A stretch of 47,757 bases of DNA from a virus, in the IMG/VR virus record IMGVR_UViG_3300021962_000181, positions 1 through 47,757 of that record; one strand, written 5' to 3'. The position numbers and the translations under genes are program-made. The first letter of the stretch is position 1, and every line of letters starts with the position of its first letter. Positions 1-47,757 of this stretch are shown here, piece after piece. The notes beneath the pieces were generated by a model, which saw nothing but the letters and a program-made list of their open reading frames with translations, was not told the DNA's origin and did not search any database.

Positions 1-174
1 TAACCCGAGTGTAGTGCTGCACGTTGAAGGGTGAGGTTGGAGCAGTTGTTTTTAACGAACAACCAGTAGCAATACTGAGAGAAATGTAGGGATAAAACAG
101 AACAGCGGCTATGGCTGTGTCAAAACATCTTCTTAAAAAGAAAAATGTGACTACTTATTCTGTAGTAACATACT
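1..174. other. Non-coding, hairpin-rich segment at left edge
   Basis: No convincing reading frame crosses this stretch on either strand. Two simple hairpins are visible: GTTGTT (45-50) with AACAAC (58-63), and ACAGC (102-106) with GCTGT (114-118) around a 7-nt loop. It could be the 5' leader of the following glycosyltransferase gene or the tail of something cut off by the window edge. No clear promoter or SD sequence precedes the ATG at 175. Confidence 0.4.
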
Positions 175-891
175 ATGAAATTAGCATATCAATACGACGA
201 AGATTTCGTTCCGCTAAAAGATAACTTTTTAAAAAACATTCATGACGAATTTGAGTTTATAGAAAAAAAACTTGAAAAACCTAAATTTTCTCAGGGTGCT
301 ACACAATCAGACCAGTTTGGTGGTGGTATAGATTATTGGATTGGAAACACAAAATATCTATTGAACATAATAAATTCATGTGAACCCAATGAATACTTTA
401 TGTTTTCCGACGTTGATATTGTATTTTTTAAACCAATATTGCCTACTATAAATAAACTAATTAGTGACAATAGTTATGATGCTTTATTCTCCAGAGAGAT
501 TCCATATGGGGAAGTTCCATGGCAAGGTGGTGATGTTCCTGGAAATATCAACTTTGGTTTTTTTGTAATGAAGGCTTGTGATCGATCAAGAAGATTTTTG
601 GAAGAGTTATTAATATCGATTGAAAAAAATAGAATACTAAATCAAGTTATAGTTAATAAGTTATTGTATGGTTCTCCTAAATATAATCTTAATTGGAATC
701 TACTGCCGATAGAGTTTACCACTACAAATTTTTTTGGGCCCGTATTACCAACTGACTTTAATAAGGATCATGCTCTTGTTAATAAAAATTCTTTAACATT
801 TCATGCAATCTATCCGATTGATCCGTATGAAAAAATGAAGTTATTGAAACTTGCAATTGATACTGTGAATAAAGATGAAAATAGTAATTAA
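175..891 (+). CDS. Putative nucleotide-sugar glycosyltransferase (GT-A type)
   Basis: This 238-residue protein looks like a small GT-A glycosyltransferase, which would move a sugar from a nucleotide-sugar donor to an unknown acceptor. A hydrophobic strand leads into D79-V-D81 (FSDVDIVFF), the DxD metal and nucleotide-sugar binding signature. Downstream, a GNINFGFFVMKA segment resembles the acceptor-side motif of the nucleotide-diphospho-sugar transferase family. There is no signal peptide or membrane segment, so it is probably cytoplasmic. It overlaps the next gene by 17 nt, which suggests a two-gene unit. The start is the first in-frame ATG and is followed at once by a typical hydrophobic beta strand. 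The sugar and acceptor cannot be told from sequence. Confidence 0.65.
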   Translation: MKLAYQYDEDFVPLKDNFLKNIHDEFEFIEKKLEKPKFSQGATQSDQFGGGIDYWIGNTKYLLNIINSCEPNEYFMFSDVDIVFFKPILPTINKLISDNSYDALFSREIPYGEVPWQGGDVPGNINFGFFVMKACDRSRRFLEELLISIEKNRILNQVIVNKLLYGSPKYNLNWNLLPIEFTTTNFFGPVLPTDFNKDHALVNKNSLTFHAIYPIDPYEKMKLLKLAIDTVNKDENSN

Positions 892-1582
892 TTCAAATAT
901 AAGTTACAAATTACCATTAAAATTGCTTTTGGAGTCAATTTTAAAGTCTGATATTAAAAACATATCCGATGTTATTGTAGTATTATCCGAGTCAGATCGA
1001 GAATCTACACCCGAATTAAAAGAAATAAATTCAATAACGGACATAGATTCATCAGAAAAAGTAGTAGTGATTGAGTCTGTCAGAAGAAATTATGATTATT
1101 GTGGGTTTGACGTATTATACAAATATTATGGTAATAAACTAATTGACTCAAATGAGTATTTGTATTTACACGATACTTCCACGGTTGACTCTGATTTTTA
1201 TAGTAAAATTACCAAGTTTGCAGACCTATCAGAAGATGTAATTATTTCGCCATTGAAGCAAAATTCAAATATTATCATCTTTCAGAAGAACATCATCACA
1301 AAATACAAAGATAATTTTAGTGTTGATATGAACAAGTATCAAGCAACGTGGGCAGAAGTTTCCGATGGTGTTTTTGTAGATAATAAATGGGTGACAAATA
1401 TTTTAAAATTCGGTGTTGTGAAATCTGTCGATGAACGTGTATTGACTGGAAATACGGATGTATACAATACGGGGTGTTATAGATCCATCTTATACTACAA
1501 AGATTTTGGTATAAGCAAGTATATATTCTGGAATAATGATGGTGATGTAAAAGGAAAATTAAGAGGGCCTACGTTATCATAA
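875..1582 (+). CDS. Putative glycosyltransferase-like protein
   Basis: This 235-residue protein begins MKIVINSNISYKLPLKLLLESIL, a strand-helix opening typical of GT-A glycosyltransferases. A YLYLHDTSTVDSDFY segment lies where a DxD motif would be expected, but a clean DxD is not visible, so donor binding is uncertain. A DNKWVTNILKFGVV stretch and a C-terminal NTGCYRSILYYKDFG segment fit the acceptor half of such folds. It starts inside the upstream gene (17-nt overlap), so the two are probably co-translated and may act on the same glycan. It could be an inactive or highly diverged transferase. The assignment is weaker than for its neighbour. Confidence 0.5.
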   Translation: MKIVINSNISYKLPLKLLLESILKSDIKNISDVIVVLSESDRESTPELKEINSITDIDSSEKVVVIESVRRNYDYCGFDVLYKYYGNKLIDSNEYLYLHDTSTVDSDFYSKITKFADLSEDVIISPLKQNSNIIIFQKNIITKYKDNFSVDMNKYQATWAEVSDGVFVDNKWVTNILKFGVVKSVDERVLTGNTDVYNTGCYRSILYYKDFGISKYIFWNNDGDVKGKLRGPTLS

Positions 1583-1682
1583 TCTTGTGGTGGTTTGGCC
1601 ACAGCGTGAGGGACACGATACACCCCTGTATGTCTGACCCGGACGAATCTGATCCAGATAGGATAGGGTTGAATTTAAAGTT
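1583..1682 (+). ncRNA. Structured intergenic RNA upstream of cupin gene
   Basis: Three hairpins follow one another within 100 nt: TGTGG (1586-1590) with CCACA (1599-1603); ATACA (1618-1622) with TGTAT (1627-1631) around a CCCC loop, with outer GAC/GTC and GGG/CCC pairing possible; and ATCTG (1647-1651) with CAGAT (1655-1659). The segment is visibly richer in G+C than the genes around it. It lies directly before the cupin start at 1683, so it may be a cis-acting leader. No known riboswitch class was recognised and no poly-U terminator is present. Confidence 0.35.
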
Positions 1683-2042
1683 ATGAATAATACAAATAGA
1701 TTACATATTGTGCCCAAAGGATGGGGATTTGAAAAGTGGATTGTCAACAACGAAAAGTATTGCGGCAAGATTCTGTATCTTGTCAAAGACCGTAAGTGTA
1801 GTTGGCATTATCACAAGGTCAAAGATGAAACCTTTTATGTTCAAAGTGGTAAAATTGAATTACGTTATGGTAAACATGATGATATCAAAATGTCTACGTC
1901 TGTGATTTTAAACAAGGGTGACCATTTTCATATTCCAATTGGATTAAAGCATCAAATGTATGCTATTGAGGATACTGAACTATTTGAGTTTAGCACCCAA
2001 CATTTTGACGAAGATAGCATTCGTCTTGAAAAGGGAGATTAA
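1683..2042 (+). CDS. Cupin-fold protein (sugar-phosphate isomerase-like)
   Basis: This is a 119-residue single-domain cupin. Both signature motifs are present: the first reads HYHKVKDE...G with spacing HxH-x4-E-x6-G, and the second reads G-x5-P-x-G-x2-H around GDHFHIPIGLKH. Together they supply three His and one Glu as metal ligands. Small cupins of this kind resemble the C-terminal half of type II mannose-6-phosphate isomerase/GDP-mannose pyrophosphorylase and sugar epimerases. Following two glycosyltransferase-like genes, a role in nucleotide-sugar supply is plausible but inferred. The start at 1683 is chosen because MNNTNRLHIVPKGWGFEKWI matches the usual N-terminus; no SD sequence is present. 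Confidence 0.7.
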   Translation: MNNTNRLHIVPKGWGFEKWIVNNEKYCGKILYLVKDRKCSWHYHKVKDETFYVQSGKIELRYGKHDDIKMSTSVILNKGDHFHIPIGLKHQMYAIEDTELFEFSTQHFDEDSIRLEKGD

Positions 2043-2182
2043 AAATTTGATCATTGGTGTATAGAATTAACGCACACTACCTATTAGCTGGTAGAGGAGA
2101 TGGAAGTTGACGGGTTAGACAGTAAGAGGAACGTTTCGTGAAATCCCCGTATATTCGCAAGTCATGGTCATCCAATTTGTAG
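2043..2182. other. Intergenic region with possible RNA structure
   Basis: No gene was found here. CTACC...GGTAG can form a hairpin around an 8-nt loop near 2080, and ACGGG pairs with CCCGT across about 30 nt further on. The sequence composition resembles the other GC-richer leaders of this window. It ends at a sigma70-like promoter. Confidence 0.3.
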
Positions 2183-2210
2183 TTGACAAAGTAAAAAAAC
2201 GTGGTAAACT
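2183..2210 (+). promoter_or_regulatory. Sigma70-like promoter, near-leaderless
   Basis: TTGACA (2183-2188) and TAAACT (2205-2210) are separated by 16 nt. The expected transcription start, about 7 nt after the -10 box, falls on or next to the ATG at 2217, so the mRNA would have essentially no 5' leader. Confidence 0.6.
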
Positions 2211-2216
2211 AGTGTT

Positions 2217-2444
2217 ATGAAAAAGATGATTGTGTCGTTGATTTTGATTGGCAACGTTCTAATTGCTAGTGAAGTTATCAAGGAAGTAAAGATCGAACCT
2301 ATCACGGTTTACGTTGTCCGTAATGGTGATTCGGATCGATCAATTCATAAAGTTTTTTTGACAGAGAAGTCAGCTAAGAAGTATTGTGATACATACAAGG
2401 AAAGTCACAATTATGAATGTGAAGTTCTTGTGTTGACCGAATAA
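2217..2444 (+). CDS. Small exported protein of unknown function
   Basis: This 75-residue protein starts with a basic, then hydrophobic segment (MKKMIVSLILIGNVLIASE) that looks like a signal peptide with possible cleavage after the ALA/IAS-type small residues near position 18. The mature part (about 55 residues) is charged, with two cysteines (KKYCDTY and NYECEV) that could form a disulphide in the periplasm. The family is not recognised. The strong promoter directly before it and its size suggest an independently expressed accessory protein acting at the host envelope, but this is inference. No SD sequence is present. Confidence 0.6.
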   Translation: MKKMIVSLILIGNVLIASEVIKEVKIEPITVYVVRNGDSDRSIHKVFLTEKSAKKYCDTYKESHNYECEVLVLTE

Positions 2445-2457
2445 TACTTATTAGTGT

Positions 2458-2531
2458 GCGGGAGTGATGTAACGGTAGCCTGGGGCTCTTCCAAAGCCCA
2501 CGAAAGGGTTCGATTCCCTTTTCCCGCTCCA
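2458..2531 (+). tRNA. tRNA-Gly (anticodon UCC)
   Basis: The gene folds as a canonical cloverleaf: acceptor GCGGGAG pairs with UUCCCGC (one G-U), the anticodon arm is GGGCU-CUUCCAA-AGCCC with anticodon UCC, and the T arm is AAGGG-UUCGAUU-CCCUU. The discriminator is U, as usual for tRNA-Gly, and CCA (2529-2531) is encoded. It reads GGA and GGN glycine codons. It is the first gene of a compact RNA cluster with a second tRNA-like gene and the tmRNA. Confidence 0.93.
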
Positions 2532-2543
2532 CTTTTAAATATT

Positions 2544-2642
2544 ATGGCAACTAAAGGAATGAGACGACAACACTTACGTAAAACCAAAAAAGGTTATTGC
2601 AATGTTAAAAGTTGTAGTGTAAAAAAGCGTAAGAAGAAGTAA
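2544..2642 (+). CDS. Very small Lys/Arg-rich protein
   Basis: This 32-residue ORF starts at the first ATG after the tRNA-Gly and encodes a strongly basic peptide (MATKGMRRQHLRKTKKGYCN, then a second Cys and a KKRKKK tail). It fits between two tRNA-like genes with 12 nt on the left and 6 nt on the right. Basic composition and two cysteines would suit nucleic-acid binding or a tiny zinc-binding protein, but only two cysteines are present and no family is recognised. A longer reading from upstream would run through the tRNA, so the ATG at 2544 is preferred. Confidence 0.55.
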   Translation: MATKGMRRQHLRKTKKGYCNVKSCSVKKRKKK

Positions 2643-2648
2643 TTTAAT

Positions 2649-2720
2649 GGCTGGGGTTTCAGCAAACGACGAATCCTCATAAGGTTTGTTAAGTGGGGGC
2701 AGCACCCATACCAGCTACCA
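2649..2720 (+). tRNA. Degenerate tRNA-like gene, anticodon CAU (Met or Ile2)
   Basis: The 3' two thirds have exact tRNA geometry: anticodon arm GAAUC-CUCAUAA-GGUUU (2671-2687) with anticodon CAU (2678-2680), a 5-nt variable loop, a T arm GUGGG/CCCAU (2693-2709) with a 7-nt loop, a 7-nt 3' acceptor strand ACCAGCU, discriminator A, and encoded CCA (2718-2720). The 5' acceptor GGCUGGG pairs at six of seven positions. The D region is only 15 nt and can form just GUUU/AAAC around a 4-nt loop, and the T loop GGCAGCA lacks the usual UUC. A T-run follows. It may be a decayed or atypical tRNA. Confidence 0.55.
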
Positions 2721-2743
2721 TTTTTTGTTCTTTAAAATTTAAT

Positions 2744-3128
2744 GGGCGTGTTCAGGTTTCGATTTAAGGATGCGTTCATGCTAGGCACGTAGAGGATGAT
2801 AGTTGGCCTCTTTAAACGTCTATCAAAACATAACTGCTGAAGAAAACGTAGTTAGCTATGACTTCTCTTACGAGAACACCGTAGCACTTGCAGCCTAATT
2901 AAAGGTCGCACATTTGATCAATGATTGTTCGATAGTTGATTGAATGTTATTATCGGACTATAATTGGAATGATTGATTTGCTCATCCAATCTACCTACTT
3001 GTAAATCTTAAGAAACAAATTTTTGATGATTTAGATTTTGTTTCCTATCAAATACAAATCATACAAGCGTGTAGTCTGGTATGGATCACTTCTTAAAGAC
3101 GCGAGTTCGATTCTCGCCACGTCCACCA
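2744..3128 (+). ncRNA. ssrA: tmRNA (ssrA), one-piece
   Basis: This is a complete 385-nt transfer-messenger RNA, which would rescue stalled ribosomes and tag nascent chains for proteolysis. The acceptor GGGCGUG pairs with CACGUCC, including the G3-U70 wobble that marks alanine charging, followed by A and encoded CCA. The 3' T arm is GCGAG-UUCGAUU-CUCGC, and the 5' side has the conserved GGUUUCGA. Pseudoknot 1 contains the conserved UUGGCCUC inside a GAUAG/CUAUC stem. The tag ORF (resume codon GCU at 2836-2838, stop at 2896-2898) encodes AEENVVSYDFSYENTVALAA, ending in the protease-recognised ALAA. A bidirectional terminator follows. Alanine identity and a full tag indicate a functional RNA. 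Confidence 0.95.
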
Positions 3129-3136
3129 TTTTTATT

Positions 3137-3168
3137 AAAAGACCCAAGCATAAACTTGGGTCTTTTTT
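3137..3168. terminator. Bidirectional rho-independent terminator
   Basis: AAGACCCAAG pairs perfectly with CTTGGGTCTT around a CATAAA loop, with A-run on the left and T-run on the right. It ends the tmRNA on the plus strand and would also end the convergent minus-strand gene, whose stop codon lies in its T-run. Confidence 0.85.
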
Positions 3169-3386
3169 TATGGTTCGAAGTCAATGTAGCTGTCAAACAC
3201 AAGACAATGTTTGTTTGTAGGATCAATGTAACCTTCTTGTTCTAGGTATTTTATCATGTGTTCTCTACAATGATCGTCTTCATACAAATCACATTTTTCT
3301 GGGTGTCTTAAAACAACGAAGCGGTCATCCCATATGGTTATTTTGTGATTGTTGATTTCGATATCGTGAAAATTAACCGTGTCCAT
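3168..3386 (-). CDS. Small acidic protein of unknown function
   Basis: This 72-residue minus-strand protein (MDTVNFHDIEINNHKITIWD at its start) is acidic and rich in His, Asp and aromatic residues, with three cysteines, two of them as CDLYEDDHC. No signal peptide or membrane segment is seen, and no family is recognised. It is convergent with the tmRNA, shares its terminator, and is divergent from the gene at 3411 with only 24 nt between the two start codons. On its own strand a TATAAATA box ends 11 nt before the ATG, like a T4 late promoter. Composition and codon use fit a real gene. Confidence 0.6.
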   Translation of the reverse strand: MDTVNFHDIEINNHKITIWDDRFVVLRHPEKCDLYEDDHCREHMIKYLEQEGYIDPTNKHCLVFDSYIDFEP

Positions 3387-3397
3387 ATCTATAAGTA

Positions 3398-3405
3398 TAT
3401 TTATA
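3398..3405. promoter_or_regulatory. Shared late-promoter-like octamer in divergent intergenic
   Basis: TATTTATA on the plus strand ends 5 nt before the ATG at 3411. The same bases read TATAAATA on the minus strand (the T4 late consensus) and end 11 nt before the minus-strand ATG at 3386. One element may therefore serve both genes. Confidence 0.45.
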
Positions 3406-3410
3406 AACAG

Positions 3411-3824
3411 ATGAAATCCTACAGTTTGCTATACGAAGCTAGTATATATGATTATTTGGTTTGGGAGCCACAAGGCAAACTCAAACATATTGCCGATACA
3501 CTTGATACCTATAATAGTTTTGGATCGGATGATTTGTTCAGAGGTATGTCCAAGAAGGAGTTGGATGTGTTACAAAAACACGGCAAAGTGACTTCCAAGG
3601 GTAAGGGTAACACACGTAACATCTACGGAAGTTATCTAGCGAGCGATTTTAAATTGAGTGCTAGATTTGCATTAGTAAACTATCGTGATAAAGGTGAGGG
3701 TGTAATAATTGTGGTAGATAAAAATAAGCTGCCAGACTTAAAAAGTGTTGATCCAGGCAATTTCGTTACTAGTTATATACCGATAGAGGCAGTAAAACAA
3801 ATTATAGATTTATCAAAGTTATGA
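3411..3824 (+). CDS. Possible ADP-ribosyltransferase-like protein
   Basis: This protein has 137 residues from the preferred ATG at 3411; an upstream alternative start at 3345 would read through the promoter-like element. The central part, LFRGMSKKELDVL, then a short loop, then YGSYLASDFKLSARFALVNY and GEGVIIVVDKNKLPDL, resembles the R-S-E fold of small phage ADP-ribosyltransferases such as T4 Alt and ModA, with Arg in FRGM and Ser in LASD as candidates for the first two catalytic positions. A clear catalytic ExE is not evident, so activity is uncertain. Its stop overlaps the next start (ATGA). It could act on host proteins or be a fold relative with another role. Confidence 0.4.
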   Translation: MKSYSLLYEASIYDYLVWEPQGKLKHIADTLDTYNSFGSDDLFRGMSKKELDVLQKHGKVTSKGKGNTRNIYGSYLASDFKLSARFALVNYRDKGEGVIIVVDKNKLPDLKSVDPGNFVTSYIPIEAVKQIIDLSKL

Positions 3825-4000
3825 GTCAAATTAAATTGAATAAAGCAGACGCACAAAAGAAAGTATATGAACTAACCGAAAAGCTTCTTTATGTTAAGAA
3901 GGATTTTAAGGATGTAGCAGCCGGATATAAGGAAAAGATCAAAGAGATTGAGAACGAGATCAAGGCTGTTGTAGAAGAAGCTACTACCACAACGCCATAA
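3821..4000 (+). CDS. Small coiled-coil protein
   Basis: This 59-residue protein (starting MSQIKLNKADAQKKVYELTE) is almost entirely predicted helix, with a heptad-like pattern of Leu, Val and Ile among Lys and Glu, and a Thr-rich tail ending TTTTP. It overlaps the previous gene by 4 nt (ATGA), which makes translational coupling likely. The function is unknown; such small helical proteins often act as chaperones, anti-factors or oligomerisation partners. It may work with the protein encoded at 3411. Confidence 0.65.
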   Translation: MSQIKLNKADAQKKVYELTEKLLYVKKDFKDVAAGYKEKIKEIENEIKAVVEEATTTTP

Positions 4001-4002
4001 CA

Positions 4003-4110
4003 TTACTTTTGTTTTTTACTTCGTTTCTTCTTGGGTTTATGATTCTTAGCAGGTGTCAAGCGGATGCTATTTATAAATTCTTCCGTCTTGACATTTAATT
4101 TTTTCTTCAT
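4003..4110 (-). CDS. Putative tiny basic protein
   Basis: This 35-residue minus-strand ORF begins MKKKLNVKTEEFINSIRLTP and ends in a Lys/Arg-rich tail (KKKRSKKQK). Its stop lies 2 nt from the stop of the preceding plus-strand gene, a neat convergent fit. Its first codons are overlapped by the -10 box of the opposite-strand promoter at 4088-4115, which could make expression of the two mutually exclusive. No family is recognised, and a chance ORF cannot be excluded. Confidence 0.4.
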   Translation of the reverse strand: MKKKLNVKTEEFINSIRLTPAKNHKPKKKRSKKQK

Positions 4111-4115
4111 ATAAT
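4088..4115 (+). promoter_or_regulatory. Consensus sigma70 promoter
   Basis: TTGACA (4088-4093) and TATAAT (4110-4115) both match the consensus exactly, with a 16-nt spacer. Transcription should begin about 4121-4123, directly at the ATG at 4124, giving a leaderless or nearly leaderless mRNA. Confidence 0.75.
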
Positions 4116-4123
4116 TAAGTATT

Positions 4124-4516
4124 ATGGTAAAGACAAAAGAAAAAATCAAACGTAAGAAACGTATCAAAAAAGAAATCGTTGTTGACCGTGAGATTTCCAA
4201 GCTAACAAAAGGTCTAGAAGTTATCAGTAGATCATACAGTCAAAACGGTAATCCATTTAAAATTTACAAAAACATTCCAACCGAATTGACGGTGGATCAT
4301 ATGACTGAAAAGGGACGTAAAGTGTTGTCGTCTATATATCCAGACAGTCATGAAATTTATTTGGTCCAGTATTATAGACCTGGTGAACCAACATATCCGC
4401 ATGGCGGAGTAAAGATTTACAATAAAACCTTGGGTGAACAAAGGTGTGTTTATCCAGAAGCAGTAGTCAAACACAAAGACGTTGAGTATTATAACAAATC
4501 AATGGAAATAGATTGA
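4124..4516 (+). CDS. Conserved-looking phage protein of unknown function
   Basis: This is a 130-residue protein with a very basic first 20 residues (MVKTKEKIKRKKRIKKEIVV) and a mixed alpha/beta remainder including IYLVQYYRPGEPTYPHGGVKIY. There is no signal peptide or membrane segment. The basic N-terminus suggests RNA, DNA or ribosome contact, but no family is recognised. It is driven by the best promoter of the window, which implies early expression by host RNA polymerase. The next promoter overlaps its stop codon, so it is probably monocistronic or lightly coupled to what follows. No SD sequence is present, as expected for a leaderless start. Confidence 0.65.
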   Translation: MVKTKEKIKRKKRIKKEIVVDREISKLTKGLEVISRSYSQNGNPFKIYKNIPTELTVDHMTEKGRKVLSSIYPDSHEIYLVQYYRPGEPTYPHGGVKIYNKTLGEQRCVYPEAVVKHKDVEYYNKSMEID

Positions 4517-4541
4517 CATACAACTGTTTAGGTGATATTGT
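4513..4541 (+). promoter_or_regulatory. Sigma70-like promoter
   Basis: TTGACA (4513-4518) and TATTGT (4536-4541) are spaced by 17 nt; the -35 box overlaps the stop codon of the upstream gene. Start of transcription near 4548 would leave about 70 nt of leader before the ATG at 4617. Confidence 0.6.
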
Positions 4542-4545
4542 AACG

Positions 4546-4584
4546 AGTCTGTAGGGACTGATAATCCATACAGTAAGTGATTAT
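4546..4584 (+). promoter_or_regulatory. Structured 5' leader (two hairpins)
   Basis: AGTC (4546-4549) pairs with GACT (4556-4559), and ATAATC (4561-4566) pairs with GATTAT (4579-4584) around a 12-nt loop. The two hairpins fill much of the leader between the promoter and the gene at 4617. The layout is like the leader of the hsp20 gene at 12077-12126. Confidence 0.35.
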
Positions 4585-4616
4585 ATCGATACCAAACATT
4601 AACATATAACATATAA

Positions 4617-4829
4617 ATGCAAACTAAGACTAAGAAGAACGAAAATACTACGAATACTGAGCCATCGCCTTGTTTTGTTGTATTGAGAAACGGTGCTCGT
4701 GTTTCAGATGAAGAATATACAAGCCGTGATGAAGCCAAGGCTGAATTCGATCACTGGAACAAGGTGATTACTCGCTGGCCTGATGGCAGTAAGTTAGAGA
4801 TCGTTAACATTACAAAGAAAGGAAAGTAA
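4617..4829 (+). CDS. Small protein of unknown function
   Basis: This 70-residue protein has a Thr/Asn/Lys-rich flexible first 18 residues followed by a compact part (FVVLRNGARVSDEEYTSRDEAKAEFDHW) that looks like a small alpha/beta domain, close in feel to DUF-type single-stranded nucleic acid or WYL-like modules, though nothing definite is recognised. It is followed after 3 nt by the next gene, whose SD-like AGGAAAG lies in its last codons, so the two form a short operon from the promoter at 4513. Confidence 0.6.
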   Translation: MQTKTKKNENTTNTEPSPCFVVLRNGARVSDEEYTSRDEAKAEFDHWNKVITRWPDGSKLEIVNITKKGK

Positions 4830-4832
4830 TAT

Positions 4833-5063
4833 ATGGGATTGCGTGAACAAATTAAGACTGCAAATTCTGAATCCGAAGTTTCTACTTTATTATCAAAGGG
4901 AAAGAGTTTTGAGTTTGCATCAGAACGAACCAAACAGTCTTGGAAGTCTACTGCAAGATTCAGACTTGCGCAATTGACTAACGGAGTTACAGCACAAACT
5001 CCAGAAAAGTCAGTTGAGTCCAAGAAGACCAAGAAGAAGTCTTCTAGTAAAAAGACGGATTAA
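4833..5063 (+). CDS. Small protein with Lys-rich tail
   Basis: This 76-residue protein starts MGLREQIKTANSESEVSTLL, contains a helical core (SFEFASERTKQSWKSTARFRL), and ends in a Lys/Ser-rich disordered tail (KKTKKKSSSKKTD). It is one of the few genes here with a recognisable SD (AGGAAAG about 10 nt before the ATG). The tail suggests nucleic-acid binding. It is the last gene before a strong terminator and probably shares a transcript with the gene at 4617. The function is unknown. Confidence 0.65.
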   Translation: MGLREQIKTANSESEVSTLLSKGKSFEFASERTKQSWKSTARFRLAQLTNGVTAQTPEKSVESKKTKKKSSSKKTD

Positions 5064-5094
5064 TAAATAGTAGTAACAGTTAAGTTAAACGACA

Positions 5095-5129
5095 AGGGCG
5101 CCAAAATAATGGCGCCCTTATTGTTTTTG
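5095..5129 (+). terminator. Rho-independent terminator
   Basis: AAGGGCGCC (5095-5103) pairs perfectly with GGCGCCCTT (5112-5120) around an AAAATAAT loop and is followed by ATTGTTTTTGT. It ends the operon containing 4617-5063, so the next gene needs its own promoter within the 18 nt that remain. Confidence 0.88.
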
Positions 5130-5136
5130 TAGCAGA

Positions 5137-5144
5137 TATTTATT
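5137..5144 (+). promoter_or_regulatory. Late-promoter-like octamer TATTTATT
   Basis: TATTTATT ends 3 nt before the ATG at 5148 and lies just after a terminator, so it is the only visible candidate for driving this gene. See the finding on the recurrent octamer. Confidence 0.5.
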
Positions 5145-5147
5145 AAC

Positions 5148-5522
5148 ATGGCAAAGAGGTTTCAAACAAAAACGATTCCATCGGAATTCAAAACGATGGA
5201 TGAGTATGTTACAAAGCACAAATCGGAATTGACAGAACAAGTTATAACTGCAATAGAGTTTGCTTTAAAAAACAATTTGACAAATGTTGAAGTGTTTGAC
5301 TTCAGTGATACTGATTTTATAGTGGTTTTGAATACATCTACATTCAAAGAGAATTTGGAAAACATTTATGATTACTATATCGACACAGAACAATATGAGT
5401 TCTGTGAGCGTGTTTTGAACTTAAAACAAATAATTAACCAAGAAAAACCTAATGAGCAAGAAAAAAGACACAAGTCCAAAAGTTCCACAAAATCCAAAAA
5501 TAAGGGACTCAATCCAAATTAA
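5148..5522 (+). CDS. Protein of unknown function, coupled to phoH
   Basis: This 124-residue protein begins MAKRFQTKTIPSEFKTMDEY. Its first 95 residues form a mixed alpha/beta domain with acidic aromatic stretches (VEVFDFSDTDFIVVL, IYDYYIDTEQYEF), and the last 30 are Lys/Ser/Asn-rich and probably disordered. No family is recognised. Its end overlaps the start of phoH by 71 nt in a different frame, so its low-complexity tail is encoded by the same DNA as the PhoH N-terminus. That arrangement points to translational coupling, and perhaps to a shared role in RNA metabolism. Confidence 0.65.
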   Translation: MAKRFQTKTIPSEFKTMDEYVTKHKSELTEQVITAIEFALKNNLTNVEVFDFSDTDFIVVLNTSTFKENLENIYDYYIDTEQYEFCERVLNLKQIINQEKPNEQEKRHKSKSSTKSKNKGLNPN

Positions 5523-6162
5523 AAGTGTAGACTTAACTGAAAAACAAAAACAGCTCATAGAAATATTACGAGATAAAAACACAAAGTTAGTATTTGTTGC
5601 GGGACCAGCCGGAACCTCAAAAACATATACTGCTATTCTCGCAGGTTTACATTTGATTAATGATAAACGTGTTAGCGAGATGATTTATATCAGAACAGCT
5701 GTTGAAAGTAGTGATAGTAAACTTGGATTTTTGCCAGGTGAAATGGACGACAAAATGAGTCCATATATACAACCTTTGATTGATAAGTTAGAAGAGTTGT
5801 TACCAAAGTCTGATGTTGATAAATTAAAGAAGGAAGAACGTATTCATGGAGCACCAGTAAACTTTCTTCGTGGTTTGAATTGGAATGCTAAGTGTATTGT
5901 TGCAGACGAAGCACAAAATATGACCAAGAAAGAACTAACAACTCTTATTACGAGAGTTGGTGAGTTTAGTAAGTTGTATGTTTGTGGTGACCCAGACCAA
6001 AGTGATATCAATGGCAAAAGCGGTTTGACTGCAATAATGAATATATTTGACGATCAAGAAAGCCGTGACAACGGAATTCATATATTTAAGTTTGACGAGG
6101 ATGATGTGGTTAGAAGCGGGTTGGTCAAATTTATATTAAAAAAACTCAAAAAGTTTAATTGA
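5452..6162 (+). CDS. phoH: PhoH-like P-loop ATPase
   Basis: This 236-residue protein belongs to the PhoH family of cytoplasmic P-loop NTPases, frequent in T4-like phages from aquatic habitats and thought to act in RNA metabolism or the phosphate-stress response. The Walker A motif GPAGTSKT (about residues 51-58) and the Walker B motif IVADEAQN (about 153-160) are intact, and the CGDPDQSDI segment matches the family's sensor region. The length fits the short phage form without an extra RNA-binding domain. The ATG at 5452 is required because the next in-frame Met lies after Walker A. It overlaps the preceding gene by 71 nt. Confidence 0.93.
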   Translation: MSKKKDTSPKVPQNPKIRDSIQIKSVDLTEKQKQLIEILRDKNTKLVFVAGPAGTSKTYTAILAGLHLINDKRVSEMIYIRTAVESSDSKLGFLPGEMDDKMSPYIQPLIDKLEELLPKSDVDKLKKEERIHGAPVNFLRGLNWNAKCIVADEAQNMTKKELTTLITRVGEFSKLYVCGDPDQSDINGKSGLTAIMNIFDDQESRDNGIHIFKFDEDDVVRSGLVKFILKKLKKFN

Positions 6163-6172
6163 TTGATAATTA

Positions 6173-6180
6173 TATTTATA
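6173..6180 (+). promoter_or_regulatory. Late-promoter-like octamer TATTTATA
   Basis: TATTTATA ends 4 nt before the ATG at 6185, between phoH and the first fibre gene. Confidence 0.5.
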
Positions 6181-6184
6181 ACAT

Positions 6185-8770
6185 ATGGCAGTATTAACTA
6201 ATAGAGGTAGACTTATTTCGTCATTGGCAGAATATGACATAAACACATATTCTCCCTCTGACTTACTCGTCATTCAAGACTTATCAGCAAACGTGACCGA
6301 AAAGATAACGGTAGCAAACCTATCTAATGTCCTTTTGCAAGCAGCTGTTAATACACAGCTCAATTTTGGTGACATAGACAATAAGTTTACAGGCTCATTT
6401 TTTGTTCCCGAAGACAACAGCCTTGGCTTTCCAGGAACATTGACCGTATTAGGACGATCTAGGTTGGGTAAATATAATTCAATAACACCCATAGTCGATA
6501 TCAATAGTGATACTCAAGAGGTTGACATAACTTGTGCTAATTTTGTTTTATCGCAGGTGGGAGGCCCTGGCCAAGGTATAGTTTTAAACGGAAATACTAG
6601 CATTGCTGCTCAGTTAGAAGTAGATTCTGATATTCTTGTTGGCGGAAATATAGATGCATCTCTTGGATCTGTATTAGCTGCTGGATTTGTTGGAAAATTA
6701 ACTGGACCTGTGACTGGTAGTATTCGTGGCGATGTATATTCTGATACCGGAGTTCAGGTTTTGGAAAATGGATCTGGTGGAGTCAATACAGCATTCTTTT
6801 ATGGAACTGCTAGTCGTGCTGATTCAGTCAAAAGCGCATCACATGCTTTAGTTGCTGATACCACACTTACTTGTGTAAGTTCCGTCACCAGTGCTTCATA
6901 TGCACTATCTTCATCATATACAGATATAGCTGAATTATCAAATACTTCAAGTTACTTAGACTATACGATTGGAGTAAATAATGGAACTGCATCTTATGCT
7001 GTAATTGCTGCAAGTGCTTTGACTTTAATCAACCCACCTACCAGCGCGGTCAGTTCAAGTTACTCAGTAAATTCTTCTACTACAGATGAAGTTGCTGGTG
7101 ATGCAACCGGAACTGGTGTAGGAACATTTAATATTGCATTTTTCTCACAATCAAAAGTTGCTTCAAATAACGGATTTTTTCGTATTACGAACGGTGCCGG
7201 ATTGGGTAATTATCAACAAATTCGAATTTCTTCATCTAGATATAATAATGGTATTGTTATCGCATCTAGAGGATATAGTAGTAATAATCAATCATATACA
7301 GCATACTACAATCTAAACAGTTCAAAAAATTTGGCAGACTATCCAAATGTTTCTGGATATACAGTTGGTTCATTCAATAGTGGTAGTTTAATTTTCGCAG
7401 CGCCACTTGGTAGTTTTGAATTTTCTTCATCAACAAGAGTTGCTGTAGGATCATCAACTGAAACATATGGTTTTGTAAGTAGAAGGTCAGGATATTATTT
7501 CTGGCCATATATGGGTTCCAATACTCCAAGTAGAGATGGTTCTATAGGTATAGGTGTTCAAGCCCCCAATTCCGCTGACACTACCTCTGCTTTGTTAGGT
7601 AAGTTCCACGTTAGATGCTTTAGTTCAAGTAAAGCACATGTTGGTAAAGTAACTGGTCAAGCTTTGACTGGCACTGTAAAGTTGCCTGAGTATGCTATTT
7701 ATGTGGATTATGGCTCTAGCAGTTACAGTCCAATTTTTAGTGTAGGTGCGTCTGGTTCTAATGCTGGTGATGTTTATGTTGGTGGCGATATGACTGTTGC
7801 TGGAACATTAAATGCAACGCTTGGTTATGGAACTCAAACTGCAAATGCTTTCGCAGTAAGATATCCACTAGGAGCAATAACTTACGGAGATTACATTTTC
7901 TATTGTCAGTCTAATTTTACAAACAGAGGATACTTGTTCAGATTAAACCAAGTCACAAATGAAGTAACTAAAATTTTTGACGGAAATAATACTTTTTCTC
8001 CAGCAAGACAATTTTATGCTGGTCACATGGCACTTCATAATTTTGACAATAATGGTGTCCCGGGAGATTATATAGTAGTCGCTGATAGTTCATACATATA
8101 TGCAATCGGAGCTTTGACTTCTGGAGCGCCAACAATCACAGAATTTTACGCCGGTGGAGGTAATTTTTATCAATATAAATGTGCATATGTAGATGCATCA
8201 TCCGGTCTGCCTGGAACTGGGGCTGGAACACCAACACGACCTACTTTTTACTTATTACCTGATTCATATCAAGCTGGTGGAAATACTGCTAATGCACTAA
8301 CAATGTATAAGGTTTATTGGAATGGATCTGCATATGCTTATGCTCCAGTAGGAACAGCATTGGATATATTGAATAATTCTCTTATATTGGGTAACGCAAA
8401 TTTGGTGAGTATAAATGGCACCGTTAACTACGCTACAATAACTAACATATATAATCCAGTTAAACGTAGATGGTATTGTATTAATAACAACAGTGGTATG
8501 TGTGATATATTCAATATCAGTGCGTATAGTTCTAATGATATTGGAGCATGGTGGGCACAAGCAGCTGGAACTAGAGATCCACAGTTGCAATATGTAAAGA
8601 CTATCGTTATTCCACAACAAGGTTCTAATTACTGGACAGATTCTAACTGGGAATCATATGGTTTGGAGTATGATACAACCACGGGTCAAGAAAAGTTCTG
8701 GACATGGAATCGTGTCAACAATAGTTTATTGACTGGTATTGTTGGTAAATCTCCGTGGTATGGTAGTTAA
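6185..8770 (+). CDS. Large tail-fibre/adhesin-like structural protein
   Basis: This 861-residue protein is rich in Ser, Thr, Gly, Asn and Tyr and low in Lys, as phage fibres are. The first 60 residues (SDLLVIQDLSANVTEKITVANL) resemble the start of the next fibre gene and are probably the virion-attachment part. Residues about 200-290 carry repeated SASYALSSSYT-type motifs typical of marine phage fibres. The C-terminal third (from about residue 540) has regularly spaced aromatic-Gly strands such as YGDYIFYCQ and DYIVVADSSYIYAIG that look like beta-propeller or beta-sandwich blades, perhaps the receptor-binding head. It is first in a three-gene fibre cluster. The target is unknown. Confidence 0.7.
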   Translation: MAVLTNRGRLISSLAEYDINTYSPSDLLVIQDLSANVTEKITVANLSNVLLQAAVNTQLNFGDIDNKFTGSFFVPEDNSLGFPGTLTVLGRSRLGKYNSITPIVDINSDTQEVDITCANFVLSQVGGPGQGIVLNGNTSIAAQLEVDSDILVGGNIDASLGSVLAAGFVGKLTGPVTGSIRGDVYSDTGVQVLENGSGGVNTAFFYGTASRADSVKSASHALVADTTLTCVSSVTSASYALSSSYTDIAELSNTSSYLDYTIGVNNGTASYAVIAASALTLINPPTSAVSSSYSVNSSTTDEVAGDATGTGVGTFNIAFFSQSKVASNNGFFRITNGAGLGNYQQIRISSSRYNNGIVIASRGYSSNNQSYTAYYNLNSSKNLADYPNVSGYTVGSFNSGSLIFAAPLGSFEFSSSTRVAVGSSTETYGFVSRRSGYYFWPYMGSNTPSRDGSIGIGVQAPNSADTTSALLGKFHVRCFSSSKAHVGKVTGQALTGTVKLPEYAIYVDYGSSSYSPIFSVGASGSNAGDVYVGGDMTVAGTLNATLGYGTQTANAFAVRYPLGAITYGDYIFYCQSNFTNRGYLFRLNQVTNEVTKIFDGNNTFSPARQFYAGHMALHNFDNNGVPGDYIVVADSSYIYAIGALTSGAPTITEFYAGGGNFYQYKCAYVDASSGLPGTGAGTPTRPTFYLLPDSYQAGGNTANALTMYKVYWNGSAYAYAPVGTALDILNNSLILGNANLVSINGTVNYATITNIYNPVKRRWYCINNNSGMCDIFNISAYSSNDIGAWWAQAAGTRDPQLQYVKTIVIPQQGSNYWTDSNWESYGLEYDTTTGQEKFWTWNRVNNSLLTGIVGKSPWYGS

Positions 8771-8785
8771 TTCTAAAAATTTCAA

Positions 8786-8793
8786 TATTTATT
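8786..8793 (+). promoter_or_regulatory. Late-promoter-like octamer TATTTATT
   Basis: TATTTATT ends 5 nt before the ATG at 8799. The following AACATATGGC matches the context at 6185 and 5148. Confidence 0.5.
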
Positions 8794-8798
8794 AACAT

Positions 8799-10097
8799 AT
8801 GGCAAGTTCATGTAATAGTCTCAACGTTCAGACAATCAAAGTAAGTCAACTAGCTCCTCCTAGCCGAGACATCATCAATAACGATTTCTTTTTGATGATC
8901 GAAAGCGGATCGTCTCTTTATTCTAGAAGAGCAACATTTGGAGATTTACTTACTTACATCAATACAGCTGACGGAAGTTACACAGGTAGTTTTACTGGTA
9001 GTTTTAAAGGAAACTTCACATCTGGAAAAGTTACTGGAAGTTTTCTTGGTAACCTCAAGGGTAATGTAACTGGAACCGCAAGTTGGGCCAATAGTGCAAG
9101 TATTGCAAAAACTGCTTCATATGTTTCAGGTTATCCAAGTGGCGCTGGAACTACAGACTATACAACATATTGGGTTGACGGAGATACAGTTGGAGGTAAC
9201 GACTATATACGTAGATCGTCTACAATGACATCTCTAGGCGGTTCATGGCCTGCTACAACGGGTAGAAGTATTTTGATGAGACCACTATGTGTAGGAACGC
9301 AAGGTGCTCTTGGTAGTGGATTGATTGGTCAACACTTGATCCAATTTTCATCGTCTGCTACAGCTGGAGGATCAGTGTTTATGTATGACATGGGTCTACA
9401 AAACTCAAATAACTACATAAGAACAGGCGCAAACTTTGCAATTTTCTATTCGGGTTCGTTTGATGCTGGTGCTTATTCTGGTGCTGGAATCGATGCAATT
9501 TGGAGACCAGATACTGCGACTAAGACTGGTAGATATGGATTTGTAAGTTTTGGTGTAAGACAACGTTTGGTTGGTGTAGGTCATTTCCCAGCATCGTCAG
9601 GTGTTAATGCACAGTTACACGTTCATTTAAGTGGATCGTATGGATGGCCAGCATTTTCATATTCGCCTGGGTATGCTACGTTTAATCCTAATGAAAATGT
9701 ATTCTTGGTAACATCTGGCAGTTCTTATACCAAGTTGTTGAGAGTGAGTGGTAGTGGTCAGATGGATGTTCGTGGAGATATCGTTGCATATTCTACATTC
9801 GCAACATCAGATGCACGTCTTAAGGAGGACGTTGCTCCTATTGAAGATGCTTACACAAAACTATCATCATTGAATCCAGTGTCATTCGTCTGGTCACATA
9901 CTGATCAAGCTGATTTTGGTTTGATCGCTCAAGAAGTTGAAGAAATTTTCCCAGAGTTTGTCAAAGATAACATGGATGGTTATAAGACCGTTAAATATAC
10001 ATCATTCATTCCTCTATTGATCAAGACAATTCAAGAACAACAACAACTTATTGAAAGTTTACAAGACAGAGTAGCTACATTAGAAGAGGATCGATAA
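8799..10097 (+). CDS. Tail fibre with C-terminal peptidase S74 chaperone domain
   Basis: This 432-residue fibre protein has three parts. An N-terminal attachment region (about 1-55) is followed by GSFTGSFKG/VTGSFLGN collagen-like beta repeats (about 60-100) and a beta-rich middle. The C-terminus from residue 337 is an intramolecular chaperone of the peptidase S74 family: TSDARLKEDV with the Ser337/Lys342 dyad, then FGLIAQEVEEIFPEFV, YTSFIPLLIKTIQEQQ and a final coiled coil. In this family the domain trimerises the fibre and cleaves itself off just before the Ser. It lies between two other fibre genes and is closely followed (3 nt) by the next. Confidence 0.88.
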   Translation: MASSCNSLNVQTIKVSQLAPPSRDIINNDFFLMIESGSSLYSRRATFGDLLTYINTADGSYTGSFTGSFKGNFTSGKVTGSFLGNLKGNVTGTASWANSASIAKTASYVSGYPSGAGTTDYTTYWVDGDTVGGNDYIRRSSTMTSLGGSWPATTGRSILMRPLCVGTQGALGSGLIGQHLIQFSSSATAGGSVFMYDMGLQNSNNYIRTGANFAIFYSGSFDAGAYSGAGIDAIWRPDTATKTGRYGFVSFGVRQRLVGVGHFPASSGVNAQLHVHLSGSYGWPAFSYSPGYATFNPNENVFLVTSGSSYTKLLRVSGSGQMDVRGDIVAYSTFATSDARLKEDVAPIEDAYTKLSSLNPVSFVWSHTDQADFGLIAQEVEEIFPEFVKDNMDGYKTVKYTSFIPLLIKTIQEQQQLIESLQDRVATLEEDR

Positions 10098-10100
10098 AAT

Positions 10101-12026
10101 ATGTCTGCGATAACTAGGTTGAACAGAACAGGCCCAATCGCATTCTCCCAAATGACAATTGGGACACCATATGGTGCGATCAATAATCTGATTGATAACG
10201 TTGTTGGCACACCAGCATCTCAAAATATTTCGTTATCTGCATCGTTGGGATTGTTGATCAAAAATACAGGAGATCCAACAACTGACACAAAAGATTCGTT
10301 GGGTCTTGGTATTGGATTGGTAACACTCAATCAGTCAGCCGATGCAAGAATGAGTGAGTTTTATGGTGGTAATTATTTAAGTGCATCTATAACCAAGTCT
10401 GGTTCCGCAACGGGTGTATGGTTTACTGAGTTTTATCCAGATAGTGTAGTTCCAAATGCCAACTATTTGACAAGAGAAACTTCAAGTAGAGTTTATAGAT
10501 ACACGGTATATTCAAAGCCAAATCCTCCTGGTAGTTCAACATTTAGACTTCAATATTCATACATAAGACCAAACGATTCGGACGAATATATTACTCAACT
10601 TACCGATAATAATATTTACAAAATTGTTTTGAAGGACACGGTGTCTAATGCGTTTACATCTAGTCTTTTTACTGGATCGTGTGCTGCTGGGTCTACCACT
10701 AGTCAAACTACATTATTTGAATCTAATAATACTACAAATTTTCAAGCTACTGTAGATTCTACAAGATTTTTTATTAATGCAAGTAGCACAATAAGTTCTT
10801 TTCAACGAAGTGATTTGAATAGTATTTGTAGTTTTATAAATACACTGATCAATACACCAGAGACTTATGCTTTAAGCGGATACACAAGAACGATACCTGT
10901 CGTTGGTTCTTCAGGAACCAGAACATTTTCAGTGGAGGGATTCATAGCAAATGTTATAGGTGGTGGTCGATATTTTGCGGGATACATTTTAGCAACCGGT
11001 TGTCCAGGTTGGCCAAATCTATCATATGCAGTTTCAGATTCACGAACTACTGCTGGAAGTGCTATTTTTAACATTTCTACAATTTCCGATCCGACTGCTG
11101 CTGGTAGTTGCGGTTCTGCTCCTACACTTACTATATCAAACACAGCAGTAACTCAAAGATGTGGATTAACTGCTCAAGTCACTGCAACGCCAACTGGACC
11201 TACACAAGTAAGATTTAGTGGTAGTGCTATATTTACAAATCCAGTAACAAATGCGTATAATGCGTCATTTAATCTGAACGTTGCTGCTCCTCCATATACA
11301 TCAGACTGGATCAACACAGCCAACGGTATGTCACTGTATGCTGCTCCTGGTGGTATCGCACAACTTTTACCAACCTTTAGTCCAACCACGTTTACATTAG
11401 CTCCAGGTGCGACACAAGTTGTTAACTATGGATTTGGATTGGCATTTTATAATCAATCATATCAAAGTTCAAGCTTCTCAGGCAAAGCTACCTTCACAGT
11501 GTCTTTCCCAACTGCTCCAGGCGCACCATCTTATACTGGCACTGTAACTGCTACCATGGATAAATCAGTATGTTATGTCGCAGCACCTCCTCCAGCCGGT
11601 GGTGGTGGTGGATGTCCAGCAGCTTGGCAATTGATGGAAACTTTGGAGTGTGGATTTATACCAGCTAGAGAAATCGAAGTTGGTATGCACTTACGTGACT
11701 CTGAATCTGATAAGTGGAACAAGGTAACTGTAGCTCATATTGACAGAGCACCAATTTATAGAACTACTATTAATGGTAATGATTTTGATGTTGATGACAG
11801 TCATAAATGGTATGCTGGTAATGGAGTATGGAAGGTGGTTACAGATGTTAAAAAGGGAGATAAACTTGAAGGTATTGGTGGCATGGAGTTACATGTAGAT
11901 GATAACATCTTGTTGTTTGAAGAAGAAGATTTTATGCATTTAAATTGTGAAAATAGTAGATTTGTCATGGGAACATACGTAATTGGTCATAACTTCCCAG
12001 TCAAAAATGCAATCATAAAGAACTAA
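10101..12026 (+). CDS. Tail adhesin with C-terminal Hint/BIL (intein-like) domain
   Basis: This 641-residue protein has about 500 residues of Ser/Thr/Gly-rich beta structure, a PPAGGGGG linker, then a 127-residue Hint module from Cys505 to Asn631. Block A is visible as C505...METLECGFIPAREIEVGMHL, block B as VDDSHKWYAGNG (His568), then VKKGDKL, and the end reads YVIGHN with His630-Asn631. The following residue is Phe, not Cys/Ser/Thr, so ordinary protein splicing is not expected; N-terminal or C-terminal self-cleavage, as in bacterial intein-like domains, would be. Only nine residues follow the Asn. Its start is 3 nt after the S74 fibre gene, with AAGAGG before it. Confidence 0.75.
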   Translation: MSAITRLNRTGPIAFSQMTIGTPYGAINNLIDNVVGTPASQNISLSASLGLLIKNTGDPTTDTKDSLGLGIGLVTLNQSADARMSEFYGGNYLSASITKSGSATGVWFTEFYPDSVVPNANYLTRETSSRVYRYTVYSKPNPPGSSTFRLQYSYIRPNDSDEYITQLTDNNIYKIVLKDTVSNAFTSSLFTGSCAAGSTTSQTTLFESNNTTNFQATVDSTRFFINASSTISSFQRSDLNSICSFINTLINTPETYALSGYTRTIPVVGSSGTRTFSVEGFIANVIGGGRYFAGYILATGCPGWPNLSYAVSDSRTTAGSAIFNISTISDPTAAGSCGSAPTLTISNTAVTQRCGLTAQVTATPTGPTQVRFSGSAIFTNPVTNAYNASFNLNVAAPPYTSDWINTANGMSLYAAPGGIAQLLPTFSPTTFTLAPGATQVVNYGFGLAFYNQSYQSSSFSGKATFTVSFPTAPGAPSYTGTVTATMDKSVCYVAAPPPAGGGGGCPAAWQLMETLECGFIPAREIEVGMHLRDSESDKWNKVTVAHIDRAPIYRTTINGNDFDVDDSHKWYAGNGVWKVVTDVKKGDKLEGIGGMELHVDDNILLFEEEDFMHLNCENSRFVMGTYVIGHNFPVKNAIIKN

Positions 12027-12037
12027 TTTTTGGTTTC

Positions 12038-12067
12038 TTGACACATATATATTCTTGATGGTATATT
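12038..12067 (+). promoter_or_regulatory. Sigma70-like promoter for hsp20
   Basis: TTGACA (12038-12043) and TATATT (12062-12067) have an 18-nt spacer. Transcription from about 12074 would give a leader of some 70 nt before hsp20. Confidence 0.6.
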
Positions 12068-12076
12068 ACCGTCACG

Positions 12077-12126
12077 ACAACGCTCGAGTGAGGTTGTTAA
12101 GATAATAAGTTCAAACGAATTATTAT
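12077..12126 (+). promoter_or_regulatory. Structured hsp20 leader
   Basis: Two hairpins are seen. The first joins ACAAC and CTC with GAG and GTTGT (12077-12097, one bulged G, GAGT loop). The second joins ATAATAA (12102-12108) with TTATTAT (12120-12126) around an 11-nt loop. The A+T-only second stem ends a few bases before the SD-like AAAGGA. A heat-sensitive leader is possible, but the SD itself is not obviously paired. Confidence 0.35.
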
Positions 12127-12144
12127 AAAAAAGAAAGGAAATAT

Positions 12145-12624
12145 ATGAGTATTGTTAGATATAAAGTGCCTGCATTGCGTCCTACTGTTAAGGACGATTT
12201 CGTAACCCCATTCGATAAGTTATTCGATGAGGTTTTCACAAATACCTTCCCAGAACTTACTAAGGATTTTGGAGTTGGGTTTTTCGAAAAACAAAGTTAT
12301 CCCCGTGTAGATGTAATTGATTATTCTGATCGGGTTGAAATTGTTGCGGAAATTCCAGGCCTTGAAAAGGAGGAAGTTTCTGTTGATGTTGAGGAGAATT
12401 TACTGATTATCAGTGGACAAAAGTCCAAGACAATTAGTGAGGACGACAAGAAGACTTACATTCGTAAAGAATTGAAACACAGTAGCTTTAAACGTGCTTT
12501 TGTGTTGAGTGACCTATTTGATAAGGACAATCCGTCTGCTAAGTTTGAAAATGGACTTTTGACGGTCACTGTTAAGAAGGTTAAACCTACTCCACCAACA
12601 AGTAAGCGAGTAAAAATTGTGTAA
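12145..12624 (+). CDS. hsp20: Small heat-shock protein, Hsp20/alpha-crystallin family
   Basis: This is a 159-residue ATP-independent holdase chaperone that would keep unfolding proteins soluble in the cytoplasm. After a variable N-terminus, the alpha-crystallin domain (about 47-145) runs from YPRVDVIDYSDRVEIVAEIPG through EEVSVDVEENLLIISGQ to the conserved KFENGLLTVTVKK. A C-terminal VKIV gives the I/V-x-I/V anchor that links dimers into oligomers. Hsp20 is a regular gene of cyanophage-type T4-like viruses. It has its own sigma70-like promoter, a structured leader, a good SD (AAAGGA) and a terminator, so it is a single-gene unit, probably early. Confidence 0.94.
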   Translation: MSIVRYKVPALRPTVKDDFVTPFDKLFDEVFTNTFPELTKDFGVGFFEKQSYPRVDVIDYSDRVEIVAEIPGLEKEEVSVDVEENLLIISGQKSKTISEDDKKTYIRKELKHSSFKRAFVLSDLFDKDNPSAKFENGLLTVTVKKVKPTPPTSKRVKIV

Positions 12625-12648
12625 TCTTTAAATAAATTGGTTATGTTG

Positions 12649-12674
12649 CCCGCCATTTTATATGGCGGGTTTTT
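12649..12674 (+). terminator. Rho-independent terminator after hsp20
   Basis: CCCGCCAT (12649-12656) pairs with ATGGCGGG (12662-12669) around TTTAT, followed by five T. An ATG inside its right arm (12662) is not used as a start. Confidence 0.88.
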
Positions 12675-12686
12675 CGTTTACATTGA

Positions 12687-12694
12687 TATTTATA
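12687..12694 (+). promoter_or_regulatory. Late-promoter-like octamer TATTTATA
   Basis: TATTTATA ends 3 nt before the ATG at 12698 and lies only about 13 nt downstream of the hsp20 terminator, so it is the obvious candidate promoter for the next gene. Confidence 0.55.
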
Positions 12695-12697
12695 TTT

Positions 12698-13828
12698 ATG
12701 ATAAAATTCAAACATCTAGTAATGTTTACTTCCATGTTGATTGCAGGATGTGCTGCATTCTTCAGTGTGTATGGTATCGGACTACTATTTTCTGGCGCGG
12801 TCGTTGCCGCTGCAATTATGGCTAGTTCTTTAGAGTTGGGCAAGTTGGTAACTACATCATGGCTATTTAGATATTGGAATATTGCCAACAAATTGATGAA
12901 AACATATATGGTGACAGCTGTCATTGTGTTGATGTGTATTACTTCGTTGGGTATTTTTGGTTATCTTACAGCTGCATACCAAAAGAGTTCGTTGGAGACA
13001 GAGTTGGCAAACACTAAGATTGCAACTCTTGAAACTCAAAAGAAAGAAGAACTCAAGAAAATTGAAACGGTCAGAACTACCATTGATAAGTTATTGGCGT
13101 TGAGAAGTAGTCAAGAAGGTAGATTGAGTGAAAGTATGACAAATGCTTTAATTGCAAGAAATCCTATTGCAATGCAAAATCTTCAAAATCAAATCAATGA
13201 ACAAATTGACGGATTGAACAAACAAGTAGAAACTGAAAATTCAAAGTTGAAGGATGCTTCTGATAAGTCTTCCAAGATTGACGATGAAATTTTTAAGTTG
13301 AAGATCGACAACAGTCAAAAGAAAGATATTACAACATTTAAGTTTGTGGCACAAGAGTTTAACTCAGACATCAATACTGTGGTCAAGTGGTTTATTATAG
13401 TATTGATCACCGTATTTGATCCATTGGCGGTTGTATTGTTGTTAGCTTATAATATGTCTTCAAACTATCGTGAAATTACAGATGATAGAGAGTATGAACT
13501 TTACAAAAAGAAAGATAAGGATGCCAAGAAACAATCTGTGTATCCAGACTCTACTGTAGAATCGTCTGAGCCACCCGTTAAGGAACCTTCAAATGTAATT
13601 GAAAAGATTGTAGAGGTTGAGAAGCCTGTCGAAAAAATTATTGAAAAGATTGTGGAAGTTGAAAAGCCTGTAGAGGTAATTAAGGAAGTTGAAAAACCCG
13701 TTGAAGTCATAAGAGAAGTAGAAAAACCAGTGGAAATTATAAAGGAAGTTGAAAAGCCTGTTGAAAAAATTGTAGAAAAGGTTAAGAGAGTAAACACCCA
13801 CGGTATTAGAAGATTGTTCAGCTTCTAA
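12698..13828 (+). CDS. Membrane protein with coiled coil and VEKPVE repeats
   Basis: This is a 376-residue protein from the ATG at 12698; an earlier ATG at 12662 lies inside the terminator stem and is rejected. Two hydrophobic hairpin regions at the N-terminus (HLVMFTSMLIAGCAAFF through SGAVVAAAIMASSLELG, then YMVTAVIVLMCITSLGIFGYL) are followed by a long coiled coil (about 95-215), a further membrane segment (WFIIVLITVFDPLAVVLLLAY), and a cytoplasmic-type tail with eight or so repeats of the form EVEKPVE(V/K/I)I. It probably sits in the host inner membrane. Similar membrane/coiled-coil proteins occur in T4-like phages without known function; roles in lysis timing or superinfection control are guesses. 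Confidence 0.7.
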   Translation: MIKFKHLVMFTSMLIAGCAAFFSVYGIGLLFSGAVVAAAIMASSLELGKLVTTSWLFRYWNIANKLMKTYMVTAVIVLMCITSLGIFGYLTAAYQKSSLETELANTKIATLETQKKEELKKIETVRTTIDKLLALRSSQEGRLSESMTNALIARNPIAMQNLQNQINEQIDGLNKQVETENSKLKDASDKSSKIDDEIFKLKIDNSQKKDITTFKFVAQEFNSDINTVVKWFIIVLITVFDPLAVVLLLAYNMSSNYREITDDREYELYKKKDKDAKKQSVYPDSTVESSEPPVKEPSNVIEKIVEVEKPVEKIIEKIVEVEKPVEVIKEVEKPVEVIREVEKPVEIIKEVEKPVEKIVEKVKRVNTHGIRRLFSF

Positions 13829-13875
13829 AATAAAAATCCGTTTTTCATAACTGTAACTATATATTACTGTTAACT

Positions 13876-14013
13876 ATGAATAACGAAGAGCTTTTAGAAC
13901 TGCGTCGAATTCTTCTTGATGCTAACGAAAATAACGATTGGTCTACTGTAGAAGAGGCCATTGACTTTATTAATGAGTTTGTAGATATAGAAGACGACCC
14001 AGATGAAATATGA
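13876..14013 (+). CDS. Tiny acidic protein
   Basis: This 45-residue protein (MNNEELLELRRILLDANENN, continuing through EEAIDFINEF to DPDEI) is strongly acidic and helical. Its stop overlaps the next start in an ATGA arrangement, so it belongs to the same operon as the membrane-anchored protein and late sigma factor that follow. Size and acidity would fit a small binding partner of a basic protein such as the Lys-rich sigma factor, but this is speculation. The 47 nt upstream contain no clear SD sequence. Confidence 0.65.
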   Translation: MNNEELLELRRILLDANENNDWSTVEEAIDFINEFVDIEDDPDEI

Positions 14014-14354
14014 TTACAACTATATTAGTTATACTCCTTTTACTATCGGTTGGAGCTTCTATCTTTTTTTACATTAGTCTTAAAAAGGCTTTAGAACGTA
14101 TAGATTTGTTAGAGTCTGAACTGGATACTGTCGAAAAATTGAATAATGATCTTGGTAAATGGGTCATTGATTTCAGAAAACTTGTATCTAATGTATACAA
14201 AAAGTTGAAAAGTGTTGACGAACGTGGTATATTTGAAAAAGATGATGACGTTGGCTTTCTTTTTCAAGAGATGTTAAGCATCATCGATGAATGCAACAAA
14301 AGGATAACAGATAATGACGACTATTTCAGTGATGAAGAACAAAACAAAAAGTAA
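14010..14354 (+). CDS. Small membrane-anchored coiled-coil protein
   Basis: This 114-residue protein has one N-terminal membrane helix (TTILVILLLLSVGASIFFYI) and a cytoplasmic or periplasmic helical part with a coiled-coil pattern (ALERIDLLESELDTVEKLNN), ending in an acidic tail. The layout is like a spanin i-component or a small membrane regulator, but no outer-membrane partner or endolysin is seen nearby. It is coupled by ATGA to the upstream 45-residue gene and overlaps the sigma-factor gene by 41 nt. Confidence 0.65.
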   Translation: MITTILVILLLLSVGASIFFYISLKKALERIDLLESELDTVEKLNNDLGKWVIDFRKLVSNVYKKLKSVDERGIFEKDDDVGFLFQEMLSIIDECNKRITDNDDYFSDEEQNKK

Positions 14355-15312
14355 AACTTTACCTTCCAAAAAGAAGAGTGATTCTGTTCTTTCTAAAAAA
14401 ACAAAGAAACAGAAGCTTAAGGTTGTGTATGATGTAAAGATCAAAAAGCCAAAGTCTGTTACTAAACAAAAAAAGAACACATCGGGTCAAACAGATTTAA
14501 GTTCCCGTATCACTATTGAAGTGAAACGAGACTCAGATGTTGATATCATACCCAAATCAACTAATATAGACAACGTTGATGATGAAACCGTTACACTTGA
14601 CGATGAACCAAAGAAGGTTCGTCGTCGTGGTAGAAACAAGAAGGAAAAGATATACTTCAGCAAAGCTACTGAAGAAGCCATTATCGAATACAACGAAGAA
14701 ACAGACTTTGACATAAGAAATACTATCTACAACGAACGTATCAAGTTTAGCTTTGAAAAGTTGGTAGAAAACATCTACAATACGTTCAAGTTCACGTATT
14801 TTGACAATGGTCCACTTGAAGTTCAAAAAGAAACTGTGGCTCATCTTGTTGCCAACATACATAAGTTTCAAGCTGGTAAAGGTAAAGCATTTAGTTATTT
14901 CAGTATTGTTGCCAAGAACTATTTGATTTTCCACAATAATAACAACTATAAACGTTTTAACCAACACGTTGATATTAGTGAAACTCCATCAGAAGATACC
15001 GTGTGTTTACAAACCGAAGATGCACACCACAAGGATGTTCAAACACAAGAGATGATGAAGTTGTTGATTGATTATTGGGAAAAGAATATCACCAAGATCT
15101 TCAGCAAAGCCAAGGATCTAAACATAGCATATGCTGTGATTGAATTGTTCCGTAATTGTGATAGAATCGAAAGCTTCAATAAGAAAACTCTTTATTTGTA
15201 TATTCGTGAAATAAGCAATTGTAAAACTCAACAGATTACCAAGGTATTGAATAAGATGAAGAGTTATCAAGTTGCAGTTATGAAAAATTACATGAACCGT
15301 GGAACGGTGTGA
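14314..15312 (+). CDS. 55: Late-transcription sigma factor, gp55-like
   Basis: This 332-residue protein would redirect host RNA polymerase to phage late promoters. The first 130 residues are a Lys/Arg-rich, disordered extension absent from T4 gp55 (185 residues). The conserved part carries ETVAHLVANIHKFQAGKGKAF, then SYFSIVAKNYLI, which matches sigma region 2 (the -10 recognition and melting helix), followed by NNNNYKRF and a helical C-terminus (ITKIFSKAKDLNIAYAVIEL, REISNCKTQQITKVL) that may be an HTH. A second possible start is ATG 14332. A terminator follows. The recurrent TATTTAT(A/T) octamer of this window is a plausible target. Confidence 0.72.
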   Translation: MTTISVMKNKTKSKTLPSKKKSDSVLSKKTKKQKLKVVYDVKIKKPKSVTKQKKNTSGQTDLSSRITIEVKRDSDVDIIPKSTNIDNVDDETVTLDDEPKKVRRRGRNKKEKIYFSKATEEAIIEYNEETDFDIRNTIYNERIKFSFEKLVENIYNTFKFTYFDNGPLEVQKETVAHLVANIHKFQAGKGKAFSYFSIVAKNYLIFHNNNNYKRFNQHVDISETPSEDTVCLQTEDAHHKDVQTQEMMKLLIDYWEKNITKIFSKAKDLNIAYAVIELFRNCDRIESFNKKTLYLYIREISNCKTQQITKVLNKMKSYQVAVMKNYMNRGTV

Positions 15313-15338
15313 TGTGACAGAATAAATAGTATAAAAAC

Positions 15339-15368
15339 AAAACCAATCGACAAAACGGTTGGTTTTTT
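15339..15368 (+). terminator. Rho-independent terminator after sigma-factor gene
   Basis: AAAACCAATCG (15339-15349) pairs with CGGTTGGTTTT (15356-15366; one T-G pair) around ACAAAA and continues into a T-run. The next promoter-like octamer begins 2 nt later. Confidence 0.87.
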
Positions 15369-15369
15369 C

Positions 15370-15377
15370 TATTTATT
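15370..15377 (+). promoter_or_regulatory. Late-promoter-like octamer TATTTATT
   Basis: TATTTATT ends 4 nt before the ATG at 15382 and directly follows a terminator. It is the only candidate promoter at the head of the long spike/baseplate operon. Confidence 0.58.
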
Positions 15378-15381
15378 GAGT

Positions 15382-15726
15382 ATGGATACTAACTTTGAAA
15401 TATACAAGGGAAAGAACTTTTCTAGTCTTTGTAAGGACATAGTAAAAAACTCAGAAAGTAAGAAGGATCAGATTGATATTCTTATATCTGAACTACGTTC
15501 TTTGATCAAGACTGTGAATGACGCTGTTATAATTGTTCCGCTTATTAAGGATTATTATGATGTTGGTGTCAAGAATGATGAACAACTTGTGAAATTAGCT
15601 TCGATCATTCAAAAGCTTGTGGCAAGAGGTGAAGCTAGTGGTGATGGTAATGCGATGATATTGACTGACGAAGATAGAAAACAATTGATGGATGAAGTTG
15701 TATCTATTGCCAAAGTGTCTAAATAA
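15382..15726 (+). CDS. Helical protein heading the tail operon
   Basis: This 114-residue protein (from the ATG at 15382; a TTG at 15376 would lie inside the promoter-like box) begins MDTNFEIYKGKNFSSLCKDI. It is almost wholly helical, with a long amphipathic segment (DQIDILISELRSLIKTVNDA) and an acidic C-terminal helix. No family is recognised. As first gene before the spike it may be a small baseplate component or an assembly chaperone, a position such proteins hold in T4-like tail operons. The next gene follows after 8 nt. Confidence 0.6.
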   Translation: MDTNFEIYKGKNFSSLCKDIVKNSESKKDQIDILISELRSLIKTVNDAVIIVPLIKDYYDVGVKNDEQLVKLASIIQKLVARGEASGDGNAMILTDEDRKQLMDEVVSIAKVSK

Positions 15727-15734
15727 AAATAATT

Positions 15735-17450
15735 ATGGCTGATTCATCAACAGACGTTTCAAGATATCTGGTAAACAAAAATCCAGCTGGGCGAAATACA
15801 GATCCATCAAACCGAGTTGGAGACAATCCAAATTTTCAACTTGCTGTAGTGGTCGATGTTATTTTGAACGATCAACATCCGTTCTTCAGCAAAAGTCCCG
15901 ACGATCCAAGTTCTAGACCTGCGATTAATATCAATCCACAACAAATACCGGTAAACTATAAGAACGATGTTCCAAATAGTAGAGATGTTGATTATAGTTT
16001 TATTGGTCGTGCTAAAGTTAGAATACTTGAGTTAGAGAAAAAGACTCCTTTGGAAAAGTTACCATGGGCAATACCGTTGGATAATACTATAACTCAATTC
16101 CCACTCTTGAATGAACAAGTTATGGTGATCAAGGTTGGTGGTAATTTTTATTATACAAAACCTTTCAATCGATTTAACTTTGTTGGAACCAATGTAGACT
16201 TTGTTACAGAACAAGGACTCAGTAATGACAACACTAGTGCTACTCCAGCAAATGCTGATCCATTAAGAAAAACCTACATATCACATCCGTTTTTTAAAGC
16301 AATTACCAAGGTGGGATATTTGGGTGATTATTTTATATTGAATCCATTTGTTCGTAGTGTTAGAAAGTTTGAAGGCGACACCATTATCGAAAGTCGATTT
16401 GGACAATCAATCAGATTTACAGCTTATGACGACGTTAGAACACATGATAAGTCAATATATCCATCATACGCGATTAATTCTAACCTGTTTAGAGAATCTA
16501 CTGCCGGTGGTTACGGTAATCCTCGCATAATTCTCAGAAACAGACAACGAAATATCGCTTTGGATAAACCACAACAATTACATCCAAAGTTACCACCGAT
16601 TCCCGTCATCACAGAACGTGAGAAAAATTATGGCGGTCAGATCGAAGAAGATATTAACAACGATGGAACCACGATTGAAATAAACAGCGGAGTGCCAATA
16701 AGTAATTGGAAGACCACTGTTTATAAAAGCATGTTTGGTGTTACTAGAAATGATAGAAATCCAACTGAAGAACAAAAAAAGTTCAATCCGCCTGGATCTA
16801 CCAATTTTGAGTTTCCAACATTAAATGGCGATCAACTAATATTGAACACTGATAGAATTGTTCTTAGTAGTCGATTTGCCGAAACACTACATTTTAGTAA
16901 AAAGCGTTATGGCATTGCTACAGATGCGGAATATACCGTAGATGCAAATGATCAAATTGTTTTGACCACAAACAGAGTAGCTTGTGTAAACGCTCCACAG
17001 ATATTTTTAGGACAATATGGAGAAACAAACGAACCCGCATTACTTGGACAAACTACTGTTGATTGGCTTTATGATCTTTGCAATTGGCTTCTTGACCACG
17101 TTCATTGGTATCATCACGTTCATCCTCACCCTCACGGTCACGATGACGCTGGTCAAATCAGTCAAGAAAATACCAACGATGCTGTTCCAGACCAAACACA
17201 GATCCCCGTTCAGCAAATAAAGTTGAGATTGTTACGTGACAATCTACACAAAGCTTTAAGTCGAAGGGTATATTTGACCGGTGGTGGATATGCGCCTGGA
17301 TCAAATGGCGTTAAACCAACCAACAGTGGGGCAGAATGTGCTCCTCCTGTGATTATTAACACGGTGACGGGTGAAGGTGCTGTTGGCGACTTTAAGGGTA
17401 GAAACAGAAGAGAAGGACCAGTTCAAATTGAGTTTGAATTTACAAATTAA
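15735..17450 (+). CDS. 5: Baseplate central spike, gp5-like without lysozyme
   Basis: This 571-residue protein would form the membrane-piercing tip of the tail. The N-terminal part (about 30-150) holds an OB-fold-like segment with IGRAKVRILE and LPWAIPLDNTITQFPLLNEQVMVI. Then comes the hallmark GDTIIESRFGQSIRF (about 212-226) and, further on, DRIVLSSRFAETLHFSKK. A His-rich stretch at about residues 450-470 (HVHWYHHVHPHPHGH) looks like a metal-binding spike tip, as in gp5.4/gpV-type needles. Unlike T4 gp5, no lysozyme domain is visible, so wall digestion must come from elsewhere. It starts 8 nt after the upstream gene. Confidence 0.8.
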   Translation: MADSSTDVSRYLVNKNPAGRNTDPSNRVGDNPNFQLAVVVDVILNDQHPFFSKSPDDPSSRPAININPQQIPVNYKNDVPNSRDVDYSFIGRAKVRILELEKKTPLEKLPWAIPLDNTITQFPLLNEQVMVIKVGGNFYYTKPFNRFNFVGTNVDFVTEQGLSNDNTSATPANADPLRKTYISHPFFKAITKVGYLGDYFILNPFVRSVRKFEGDTIIESRFGQSIRFTAYDDVRTHDKSIYPSYAINSNLFRESTAGGYGNPRIILRNRQRNIALDKPQQLHPKLPPIPVITEREKNYGGQIEEDINNDGTTIEINSGVPISNWKTTVYKSMFGVTRNDRNPTEEQKKFNPPGSTNFEFPTLNGDQLILNTDRIVLSSRFAETLHFSKKRYGIATDAEYTVDANDQIVLTTNRVACVNAPQIFLGQYGETNEPALLGQTTVDWLYDLCNWLLDHVHWYHHVHPHPHGHDDAGQISQENTNDAVPDQTQIPVQQIKLRLLRDNLHKALSRRVYLTGGGYAPGSNGVKPTNSGAECAPPVIINTVTGEGAVGDFKGRNRREGPVQIEFEFTN

Positions 17451-17455
17451 ATACT

Positions 17456-19477
17456 ATGGCTGACAAACTTGTAGATATTCTTGGATTTTTACAACCCGAC
17501 TCTGGTAATAACTGGAGTGAAGGATTGTATTTGGACGGCAATGCTAAGATCATATTCGCATTTGAAGATGCGGTCCCATATGTAGGATCTGGGTTTGGAT
17601 ATTATTCTGCCGGTGAATCTTTGTATAGTGACAAATCATATACATACTCTCAATTATATGCATTTCTCAACGATAGAAAATTATTGCCTGACGTTCCAGA
17701 CAAAACCAATCTACCTCCAGTTATAGTAGGATATTCTGGACCTAACACAAATAAACAGAATATCATCGTCAACATGAACCAAAGACCTATTTTTAGAAAG
17801 GTCTATTATTCTAAATGGCCATGTTTGAAGGAACTGGAAAAGTCTGGATTACAAAGATACTTGCTTACAGTCCAAGATCACGTTGAGAGTTATGAAAGAT
17901 TTCTTCTTCGTGGTAATGTTACAGAGGCTAATAAAAGAGAAGCTTCATACATTAGAGACATGAATCTGTTGGTGGAAAACATCAAGGAAGAAGTAGATGC
18001 TGGTAGTTGGGATAAAAAGAAAATACCGGCATGTTTTCTTCCAGATCCAGATCCAGCATTGGCTGGGCCACCATCACAAACAATTTATGGAACATTAAAC
18101 AAACCACCTTCGGTTGATGATCCAAATATAAAACTTCCATCTCAGACACCAAAACAATTAGATCCAAATAAGGCTCTCACCGAGATAAATAATAAAGAAG
18201 ATGATTTGGATAAAATGATGGATAAAAGCAGTGCTGATCTTGACAAACAAATGGCAAAAAGCAGTGCTGATTTAGACAAACAGATGTCTAGTTCTGGCGA
18301 TCCTTTTGCCGGAACTTCATCCGATCCATTTGAATCCACAACAACATCTACAGACCCAAATGCTACATCTACTAGCACAGTTACATCGACGGTCAAAAGC
18401 ACTACAACAGAAAAGGTTACTGGAGGTGGAGCTACTATAAGAAAAAGCTTTTCTTCGGATGATCCTAGATCGAGGATGACACAAGCAGAATTGGATGCTT
18501 TACCAAATAATGCTGGTCAGACTGAATTTAAGATTCCAGGTAAAGATTCCGTAACTACGACTACTGATTCCCTATCTTCGACTGTAAATCAAGTTAAAAC
18601 TCCTAGTGGTTCTGAGGTTGTATCTAAACTAGAAACCGAGTCAAAGATAAAAGTTGAAACACCAAAACTACCAAAAGTAGAACAACCAAAATTTGTTAAA
18701 GATGGTCTTGGAGATAATTGGAGTCCAGACAAATACAAACCAGAAACAATTGCTGGCAATACTAAGTTTGTCGATCCAGCAACGGGAGGAATTGGTTCTA
18801 CGGAAAAAATAGCAGCCGTAGACAAGTTGAAAAGTTCAATTCCAGATGTTCCAAAGCCGAACCTACCATCTTTACCAGCAAATCCAGTTCCCGAAACTGT
18901 GTCCAATGCTGATGCTGCTTTGTCTAAGTTGTCAAATACTGGTGTGGGATCGTTAAATGCAAATAATGCAATAACTCCGCCAAACACATTGGTTCAAGCC
19001 GCAACTGGTGGATTAGTAGGAGGTGGGCTTGGTGCAGGAGTAGGTGCTTTAGCAGGTGGAGGACAAGGTGCATTAATAGGAGGATTATCTGGTGCTGCTT
19101 TGGGTGGTGGTTTAGCCCTCGGCGGTATTGGTGGAGGTGCCTTAGCCGGCGCGGGATTAGGTGGTGGCATTGGTGCGTTAGCCGGAGGTGGTCGAGGTGC
19201 GTTGATTGGAGCAGCTGCTGGTGGGACATTAGGAGCAGCAGCGGCTAAACTTGCGTTGGTGAAGAAAGGTATGCCTAAACCAAAAATACCAAAACCACCA
19301 AGCGCACCCCGTTTAAAGAAGGTCAAGGTTAAAGCGCCTTCTAATACAAAGGGTGCTGAAGATCTATTAAATCTACAAAAATCAAAACTAGCAGCTTCAA
19401 AAGCACAAGTTGATTCTCAAATAACTTCGAATATTAATACAAATCAATTAAATTCATCATTTGGAGGACTAGCATAG
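17456..19477 (+). CDS. Baseplate-operon protein with glycine-zipper region
   Basis: This is a 673-residue protein of unknown family. Residues 1-190 form an ordered domain (MADKLVDILGFLQPDSGNNW at the start, an ERFLLRGNVTEANKREASYI helix later). Residues about 190-510 are Asp/Ser/Thr/Pro-rich and low complexity, with two near-copies of DKQMAKSSADL. Residues about 515-602 are a long Gly/Ala run with repeated GALAGGGQGALIGG-type GxxxG patterns, a glycine zipper that could insert into a membrane. A basic Pro/Lys-rich segment and a Gln/Asn/Ser tail end it. Between spike and gp25, it may be ejected or sit in the hub and help DNA cross the inner membrane. Confidence 0.65.
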   Translation: MADKLVDILGFLQPDSGNNWSEGLYLDGNAKIIFAFEDAVPYVGSGFGYYSAGESLYSDKSYTYSQLYAFLNDRKLLPDVPDKTNLPPVIVGYSGPNTNKQNIIVNMNQRPIFRKVYYSKWPCLKELEKSGLQRYLLTVQDHVESYERFLLRGNVTEANKREASYIRDMNLLVENIKEEVDAGSWDKKKIPACFLPDPDPALAGPPSQTIYGTLNKPPSVDDPNIKLPSQTPKQLDPNKALTEINNKEDDLDKMMDKSSADLDKQMAKSSADLDKQMSSSGDPFAGTSSDPFESTTTSTDPNATSTSTVTSTVKSTTTEKVTGGGATIRKSFSSDDPRSRMTQAELDALPNNAGQTEFKIPGKDSVTTTTDSLSSTVNQVKTPSGSEVVSKLETESKIKVETPKLPKVEQPKFVKDGLGDNWSPDKYKPETIAGNTKFVDPATGGIGSTEKIAAVDKLKSSIPDVPKPNLPSLPANPVPETVSNADAALSKLSNTGVGSLNANNAITPPNTLVQAATGGLVGGGLGAGVGALAGGGQGALIGGLSGAALGGGLALGGIGGGALAGAGLGGGIGALAGGGRGALIGAAAGGTLGAAAAKLALVKKGMPKPKIPKPPSAPRLKKVKVKAPSNTKGAEDLLNLQKSKLAASKAQVDSQITSNINTNQLNSSFGGLA

Positions 19478-19534
19478 TGATTGATACAAGATAAATTTTG
19501 TGAAATACCAAACAACCTAATAATTATATATAAT

Positions 19535-19987
19535 ATGAAACTAGATGCTCTAAAAGAATACATTAGACAAGAAGTAAGAAATGCGGTCAGAGAAGAAGTT
19601 AAAAACTGTTTATTTGAAGCATTTTCCAAAGAATCATCTTCAAAACTTGACCAACGTGTGTCTGCGTCTGAACCAACTTCGTTTACATCATTGGTGGAAG
19701 AGGTAACAGAACAACCATCGGAACAACATCAGTCAAAGAAGAAATTTGTCAAATATACCAACAATCCAGTATTGAATCAAATTTTGAATGAGACTACGGG
19801 TGGAGTTCCTCAAGAAGGTGGATTGGCTGGTATCATGGGTAGTGGAGAACCAAGTGTGGTTGACAAATTGAACGAATCTGTTATTGAAAAAGCTCCAGAA
19901 CCAGTAAAGGCTGTAGCACAGGCAGTCACCAGAGATTATAGAGCTTTATTGAAGGCTGTTGATAAGAAACGTGGTGAGAAAAAGTAA
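19535..19987 (+). CDS. Conserved-looking tail operon protein
   Basis: This 150-residue protein runs from the ATG at 19535 (MKLDALKEYIRQEVRNAVRE). An upstream TTG at 19481 is rejected as it lacks a ribosome site and would add an unlikely leader. The first 30 residues form a charged amphipathic helix, a Ser/Glu-rich disordered stretch follows, then VLNQILNETTGGVP and a C-terminal helix ending KKRGEKK. It resembles the small structural or assembly proteins found between spike and gp25 genes in marine T4-like phages. The exact role is unknown. gp25 follows after 6 nt. Confidence 0.65.
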   Translation: MKLDALKEYIRQEVRNAVREEVKNCLFEAFSKESSSKLDQRVSASEPTSFTSLVEEVTEQPSEQHQSKKKFVKYTNNPVLNQILNETTGGVPQEGGLAGIMGSGEPSVVDKLNESVIEKAPEPVKAVAQAVTRDYRALLKAVDKKRGEKK

Positions 19988-19993
19988 TAACAT

Positions 19994-20395
19994 ATGGCTA
20001 AACAAATACTTGGATTAAAGTTACCTATACGATTGGGTCAAGATGGATATTTTGAGACCAATACTGCTACTATTGACCAAGTATCTTCCAACATAAAGAA
20101 CTTGTTGTTGACCAAACCAGGCGAACGTAGGTTCAATAACGAGTTTGGGTCTGGTTTATATGAATTACTTTTTCAACAAAATGAAGTTGAGGTAAATCCA
20201 AGTATCATCGTTGATGTAGTTCAACGTGATATTACAAAGTTTTTGAATGGTGTTATCGTGAATGATGTAAAGGTTCAAATAGCATCCACTCAAAACGAAA
20301 ATACTGATGCAAATACAATATTTATAAGTGTGGTGTTCACTTATAACAAGATTACCTCTACTACTGAGGTGGAACTTACTAATAACAGAATCTAA
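19994..20395 (+). CDS. 25: Baseplate wedge protein, gp25/GpW family
   Basis: This 133-residue baseplate wedge subunit is related to T4 gp25 and type VI secretion TssE, which nucleate sheath assembly. The family core is clear: an N-terminal strand, IDQVSSNIKNLLLTKPGERRF, then NNEFGSGLYELLFQQNE, in which the GERRF...EFGSGL pattern is diagnostic, and a final beta sheet (VKVQIASTQNENT, FISVVFTYNK). The length matches T4 gp25 (132 residues). Its stop overlaps the start of the gp6-like gene (TAATGG), so the two wedge proteins are translationally coupled. Confidence 0.92.
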   Translation: MAKQILGLKLPIRLGQDGYFETNTATIDQVSSNIKNLLLTKPGERRFNNEFGSGLYELLFQQNEVEVNPSIIVDVVQRDITKFLNGVIVNDVKVQIASTQNENTDANTIFISVVFTYNKITSTTEVELTNNRI

Positions 20396-22392
20396 TGGCA
20401 CAAATAATTAACAAGACTTTTAGAGCAAATACTAAAGACGTAAATTACGTTAATAGAGATTTTGCATCTTTGAAGCAACAACTCATTGACTTTACTAAGC
20501 AATACTACCCACAAAGTTATAGAGATTTTAGTGAAAGTTCTCCAGGCCAAATTTTTATCGAACAAGCTGCTTATGTAGGTGACATATTGTCATACTACAC
20601 TGATCAACAGTTCAAAGAAAGTTTTGTTCAATTTGCTACAGACAGAAGAAATTTGATCAACCAAGCTAGATACTTGGGATACAAACCAAAGGTTACATCG
20701 GCAGCAGCAACCGACCTGGAACTGTTTCAGTTGGTTCCAGCAAAAAGAATTGGTGAGGTAGATGCAGAATATGTCCCAGACGACACTTATTGTTTGATAT
20801 TGAAACCATATACACAATTGTCAAGTGTGTCTGGCGTGCCATTTTTGATTGAAGAGAGTGTAGATTTTAGTCAAGATACGGTATTCTCTCCAAGAGAAGT
20901 TTCTGTTTATAACCGTGATGAAACTGGAGCACCACTATTTTATTTGATTAAAAAGACAGCTAAATCATATGCTGGTAAGTTAGTTGTAAAACAAGTTAGT
21001 GTTGGAACTGCAACTCCATTCTTACAAATCAAATTGGATGCTACAGATGTATTAAAAGTAACAAGTGTAATTGATAGTAATAATAACAACTATTACGAAG
21101 TTCAATATCTAGCACAAGAAACCATTCCTATCTCGGTTGATAATGTTCCTCTTACAAACCAAACATTGTCTAAATACAGAGGTGAAACACCAAAGTTGTT
21201 GAAGTATCTAAGAACCGAAAATCGTTTTATTACAACAATCGATGAAGATAACTTTACTTATATTCAATTTGGTGCTAACACGGAAAACTTTGATAATACA
21301 GTAATTATACCAAATCCGTCTAACGTAGGTGTATCTGTATCAAATCTAGGTAATCTTGATATAAGTTTGGATGGAACCAATGTATTAAAGAGTAATTCAT
21401 ATGGTGTTTCTCCATCAAACACAACGTTGACAATTACTTACATTGTTGGTGGTGGTGTAAACTCAAACGTCAACTCTGGAGAAATCAATACGATTAGTGG
21501 AGTTAGTTTGATGAACGATATTACTGGACTAACTGACAGTCAAGTAACATTGTTCAATAATATTAGAAATTCTTTGAGGGTAAACAATCCACTATCAGCA
21601 ACCGGTGGTGATGGTCCAGAGACCGATGAACAAATCAGACAAAATGCTATAGCAAACTTTTCGTCTCAAAACAGAATTGTGACCGAAGAAGATATACTAC
21701 TTCGTGTTTATTCGATGAGTCCACAATTTGGTAGTATAGCTAAAGCATATGTTCAGTCAAATGCTACGAGACAAATAGCTTACACAGGTTTGATTAGTGG
21801 TGTGATAACTGGATCGTCAGCTCAAAATGAACTATTGAACTTGAATCCATTGAACCCACTTGATCGTAGAAAGTTCTTGGAATCAAACAATCCATTTACA
21901 AACAATTTGTATATTCTAGGATACAATATTGATAAAAAACTCACACCATGTAATGAAGCTACTTTGTTGAACTTGAAGAATTATTTGAGTCAATACAAGA
22001 TTCTTACTGACCGTTTCAACGTGATTGACGGTTATGTAATCAACATTGGAGTTGAATTTAAAATTACAGTCTTTGCTGGATTCAATAAACGTGATGTGTT
22101 GAATGAATGTATTGCTTCAGTTCAAGCATTTTTTAATATCGATAACTGGGGATTCAATCAACCAATCAATTTGAGTCAATTAACATTCGAAATAATGAAG
22201 AACGAGGGAGTTCAATCTGTTACGGATGTCAGCATTAAGAATTTGACTTATGATATTGATGGATCTCAATATTCACCTATAGCATATGATATTCAGATTG
22301 CTACACAAAACAACATCGTGTATCCTTCAAAAGATCCATCGATTTTTGAGGTTAAGTTTCCAGATACCGACATTAAAGGATTAGTAGTATAA
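20395..22392 (+). CDS. 6: Baseplate wedge protein, gp6/baseplate J-like
   Basis: This 665-residue protein has the length of T4 gp6 (660), which forms the ring of wedge dimers round the hub. The N-terminal region holds family landmarks: VNRDFASLKQQLIDFTKQYY, PGQIFIEQAAYVGDILSYYT and a FATDRRNLINQARYLGYKP stretch. The middle carries a GDGPETDEQIRQNAIANFSS segment typical of the baseplate J core (P-x-T-D-x-Q-x-R), and the C-terminal third (GVEFKITVFAG, FNIDNWGFNQPINLSQLTFE) is the conserved J-like beta domain. It immediately follows gp25 with overlapping start and stop, and the next gene follows after 1 nt. Confidence 0.88.
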   Translation: MAQIINKTFRANTKDVNYVNRDFASLKQQLIDFTKQYYPQSYRDFSESSPGQIFIEQAAYVGDILSYYTDQQFKESFVQFATDRRNLINQARYLGYKPKVTSAAATDLELFQLVPAKRIGEVDAEYVPDDTYCLILKPYTQLSSVSGVPFLIEESVDFSQDTVFSPREVSVYNRDETGAPLFYLIKKTAKSYAGKLVVKQVSVGTATPFLQIKLDATDVLKVTSVIDSNNNNYYEVQYLAQETIPISVDNVPLTNQTLSKYRGETPKLLKYLRTENRFITTIDEDNFTYIQFGANTENFDNTVIIPNPSNVGVSVSNLGNLDISLDGTNVLKSNSYGVSPSNTTLTITYIVGGGVNSNVNSGEINTISGVSLMNDITGLTDSQVTLFNNIRNSLRVNNPLSATGGDGPETDEQIRQNAIANFSSQNRIVTEEDILLRVYSMSPQFGSIAKAYVQSNATRQIAYTGLISGVITGSSAQNELLNLNPLNPLDRRKFLESNNPFTNNLYILGYNIDKKLTPCNEATLLNLKNYLSQYKILTDRFNVIDGYVINIGVEFKITVFAGFNKRDVLNECIASVQAFFNIDNWGFNQPINLSQLTFEIMKNEGVQSVTDVSIKNLTYDIDGSQYSPIAYDIQIATQNNIVYPSKDPSIFEVKFPDTDIKGLVV

Positions 22393-22393
22393 T

Positions 22394-24259
22394 ATGCACA
22401 CATTTATTTATCCATCACAAGATACCTACATCAATAACTCAAAGGTTTATAAAAACAGAAACTTTGGTATTGATGAAATATTGGAGGTGTATGCTAGTAA
22501 CGATGGTAACAAGTTGGTATACACCGATCCAATTTGGAGAACACCTCCTCAAAACAGTTCGTCATATGGTAATGAAGGTTGGTTAGCTTATACAACTGCA
22601 AGTTTTTACGTGTATTCAGGTAGCCTTTGGAGAGAATTTCCTTTAGCCACATCTGTTGCTGAAACTGCTATCGCAATTGCATCTTTCACAGGTAGATTTT
22701 CAAATGTAACTACAGCACCAAGAGTTGCACTATATGTTTCTGGTTCGTCTGATTACGCATCTGGATCATTTAGTGGAAGTTATTATTTTGTAAGCAACTT
22801 GACTATAAACGGTCAATTATCGACGGGTAGTTTTACAGGTGTTATTTATAGTGGTTCAACATTTGCAAACCTAGATGTTAATGGTGTAAACTATACATCA
22901 TCTCCATTGACACAATCTTTAACTGGCAGTGGTAGTGTTGGAGGATTTGATGGTAAGTTGTTTGGAACGTCTTGCACTGGTTATGGTCCACTTTGTATGT
23001 TGGATGGAACATTTAGTGGAAGTGTAACTGGTTCAAACTTTGCGGGTGTGGTATCAACGATCACATCAAGCAACAGTTATTACTTGGATGTTGCTAATTT
23101 TGAGGGATATTTCAAGGGTGAATATAGTGGTTCTATAACACCACCAACTTATCTATATTATCTATTGAGACCAGAGTTTTCAAGAACTGTGGTTCAATTT
23201 GATATAACAAATATTAGTGCTTCGATTGCAAAGAATGAATTGTCAAGTTCAAATATCAGATTCACATTGAACTTAACAGCATGTGGTCAAAGAAACTTGC
23301 CTTTAAATTATACGATTTATGCTTATCCAGTTAGTCAAAGTTGGGATAACGGAAATGGTCGTTGGGCTGATGGTGGGACAACGATGGGTGCAAGTTGGAA
23401 TTTTAGAGACTATTCTGGTAGTAATGCGTGGTATGTTCCATTCACTGGTTCTTACCAACAAATTGATTATCTACTCACATCATCATATCAAACCGCAAGT
23501 TTTCAAAATGGTGGAGGAACTTGGTATTACGACGTTCCATCAACATATTCTGATGTAAATTTCTGGTTTTGTTCTTCATCAGCATTTCCACCATTGAGCG
23601 GATCTGGGTTGATTTGTAGTCAATCATATACTTTGGGTCAACAAGGTGATATTACAATGGATGTAACCCAAATCGTTCGTTCTTGGATATGTGGTTGTAT
23701 TCCAAATAACGGAATTATACTTTTATCTTCGTTGGAGTTGACTGTGCCTCCGGTTGGTAAAACAAACGGATTACTACAATTCTTCAGTAAAGAAACCAAC
23801 ACAATCTATAGTCCATATATTGATGTTGCGTGGGATGATACAAATTTCAACACGGGTAGTTTGGCACCTGTTACTGGTTCTATCCAGAACTTGATCACTC
23901 TACAACAGTTGAAAGATACATACAAAGCGGGTAGTTTGCCAAAAGTATTTGTGTTTGCAAGAGATCAATATCCCCTCAAGAACTTCCAAAAGGCATATCA
24001 ACAACCTGTAATGATAACACCTAAGTATCTACCTACTTCATCGTATTATCAGATAACAGATGCTGAATCTGGTCAGGTTTTTATAGATTTCGATCAATAT
24101 TCCAAACTCAGCTGTGATCCTAACCAAGGAAATTATTTTAAGTTTGATACCACTGGATTGCCACAAGAACGATATTTCAAGATATTTATAAAGGCGGAGT
24201 ATCCAGATGGAACGGTGGACATTGTGGACACCGAGAAGGTATTCCAAATTGTAAGATAA
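22394..24259 (+). CDS. Baseplate/fibre protein with DNRLRE-like region
   Basis: This 621-residue beta-rich protein opens with HTFIYPSQDTYINNSKVYKN followed by NFGIDEILEVY, which resembles the start of DNRLRE-type beta-sandwich domains found in surface proteins. A long Ser/Thr/Gly insert (FTGVIYSGSTF, GTFSGSVTGSNF) at about 100-240 looks like fibre repeats. The sandwich resumes at FSRTVVQFDITNIS and LPLNYTIYAYPVSQSWDNG. The C-terminal 100 residues (VFVFARDQYPLKNFQKAY, YFKIFIKAEYPDGTVDIVDT) form a separate Ig-like domain. Its position between gp6 and the 1501-residue protein suggests a baseplate wedge or short-fibre part, in the place gp7/gp8 hold in T4. Confidence 0.6.
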   Translation: MHTFIYPSQDTYINNSKVYKNRNFGIDEILEVYASNDGNKLVYTDPIWRTPPQNSSSYGNEGWLAYTTASFYVYSGSLWREFPLATSVAETAIAIASFTGRFSNVTTAPRVALYVSGSSDYASGSFSGSYYFVSNLTINGQLSTGSFTGVIYSGSTFANLDVNGVNYTSSPLTQSLTGSGSVGGFDGKLFGTSCTGYGPLCMLDGTFSGSVTGSNFAGVVSTITSSNSYYLDVANFEGYFKGEYSGSITPPTYLYYLLRPEFSRTVVQFDITNISASIAKNELSSSNIRFTLNLTACGQRNLPLNYTIYAYPVSQSWDNGNGRWADGGTTMGASWNFRDYSGSNAWYVPFTGSYQQIDYLLTSSYQTASFQNGGGTWYYDVPSTYSDVNFWFCSSSAFPPLSGSGLICSQSYTLGQQGDITMDVTQIVRSWICGCIPNNGIILLSSLELTVPPVGKTNGLLQFFSKETNTIYSPYIDVAWDDTNFNTGSLAPVTGSIQNLITLQQLKDTYKAGSLPKVFVFARDQYPLKNFQKAYQQPVMITPKYLPTSSYYQITDAESGQVFIDFDQYSKLSCDPNQGNYFKFDTTGLPQERYFKIFIKAEYPDGTVDIVDTEKVFQIVR

Positions 24260-24260
24260 T

Positions 24261-24737
24261 ATGGCTGACATAGTAGTCGAATATACAGTAGGTCTTAAAC
24301 AGTTACAGACTTTTAAGGATCTAGGTCAGTTTCCGAATAACATAGATTCATTCGGAAACTTTCAACTCATTTTTAATGATAATAAGACTGACGATGGTAA
24401 GTTTTACTATACAGATATTTCGTTAAAAACCCTAGAATACAATTCTGATAAGATCTTGGATACCAATCCTACTGGATTTAGCGAACTACAAAGCACTCAA
24501 CAAGAAGAAGCACAAGATATCACTACTATTTTACAACAATATAATGAATCTATTGCTGAAAATAGAATCTTGAATGAAACGGTCAACTCGTTGGTTGAGA
24601 AGTATGAAAACAACGATGACAAACAAGTTATTTCAGCTATGAAATCTGAAATTATTGACCTGAGAATCAAACTTGGTCAAGGAAATGTCCCGTCTGATTT
24701 CAGTGATGATTTTCCATTTTTACCATTAACATCATAA
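24261..24737 (+). CDS. Small baseplate-operon protein with coiled coil
   Basis: This 158-residue protein starts with a beta-rich half (DIVVEYTVGLKQLQTFKDLG, GKFYYTDISLKTLEY) and continues with a helical, coiled-coil stretch at about residues 80-140 (QQYNESIAENRILNETVNSL, then VISAMKSEIIDLRIKLG). It sits between two large structural genes, one nucleotide from the first and one from the second, so expression is tightly coupled. It may be a connector or chaperone for its large neighbours. No family is recognised. Confidence 0.62.
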   Translation: MADIVVEYTVGLKQLQTFKDLGQFPNNIDSFGNFQLIFNDNKTDDGKFYYTDISLKTLEYNSDKILDTNPTGFSELQSTQQEEAQDITTILQQYNESIAENRILNETVNSLVEKYENNDDKQVISAMKSEIIDLRIKLGQGNVPSDFSDDFPFLPLTS

Positions 24738-24738
24738 T

Positions 24739-27700
24739 ATGCCATATAGTTATCTAAATTTTGATGAGACGACACTAAACACTGGAATAGCTAGTGGTTC
24801 ATATTTTGCTCCAAATTTGCAAGAGTTGTATGAACAACAGTATCTAAACCGTGAACGTTTTTTTGGAACTTCCGATAGTGATATTATTGAATATAGTCTA
24901 TACAATAGTTCACAAGAGAGTATTGCGTTCAATAGAGTTGTTCCTACAGTTTCGTTTTCGATTGTTCAAGGTTCATATTATGATATCAACAATCGATTGA
25001 CATTCTATAACTTCGCAAAACCATTTACAAACTATGCGAAGTTTAACAATAACATTTTGATTGATACCCAAGATGTTCTTAAAAAGACACAAATTGCGCC
25101 TGGTTTATATTACGTTTTATACAATTTTATTCGTAACGTAGCTGGTAATAATCAAAATAGACTAGTCATTAAAGAGATATCTCCAAGCAGAACAGAATTA
25201 CGTTTATCGTTTGCATTTAATACAACTTTGACTCCACAAAATGCTTTGGATGCCACGAAGGTATCAGCATTTGCCGACAAGAAGTATTTGTTTCTACAAA
25301 TTTCTACGTTCATAAATCAGATCATTGATAACAACCCAATATCTGAAACCTTTGTTCGTAATTCAGTAAACTATAATTACAACGCAATTGCGCAAAGTCT
25401 TGGTCTTCAAAATGCGGCTGAGTTGCAAGAGTTTATTATTCAGACATATGTGGGGTTTGATAAGATCATTACATTGTCAAATGATGCTGATCAATCGATT
25501 CAACAAGCGTCAAAGTTTATTGGAATTGATGATCAAATCAAGAATTTTACATACACATACAATTCTACAGAGTTTAGTGCAGATGAAATTTTGTTGGCGT
25601 TCAAAACCATCGTTACCAAAGTATCTCAAGATAGAATTCTTCAAAAGACTTCGATCAACCAAATACAACTTCAAAGTATTTTGGACTTGTTCGTCAAGAT
25701 TATTTATACCGATTGGTTGGAGCCACAAACAACATTGCTTTTGACCGAATATGCTAACAAATATTTTGGTTTGTTCAAGAACGCATTGAACTTTGACAAT
25801 GGTAATTTGGTCAAGATTCTCAATCATACAAACTACTTCAATCCAATTGATGGTAGAGTAAACGTTCAAGTTAAATTAGAAGATCCACTTCCACTAGAGT
25901 ATGATATTAGAACCACATGTTGGATTTCTAACATCTCTATTGCTCCAATCTACTTCAAAGTTAATTTGTTTGCGGAGGCTATAAAACGAAACGTTTCTTT
26001 GAATGGAGTCAATTTTACAGTCAATGTAGATTCGGCAGATGCTACCAATCAAAAGTTTTCAGAACACGATGTCAATACGTTGTTTTCTGCCAAGTCTAGG
26101 TTGAAACAAAGAATCAATGATCTTTTGATCGACTATGATAATTTTTATAACTTCATAGTATATTCTTCAGCTGAACTTAGGACTAAAATTGCGAAGAACA
26201 AGATCTCTGACTACAATAAACTTGAGACTCAAAAGGGATTGGTTCAAACTGCAGCAAGTTCTTCGAATCAAACTATACGTGCAACTTACACAACTGAAAT
26301 TGATCGAATTGTTCAATCTCAAATTGACATATTGAATTCTCTTGATGACTATGAATCATATTTGTTTTTCAATACATCAAGCATCGATGATAAAATTGAA
26401 GACGGTATCGACTATGATCAAAACAACGTTGATAGTTTGATCAATCAGTTACCTGAATATCTTCGTGATGACAGTCAATCAGCGGATTACTTGAAATTCA
26501 CTTCGATGGTTGGTCATTTCTTTGATAATATTTTGGTATACATCAAGAAGTTTCCAAAGACATATCCATTGGGAGTATCGGAGTTAAGTGACTATCCAAA
26601 GAATTTTCTCGATGAATTGTTGAATTCGTTTAGTTGGAATACCAACAACTTTAAATTCCAAAACAGCAACATTTCTCAATATTTGTTTAATAATAGTGAA
26701 ATTTCTAGTTCACTATCAAGCTCTTATTTTGATTACGGTAAGAAAATCTTGAATCGATTTGCAAACAACTTACCTTATATCTACAAAACCAAGGGAACTG
26801 CAACATCATTAGATTTGATCAGATCTTTGTTTGGTATACCATCTGAATTGATTCAACTTCGTGAATATGGAAGCACTGATGTAAATGTCAATCGTCAAAA
26901 TTATTATGACTTTGAAGACATCATTTATTTAACAAGAATCAAAGATGATCGTTACATAAAGTTTGATTATGTCCACGATGATTATACTTTCATAACTGGA
27001 TCAACACTTGATTATAGTGGATCATCCGCTGGTATATTCACTTCGTCTAGAGAGCAAACTGAGATATTTACTGGATACGATACTTTCGAAGCTTCGTTTA
27101 GATTTAAATCGACTAACTATAAATTCAACGACAAAATTCCAATCGTTAAAAAGATTAGAAATAACAAAATTGACTGGCAAGTATACATCAAAAAAACTCA
27201 ACAAACTGAGTCTGGTATTTTGATATTCGATTTACATCCTCCAGAAAGTAGTTTTACATCAAGTATAGTCTTGGATGAATTACCATATTTGAATGGTAAT
27301 GTCTTTACATTCATGATTTCCCGTGATATCAAAGAAGGGTATCAATATGATAGTATAACACCAGAATTCAGTAGTAGTATTAGTAGTAGTGGACCAAACA
27401 CTTGGTCTCTACAATTTACAACTTCATCTGCTGCCGAAAAATATGTTCCCAACACATATACATTTGTGGTGAATCAGTATGACGGATCGTTGAGAAATTT
27501 TCGTAGTATAAGAACCAAGCTTATTAAGTATTCTCAAAATAGATATTTTCCAAGTGGCAGTTACTACATTGGTAATTATTATACGTCGTATGTTCCTCCA
27601 GTAAAGTTTGATGGAAACATTGATAAGATCAAAGTATTTCGTGATCCATTGAGTTTGGAAGATTTTGATGAACATAGCTATAATATTGATTCTATTTCAA

Positions 27701-29244
27701 TACCAGAAAAATCGGAGGTATATGAAAACTTGTTGTATTTGTGGAGCTTTGATACTCCATATGAATTGTGGCCAGCAAGTGCAAGTTTGAACACTCCATT
27801 TTCGTCATCTGTGAGTGGATCAATTGTGATATCATCAACACAATTGGGTATACCAAACCAAAACGTTTATTATTCATCATATTTTACCGCATCTAACTTT
27901 GGTGGGGAGTCTGTAGTTCAACCATATCCATCATGTGCTCCCGCATTGGTATCTACGTTCCCATATCAATTTGATAAAGTTGTGTTGAATCAAGCAATCA
28001 ACTCAAATCGATTTGGTCCAAATTATAAGAACAATGTAAAGATCAATAAGATAGATGAATTCGCAACTTCAAACTTGGTTCCATACGACTATTCTACCAA
28101 AACAAATGATATAGTTGGTAGTGATAGTAACGTTGTAGGATTTTATATCAGTCCATACACATACTTGGAAAACAAGATAGAAAACTTTTTGGGTAAGGAA
28201 GGTATTACTGATGTAATTGGTGATCCTAGATACTTGACCAGTCAAAATTATCCAGAGTTAGACATCAGACTGAGAGAGTTTGCGTCTACTGGTAAAAAAT
28301 ATATCTACCCACAAGAGTTTTATACAACTTACAAACTTTACATAGACTTCTCAATATTCGATTACATCAAAAATGTAGTTCCAAATCGTGCGTCTATCAA
28401 ACGTGGTTTGTTAATTGAGCCATCGATATTGGAGAGAAAGAAGTTTAACTATAAAGACATCACTTATAATGTAAGTGGGTTGTATACGTCAAGCATTTAT
28501 TTTGATAATGCGGCTCATCTATCGCCAACGTTTACCACTGGTAGTCCGATGAACATTCGTGTTGAGTCATTGAACACGTATGATACTGATCGAAATCAGT
28601 ATAATTATGAACGCTTTGAAATACCACCTTCAATCGACGATAGAGACTTTATTTACTCAAAGTATGGAAAGTATGTTAATGTTGATTCAAACGGTTATCA
28701 TATAAGAAACACATACACTGTGTCTGACAACGAATATTATCAAATGTTGAATGATAATGGTGAGGTAGTCACCTTTACATCTAGTTTCAAACAAGTTCAG
28801 ATAATTGGATCTGGATCTGTAACAGGGTCTACTGCGTTTACTGAAATATATCGTGGTGAAGGAAATACTGGTTATTCTCCAAGACACTTGAGCAAAATAA
28901 TGATGGCTGGATCTAGACAGACATATACAGCTGTTAGTGCTTCTCATTTTGTTATTAATAATGGTGTGAAAGTATTTGCTCCCGCCCAAGTTACCTATTA
29001 CACATACATTAAGGGTAAGAATGATTCAACCACAACGGTAAATCGTAAGGGTTTGCCAAATGGTTCTAGTCCAGTCACTACAATACCAGGCTATTTGAGT
29101 TTGGATATTAGTAGTAGTAATTTCCCAGTGTATGGAACCACAACCGGTTCTGCTGGTGATCCAAATGGTCTATTTGTTCAGTTACCATTGACTGCTTCTA
29201 TGGAAACTAGCGCAAGTCTAGACAAATACATCATGAATTTATAA
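24739..29244 (+). CDS. Giant baseplate/tail structural protein with LamG-like domain
   Basis: At 1501 residues this is the longest complete protein here, in the place held by the large wedge protein gp7 in T4 operons. Residues about 1-650 are mixed helix and strand with Asn/Tyr-rich segments. Residues about 670-720 hold RFANNLPYIYKTKGTATSLD and LIRSLFGIPSELIQLREYG, which resemble the P2 gpI-type tail protein signature. A LamG/concanavalin-like sandwich seems to span about 760-1010 (FEASFRFKSTNYKF, GILIFDLHPPESSF, NIDKIKVFRDPLS). The C-terminal 450 residues are Tyr/Ser-rich and fibre-like. It could both join wedges and carry receptor or fibre contacts. It is the last gene of the operon begun at 15382. 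Confidence 0.68.
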   Translation: MPYSYLNFDETTLNTGIASGSYFAPNLQELYEQQYLNRERFFGTSDSDIIEYSLYNSSQESIAFNRVVPTVSFSIVQGSYYDINNRLTFYNFAKPFTNYAKFNNNILIDTQDVLKKTQIAPGLYYVLYNFIRNVAGNNQNRLVIKEISPSRTELRLSFAFNTTLTPQNALDATKVSAFADKKYLFLQISTFINQIIDNNPISETFVRNSVNYNYNAIAQSLGLQNAAELQEFIIQTYVGFDKIITLSNDADQSIQQASKFIGIDDQIKNFTYTYNSTEFSADEILLAFKTIVTKVSQDRILQKTSINQIQLQSILDLFVKIIYTDWLEPQTTLLLTEYANKYFGLFKNALNFDNGNLVKILNHTNYFNPIDGRVNVQVKLEDPLPLEYDIRTTCWISNISIAPIYFKVNLFAEAIKRNVSLNGVNFTVNVDSADATNQKFSEHDVNTLFSAKSRLKQRINDLLIDYDNFYNFIVYSSAELRTKIAKNKISDYNKLETQKGLVQTAASSSNQTIRATYTTEIDRIVQSQIDILNSLDDYESYLFFNTSSIDDKIEDGIDYDQNNVDSLINQLPEYLRDDSQSADYLKFTSMVGHFFDNILVYIKKFPKTYPLGVSELSDYPKNFLDELLNSFSWNTNNFKFQNSNISQYLFNNSEISSSLSSSYFDYGKKILNRFANNLPYIYKTKGTATSLDLIRSLFGIPSELIQLREYGSTDVNVNRQNYYDFEDIIYLTRIKDDRYIKFDYVHDDYTFITGSTLDYSGSSAGIFTSSREQTEIFTGYDTFEASFRFKSTNYKFNDKIPIVKKIRNNKIDWQVYIKKTQQTESGILIFDLHPPESSFTSSIVLDELPYLNGNVFTFMISRDIKEGYQYDSITPEFSSSISSSGPNTWSLQFTTSSAAEKYVPNTYTFVVNQYDGSLRNFRSIRTKLIKYSQNRYFPSGSYYIGNYYTSYVPPVKFDGNIDKIKVFRDPLSLEDFDEHSYNIDSISIPEKSEVYENLLYLWSFDTPYELWPASASLNTPFSSSVSGSIVISSTQLGIPNQNVYYSSYFTASNFGGESVVQPYPSCAPALVSTFPYQFDKVVLNQAINSNRFGPNYKNNVKINKIDEFATSNLVPYDYSTKTNDIVGSDSNVVGFYISPYTYLENKIENFLGKEGITDVIGDPRYLTSQNYPELDIRLREFASTGKKYIYPQEFYTTYKLYIDFSIFDYIKNVVPNRASIKRGLLIEPSILERKKFNYKDITYNVSGLYTSSIYFDNAAHLSPTFTTGSPMNIRVESLNTYDTDRNQYNYERFEIPPSIDDRDFIYSKYGKYVNVDSNGYHIRNTYTVSDNEYYQMLNDNGEVVTFTSSFKQVQIIGSGSVTGSTAFTEIYRGEGNTGYSPRHLSKIMMAGSRQTYTAVSASHFVINNGVKVFAPAQVTYYTYIKGKNDSTTTVNRKGLPNGSSPVTTIPGYLSLDISSSNFPVYGTTTGSAGDPNGLFVQLPLTASMETSASLDKYIMNL

Positions 29245-29281
29245 TATCAATTTTGATGTAAAACATAAAATCTCTGATAAT

Positions 29282-29289
29282 TATTTATA
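29282..29289 (+). promoter_or_regulatory. Late-promoter-like octamer TATTTATA
   Basis: TATTTATA ends 1 nt before the ATG at 29291, in a 46-nt gap after the 1501-residue gene. Confidence 0.5.
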
Positions 29290-29290
29290 T

Positions 29291-29932
29291 ATGGCATACT
29301 TAGACAACAATGTGATCACGATCAACGCGGTCTTGACCAAGAAGGGTCGTGAAATCCTAGCAAAAACAGGTGGATTAAACATTACAGCATTTGCTTTGGC
29401 AGATGATGAGATTGACTATACACAGTTCAATCCAGACCATCCGATGGGAAGTGCTTATTACGATATTGCGATTCGTAATACACCAGTTATGGAACCTATC
29501 ACTGATGAATCACAGTTGATGAAGTATAAGTTGGTTACACTTAATCAAGGTGTTACTGCGGTTCCTACAATCAGCGTAGCACAATCTGTTATTACGGTTG
29601 ATAGAGATTATACAGGCGATATTAGTATTAGTCCAAGCACCAATCCAACTTACAACGTAACTTTGGGCTATACTGCAATTTTGGCAAACAAGAATGTAGG
29701 AACGTTAATTGTAACAGAAACCAACAGTTTGAACTCTACCACAGCAACCGTTCCATCGTTCTCTGGCGATTTAGCATCTCAAACTTCTCAAGTTGTGGTA
29801 GGTAACAAGTTTAGATTCGTTCCAAATGCGTCTTTGGCAAAAACCACCACCACAAATATTACTATCATAGGTAACGAAAGTGGTGGAAATACGTCAATTA
29901 CGGTTACTGTAAGAGTCCCAACAACAACTTAA
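29291..29932 (+). CDS. Tail-peripheral structural protein
   Basis: This 213-residue protein starts MAYLDNNVITINAVLTKKGR and continues EILAKTGGLNITAFALADDE with DYTQFNPDHPMGSAYYD, an N-terminal domain that recurs in tail proteins of T4-like environmental phages. The last 110 residues are a Thr/Ser/Val beta-sandwich resembling an Ig-like domain (VTLGYTAILANKNVGTLIVT, ITIIGNESGGNTSITVTVRV), a common adhesive decoration of phage virions. It follows its own promoter-like octamer and leads the tail-peripheral block. The exact place in the virion is unknown. Confidence 0.62.
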   Translation: MAYLDNNVITINAVLTKKGREILAKTGGLNITAFALADDEIDYTQFNPDHPMGSAYYDIAIRNTPVMEPITDESQLMKYKLVTLNQGVTAVPTISVAQSVITVDRDYTGDISISPSTNPTYNVTLGYTAILANKNVGTLIVTETNSLNSTTATVPSFSGDLASQTSQVVVGNKFRFVPNASLAKTTTTNITIIGNESGGNTSITVTVRVPTTT

Positions 29933-29940
29933 ACTGAATT

Positions 29941-31053
29941 ATGATATTTAGTCAATTTACAAGTGATGACATTGTAGTAGGTAGAATAAACCAAGTATCT
30001 TCTGGATTATTCGGAACTGGTAGTTTGTATGTAACTCAATCTAGATTTACTACATCTTCCGCACAAGCAAATAATCTTACAGGATCTTCTCCATTCGATG
30101 TCAAAAATGGACAGTATTACTTGAACGTTTTATTGGACGGCGAAACATATTTTGCTATTGCTTACGGTGACTACGAAAATAGCGGTAGTTCTAAGTATGA
30201 TAACGCATCGTTGTCAAATCCGCCAGTATTGACCAACGAATCCAAGGTAATTTATTCTCAATACAAAAACACATTGTTGCAACCAGGCGATCAATTGTTC
30301 TCGTTTGCTTCAGGCAGTATTACAACTCCAGTTGATAGTGAGAACATATTTGTAATGAATTATTCGTCTGATAAGATCAAAGATCAATTGGACCCAGGTC
30401 AAATTCAAATCAATTTGTCTGGATCTAGCGGATCATATTCTTACATCGATGATTCGCAAGTAATCAATAAACAACAAAACGTATATAATTTGATTTCTGG
30501 ATCAGTTATCGCGGGTGTTGCTACTCCATATCTTGTGAATGGAAGTCCAGTATATGCTGGTATCGGATTGTTCTATCCATCAAATGGTGTGGTTATTTTT
30601 AATGCTGAAAAGGTTGATAAACAAGTTGGTCTTACAAGAGGCAATGATATTTTGACTAGACTTGCAAATACTCCATCAAATTATAATGGATTAAACTCTT
30701 ATCAAAATGCGTATCGTTTGTGGCAAAGGTCATTCTTTAATGCTGTAAAGCTCAGTCGAAAGACAATGGCAGCCCGTAAGAGTGAGTTTGTTCCATCTAC
30801 AAACTACTTCGTTCGTGTGAAGAACAAGGAGTTTAATTATAGTAACAATCCTACATTTGTATCTGATGGAACTGATGGACTTACCAAGGGAACAATCATC
30901 TATCAAGATTTGATCAACAATCCAAGAACTTATATTACCAGTGTTGGTTTGTATAACTCTAACAATGAACTACTTGCTATCGGTAAGATCAGTAGACCAG
31001 TTCAAAAGAGTTTTGATAGTGAACTGTTGATAAAAGTCCGTATCGATTTCTAA
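29941..31053 (+). CDS. Tail structural protein with shared C-terminal module
   Basis: This 370-residue beta-rich protein contains Gly/Ser-rich strands (GLFGTGSLYVTQSRF, IQINLSGSSGSYSYIDD) and a helical YQNAYRLWQRSFFNAVKLSR segment. The last 40 residues (TYITSVGLYNSNNELLAIGK, then ISRPVQ and a KVRIDF end) closely match the C-terminus of the 861-residue FG-GAP protein at 36630 (PYITEVGLYAGADLVAVAKL, ASPIKN, VVKWDT). The shared end may be a common baseplate docking or trimerisation piece. It begins 8 nt after the previous gene, in the same operon. Confidence 0.6.
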   Translation: MIFSQFTSDDIVVGRINQVSSGLFGTGSLYVTQSRFTTSSAQANNLTGSSPFDVKNGQYYLNVLLDGETYFAIAYGDYENSGSSKYDNASLSNPPVLTNESKVIYSQYKNTLLQPGDQLFSFASGSITTPVDSENIFVMNYSSDKIKDQLDPGQIQINLSGSSGSYSYIDDSQVINKQQNVYNLISGSVIAGVATPYLVNGSPVYAGIGLFYPSNGVVIFNAEKVDKQVGLTRGNDILTRLANTPSNYNGLNSYQNAYRLWQRSFFNAVKLSRKTMAARKSEFVPSTNYFVRVKNKEFNYSNNPTFVSDGTDGLTKGTIIYQDLINNPRTYITSVGLYNSNNELLAIGKISRPVQKSFDSELLIKVRIDF

Positions 31054-31061
31054 TACAATCC

Positions 31062-31069
31062 TATTTATA
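31062..31069 (+). promoter_or_regulatory. Late-promoter-like octamer TATTTATA
   Basis: TATTTATA ends 5 nt before the ATG at 31075 and is followed by TTAGG, one of the few cases where an SD-like base run touches the start. Confidence 0.48.
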
Positions 31070-31074
31070 TTAGG

Positions 31075-32718
31075 ATGATCAAGTTTTTTAGAAATCAAGA
31101 TATTATTTTGACTCCATTCACTCTTGCGAAACCGCAGGAGATGAATAGTATTTTCAATGATCTAATTGCGGTGAATGATGGAGACGAAGTTTATGCACTA
31201 TCGACTCCAACTTTGGCATGTGATGATACGACTTCTGGTAGTTGTTATGAAACTACAGTTGAAGGATTTTTAGGAGTAAGTCAGTTTGATGATGGAATAG
31301 CTCTCCAGATAGGTATTTACGTTCCATCAAGTTCTGTATTTTACCCAAGTGGAAGTCCAGATTATAATGCTTCGACAAATCCTCAAAATTTGGACGGAAC
31401 TTATCAACGTCAAGTTTATAATACAGTCAAAAAGATGTATTATAACAACTACAATAACGCATACAACATGTTTGGTATTGATGGGTATGACAACTCGTTG
31501 ATGACAAGCAGTCTTACAAACGATATATCTGTTTTTAGTTTGACCATCAGTCAAGCAGGCGACAAAATCAGACCAAATACGGTTGTAATAAGTAATCAAA
31601 GTGGTGACATCGTAGCAGACATAATTGATGATGGAAATTACAACTTGATACTTTCTGGAACTTACTTTATAAACAAATATCCATTAAGTTCCGATTCAAG
31701 AGATTTGACTACTCCTTTGAATATTTGTGGTTTGGGTGCATATTTGTCAGATCCATATAATATTGAACCATGTTGTAATATAACTCCAACTCCCACACCT
31801 ACTCCAGCTCCCACATCAACGCCAACTCCTACGCCAACACCTACTGCTACAAGCACACCAACTCCTACTGCTACTGCAACTCCTACGCCTACTGGCGCGC
31901 CAACAAATACGCCTACACCAACTCCGACCAATACGCCTACGCCAACACCTACAAATACCCCTACAAACACTCCAACGGCTACTCCAACTCCAACCCCTGA
32001 ACCTCCGACTGCTACGCCAACACCTACCCCAACTGCTACACCAACACCAACACCTGGTGGACCAACTGCAACTCCAACTCCTACACCAACTCCCACACCT
32101 ACAAACACTCCAACGCCTACACCAGAACCGCCTACACCTACTCCGGTTCCTACAAATACACCTACCCCAACTGTCACACCTACTCCGACGCCTACGCCTA
32201 CACCGGAACCACCAACTCCGACGCCTACTCCTACTCCAGCGCCTGGTGACTTTTTTTACGTTGAAGCACGTATCTTTGGATCTTGTTCATCTGAACCCAA
32301 TTGTATTGAATATCCTTCGTGCGTCCCATGTTGGGATGGAACGGGTGTTCAAGATTTGTGTCCTCCAGGAAATATTGCGGTGAGTGTTACTGTTACTACT
32401 TATAACCAAGGTGGCGCCATAATGGAAAGCGTAGGCGACGAACAATCAACAATTTCATGTGGTGTAGTCCCATCACAAAAAGTTGTGACTATACGATATA
32501 ATTCGGCATTCCTAGGAGTAACAAGTTCTAATACAGCAATACAAGTTGTAAAGACAGAACCAAGGCTCGATAATATAACAGGTTGTTGCACAACAATAAC
32601 ATCTCCAGGCACACCTAATACAGTTGATGATATTATTGCAAAAATAAATTATGCTATAAATAATAGCCTTGGATCTGGAACAGTTGGCGATCCATATCGC
32701 ATGGATGTTTTCACCTAA
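31075..32718 (+). CDS. Tail protein with long Thr-Pro mucin-like stalk
   Basis: This 547-residue protein has three clear parts. Residues 1-236 form an ordered N-terminal domain ([20 protein letters not shown], then [27 protein letters not shown]), probably for virion attachment. Residues about 237-390 are a low-complexity linker of [17 protein letters not shown]-type repeats, almost only Thr and Pro with a few Ala, Asn, Ser, Glu and Gly. Residues about 391-547 form a Cys-rich globular end with eight cysteines ([20 protein letters not shown], then ISCG, TGCC), probably a disulphide-stabilised head. Such stalks stand off from a surface and are classic O-glycosylation targets. A GlcNAc-transferase-like gene follows 45 nt later. 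Confidence 0.72.
31783..32247 (+). repeat. Degenerate Thr-Pro codon repeat (period 6 nt)
   Basis: About 465 nt of ACN-CCN hexamer repeats encode the mucin-like stalk. Third bases vary from unit to unit (act, acg, aca, acc; cca, ccg, cct, ccc), so the repeat is kept at protein level rather than by recent slippage alone. Its complement gives a false Val-Gly ORF on the minus strand. Confidence 0.9.
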
Positions 32719-32748
32719 TTATATCTAATTTCAAGATTGATGTAAGTC

Positions 32749-32756
32749 TATGTATA
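32749..32756 (+). promoter_or_regulatory. Variant octamer TATGTATA
   Basis: TATGTATA, one mismatch from the recurrent octamer, ends 7 nt before the ATG at 32764, at the head of the glycosylation operon. The evidence is weaker than for the exact copies. Confidence 0.3.
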
Positions 32757-32763
32757 ATGAGTT

Positions 32764-34011
32764 ATGTCTAAAATATTTGTTCAAATTGCCAGTTATAGAG
32801 ATCCTGAGTTAGTTCCTACAATTAGAGATTTAATTGCTAAAGCCAAATATCCAGAAAATTTGACATTTGGTATATGTTGGCAACGTGATGATACCGAGTC
32901 ACTAGAAGAGTTTACTAATGACCCACGGTTCAGAGTGATGGATGTTCAGTATCAAAAAAGTGAGGGTTTGGGTTGGGCTAGAAATATAACACAAAAGCTT
33001 TGGAAAGACGAAGAATTTACATTACAAATTGATTCACATCATCGATTTGTTCAAGATTGGGATGCGATGTGTATTGAAGATTATAATCAAGCGTTAGAAC
33101 TTAGTAAGAAACCAATCATTACAACATACTGCACCCCATTTAATCCAAAAGATGATCCGTCTACTTGGAATCCAGTTCCTTGTTTGATGAGTCAGTATGA
33201 GTTTTCATATGATAAATTGTTGATGAGTATGCCTTGGTTTATTCAAGACTATAAATCAAGAACTAAGGTAATTCGTGCCAGAACATTATCTGGACATTTT
33301 ATTTTTACACAAGGAAAGTTCTGTGAGGAGGTTCAGTATGACCCAAGAGTATACTTTGGTGGATACACAGAAGAAACGTCTATGAGTTTGAGAGCATACA
33401 GCCACGGGTATGATTTCTTCTCACCATACAGAATGATTATGTGGCATGAGTATACCAGAAACTATCGTGTCAAACATTGGGATGATCATGGTCATAAGAC
33501 AGAACAAATTAAAGTCACCAGCGGAGAACGTGATGTTTTATCTCGTAACCTAGTCAGACAGTTGTTTGGTCAAGAAAATCATAATATACCATTTGGAGTT
33601 TATGGTTTAGGAACTGAACGGACTTTGCGTGACTATGAAGTTGCGTTTGGATTTGATTTTAAGAAGTGTAGAATTCAAGGTTATACCCTTAAGGTTAATG
33701 AACCACCTAATCCAGGCGTGTGGGAAGAAGAGTTTAAACTTGAAAACTACAATATGGTCGTAAATTGGGATGTTGAGTTTTTCAAAAACAATCAGTTGGA
33801 TGGATATGAGTTCATAACATTTGGAATATTGGATAAGTTCAGTAATAACTTATATCGTCAAGATTTCAACCCGAAAGAACATCCCAATATTTTCAATTAT
33901 ACACAAAATACTCACACTGCGAAGTTTGCTAGTGAGAACAAACCGGATAAACTGGTTATGTATGGTCATACAAAAGCTGGATGGTCTCCTCGATATGAAA
34001 AGAGTATATGA
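32764..34011 (+). CDS. GlcNAc-transferase-like glycosyltransferase (GT60-type)
   Basis: This 415-residue protein resembles the peptide alpha-GlcNAc transferase family (GT60 type), which in eukaryotes attaches GlcNAc to Thr or hydroxyproline. The opening SKIFVQIASYRDPELVPTIR is the family hallmark. It is followed by FGICWQRDDTESL, a GLGWARNITQKLW stretch and LQIDSHHRFVQDWD, which gives a DxH variant of the metal-binding DxD (about residues 87-95). A conserved ARTLSGHFIFTQGKFCEE and YFGGYTEETSMSLRAYSHGY form the acceptor side. The C-terminal 150 residues are extra. It overlaps the next gene by 4 nt (ATGA). The adjacent Thr-Pro stalk protein is an attractive but unproven acceptor. Confidence 0.75.
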   Translation: MSKIFVQIASYRDPELVPTIRDLIAKAKYPENLTFGICWQRDDTESLEEFTNDPRFRVMDVQYQKSEGLGWARNITQKLWKDEEFTLQIDSHHRFVQDWDAMCIEDYNQALELSKKPIITTYCTPFNPKDDPSTWNPVPCLMSQYEFSYDKLLMSMPWFIQDYKSRTKVIRARTLSGHFIFTQGKFCEEVQYDPRVYFGGYTEETSMSLRAYSHGYDFFSPYRMIMWHEYTRNYRVKHWDDHGHKTEQIKVTSGERDVLSRNLVRQLFGQENHNIPFGVYGLGTERTLRDYEVAFGFDFKKCRIQGYTLKVNEPPNPGVWEEEFKLENYNMVVNWDVEFFKNNQLDGYEFITFGILDKFSNNLYRQDFNPKEHPNIFNYTQNTHTAKFASENKPDKLVMYGHTKAGWSPRYEKSI

Positions 34012-35102
34012 GAATCGCATTTCTCGTCATAGGAAACACAAGTAGGAGTGGTGTTATCACCGGTAAAAATATAAGATACGGCGGATCTAGTTGCTCTGGA
34101 ACCGAGAGTAGTGTAATTTATGTTGCGGAGTATCTAAAAAAGATTGGACATGACGTAACTATAGCACTTGAGGTTTGCGATAAAGCTGAAGTCTGTGGTG
34201 GCGTCTTATACACAGATTTTTCTTTTAAAGGTGATGATACAAAAGAATATGATGTGTTGGTATCATGTTTGTGGTTTAATAAATATGATGAATTACCGAT
34301 CAAAGTAACCAAGGCGGTTGTATATTGGTATCACTTGGCATGGGGATATGCTATGAACGATATGGTTAAGTTTGCCAAAGATAATAACTTAATCATCGGC
34401 ACTATATCCGTATCGAATTGGGCAAAAAAAGAAAACGAATCATACAATGTTCCATTTAAGAATTACTCGGATAGATATATTGAAGAGGTAATTCCAAATT
34501 CGTTAGATGTCCATCTGATCAATTCAGTTTGGAACAAAAAAATTCAAAGAAAAAAACATAAAATCATTCATTTTGGTCAATGGTCCAGAGGTGGAGACAT
34601 CGCAAAAAATACCGCATATGAATTAGGGTGGGATGATTTGGTATTTGAGAGTTTTGATTATTTGGATTCGGAACGGGGGCTTGATAAGACTACACTATAT
34701 ACAAAACTCGCCGAGAGTGATTACTATATATTTCCACTTTTGACTCATGGAAAACTTGTTTATCAAGATACATTTTCTGTGTCAGTCGCTGAAGCATTAG
34801 CTATGGGTGTGACCGTAGTAACATATCCGTTGGGAGCAATACCAGAATATTTTGGTGACTATTGTAAATTTATTGACTTTCCAAATGGCGTAAATATGGA
34901 TGTGTTGTCTAAACTGCGTGTATTTGAAGAACCTAGATTTTCAGACACAACTAACATAATTAAACTGATTAATACGATTGAACAAAGTGATGTCAGTGAG
35001 TATGACAGAATTTCACAACGTGAGTATATCTGTAATTCATTCAACGTTGAATTTGTAGGTAGTAAATGGAACAATTTTCTGAACAACTTATGTATGATTT
35101 GA
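34008..35102 (+). CDS. Glycosyltransferase, GT4-like (GT-B fold)
   Basis: This 364-residue enzyme has the retaining GT-B glycosyltransferase layout. The N-terminal domain starts MRIAFLVIGNTSRSGV and contains a GGSSCSGTESSVIYVAEYLK acceptor-side glycine loop plus HDVTIALE. The C-terminal domain starts about residue 180 (HKIIHFGQWSRGGD) and carries the donor-site DTFSVSVAEALAMGVTVVTY (about 252-270), the family E-x7-E-like region. There is no membrane segment. It is translated with the upstream GlcNAc-transferase-like gene through an ATGA overlap, and both probably build one glycan. Confidence 0.8.
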   Translation: MRIAFLVIGNTSRSGVITGKNIRYGGSSCSGTESSVIYVAEYLKKIGHDVTIALEVCDKAEVCGGVLYTDFSFKGDDTKEYDVLVSCLWFNKYDELPIKVTKAVVYWYHLAWGYAMNDMVKFAKDNNLIIGTISVSNWAKKENESYNVPFKNYSDRYIEEVIPNSLDVHLINSVWNKKIQRKKHKIIHFGQWSRGGDIAKNTAYELGWDDLVFESFDYLDSERGLDKTTLYTKLAESDYYIFPLLTHGKLVYQDTFSVSVAEALAMGVTVVTYPLGAIPEYFGDYCKFIDFPNGVNMDVLSKLRVFEEPRFSDTTNIIKLINTIEQSDVSEYDRISQREYICNSFNVEFVGSKWNNFLNNLCMI

Positions 35103-35200
35103 TAGCATTAAAAGATCGTATTTACACAACAATCATAGACCATGAAGATGTTTTTTGTGTGAGTAATGAATACTTAAAACAACTGGGTAATAATTTATGA
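35066..35200 (+). CDS. Small ORF inside the glycosylation operon
   Basis: This 44-residue ORF (MEQFSEQLMYDLIALKDRIY, ending QLGNNL) starts 37 nt before the end of the GT4-like gene in another frame and ends in an ATGA overlap with the methyltransferase start at 35197. Without it, the gap between those genes would be the only one in an otherwise packed operon, which supports its reality. It is helical and acidic at its start. No family is recognised; it may mainly carry ribosomes across to the next gene. Confidence 0.55.
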   Translation: MEQFSEQLMYDLIALKDRIYTTIIDHEDVFCVSNEYLKQLGNNL

Positions 35201-35856
35201 ATAAAATCGGAGTAGATGTGTATGAAAATTTCAGCCCCATGTATCCATTAGATATGCATGGGTGGATGGCAAATTCTGAGATATTTGAAAAGTTAATAAC
35301 AAAATGTAGACCAGATACCATCATAGAAGTTGGAACTTGGAAAGGTAGATCTGCAATAACAATGTCAGAGATTGTAAAAAAACTAGGACTGGATTGTAAA
35401 ATATATTGTATAGATACTTGGCTTGGCGCTTTAGAATTTTGGGGCAACGATATTCCTGTAGAAAAGAATTTGTTTTTGAAGAATGGATATCCACAGATAT
35501 ATTATCAATTTTTGTCCAACGTTGTTCATACAAACAATCAAGATATTATTACACCCGTGCCTCTTCCATCAAATTTAGCGGCTAAATTGTTGAAAAATAA
35601 TCAAATAAAATCTCAACTTATTTATATAGATGGTTCACATGAAACCGATGATGTATATGCGGACATGACTAACTACAGTAAATTATTAACCCCAGGCGGA
35701 ATAATGTTTGGTGATGATTATACTTGGTATACCGTAAAAGACGGAGTTCGTAAATTTGTTGATGAAAATAAATGTGGACAAAATATGACTTATGAGTTTG
35801 ATCCAAATCCAGAAGCAGGTCCTATAAATTGGATATATGAAAAACCCAAATTATGA
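35197..35856 (+). CDS. Class I SAM-dependent methyltransferase
   Basis: This 219-residue enzyme has the class I Rossmann methyltransferase fold, closest in pattern to the Methyltransf_24/cephalosporin-hydroxylase-like group often found in glycan clusters. The SAM-binding motif I is IIEVGTWKGRSAI (about residues 40-52), a second acidic strand ends IYCIDTW, and the later YIDGSHETDDVYADM and LTPGGIMFGDDY give the DGxH and D-rich active-site strands. It is coupled by 4-nt overlaps on both sides. It would methylate a sugar, probably capping the glycan made by the neighbouring transferases. Confidence 0.8.
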   Translation: MNKIGVDVYENFSPMYPLDMHGWMANSEIFEKLITKCRPDTIIEVGTWKGRSAITMSEIVKKLGLDCKIYCIDTWLGALEFWGNDIPVEKNLFLKNGYPQIYYQFLSNVVHTNNQDIITPVPLPSNLAAKLLKNNQIKSQLIYIDGSHETDDVYADMTNYSKLLTPGGIMFGDDYTWYTVKDGVRKFVDENKCGQNMTYEFDPNPEAGPINWIYEKPKL

Positions 35857-36626
35857 AATTAGGATTATTTTACCAATCGGGACATAAAATCGAAGCGTGT
35901 TATTTTGCGCTAGAACAGTTTAGAAAATTTTATCCATCTGAACCTATAGCTCTGTGGGAAGATAATACTAATATATTGGTTCCTGTTTCTAGGAAATTTA
36001 ACTGTGATTATAAAAAAACAACTATTCCAGGATTAAACACGACGACTTTGGGAAGGCCTGTATATAATTTAGAAACATTGTTGTCTTGGTATGATAGAGT
36101 TTATGAATCATGTTTGACGACATTGAGTTCCGCAGATTGGGTTATGAATTTTGAAGACGATGTTTGGTTTAAAAAAAGAATTGAAGGAGAACCACCTTTT
36201 GATTTATCTGGAATTCTTGGCAGAGGTTGGCATGACGATTTGTATAATCACCTACAAACGTCTGTTAAAGGGTGTTTTGGATGTGGCGGGTCTATATTTA
36301 ACCGATTGAAGTTTATAGAAGCATATAATAAACTAAAAAATGTAGATTGGCAATTGATAGATAATTTAGCTAAAGATCCAAAACCGACCGAGTGGACTGA
36401 TTCTGGTTTAACATTTCTATTTTATTATTCTAAGTTTAGTGTTGGTGGTTGGGTGGAGTTATCGCAATATAGATCTCAAAAAATACATGCTTTACATGAT
36501 CTCGACTGTTGGTGGGAATCTATTAATAATAACAATGGATCTGTCATTCATGGGTTCAAACCATACTATTTTCCCACTTTAGATCAAACAGATTACGTAA
36601 AAACTAATTTACTTCAATATTTATAG
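35853..36626 (+). CDS. Putative GT-A glycosyltransferase
   Basis: This 257-residue protein begins MKLGLFYQSGHKIEACYFAL with EQFRKFYPSEPIALWEDN, a GT-A type opening. The motif WVMNFEDDVWF (about residues 96-106) supplies an EDD form of the DxD donor site. A GCFGCGGSIFNRLKFIEAYN segment then resembles the acceptor-loop region of such enzymes, and WTDSGLTFLFYY fits the catalytic-base region. It is the last gene of the operon (ATGA overlap with the methyltransferase); an octamer lies just before its stop codon and drives the next gene. Donor and acceptor are unknown. Confidence 0.62.
   Translation: MKLGLFYQSGHKIEACYFALEQFRKFYPSEPIALWEDNTNILVPVSRKFNCDYKKTTIPGLNTTTLGRPVYNLETLLSWYDRVYESCLTTLSSADWVMNFEDDVWFKKRIEGEPPFDLSGILGRGWHDDLYNHLQTSVKGCFGCGGSIFNRLKFIEAYNKLKNVDWQLIDNLAKDPKPTEWTDSGLTFLFYYSKFSVGGWVELSQYRSQKIHALHDLDCWWESINNNNGSVIHGFKPYYFPTLDQTDYVKTNLLQYL
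36618..36625 (+). promoter_or_regulatory. Late-promoter-like octamer TATTTATA
   Basis: TATTTATA overlaps the last codons of the glycosyltransferase gene and ends 4 nt before the ATG at 36630, separating the structural gene from the glycosylation operon. Confidence 0.5.
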
Positions 36627-36629
36627 TAA

Positions 36630-39215
36630 ATGTCGAATCTGTTAAACATCTATAACGAGAACTTTGGACAACATGTAGTCACGAATGGTGCTTACATAGC
36701 TGTGTCAAACACCAACTCAAAGCCATACTCTTGTGAGGAGGGATTTGCTAGAATTGGCGAAGTGGTAATTTATCAAAAAAATAGATTTTCTACGAACTAT
36801 TCTTTTGCAAAGACGTATAGAAACGAAGTCGAGAGTCGAGGCGACATTTTGTCATACTACACAGAACAAAGTGCGAGTGTCGATTTTACGGCTTCTTTGA
36901 GATACGAAAGTGGATCTTACACTGACAACTCATTAGCATGTGACTTTTTGGTATTGGAAGATGGAACGGTAATTTCTAAACAAACTTCGTTTGGATCTGC
37001 ATTAGCTATGTGTGATCGATTCTTAGCAATATCAGATATTGCATTTAGTCAAAGCATAGCAAATATTGATCAAAATTATGCATCCGTGTATATCTACAAG
37101 TTCTTTGACGAAAATATTACGGGATCATGTTCTGTAGAAAATAATGATTTGTTTACTTTGCCAGATCTTCCAATTTGTGGAATAACAGGTTCAGCCGCTG
37201 AAGGATTTGGTAGATCAGTAGCAATTTCTGACAACTTCTTAGCAATAGGATCACCATTCAAAAATTCAAACAGTGGGTCAGTTGACATTTATTTGTATAC
37301 TGGATCTGGTTGTGGATATTATTTGTATTATCAAACTATAACTTCTTCAAATAACGCTGATGCGTATTTTGGAACATCTTTGTATATCGATAAATTTGAT
37401 GAAAACAAATTGGTAATATCATCTGGACCACAAACAGATAGTAAAGTATTTGTTTACTTCAGAGAAGGAGATATAAAAACTGGAACGTGGGAATTGACTC
37501 AAACAATTTCTCAAGATACTTCATCAAAGTGGTTAAGAATAGAAGGAGATCAAGATCTTGAGTGGTTTCCCATCAGTCAAACGAATACTAGGTATGGTTA
37601 TTCAGTAGCAGTTGCTAAAAATAATTTGATCGTAGGTGCTCCTAACGATCTTATTTACTACGAGTATAGTAGTTCATTGGCACTTACTGGGTCACAACCT
37701 TTAAGACAAAGAGGCGCTATTTACTATTACAGTTTGCCTGTGACCGGATCAAAAGAATTTGCACTAGTAGAGAAAATCTACGGTGATACAAATACATTCA
37801 AAGACAACATGTTTGGATATAGTGTTGATATAAACAACCAATATGTTCTTGCTGGATCTCCAAAACGATATTTTCCATTTTCTAGTTTGTATTTGTCCGC
37901 ATCTGTTGATAGATACAATACAAATTTTGAGGTAAATGATTTTGGTGCTAGCACATTTAACGGACAAGCCATGTTGTATAAGATATCGACTGACGTTTGT
38001 CCAGATCAATTGACTTTGAAGATGGCAACAACCACACCTATAGGATACAGAAAGAAGGTGGGTGAGTCTTTCACAGCGTTTGGTGCATCTGTTGCATTGT
38101 CCGAACAAAACTTGGTTATAGGTTCACCAGCACCATTGAATAATGACATGTATTTGGCGGAACCATATGCGGTAGAACAAAGTGGTAGTGGTGAGTTTAA
38201 TTGTAATGGTGATGACCCAACTGATGTAGTTTATCTTAGAATGGAAGATGAGATTTGTGATTGTAGTGGATATGATTTGAATTCTGCTCAAAGTGGTTCG
38301 ATTGTGTTTATTGAAGAGACAGATGCAAATGTTGTTGCAAGTTTATATGGTAGAGCTTTTATCTATGATTTTAGTGATCTACAAACCAATCCAAACGTAG
38401 GTAACATATTCTATAGTTACAATAAGTTTGTGGTAAACAACACAGGCAGTATATTTGCGGATATTTTAAAGAACCCACTACAACCTCTTGATGATTACAT
38501 TTATGGTGAATATCAAAGTCAAATAACCCTCCATGAAAAACAATATATCTGCACTGTAGAACCAGGCGAGTTCAACATCTCTACCAATCCTACAGCTGTT
38601 ACTTCTTCGTTGGTAGGACCATACTGTGTTATCAACAAAGATACATTTGACTTTAGTAACTTGGATATCATATTGAGGTATATCAACTATAAATTGACTT
38701 CTACACACGTTGAATCTTGGTGGGATGTGTTGGTATCTGGCGATGTTCAAGAAAGTATATTTGGATTCTTCACATCATCCGTAGTTGATTACACAGACAA
38801 TCGATTGACACCAGAGTTGTTATGTGAATTAGGAACCAAAAATTTTGACGTAAATAAAGATGGTATGATCAATTATGCAGATGCGTATATGATCTGGAAC
38901 TACTTTATACAAAATTTGACAATTGAAAATTATCAACAGTATGTTGGTCCTACTTCAAAGAGAAAGAACTATGACGATATTATTGCGTTTCTGGATGAAC
39001 AAACTGGCAAAGGTAATCAGAATACAGTAAAAGCTGAGTTCTTTGATTATAACTTCAGTTCGTCTGTGGACCCAACCGGTTCTTATTTGGCACCGTATAT
39101 TACTGAGGTTGGTTTGTATGCTGGTGCAGATCTTGTAGCGGTTGCTAAGTTAGCAAGTCCTATCAAAAACAACGGTCAAATTCCAATAAATATTGTTGTT
39201 AAATGGGACACATAA
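36630..39215 (+). CDS. FG-GAP beta-propeller tail protein with EF-hand/dockerin-like loop
   Basis: This 861-residue protein shows at least six FG-GAP style repeats near residues 120, 190, 247, 320, 393 and 484, for example FGRSVAISDNFLAIGSPF, YGYSVAVAKNNLIVGAP and FGASVALSEQNLVIGSP. The spacing of about 60-90 residues suits a six- or seven-bladed integrin-like propeller, often used for adhesion. At residues 740-751 a calcium-loop DVNKDGMINYAD (ligands D740, N742, D744, D751) followed by a helix matches an EF-hand or one dockerin repeat. The last 40 residues match the end of the protein at 29941. It is probably a peripheral baseplate adhesin. Confidence 0.7.
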   Translation: MSNLLNIYNENFGQHVVTNGAYIAVSNTNSKPYSCEEGFARIGEVVIYQKNRFSTNYSFAKTYRNEVESRGDILSYYTEQSASVDFTASLRYESGSYTDNSLACDFLVLEDGTVISKQTSFGSALAMCDRFLAISDIAFSQSIANIDQNYASVYIYKFFDENITGSCSVENNDLFTLPDLPICGITGSAAEGFGRSVAISDNFLAIGSPFKNSNSGSVDIYLYTGSGCGYYLYYQTITSSNNADAYFGTSLYIDKFDENKLVISSGPQTDSKVFVYFREGDIKTGTWELTQTISQDTSSKWLRIEGDQDLEWFPISQTNTRYGYSVAVAKNNLIVGAPNDLIYYEYSSSLALTGSQPLRQRGAIYYYSLPVTGSKEFALVEKIYGDTNTFKDNMFGYSVDINNQYVLAGSPKRYFPFSSLYLSASVDRYNTNFEVNDFGASTFNGQAMLYKISTDVCPDQLTLKMATTTPIGYRKKVGESFTAFGASVALSEQNLVIGSPAPLNNDMYLAEPYAVEQSGSGEFNCNGDDPTDVVYLRMEDEICDCSGYDLNSAQSGSIVFIEETDANVVASLYGRAFIYDFSDLQTNPNVGNIFYSYNKFVVNNTGSIFADILKNPLQPLDDYIYGEYQSQITLHEKQYICTVEPGEFNISTNPTAVTSSLVGPYCVINKDTFDFSNLDIILRYINYKLTSTHVESWWDVLVSGDVQESIFGFFTSSVVDYTDNRLTPELLCELGTKNFDVNKDGMINYADAYMIWNYFIQNLTIENYQQYVGPTSKRKNYDDIIAFLDEQTGKGNQNTVKAEFFDYNFSSSVDPTGSYLAPYITEVGLYAGADLVAVAKLASPIKNNGQIPINIVVKWDT

Positions 39216-39218
39216 CCA

Positions 39219-39226
39219 TATTTATT
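39219..39226 (+). promoter_or_regulatory. Octamer TATTTATT, more distant
   Basis: TATTTATT ends 18 nt before the ATG at 39245, further than the other copies, so this transcript would have a short leader. Confidence 0.4.
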
Positions 39227-39244
39227 ATAAAGCGATAAAAACAT

Positions 39245-39733
39245 ATGGCTACTCTATCAGACAGCAAAATAATTGACCGTGAATCATCAAACAAGAGTTT
39301 GGCAGACAGATATTTGTCTGGTCAAGCCGCTGGTGGTGCTTATCAACCAGTTCAAAAGAATGTCAAGACACAAGGTTCAAATGAGTTGTCACTTGGTGGA
39401 AGCACAGCTGATAGAGACTGGACTGTTTCCAAGGGGTTCTTGACAAAGGTCACTACTGGAACTGAGAATTTTAATAAAAGCGCACTCAATTATAGTGATA
39501 ATACCAGAAACGGTCCAGTTATTACCACGGGTATAAACAAAATTGCTACTAACTGGAATGGAGGATCTTCAATCAAAGATACTTTGTATACCGTTGATCC
39601 AGGCTTTAGAACTAATACTCCTACTGGTGCTACACAATTCAAGGATGCTATAGGAAATCAATCCAAGCAACTTTCTATATACTTAAAGGGTTTCAATTCA
39701 AACAAATATATTAATGGCGGGTTTACTCGTTAA
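39245..39733 (+). CDS. Small Gly/Asn/Thr-rich structural protein
   Basis: This 162-residue protein (MATLSDSKIIDRESSNKSLA at its start) has low complexity, rich in Asn, Thr, Gly and Ser, with no cysteines, membrane segments or long helices. Segments such as ELSLGGSTADRDWTVSKGFL and YTVDPGFRTNTPTGATQFKD look like extended polypeptide that could wrap other subunits. Composition and place after tail genes suggest a minor virion or tail-completion protein. No family is recognised. The following gene starts 14 nt later but belongs to a different functional block. Confidence 0.55.
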   Translation: MATLSDSKIIDRESSNKSLADRYLSGQAAGGAYQPVQKNVKTQGSNELSLGGSTADRDWTVSKGFLTKVTTGTENFNKSALNYSDNTRNGPVITTGINKIATNWNGGSSIKDTLYTVDPGFRTNTPTGATQFKDAIGNQSKQLSIYLKGFNSNKYINGGFTR

Positions 39734-39747
39734 TATATCTATTTGTA

Positions 39748-40260
39748 ATGGTTATATTAGGTTTAGATTCATCAACATCGGTTACTGGATGGGCATTTAA
39801 CGTCGATGGTAAAATCGAACAAGCGGGTTTTATTGACACCAAAAAGTTCGAAACGACTAAAGAAAAAACGTTTCATGTAATCTCAGAATTGGAAAAGATT
39901 CCACTCATTAAAAAAGTGGACCATATAAATCTTGAAGCAGCCCTCAGTGGTTTTGCTGGCGGATTTACATCACAACAAGTTATTATAACTTTGGCACGAC
40001 ACAATGCTGTATTTGCTTATATCATTGAAGAACACTTCAAATGTAAAGTAAATCTTCTATCGGTTACTACAATGCGTAAACATCTTTTTGGAAAATGTCG
40101 TGTCAAGGGTATCAAACCAAAAGAGTTTGTGAAAGAAGAGTTGGAAAAAATGATGCCCACTGTTACTAAGTTTACCGTTAAGAATAAAAAAGGAAATTGG
40201 GACGAGCGAAATAGCGACATGTATGACGGAATTGTATGCGCCATGTATGTCGAAAAATAA
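39748..40260 (+). CDS. ruvC: RuvC-like Holliday junction resolvase
   Basis: This 170-residue nuclease has the RNase H fold of RuvC, which cuts four-way DNA junctions and, in a T4-like phage lacking endonuclease VII, would debranch DNA before packaging. Catalytic acidic residues can be placed: D7 in VILGLDSSTSVTGWAF, E63 in INLEAAL, and D157/D160 in DMYDGIVCAMYV. The length matches bacterial RuvC (about 170). A TATTTGTA near-octamer touches its start codon. It opens the recombination/replication block with the primase and nuclease genes. Confidence 0.85.
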   Translation: MVILGLDSSTSVTGWAFNVDGKIEQAGFIDTKKFETTKEKTFHVISELEKIPLIKKVDHINLEAALSGFAGGFTSQQVIITLARHNAVFAYIIEEHFKCKVNLLSVTTMRKHLFGKCRVKGIKPKEFVKEELEKMMPTVTKFTVKNKKGNWDERNSDMYDGIVCAMYVEK

Positions 40261-40264
40261 AAAG

Positions 40265-40292
40265 TTGATTCTGCTAATTCGTCGTGTAGAAT
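40265..40292 (+). promoter_or_regulatory. Sigma70-like promoter for primase/nuclease genes
   Basis: TTGATT (40265-40270) and TAGAAT (40287-40292) have a 16-nt spacer. The expected start near 40299 leaves only about 5 nt before the ATG at 40304. Confidence 0.45.
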
Positions 40293-40303
40293 GAGAATGA
40301 CGT

Positions 40304-41215
40304 ATGGTAGAAACTTCGGTTATAGATACACTTACAAGACTTTTTAAACACAAACCGTCTGTCCAAAAGGGCGGAACGGAGTTGATGTTTTTTTGTCCCA
40401 ATTGTAATCACTATAAAAGGAAGTTGAACGTAAACACAACTACAGGTTATTATCACTGTTGGGTTTGTAATTTTAGTGGAAAAGGATTCAAGAGTCTTCT
40501 TAACAAAATCAAAGCTCCCGCAGAGTATTATGAATCTTTGTGCAAGATCAAGGCTCCTAGATCAATTAAGAGTGATGTAAAGAAACTACATCTACCGTGG
40601 GAATTCAAACCGTTGTATCTTCACGATCATGATGTGATGTATAAACACGCTTTGAACTATTGTTTGAAACGTGGATTGAGTGTGTATGACATAGTTCGTT
40701 ACAACATAGGTTACTGTCCTTGTGGTCAGTTTAAGAACCGTGTTGTAGTTCCTTCATATTCTGCAACGGGTGAACTAAACTTTTTTTGTGGTAGAGATAT
40801 CTATGAAAGTAAGATGAAATATAGATTGTGTGAATCTACCAAAGATGTAATTGGATTTGAAATGTTCACAGACTTTAGTAAGCCTGTGACCCTAGTTGAA
40901 GGTGTATTTGACGCATTTTCTGTAAAATACAACGTGGTTCCGTTGTTTGGAAAAACCATGTCCAATAAACTCAAGGCTAAGATGACTACACAAAGGCCTC
41001 CTAGAGTAAATGTATTGTTGGACAACGATGCAATCAAGAGTAGTTTGGACATATGTCAATTTTTGGTATACAACGGCATCGATACACATCTTGTATTATT
41101 GGATGGTAAAGATCCAAATGAACTTGGACATAAAAATACTTGGAAAGCCATAGATGCCAGTGTTAAGATCTCCGAAAGCGATTTATTCAAATTGAAAATT
41201 AAACACAAGTTATGA
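40304..41215 (+). CDS. 61: DNA primase, gp61/DnaG-like
   Basis: This 303-residue primase would lay RNA primers for lagging-strand synthesis together with a gp41-type helicase, which is not in the window. The N-terminal zinc finger is CPNC (from Cys31) paired with HCWVC about 20 residues later. The TOPRIM core follows: VTLVEGVFDAFSV with the catalytic Glu (about residue 198), then VNVLLDNDA (D-x-D, about residue 240) and HLVLLDGKDPNELG. Length and order match T4 gp61 (342) on the short side. The gene ends in an ATGA overlap with the SbcD/SbcC fusion. Confidence 0.88.
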   Translation: MVETSVIDTLTRLFKHKPSVQKGGTELMFFCPNCNHYKRKLNVNTTTGYYHCWVCNFSGKGFKSLLNKIKAPAEYYESLCKIKAPRSIKSDVKKLHLPWEFKPLYLHDHDVMYKHALNYCLKRGLSVYDIVRYNIGYCPCGQFKNRVVVPSYSATGELNFFCGRDIYESKMKYRLCESTKDVIGFEMFTDFSKPVTLVEGVFDAFSVKYNVVPLFGKTMSNKLKAKMTTQRPPRVNVLLDNDAIKSSLDICQFLVYNGIDTHLVLLDGKDPNELGHKNTWKAIDASVKISESDLFKLKIKHKL

Positions 41216-44200
41216 TAGTATTAAAAAACACAGATAGTAAGATCGACAATGTGATTCAGGTGTCTGATATTCATATTCGTCTGACAAAGCGCCATGAAGA
41301 ATATACTTCTGTATTCGAACGTTTTTATACTGTCTTGGACAAAATCAAGAAGAATACAAACTTGGTGTGCGTTATCACGGGTGACGTATTTCACAACAAG
41401 AGTGATCTAAGTCCCGAGTGTGTCAAAATTGGTAGTGACTTTTTGAAGAACTGTGCGGATCGTGTTCCTACCATCTTGATTGCTGGTAACCACGATGCTA
41501 CACTAGCTAATAAAAGCAGACTCGATTGTTTGACTCCGATTGTTGATGCTCTTCAACACCCCAACCTTTATTATCTCAAGCAAAGCGAAGTGTTTCGTTA
41601 CGAAAACATTTTGTTCAATCACTTTAGTGTGTTTGATGAATGTGATAAGTATATCAAGTATGATTCTATCCCAGATAAGCACAAACTATCAACGGATCAT
41701 CACGTTGCGTTGTTTCACGGGCCAGTAAATGATGCGGTTACAGATGTTGGTTATACTGTGAGTAACAGAACCATCGTGAACGATCTGTTTGATGGTCATC
41801 ATATTGCGATGTTAGGTGATATTCATAAACATCAGATTCTTCAAGAGTATAATGAAGATGAAAACAAGCCTGTGATTGTTTATGCTGGATCGATGATTCA
41901 ACAGAACCATGGTGAGGAACTCAAGGGTCATGGATTCTTGTTGTGGGATCTAAAGCGTAAGTTGTTTAAACACTATGAACTTCCCAATGATTATGGTTTC
42001 TATACCATTGAAATCAACAAGGGTAAGTTGATCACCGATATTGCGGATATTCCCAAGAAGGCTCGTATCAGAACCAAGTGTTTTGAATCGATTCCATCAC
42101 AAGTAAAAGAAGTGATTAATGAGATCAAGGACAAGTGTGAAATTCTTGAGTCAACATTTATTCGTATTGATGAATTTGACAATAATACAACTAAGATCAA
42201 TCAGGTTCTTGATATCCATAACATCTTTAATGTTGATTATCAAAACAAATTGATTGAAGATACGTTGGTGTCTAAGAAGACCAACAAGACTTTGATTGAT
42301 AAAGTAAAGGAACTAAACAAGAATATTAATCTTCAAATTCCTAAAGATAAAACTCCAAAGAACATTCGATGGAAGCCTAAGACTTTTGAGTTTGACAATA
42401 TGTTCAGTTATGGTGAAAGTAACTACATTGACTTTACCAAACTAAAGGGAACCATTGGTTTGTTTGCTCCTAATGCTAGTGGTAAATCTAGCATCATGGA
42501 CGCACTTGCATTTTGTGTATTCGACAAGTTCAGTAAGGGATATAAAGCGGTTCATGTTCTCAACACACAAAAGATGAGCTTCAAGTGTAAGTTCAATTTT
42601 GAAGTCAGTGGTGTTGATTACTTCATTGAACGTGAAGGTAAAGCCGATAAGAAGGGTGCAGTCAAGGTTGATGTCAAGTTCTATAAGATCGACAAGGATG
42701 GTCAAGAGGTGCCTTTGAATGGTGAAGCACGTAGATCAACCAACGATATTATTAGAGACTATGTTGGAACCTATGATGACTTTATCTTGACGGTGTTGAG
42801 TATTCAGAACAGTAAGGCTGGGTCATTTATTGATCTTGGTCAGACTGAACGTAAGGATTTGTTGTGTCAATTTATGGGTCTTAATATCTTTGATCAACTC
42901 TATAATATTGCGAATGAAAACTTCAAAGAGACCAATACATTGTTGAAGAATATCAGTAAAGACCAACTTGAATCGGATCTTACTAATATCTCTGGTAGTA
43001 TTGATATTAATTTGACAAACATTGCCACATTCAATTCCGAGTTAAAGACACTAGAGTCCCAGAAAGAAGAACATAACAATCACTTACTTCAACTCAGCAA
43101 GAATATTGTTAAGTTGGATTCTATTAAGTCTGTCGATATTACCGATCTGGAAAAAGATAAGATTGAACATGGAAAAAACATTGGTAAGTTCGAATCTTCA
43201 ATTGCGGATAATAAGACCAAGTTAGAAGAAGTTGAATCTCAAATCACTTCATTGAGTTCGTCATTGAAGTTGTGTGAGAACATTGAGACTACTTATCAAG
43301 AATATAAGACTGTGAAGAAAGAACAAGAAACAAAACAGTCTCAGATTGATCAATTGAAGTTTGTCATAAAGACCAAGGTTGATAAACTCAAGAAACTTGA
43401 AGAACATAAGTATGATCCTAATTGTGAATACTGTGTTAATAACGTATTCGTGAAGGATGCTATTGCAACAAAACAAGACCTTGAAAATGAAAAGATCAAT
43501 GCTTCTAACATCATTGCTGAGTTTAACAAAATAAAAGCAAAGGTAGAAGAATTTGGTGATATTGAGACAAGGTATCAAAATTGTCAAAGCACCAATAACG
43601 ATAGAATCAAATTGGAAAAACGTCGTGAAATATTGACCACATCAATTCTGCGTGATGAAAATTATTTGATTACGTTGAAAAACAAATTAAAGGAGACTAT
43701 TGATAGTATTGATGCGTTCTATAAGAACAAAGATACTATTGAAAATAATCAGAAATTGTTGAATGAGATTGAAGAACACAAGGGTCTGATCAAAGATATT
43801 GAATTGGAAATTAAGTCTGTAAATTCCAAGTTGTTTAACATTTCTACTGAGAAAGGTAGATTGGAGTTGCAGTATAAGAATACTACTGATCAGTTGAATA
43901 AAGTAAAGGAGTTGGAAGATTCCTACGAAGCATACAAACTGTATACGTCAATTATAAGCCGTGACGGTATTCCATATGATGTTATTACCAAGACTTTGCC
44001 TGAGATCGAAAAGGAAGTTAACAATATTCTTCATCAAATTGTGGAGTTTAGTGTAACTCTTCAGACTGACGGTAAGAACATTATGACCAACATTGTTTAT
44101 GATGACAAACGTTGGCCGCTTGAAATGGCTAGTGGTATGGAGAAGTTCATTAGTGGACTAGCTATCAGAGTCGCTTTGATTAATATTAGCAATTTGCCGA

Positions 44201-44403
44201 GACCCAATATTATATGTATTGATGAAGGTTTTGGTTGTGCTGATAGTGATCACTTGGGTCAAATGGGATCGTTATTTACATATTTAAAACACCAATTTGA
44301 ATTTATCTGGGTTATTAGCCATCTTGATCAAATGAGAGACATGGTTGATCAACAGTTGGAGATAAAGAAAGAAAATGGGTATAGCAAGATCGATTTTCGG
44401 TGA
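41212..44403 (+). CDS. SbcD-SbcC (gp47-gp46) fusion nuclease-ATPase
   Basis: One 1063-residue chain carries what T4 makes as two proteins, the Mre11-like nuclease gp47 and the Rad50-like ATPase gp46, used in recombination-dependent replication and host DNA breakdown. Residues 1-330 are the metallophosphoesterase: VSDIHIR, TGDVFHNK, AGNHDAT, HGPVND, GDIHKHQ. From about 390 the ABC half begins, with Walker A APNASGKSS (about 418-426), two coiled-coil arms round a zinc hook CEYC (about 739), the signature ASGMEKFISGL (about 973), Walker B IICIDEGFG (about 1000) and VISHLDQM. No stop or frameshift divides them. It is coupled by ATGA to the primase. Confidence 0.92.
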   Translation: MIVLKNTDSKIDNVIQVSDIHIRLTKRHEEYTSVFERFYTVLDKIKKNTNLVCVITGDVFHNKSDLSPECVKIGSDFLKNCADRVPTILIAGNHDATLANKSRLDCLTPIVDALQHPNLYYLKQSEVFRYENILFNHFSVFDECDKYIKYDSIPDKHKLSTDHHVALFHGPVNDAVTDVGYTVSNRTIVNDLFDGHHIAMLGDIHKHQILQEYNEDENKPVIVYAGSMIQQNHGEELKGHGFLLWDLKRKLFKHYELPNDYGFYTIEINKGKLITDIADIPKKARIRTKCFESIPSQVKEVINEIKDKCEILESTFIRIDEFDNNTTKINQVLDIHNIFNVDYQNKLIEDTLVSKKTNKTLIDKVKELNKNINLQIPKDKTPKNIRWKPKTFEFDNMFSYGESNYIDFTKLKGTIGLFAPNASGKSSIMDALAFCVFDKFSKGYKAVHVLNTQKMSFKCKFNFEVSGVDYFIEREGKADKKGAVKVDVKFYKIDKDGQEVPLNGEARRSTNDIIRDYVGTYDDFILTVLSIQNSKAGSFIDLGQTERKDLLCQFMGLNIFDQLYNIANENFKETNTLLKNISKDQLESDLTNISGSIDINLTNIATFNSELKTLESQKEEHNNHLLQLSKNIVKLDSIKSVDITDLEKDKIEHGKNIGKFESSIADNKTKLEEVESQITSLSSSLKLCENIETTYQEYKTVKKEQETKQSQIDQLKFVIKTKVDKLKKLEEHKYDPNCEYCVNNVFVKDAIATKQDLENEKINASNIIAEFNKIKAKVEEFGDIETRYQNCQSTNNDRIKLEKRREILTTSILRDENYLITLKNKLKETIDSIDAFYKNKDTIENNQKLLNEIEEHKGLIKDIELEIKSVNSKLFNISTEKGRLELQYKNTTDQLNKVKELEDSYEAYKLYTSIISRDGIPYDVITKTLPEIEKEVNNILHQIVEFSVTLQTDGKNIMTNIVYDDKRWPLEMASGMEKFISGLAIRVALINISNLPRPNIICIDEGFGCADSDHLGQMGSLFTYLKHQFEFIWVISHLDQMRDMVDQQLEIKKENGYSKIDFR

Positions 44404-44420
44404 AAAAAGTTAAAAGTGTA

Positions 44421-44428
44421 TATAAATA
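44421..44428 (+). promoter_or_regulatory. T4-type late promoter TATAAATA
   Basis: This is an exact match to the T4 late -10 element, 18 nt after the nuclease stop. Together with the octamer at 44454 it could drive the sheath gene, with a leader of about 80 nt. Confidence 0.5.
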
Positions 44429-44453
44429 GTTAGGTGTTCCACTTTTTTGGCAA

Positions 44454-44461
44454 TATTTATA
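44454..44461 (+). promoter_or_regulatory. Octamer TATTTATA upstream of sheath
   Basis: TATTTATA lies 53 nt before the sheath ATG. Downstream, AACTTT pairs with AAAGTT in a small hairpin, then an SD-like AAAGGAA precedes the start. The sheath is one of few genes here with both a leader and an SD sequence. Confidence 0.45.
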
Positions 44462-44514
44462 AAGTAAACATAACTTTTTGTAAAGTTAAGTTGACCCTGA
44501 AAGGAATATAAATT

Positions 44515-47500
44515 ATGCCAATTCAAGAAGGTGGACGATGGAGTCCAACACAAAATATAGTAAGTCCTGGTGTTTTCACCAGAGAAAATGACTTATCGGG
44601 GCTAGCCCAAGGCGTAGCCAACATAGGTGGTGCAATCGTGGCTCCGTTCGCCGACGGACCTGCGTTTTTCCCAAGCGTGATCACAGACGTAGCAACACTA
44701 GAACAAAGATTCGGTATTGCTGACGGTGTATACTACGGTCCCTACACTGCAAAAGAATACCTCTTACAACAAGGTATCGTAACCATAGTTCGTGTCGGCG
44801 GATTGACTGGTTACTGGCAAAAGAACCCATTGGTGGTTTATGCTGAACCAGGTCAATGGCTTAGAACTTGGGATATTGGTGCTTTGACTACCGCTTCGTT
44901 TATGTATTTGAATAGTGGTGACTACACTGCTAATCTTCAATACGTTCACAGTGCTTCATCATGGGAAATCGAACCAAGTGCTTTAGTAAGAACCAATCCG
45001 CTTGCAGGTATCTGGATCACTGGTTCTAATACAACAAACCAACAAATTGCTGATTTCGTTGGTGCAAATTCAAGTTTGGAATACATCAATGATTTGTCTG
45101 CTTCTCTCGTAGCATTGAAAGATGCTGGTAAGTTGGTAAGTTTGACTACTTACAATGCTTATTCAGCATTTAGTGCCTCGGTTGTCGCAGCTGGACTTAA
45201 AGTCACCCCATCAGGTGGTGGTTCAGATCACGCTTTGGCATGGTTTGACGTAACTCAATGGGCACCATATGGTTATGTTTACAAGTCTGGTTCTGGTGCA
45301 TGGAGCACATTCCAAATTGATGATAACATTACTGGCAACATAGTCAACGGATTCCCAACTAACTCTGGATCTTATTTGACTGCTTCTATCATCAAGGTTA
45401 ACAATCAACAAGTTACCTTCCCATTCGTAGCATTGTCAACAAGTGTAGGTTCGAACGCTACAGTTTGTTCTCACAAAGAAACTGGTGCTAATACTACTTC
45501 TTCTCCATATTTCTATCCAACCTTTGATTGTTCTTACTTGACAATCAGTGGTAGCATTAATGCAAGATTTGGTAGTGCTGCTTTGACCAGTGGATTCCCA
45601 TCCAACTACAATGGAACTGGTAATTTGAGTGGTAGTAAGTTGTATGCTGGTAAGCAAGTAAGTCTTGGAACTGTCGAGACTGCTCAGCTCAGCAGACGTT
45701 TCTACGGTGCTACTCACTTGGCTCCGTCTGGATCTGCTGGATTGTATTTCTACTTGAGTTCTAGTGCTCAAGGAAGTAGCACCGCTACAACAGAGACTCA
45801 AATTGCTACAGCAATTGCAGAAAGCACCGAAGTATCATTCTTGTTGACTTCAAGTTTGTTGAACCTTGGTTCTACAACTTCTAACATCGCATTGGAATAT
45901 GACCAAGATACGTTTGATGCTACAAGCGACTTGTATATTAAGAGTGGTAGCTTTGCTACTGTTCGTAGTGCCGCAACTTGCGGTGCCGCATTGAGATTCT
46001 TGGGTCTTGTAAGTGGTTCTTACGGAGCATTTACAGGCAACTTCGAAGCTGATGGTTCGGGTGGTTCAGATCCATGTAATCCATCTACAACAGGTCGTCA
46101 ACCAGTTGTGCTCGCAGTATTGGCTAACACCCAAAATGCTTCGACACAATTCAGTAGCGATTATGAAGTATACGGATTTGACACTTCTACTGTAAGTCAA
46201 TTGACCAGTTCAGTATATCCATATCAAGGTATTGTCAATCCAAACGACAACGTTTATCAACTTATCTTGAGATACAACTGGACTGATACAAACGGTGTGG
46301 TTTCTGACGGAACCTACGGTTATTATGACTTCAGCTTGAATGAAGATGACAACAACTATATCAAGGACGTATTCGGAATTGATCCAACTGTTGGTAATCC
46401 ATCTAAGCAAATTGCTGGTCAAAAGGTAGAGGCTGCATATAACTACATCCTCTTCGAAGACACCATCAAGAAGTTTATTGCTGAAAAGACTCGTCCAAAT
46501 GCTGAGGGTGGTGGTTGGAGATTGTTGGTAGCAACTGCTCCATCTGCTTCGTTTAGTGTTGGTGAGTCTATGAAGTTCTTGGATCAATACTCACTAGATC
46601 CTAACAGTGGTGATTCACAATTTGCTATCACAAATGCGAAGACCCCATGGTTCTATAGTCAACAAATTGCTCCATTCAAGGGAAGTGCTGATGAAGCAGC
46701 TGTTCCTACCAAGTTCAAGTTGTTCAAGGTTCACACTCTCAGTGACGGTAGCTTGAGTAACAAGAAGTATAAGATCGAAATTAGCAACGTTAAGTTGGCT
46801 GGAACTGTTCCAGGCAGCAATTGGGGTTCATTCACTCTTGCTGTTCGTGCTTACAGTGATACCGACAAACGTCCTAAGTATCTTGAAATCTTCCAAAACT
46901 TGAACCTCGACCCAGACAGTGCAAACTTCATTGCACGTCGTATTGGTGATCGTTACGCATACATTACCTTCGCTGGTAAGATTGTAGAATACGGAACTTA
47001 CGTTAACTTGAGTCAGTTTATCAGAATCGAAATGACCGACATTGCTTATCCAGAAGTAGTCGTTCCTTACGGTTTCGAATCATACTCTGCTCCAGTAAAC
47101 GGAACTCTAAGCAACATGTTGCCAGCAGTTCGTTACAGTAAGGCAAGTATCTATGGTCTCGCACCTGGTAAGTATCCATCTGGAACTGTGTTTGGTGATG
47201 TTCCAGAAAGTGGTGCTCAAATCGCTGCTTTGTATCCTACCGCTTCGTTTGGAGTAGGTGTCGCAAATGATACAAAACAATACTTCAAGCCTCTTCCATC
47301 CTACGGTGGTTCAGATCAAAACGGTGAAAACATCGACTTTGATTTGGAAGCAAAGGTATGGGGAACAGCAGACTGTTCTTACTATGCTCAAGGCGTATCG
47401 GCAAGCACCGGTTCGTTACTTGCTCCAAGTTTGAGTGGTAGTATTCCATCGGTATACGATCCAGTCAATGAATCTACTTACGTAAGACTTCGTAAGTTTA

Positions 47501-47757
47501 TCGTAGGTTTCCAAGGTGGATTTGAAGGTCAATGGCCAGCAATTCCAATCAACGTTGGATCTGATATTACTGCTGGTAATACTCAAGGTTTGGATTGCAC
47601 AAACATTACAAGCCCAGGTAGTATCGCATACAAACAATGTATCGCTGCTCTCGGTAATGCCGATGAGTTTGATATCAACTTGATCGTGTTGCCAGGTATC
47701 TTCCGTGAACAACACAGCTATGTCACCGAGATCACCATTGATATGTGTGAAGCTCGT
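44515..47757 (+). CDS. 18: Tail sheath protein, gp18-like (3' end cut by window)
   Basis: An open frame runs from the ATG at 44515 to the last base without a stop (1081 codons visible). The start (MPIQEGGRWSPTQNIVSPGV, then FTRENDLSG) and the late segments QCIAALGNADEFDINLIVLP and GIFREQH...EITIDMCEAR match the contractile sheath family, whose subunits polymerise round the tail tube and contract on infection. T4 gp18 has 659 residues, so this one is much longer. The extra length is Ser/Thr/Gly-rich material in the first 800 residues, probably surface domains. A good SD and two promoter-like boxes precede it, in keeping with high expression. Confidence 0.9.
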   Translation, partial: MPIQEGGRWSPTQNIVSPGVFTRENDLSGLAQGVANIGGAIVAPFADGPAFFPSVITDVATLEQRFGIADGVYYGPYTAKEYLLQQGIVTIVRVGGLTGYWQKNPLVVYAEPGQWLRTWDIGALTTASFMYLNSGDYTANLQYVHSASSWEIEPSALVRTNPLAGIWITGSNTTNQQIADFVGANSSLEYINDLSASLVALKDAGKLVSLTTYNAYSAFSASVVAAGLKVTPSGGGSDHALAWFDVTQWAPYGYVYKSGSGAWSTFQIDDNITGNIVNGFPTNSGSYLTASIIKVNNQQVTFPFVALSTSVGSNATVCSHKETGANTTSSPYFYPTFDCSYLTISGSINARFGSAALTSGFPSNYNGTGNLSGSKLYAGKQVSLGTVETAQLSRRFYGATHLAPSGSAGLYFYLSSSAQGSSTATTETQIATAIAESTEVSFLLTSSLLNLGSTTSNIALEYDQDTFDATSDLYIKSGSFATVRSAATCGAALRFLGLVSGSYGAFTGNFEADGSGGSDPCNPSTTGRQPVVLAVLANTQNASTQFSSDYEVYGFDTSTVSQLTSSVYPYQGIVNPNDNVYQLILRYNWTDTNGVVSDGTYGYYDFSLNEDDNNYIKDVFGIDPTVGNPSKQIAGQKVEAAYNYILFEDTIKKFIAEKTRPNAEGGGWRLLVATAPSASFSVGESMKFLDQYSLDPNSGDSQFAITNAKTPWFYSQQIAPFKGSADEAAVPTKFKLFKVHTLSDGSLSNKKYKIEISNVKLAGTVPGSNWGSFTLAVRAYSDTDKRPKYLEIFQNLNLDPDSANFIARRIGDRYAYITFAGKIVEYGTYVNLSQFIRIEMTDIAYPEVVVPYGFESYSAPVNGTLSNMLPAVRYSKASIYGLAPGKYPSGTVFGDVPESGAQIAALYPTASFGVGVANDTKQYFKPLPSYGGSDQNGENIDFDLEAKVWGTADCSYYAQGVSASTGSLLAPSLSGSIPSVYDPVNESTYVRLRKFIVGFQGGFEGQWPAIPINVGSDITAGNTQGLDCTNITSPGSIAYKQCIAALGNADEFDINLIVLPGIFREQHSYVTEITIDMCEAR

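Follow-up and report, generated by a model that had tools for sequence, protein, structure and literature searches.

The window analysed here is a 47,757-base IMG/VR virus record, a fragment of a phage genome that encodes, among others, a baseplate wedge protein and a tail fibre carrying an endosialidase-chaperone domain, as well as PhoH, a primase and an SbcCD-like protein. On its plus strand, positions 2744-3128 hold a complete one-piece tmRNA gene of 385 nt, the encoded CCA included, to which two independent methods, ARAGORN and the Rfam covariance model, assign identical bounds. The gene, its parts and its neighbours are the following:

2183..2210, plus strand: sigma-70-like promoter TTGACA-16-TAAACT, a candidate for the tmRNA unit by consensus match only
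2458..2531, plus strand: tRNA-Gly(TCC), upstream of the tmRNA and in the same orientation (ARAGORN; Rfam RF00005)
2544..2642, plus strand: very basic 32-aa ORF, MATKGMRRQHLRKTKKGYCNVKSCSVKKRKKK, between tRNA-Gly and the tRNA-like RNA, kept in L053, L054, L061 and L062
2648..2720, plus strand: tRNA-like RNA of 73 nt with CAU at the anticodon position (covariation, model search)
2744..3128, plus strand: tmRNA (ssrA) gene (ARAGORN; RF00023; covariation)
2744..2750, plus strand: 5' strand of the acceptor stem, which pairs with 3118-3124 (100% paired)
2791..2824, plus strand: pseudoknot 1 (AGAGG/CCTCT, GATAG/CTATC; covariation)
2836..2898, plus strand: tag ORF from resume codon GCT to stop codon TAA, encoding AEENVVSYDFSYENTVALAA (ARAGORN; translation; pN/pS over codons 6-17)
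2890..2909, plus strand: helix 5, whose loop contains the stop codon of the tag (covariation)
2911..2958, plus strand: pseudoknot 2 (covariation)
2962..3007, plus strand: pseudoknot 3 (covariation)
3012..3062, plus strand: pseudoknot 4 (covariation)
3101..3117, plus strand: T arm GCGAG TTCGATT CTCGC (Rfam; two-sided changes in 5/5 pairs, pairing 100%)
3137..3166, plus strand: intrinsic terminator directly after the tmRNA, 12 pairs and then a T run
3168..3386, minus strand: convergent 72-aa ORF, which follows the tmRNA in most relatives (downstream sequence of L053-L071; translation)

The locus is a genuine complete tmRNA gene, far beyond chance. A covariance-model search, proposed as a check in an earlier note on this DNA, gave a full-length match to RF00023 of 122.6 bits against a cut-off of 47 (E 1.5e-47), and the parts which that note had read from the letters, namely G3-U70, the T arm, pseudoknot 1 and the resume codon, were all located by ARAGORN or Rfam and in the sequence itself. 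The G3-U70 pair is formed by G2746 and U3122, and G-U is kept in 22 of the 22 alignment rows that have both letters. The 3' ACCA is intact and the CCA end is encoded (3125-3128). UUGGCCUC lies inside pseudoknot 1, and the tag frame has its alanine resume codon, its stop codon and a hydrophobic end. A two-piece (permuted) tmRNA was considered and ruled out, the match being collinear with positions 1-374 of the one-piece model. The gene also falls outside the TLD-only decoy class, as the tag ORF and all pseudoknots are present and co-vary.

The structure of this RNA is kept by selection, and compensatory changes maintain it in 23 distinct relatives. The tested structure consisted of the acceptor stem, helix 2, the four pseudoknots, helix 5 and the T arm; 14 of its 14 helices co-vary among the 23 distinct genes, and 58 of 95 pairs have changes on both sides. 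It was paired in 95.7% of cells, compared to 83.2% after shuffling and 39-45% after sliding, where the slid control favours the structure because it was partly derived from the same alignment, although it equals the published tmRNA architecture too. Two contigs (L095 and L098), in which a type A 5' end is joined to a type B 3' end and a full acceptor stem is impossible, were left out of this set as probable assembly chimeras.

Since a promoter-like site (2183-2210) and a terminator (3137-3166) enclose it, the tmRNA probably closes a short small-RNA unit; matches to such sigma-70-like promoters numbered 5, compared to 3.6 expected in shuffles. The 73-nt RNA at 2648-2720, which also lies upstream of the tmRNA in L056, L057, L058-L062, L064 and L067, was detected neither by ARAGORN nor by Rfam. 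It has an 8-bp anticodon stem, a 4-nt D loop, an additional base where the T stem joins the acceptor, and non-standard T loops (GGCAGCA, GTCGGCA, GGCGGCA or ATCGACA). In its cloverleaf, 10 of 24 pairs show changes on both sides among five distinct sequences, three of which have a C1xA72 mismatch, a feature also of bacterial initiator tRNA. This RNA may represent either a tRNA of very unusual form or a mimic of one. No Pfam match was obtained for the 32-aa basic ORF (2544-2642) or for the 72-aa ORF (3168-3386); the latter ends in SYIDFEP and the core of the neighbouring tag is SYDFSY, probably a coincidence. The window also encodes, on the plus strand, a cupin protein (1683-2042) and an HSP20 small heat-shock protein (12145-12624).

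The tag has 20 residues, and the tags of this clade are of the AEENVVSYDFSY type. In the 17 relatives recognised by ARAGORN it reads A[EK][ED]NV[VI]SYDFSY, followed by eight residues ending in AA. The tag is under selection as a peptide: pN/pS was 0.33 over codons 6-17, which are the tag codons fixed by no search pattern, in 22 distinct ORFs meeting the core-free pattern, and the other two frames contained stops in 21 and 22 of these 22 ORFs. In the same set, pN/pS was 0.22 for codons 6-11 versus 0.55 for codons 13-18, and residues A1, N4, V5, S7, Y8, F10, A17, A19 and A20 were invariant. The end A-[LVI]-A-A is conserved across relatives. In sister phages the core drifts to SYNFTS or SYDFVS, whereas AEDNV-SY-F and the terminal A-x-A-A are retained. 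The codons GAC TTC TCT (D, F, S) were invariant in 60 core-type tmRNAs, although the pattern left their third bases free, and this invariance suggests that the RNA itself may be constrained too; no pairing partner for these codons was found.

The same note had described the inner YDFSYEN part of the tag as unusual and the tag as about twice as long as that of E. coli. The doubled length was confirmed, and a tag of 20 residues is long; however, its length alone is not exceptional, because published tmRNA tags range from 8 to 35 residues (PMC3968760). Tags also vary among bacteria, with 710 unique tags in 1631 tmRNAs (PMC4131195). The description as unusual held for the sequence of the tag, for which two degenerate patterns gave 0 matches in 84,980 prokaryote species (one genome each, contigs of at least 3 kb). 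The first pattern, in which AGY and TCN serine codons were required, matches 59 viral contigs, and the second covered all codons of A[EK][ED]NV[VI]SY[DN]F.

Relatives of the phage were gathered by a baseplate-protein search, which gave 44 viral loci. By this protein, the nearest named phages are Microcystis phage Mel-JY01 (41%), Flavobacterium phage immuto (38%) and LR756508 (37%), the last an uncultured phage of 484 kb. Two further window proteins match Mel-JY01 and LR756508, one of them immuto too, and by these similarities the window phage is distantly related to all three. A homologous tmRNA was found above the Rfam cut-off in 19 of the 44 baseplate-gene contigs, in 18 of the 19 at full length, and the 20th record above the cut-off is LR756508. 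None was found above the cut-off in immuto or Mel-JY01, so not all members of the wider group have the gene. The tag-core pattern matched 59 viral contigs and the core-free pattern 87; about 88 viral contigs in all carry the same tmRNA, versus 0 prokaryote contigs with the tag, and this, with the phage genes in the window, marks the tmRNA as phage-encoded. These records yielded 70 complete tmRNA genes, among which 48 are distinct. An early tag pattern, in which an ENTV end was required, matched 0 viral contigs because this end is particular to the window. Nucleotide similarity to the tmRNA in phage and plasmid records consisted of short chance-like or TLD-end matches only. Judged from the records searched, the tag is confined to one environmental, uncultivated phage clade. 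MT835863, a human-gut record, was rejected as a carrier, as it has only a 27-base stretch of pseudoknot 1 and no tmRNA above the Rfam cut-off.

It is proposed that the gene encodes a functional phage tmRNA, which performs ordinary trans-translation with host factors and whose tagged chains undergo host Clp-type decay; we assign this reading a probability of about 0.7. Transcription of the short unit would stop at the terminator downstream of the RNA, whose 3' end would then be processed back to the encoded CCA; the host enzyme would load alanine onto it via G3-U70. Host SmpB and EF-Tu would bind it, and it would enter ribosomes stuck at the ends of broken mRNAs. After taking the tmRNA alanine, the ribosome would continue on the GCT resume codon, append the tag of 20 residues and terminate. 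For E. coli ssrA it is established that an A-A-type end leads to Clp-type proteolysis, and because the phage tag ends in A-[LVI]-A-A, the tagged chain is most likely passed to Clp-type proteases of the host. The phage could gain recycled ribosomes during mRNA degradation and perhaps amino acids. What the sequences show is the anatomy of the gene, selection on the RNA structure and on the tag peptide, the spread within one phage clade and the absence of the tag from sampled bacteria; charging, ribosome rescue, proteolysis and a benefit to the phage are inferred from these. A search of 26 related phage records, mainly fragments, detected the positive controls but neither SmpB nor SspB, so the phage is likely to rely on the SmpB of its host. 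Proposed roles of phage tmRNA include maintaining the hijacked translation machinery or recycling host proteins (PMC9004378); the reason why phages carry it is discussed in the open-licence literature, in which no test was found.

A further reading, of low probability, is that a degradation or sorting signal of its own has arisen in the clade through SY[DN]F; by means of another protease or adaptor, or of protection, the products of trans-translation during infection would be kept apart from those of the host. In a related and rather unlikely reading, the conserved SY[DN]F core would act beyond the AA end and give tagged chains a non-host fate, such as protection, use of a different adaptor, or decay at a higher or lower rate. 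It is in line with such a private signal that the core is more conserved than the degron-like end, as the regional pN/pS values indicate, that it is absent from the sampled prokaryotes, and that its three codons are invariant despite free third bases. However, these third bases fit an RNA-level constraint as much as a peptide one, bacterial tags vary anyway, and the phage records contain no SspB-like adaptor. Ordinary trans-translation with host Clp-type decay is preferred.

The next issue is the origin of the gene. The earlier note had taken a host ssrA of identical sequence as a sign of simple capture without change. Because no bacterial tag matched among the species searched, recent simple capture of a host ssrA is unlikely, with the qualification that the actual host may lie outside this sample. 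That the gene is simply a captured host ssrA, its function unchanged, is considered very unlikely: all tmRNAs share ancestry with bacterial ones and the tag end matches bacterial tags, but the tag occurs in 0 of the bacterial genomes searched and the phage lineage has diversified under selection, so any capture would be old. Still less probable is a decoy RNA that titrates host SmpB or blocks host trans-translation. TLD-only phage tmRNA has a precedent in mycobacteriophage DS6A (PMC4131195), and the distant relative LR756508 has a TLD-only RNA of 112 nt; a decoy, however, would not need the tag ORF, the resume codon and the four pseudoknots, which are kept by selection. The chance that the gene is the attachment-site remnant of an integrating element is negligible, for although ssrA is a common integration target (cases cited in PMC9004378), the entire gene is under selection, stands with tRNA genes and its own terminator, and is conserved across a large phage clade, and no integrase was recognised among the scanned window proteins.

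The earlier note had further linked the tmRNA to leaderless mRNAs, whose translation might require extra ribosome rescue. A Shine-Dalgarno-like sequence was present at 13% of 559 ORF starts of the relatives, and a TATTTAT/TATAAAT box, which resembles the T4 late promoter, was found at -9 to -16 in 63 of the 559 (11%), versus about 0.013 expected per start. In about a tenth of the long ORFs of the window and L006-L049, the box has a fixed place about -11 to -13 from the ATG. Together with the few Shine-Dalgarno sequences, the boxes look like late promoters that would give leaderless mRNAs. The premise of the link thus has some support, but nothing ties it to a need for rescue; this part is speculative, and leaderless starts do not by themselves imply more stalling.

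Phage tmRNAs as such are already known, occurring in 2.3% of phage genomes (402 of 18,146 genomes in one survey; PMC9004378), and what is new is the tag and its spread. Neither the tag family nor its clade-wide conservation was found in the open-licence papers searched. Mycobacteriophages Bxz1 and Wildcat, Bacillus phage G and huge phages likewise carry a full phage tmRNA (PMC4131195, PMC7162821), whereas that of the window has a different 20-residue tag, limited to one environmental clade. In huge phages SmpB has been reported in some cases beside the tmRNA (PMC7162821), in contrast to the relatives of the window, in which none was found. The tmRNAs of Melnitz, an OM43 methylophage, and of pelagimyophages likewise belong to aquatic phages, with a similar proposed benefit (PMC9004378), but they are permuted two-piece molecules and the one described here is one-piece. 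A tag conserved across many phages and absent from sampled bacteria is a clean handle: because of this absence, tagged peptides could come only from phage RNA, and tagging during infection would be directly measurable.

Part of the clade (L070, L082, L091, L103, L118, L124, L163 and others) has another tRNA-like domain. Its acceptor is GGGGATG/CATCTCC, the D loop has AG where others have GG, and the T loop is TGCGACT or GGCGGCT, without U55, where others have the TTCRAYT form. ARAGORN misses this domain, and Rfam gives L070 109.7 bits. Since the domain is joined to two or more different mRNA-like backgrounds (L118 versus L124), it seems to be subject to recombinational exchange. In the few events observed, the D-loop G and T55 are changed together, which would fit an altered tertiary contact. 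The replaced domain provides natural variants of phage tmRNA.

The related phage LR756508 likewise has a tmRNA with a long tag, which differs in its 36 residues and Gly resume codon (GVNNADYESAGFTAEDFAQMDGESLYHGSERKPAAV, by the author's reading; ARAGORN proposed another frame). Long tags are also found in bacterial tmRNAs, for example in Mycoplasma/Mesoplasma and Chlamydia. These resemble the tag of the window in their length of about 20 residues or more, within the published range of 8-35 (PMC3968760), but its sequence is unrelated. Record LR756508.1 contains both a full tmRNA (L050, 92434-92880) and a TLD-only RNA with G3-U70 (L052, 414804-414915). ARAGORN probably starts some tags too late in contigs found by the pseudoknot 1 pattern, of which L170, L174, L193, L177, L188-L190, L192, L194, L178 and L191 have long helix-like tags, such as ANNIVDMAPSLDEADAILAKFGWAEEAAVAA with 31 residues.

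Follow-up and report, generated by a model that had tools for sequence, protein, structure and literature searches.

Two decades after their discovery, BIL domains have, to our knowledge, no settled biological role. Hog and type B BIL domains carry out N-terminal cleavage only, for which the His-Asn pair at the C-terminal end is dispensable, and in these domains the pair has decayed. Type A BIL domains form a thioester at their N-terminal end and are cut at their C-terminal end by Asn cyclization; the freed alpha-amine can then attack the thioester so that the flanks are joined, with cleavage as the dominant outcome (PMC4031507). The proteins that carry type A domains are variable and not conserved (PMC4031507, PMC7765530). 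The Tetrahymena BUBL domain BIL2 (TthBIL2; PDB 6Y75, 6TMM) stands in a eukaryotic polyprotein, whose ubiquitin-like domains it separates, and its locus yields an activated ubiquitin-like protein (PMC9200820). Hint domains have been reported in named phages as terminase inteins (PMC3556154, PMC3853055, PMC5259590).

Here we describe a divergent Hint domain at the C-terminus of a phage protein encoded in a virus record of 47,757 nucleotides, IMG/VR IMGVR_UViG_3300021962_000181, which was analyzed over its full length (the window). The ORF at 10101..12026 (+) is open throughout and encodes P0001, a carrier protein of 641 amino acids in total with its Hint domain. It starts 3 bases past the stop of the gene for a 432-amino-acid tail fiber protein (8799..10097, +) that ends in a Peptidase_S74 (endosialidase chaperone) domain (PF13884, E 9.6e-16; PHROG tail fiber matches). 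The Peptidase_S74 intramolecular chaperone, a C-terminal self-processing domain of tail fibers, is like the P0001 Hint domain in position only, their fold and chemistry being unrelated. On the 3' side lies a gene for an Hsp20-like small heat shock protein (12145..12624, +; phrog_432, E 4.2e-22), and this gene also follows in contigs L001, L002, L006, and L013. Since the record also encodes baseplate wedge, PhoH, and SbcC-like genes, the source virus is likely a T4-like myovirus.

The carrier part, residues 1-499 (10101..11597, +), is beta-rich and belongs to no family known from PHROG and Pfam searches. Full-length P0001 had no match at E<=0.01 in PHROGs, no credible match in Pfam, and no tblastn match among named phages, and the AF2 model of its first ~500 residues (pLDDT 56) is too poor for naming a fold. 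The N-terminal part is probably a tail fiber-module protein because the S74-domain tail fiber gene adjoins it. An earlier, sequence-only reading had placed the Hint domain at the C-terminus of a phage adhesin; the C-terminal position stands, and the adhesin label comes from gene position, with no family match in residues 1-500.

The carrier is followed by a linker of five glycines, Gly500-Gly504 (11598..11612, +), and then by the 127-residue Hint domain of the type A BIL kind, Cys505-Asn631 (11613..11993, +), assigned from its fold, homology, and conserved residues. Cys505 (11613..11615, +) is the predicted nucleophile of the N-S acyl shift in block A, and His630-Asn631 (11988..11993, +) the predicted Asn cyclization site in block G. 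His568 lies within a block-B-like DVDDSHKW stretch (Asp565-Asp566-Ser567-His568; 11793..11804, +), and Arg620 (11958..11960, +) stands where block F has its conserved His. After Asn631 there remains a tail of 10 residues, FPVKNAIIKN (11994..12023, +), with Phe632 at +1 and Lys640 as the penultimate residue. This layout, from the glycine run and Cys505 through His568 to His630-Asn631-Phe632 and the nine residues beyond, is as the sequence-only reading had described it, and its block B-like claim held for the place of His568. The motif itself reads Asp-x-Ser-His, not Thr-x-x-His (typical of the Hint superfamily though not universal in it), with Asp565 in place of Thr and the His kept, and block F has Arg.

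The AF2 model of the domain, for which the input was an alignment of 11 sequences only, has a pLDDT of 83.2 and a pTM of 0.79 and shows the Hint horseshoe beta fold with two long strands, one per half. Values of pLDDT <50 occur in the first residues and in the C-terminal tail after Asn631, and there is no other notable disorder. The best Foldseek match in the PDB is Tetrahymena BIL2 (6Y75, E 4e-8, TM 0.78 by query), and the gp41-1 intein (6QAZ), with a TM of 0.84 by target, and the Clostridium BIL domain (2LWY) are also among the best; the best 50 matches are inteins and BIL domains, and among viral structure models the matches include proteins annotated 'Hint'. Thus, the horseshoe that the sequence-only reading had staked its Hint/BIL identification on was obtained (pLDDT 83, Foldseek E 4e-8), and a large family of phage Hint domains, to which the domain is homologous, points the same way. 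The identification leans on fold comparison because searches with sequence against Pfam, PHROGs, and the PDB gave nothing or a match out of register: a phmmer search of PDB chains with the single domain found none, and the 11-sequence domain profile reached 2LWY but out of register. In the profile search against Hint models, which the earlier reading had called for, Pfam PT-HINT (PF07591) was matched by 6 of 11 relatives, below the gathering cut-off (best E 3.6e-4), and HMMs of the wider phage set discussed below match P0001 in register (E 4e-4 to 8e-4). P0001 itself has no match to PT-HINT and no credible match to any other Pfam family. Matches of the Hint profile to ribosomal L1 and metallo-beta-lactamase, and those of the domain in NCBIfam, were at chance level and were discarded. 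On this sequence and model evidence, the C-terminal 127 residues of P0001 form a genuine, divergent Hint domain of the type A BIL kind.

The P0001 domain shares with type A BIL domains (Clostridium thermocellum BIL, PDB 2LWY; Magnetospirillum BIL) the Hint fold, Cys1, the block B His, the C-terminal His-Asn, and the lack of a nucleophilic residue at +1, which is Phe632 here. It differs from them in standing at the extreme C-terminus of a phage tail-module protein after a Gly linker, and in its block B Asp-x-Ser-His and block F Arg. Tetrahymena BUBL BIL2, the best structural match, is ~19% identical to it and, unlike it, lies between ubiquitin-like domains. Type B BIL domains are without an intein-like block G, whereas P0001 has the block G His-Asn, and the Hedgehog Hog domain has a sterol-recognition region after Hint, where P0001 has only 10 residues after Asn631. 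Class 1 inteins (gp41-1, Npu DnaB) have the fold and blocks A, B, and G in common with P0001, but P0001 has no Cys, Ser, or Thr at +1 and its Hint domain is not inserted in a conserved site. The statement in the earlier reading that normal splicing makes no sense here is right only if class 1 splicing is meant; type A BIL domains can splice through the freed alpha-amine (PMC4031507), and in P0001 such splicing would remove the Hint domain while the 10-residue tail stayed on the carrier.

In scans of viral contigs, we found the Hint domain of this kind (the window clade) on 20 other viral contigs, where it is attached to three unrelated carriers, of P0001 type, PA14-like, and tail fiber-like; none was found in cellular genomes. 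Seven contigs (L001-L005, L016/L017) have the same gene as the window, with carriers 73-74% and Hint domains 71-80% identical to P0001, and on the other contigs with a P0001-type carrier the carrier identity is 33-50%. The carrier in L025-L029 is unrelated to that of P0001; in L027-L029 it is PA14-like, with the PA14-like domain matched in L029. The L045 carrier has ASYALSGSF-like repeats and no family match; judging by these repeats, it seems to resemble tail fibers. Because the Hint domain stays 40-81% identical across these carriers, carrier and Hint domain evolve apart, with the Hint domain moving between carriers and always taking the C-terminal place. In 6 of 7 pairs the Hint domain is more strongly constrained than the carrier, its dN/dS being lower (0.07 vs 0.14 for window/L001; 0.11 vs 0.50 for window/L006), with synonymous sites near saturation in the wider pairs. 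No Hint-less homolog of the P0001 carrier was found; the domain is present in every carrier homolog found. These data bear on the idea that the domain is what remains of an ordinary intein, or else a selfish mini-intein by which the carrier is spliced through the class 1 mechanism. The Hint fold, the intein-like ends, and the mobility between carriers would suit it, but the clade lacks Cys, Ser, or Thr at +1 and an endonuclease insertion, and the domain is placed at the very C-terminus, not in a conserved active site, and occurs in every carrier homolog found, so that we regard this origin as very improbable.

A wider phage-tail family (L046-L202) was drawn by the DNA pattern Gly-Gly-Gly-Cys-Pro-Ala-x-Trp and then enlarged with an alignment; its members mostly read 'CPAPW...HTY...SHN(x)K' and comprise 69 distinct domains. 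Profiles of the window clade and this family align by hhalign with probabilities of 96.9% (E 2e-10) and 97.9% (E 4e-13), each E-value being that of one pairwise comparison. The two groups share the Gly-rich linker, tail-protein carriers, and, in many members, the Cys-Pro-Ala start; the wider family differs in having S/T-x-x-H in block B, mostly His in block F, and Lys at +1/+2. Matches in Lak phages were set aside as intein-like, since the one examined, L197 (MK250023.1, Prevotella phage Lak-B4), has Ser at +1; this short Hint domain lies in an unannotated region and is probably an intein.

We compared 85 non-identical domains, 15 from the window clade and 70 from outside it. In an IQ-TREE tree (130 columns) a long branch, supported at 100/100, separates the window clade from the rest. 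Cys1, the block B His, and the C-terminal His-Asn are present in 85 of 85 domains, Cys1 for instance in 15/15 and 70/70; Cys1 and His-Asn served to delimit the domains, so these two counts are partly built in, but both were also present in 59 of 59 domains of another set, part of which came from a pattern that required neither. At least Gly-Gly precedes Cys1 in all clade members. At the block B Thr position, Asp is found in 15/15 clade domains and Ser or Thr in 70/70 outside, and at the block F His position, Arg in 14/15 of the clade and His in 64/70 outside. It could be that these changes weaken or alter catalysis in the window clade, and one may guess that the Asp-Arg pair stands in for the Thr-His pair. 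They also give grounds for considering a fold that no longer reacts and that has been retained for a structural role as a cap, as a foldon, or for binding. We judge this unlikely, since a structural use alone would not need the invariant Cys1, His568, His630, and Asn631.

The residues for both end reactions are retained, and conservation does not set which products form. Judging from these residues and the model, we consider it probable that the domain is a type A BIL autoprocessing domain of a phage tail-associated protein that reacts at both ends and frees its carrier. The Gly504-Cys505 bond would be converted to a thioester with the aid of His568, and Asn631, aided by His630, would cyclize and cut the chain before Phe632. 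Together, the two reactions would release the Hint domain and leave a mature carrier that ends in the glycine linker, with its C-terminus a free acid if the thioester is hydrolyzed, or with the tail re-attached if the freed amine of the 10-residue tail attacks the thioester, as in BIL-type splicing. The Hint domain would then be, in effect, a module that tail proteins carry at the C-terminus and can shed. We infer that both ends react because His-Asn is kept, whereas Hog and type B BIL domains have lost it; the pair would be dispensable if only N-terminal cleavage mattered, yet it is kept with just 5-15 residues after Asn in 41 of the 70 relatives outside the clade. It may also be that the domain stays bound and uncleaved on its carrier.

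The residues after Asn may bear on the fate of the thioester. At +1 the window clade has F, A, G, or V and no Cys, Ser, or Thr, and the wider family (Lak-phage L197 left out) has no Cys or Ser and 3 Thr. With L197 again left out, all 69 wider-family domains have a Lys at +1 or +2. The window clade is without this Lys; its tails of 6 to 15 residues are variable in sequence, and in 14 of 14 distinct tails the penultimate residue of the protein is Lys, as against 8 of 109 background ORFs (7%), a contrast that a naive probability would overstate since the members are related. These lysines raise the question of acyl transfer, in which the attack on the Cys505 thioester would come not from the alpha-amine of the tail but from some other amine, for example that of a Lys of the C-terminal tail, of a different virion protein, or of the host surface, leaving the carrier covalently linked by an isopeptide or amide bond. 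The nearest fold, that of TthBIL2 from a locus yielding an activated ubiquitin-like protein (PMC9200820), and the five loci whose tail-tip cluster has a pair of Hint proteins would fit such a step. Against this, the Lys may instead be there for structure or for recognition of the tail, and in the window clade it is far in sequence from the active site, in a tail modeled as disordered. We hold acyl transfer to be rather improbable. An extension of it, that the C-terminal Hint domain of phages is a built-in ligase which passes the Cys1 thioester to the Lys after Asn, the penultimate Lys, or a partner, and so knits the tail tip together or fixes it to a host surface, seems to us likewise improbable. 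The +1/+2 Lys of the wider family is also found after internal Hint domains with 100-1000 residues downstream.

Carriers in the wider family include lambda-type tail assembly protein I (TAPI; phrog_32, E 4e-54), a J-related tail fiber (phrog_5616, E 4e-93), J-type tip proteins, a tape measure protein (phrog_167, E 1e-12), and fibers and others. Iyer et al. (PMC1779556) noted that TAPI is ubiquitin-like, that it has a linker rich in glycine, and that the neighboring JAB peptidase probably processes it. Because the Hint domain sits after the TAPI linker noted by these authors, its placement would fit a processing role. In five loci (L184, L198-L201) a tail gene cluster encodes two Hint-bearing proteins. 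L184 pairs a J-like protein with a second tail protein; in the myxobacterial prophages L198-L201 (Pyxidicoccus, Myxococcus, or Corallococcus), the two are TAPI-Hint and a J C-terminal part with its own Hint domain, the order in Pyxidicoccus (L198) being JAB+NlpC protein, TAPI-Hint, J core, and J C-terminal part-Hint (pair: L198:3526-10051).

Some members of the wider family have other arrangements. In L141:2501-4867 and L164:1-912, a second Cys-led Hint-like module stands in tandem after the first SHN-K end, seemingly without the block B His in either and preceded by a Gly run in L141. In the very large phage proteins of L149, L162, and L165 (~2400 amino acids in L149 and L165), 940-980 residues come after an internal Hint domain, which could divide the chain into two large parts.

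The Hint/BIL kind is already known. We found no description of BIL domains in phage tail proteins in the literature, mainly the freely accessible part, nor of the Lys and the block B and block F changes, which is weak evidence that these features are novel. The window clade, with its changed block B and block F, would be a natural variant for studying Hint catalysis, and the myxobacterial prophages L198-L201 with two Hint-bearing tail-tip proteins lie in named bacterial genomes. The presence of Hint domains with intact catalytic residues on the C-termini of TAPI, J, and fiber proteins would give the role of BIL domains a concrete setting, namely tail maturation, and if ligation proved true, it would mean a protein-joining step built into the virus particle.
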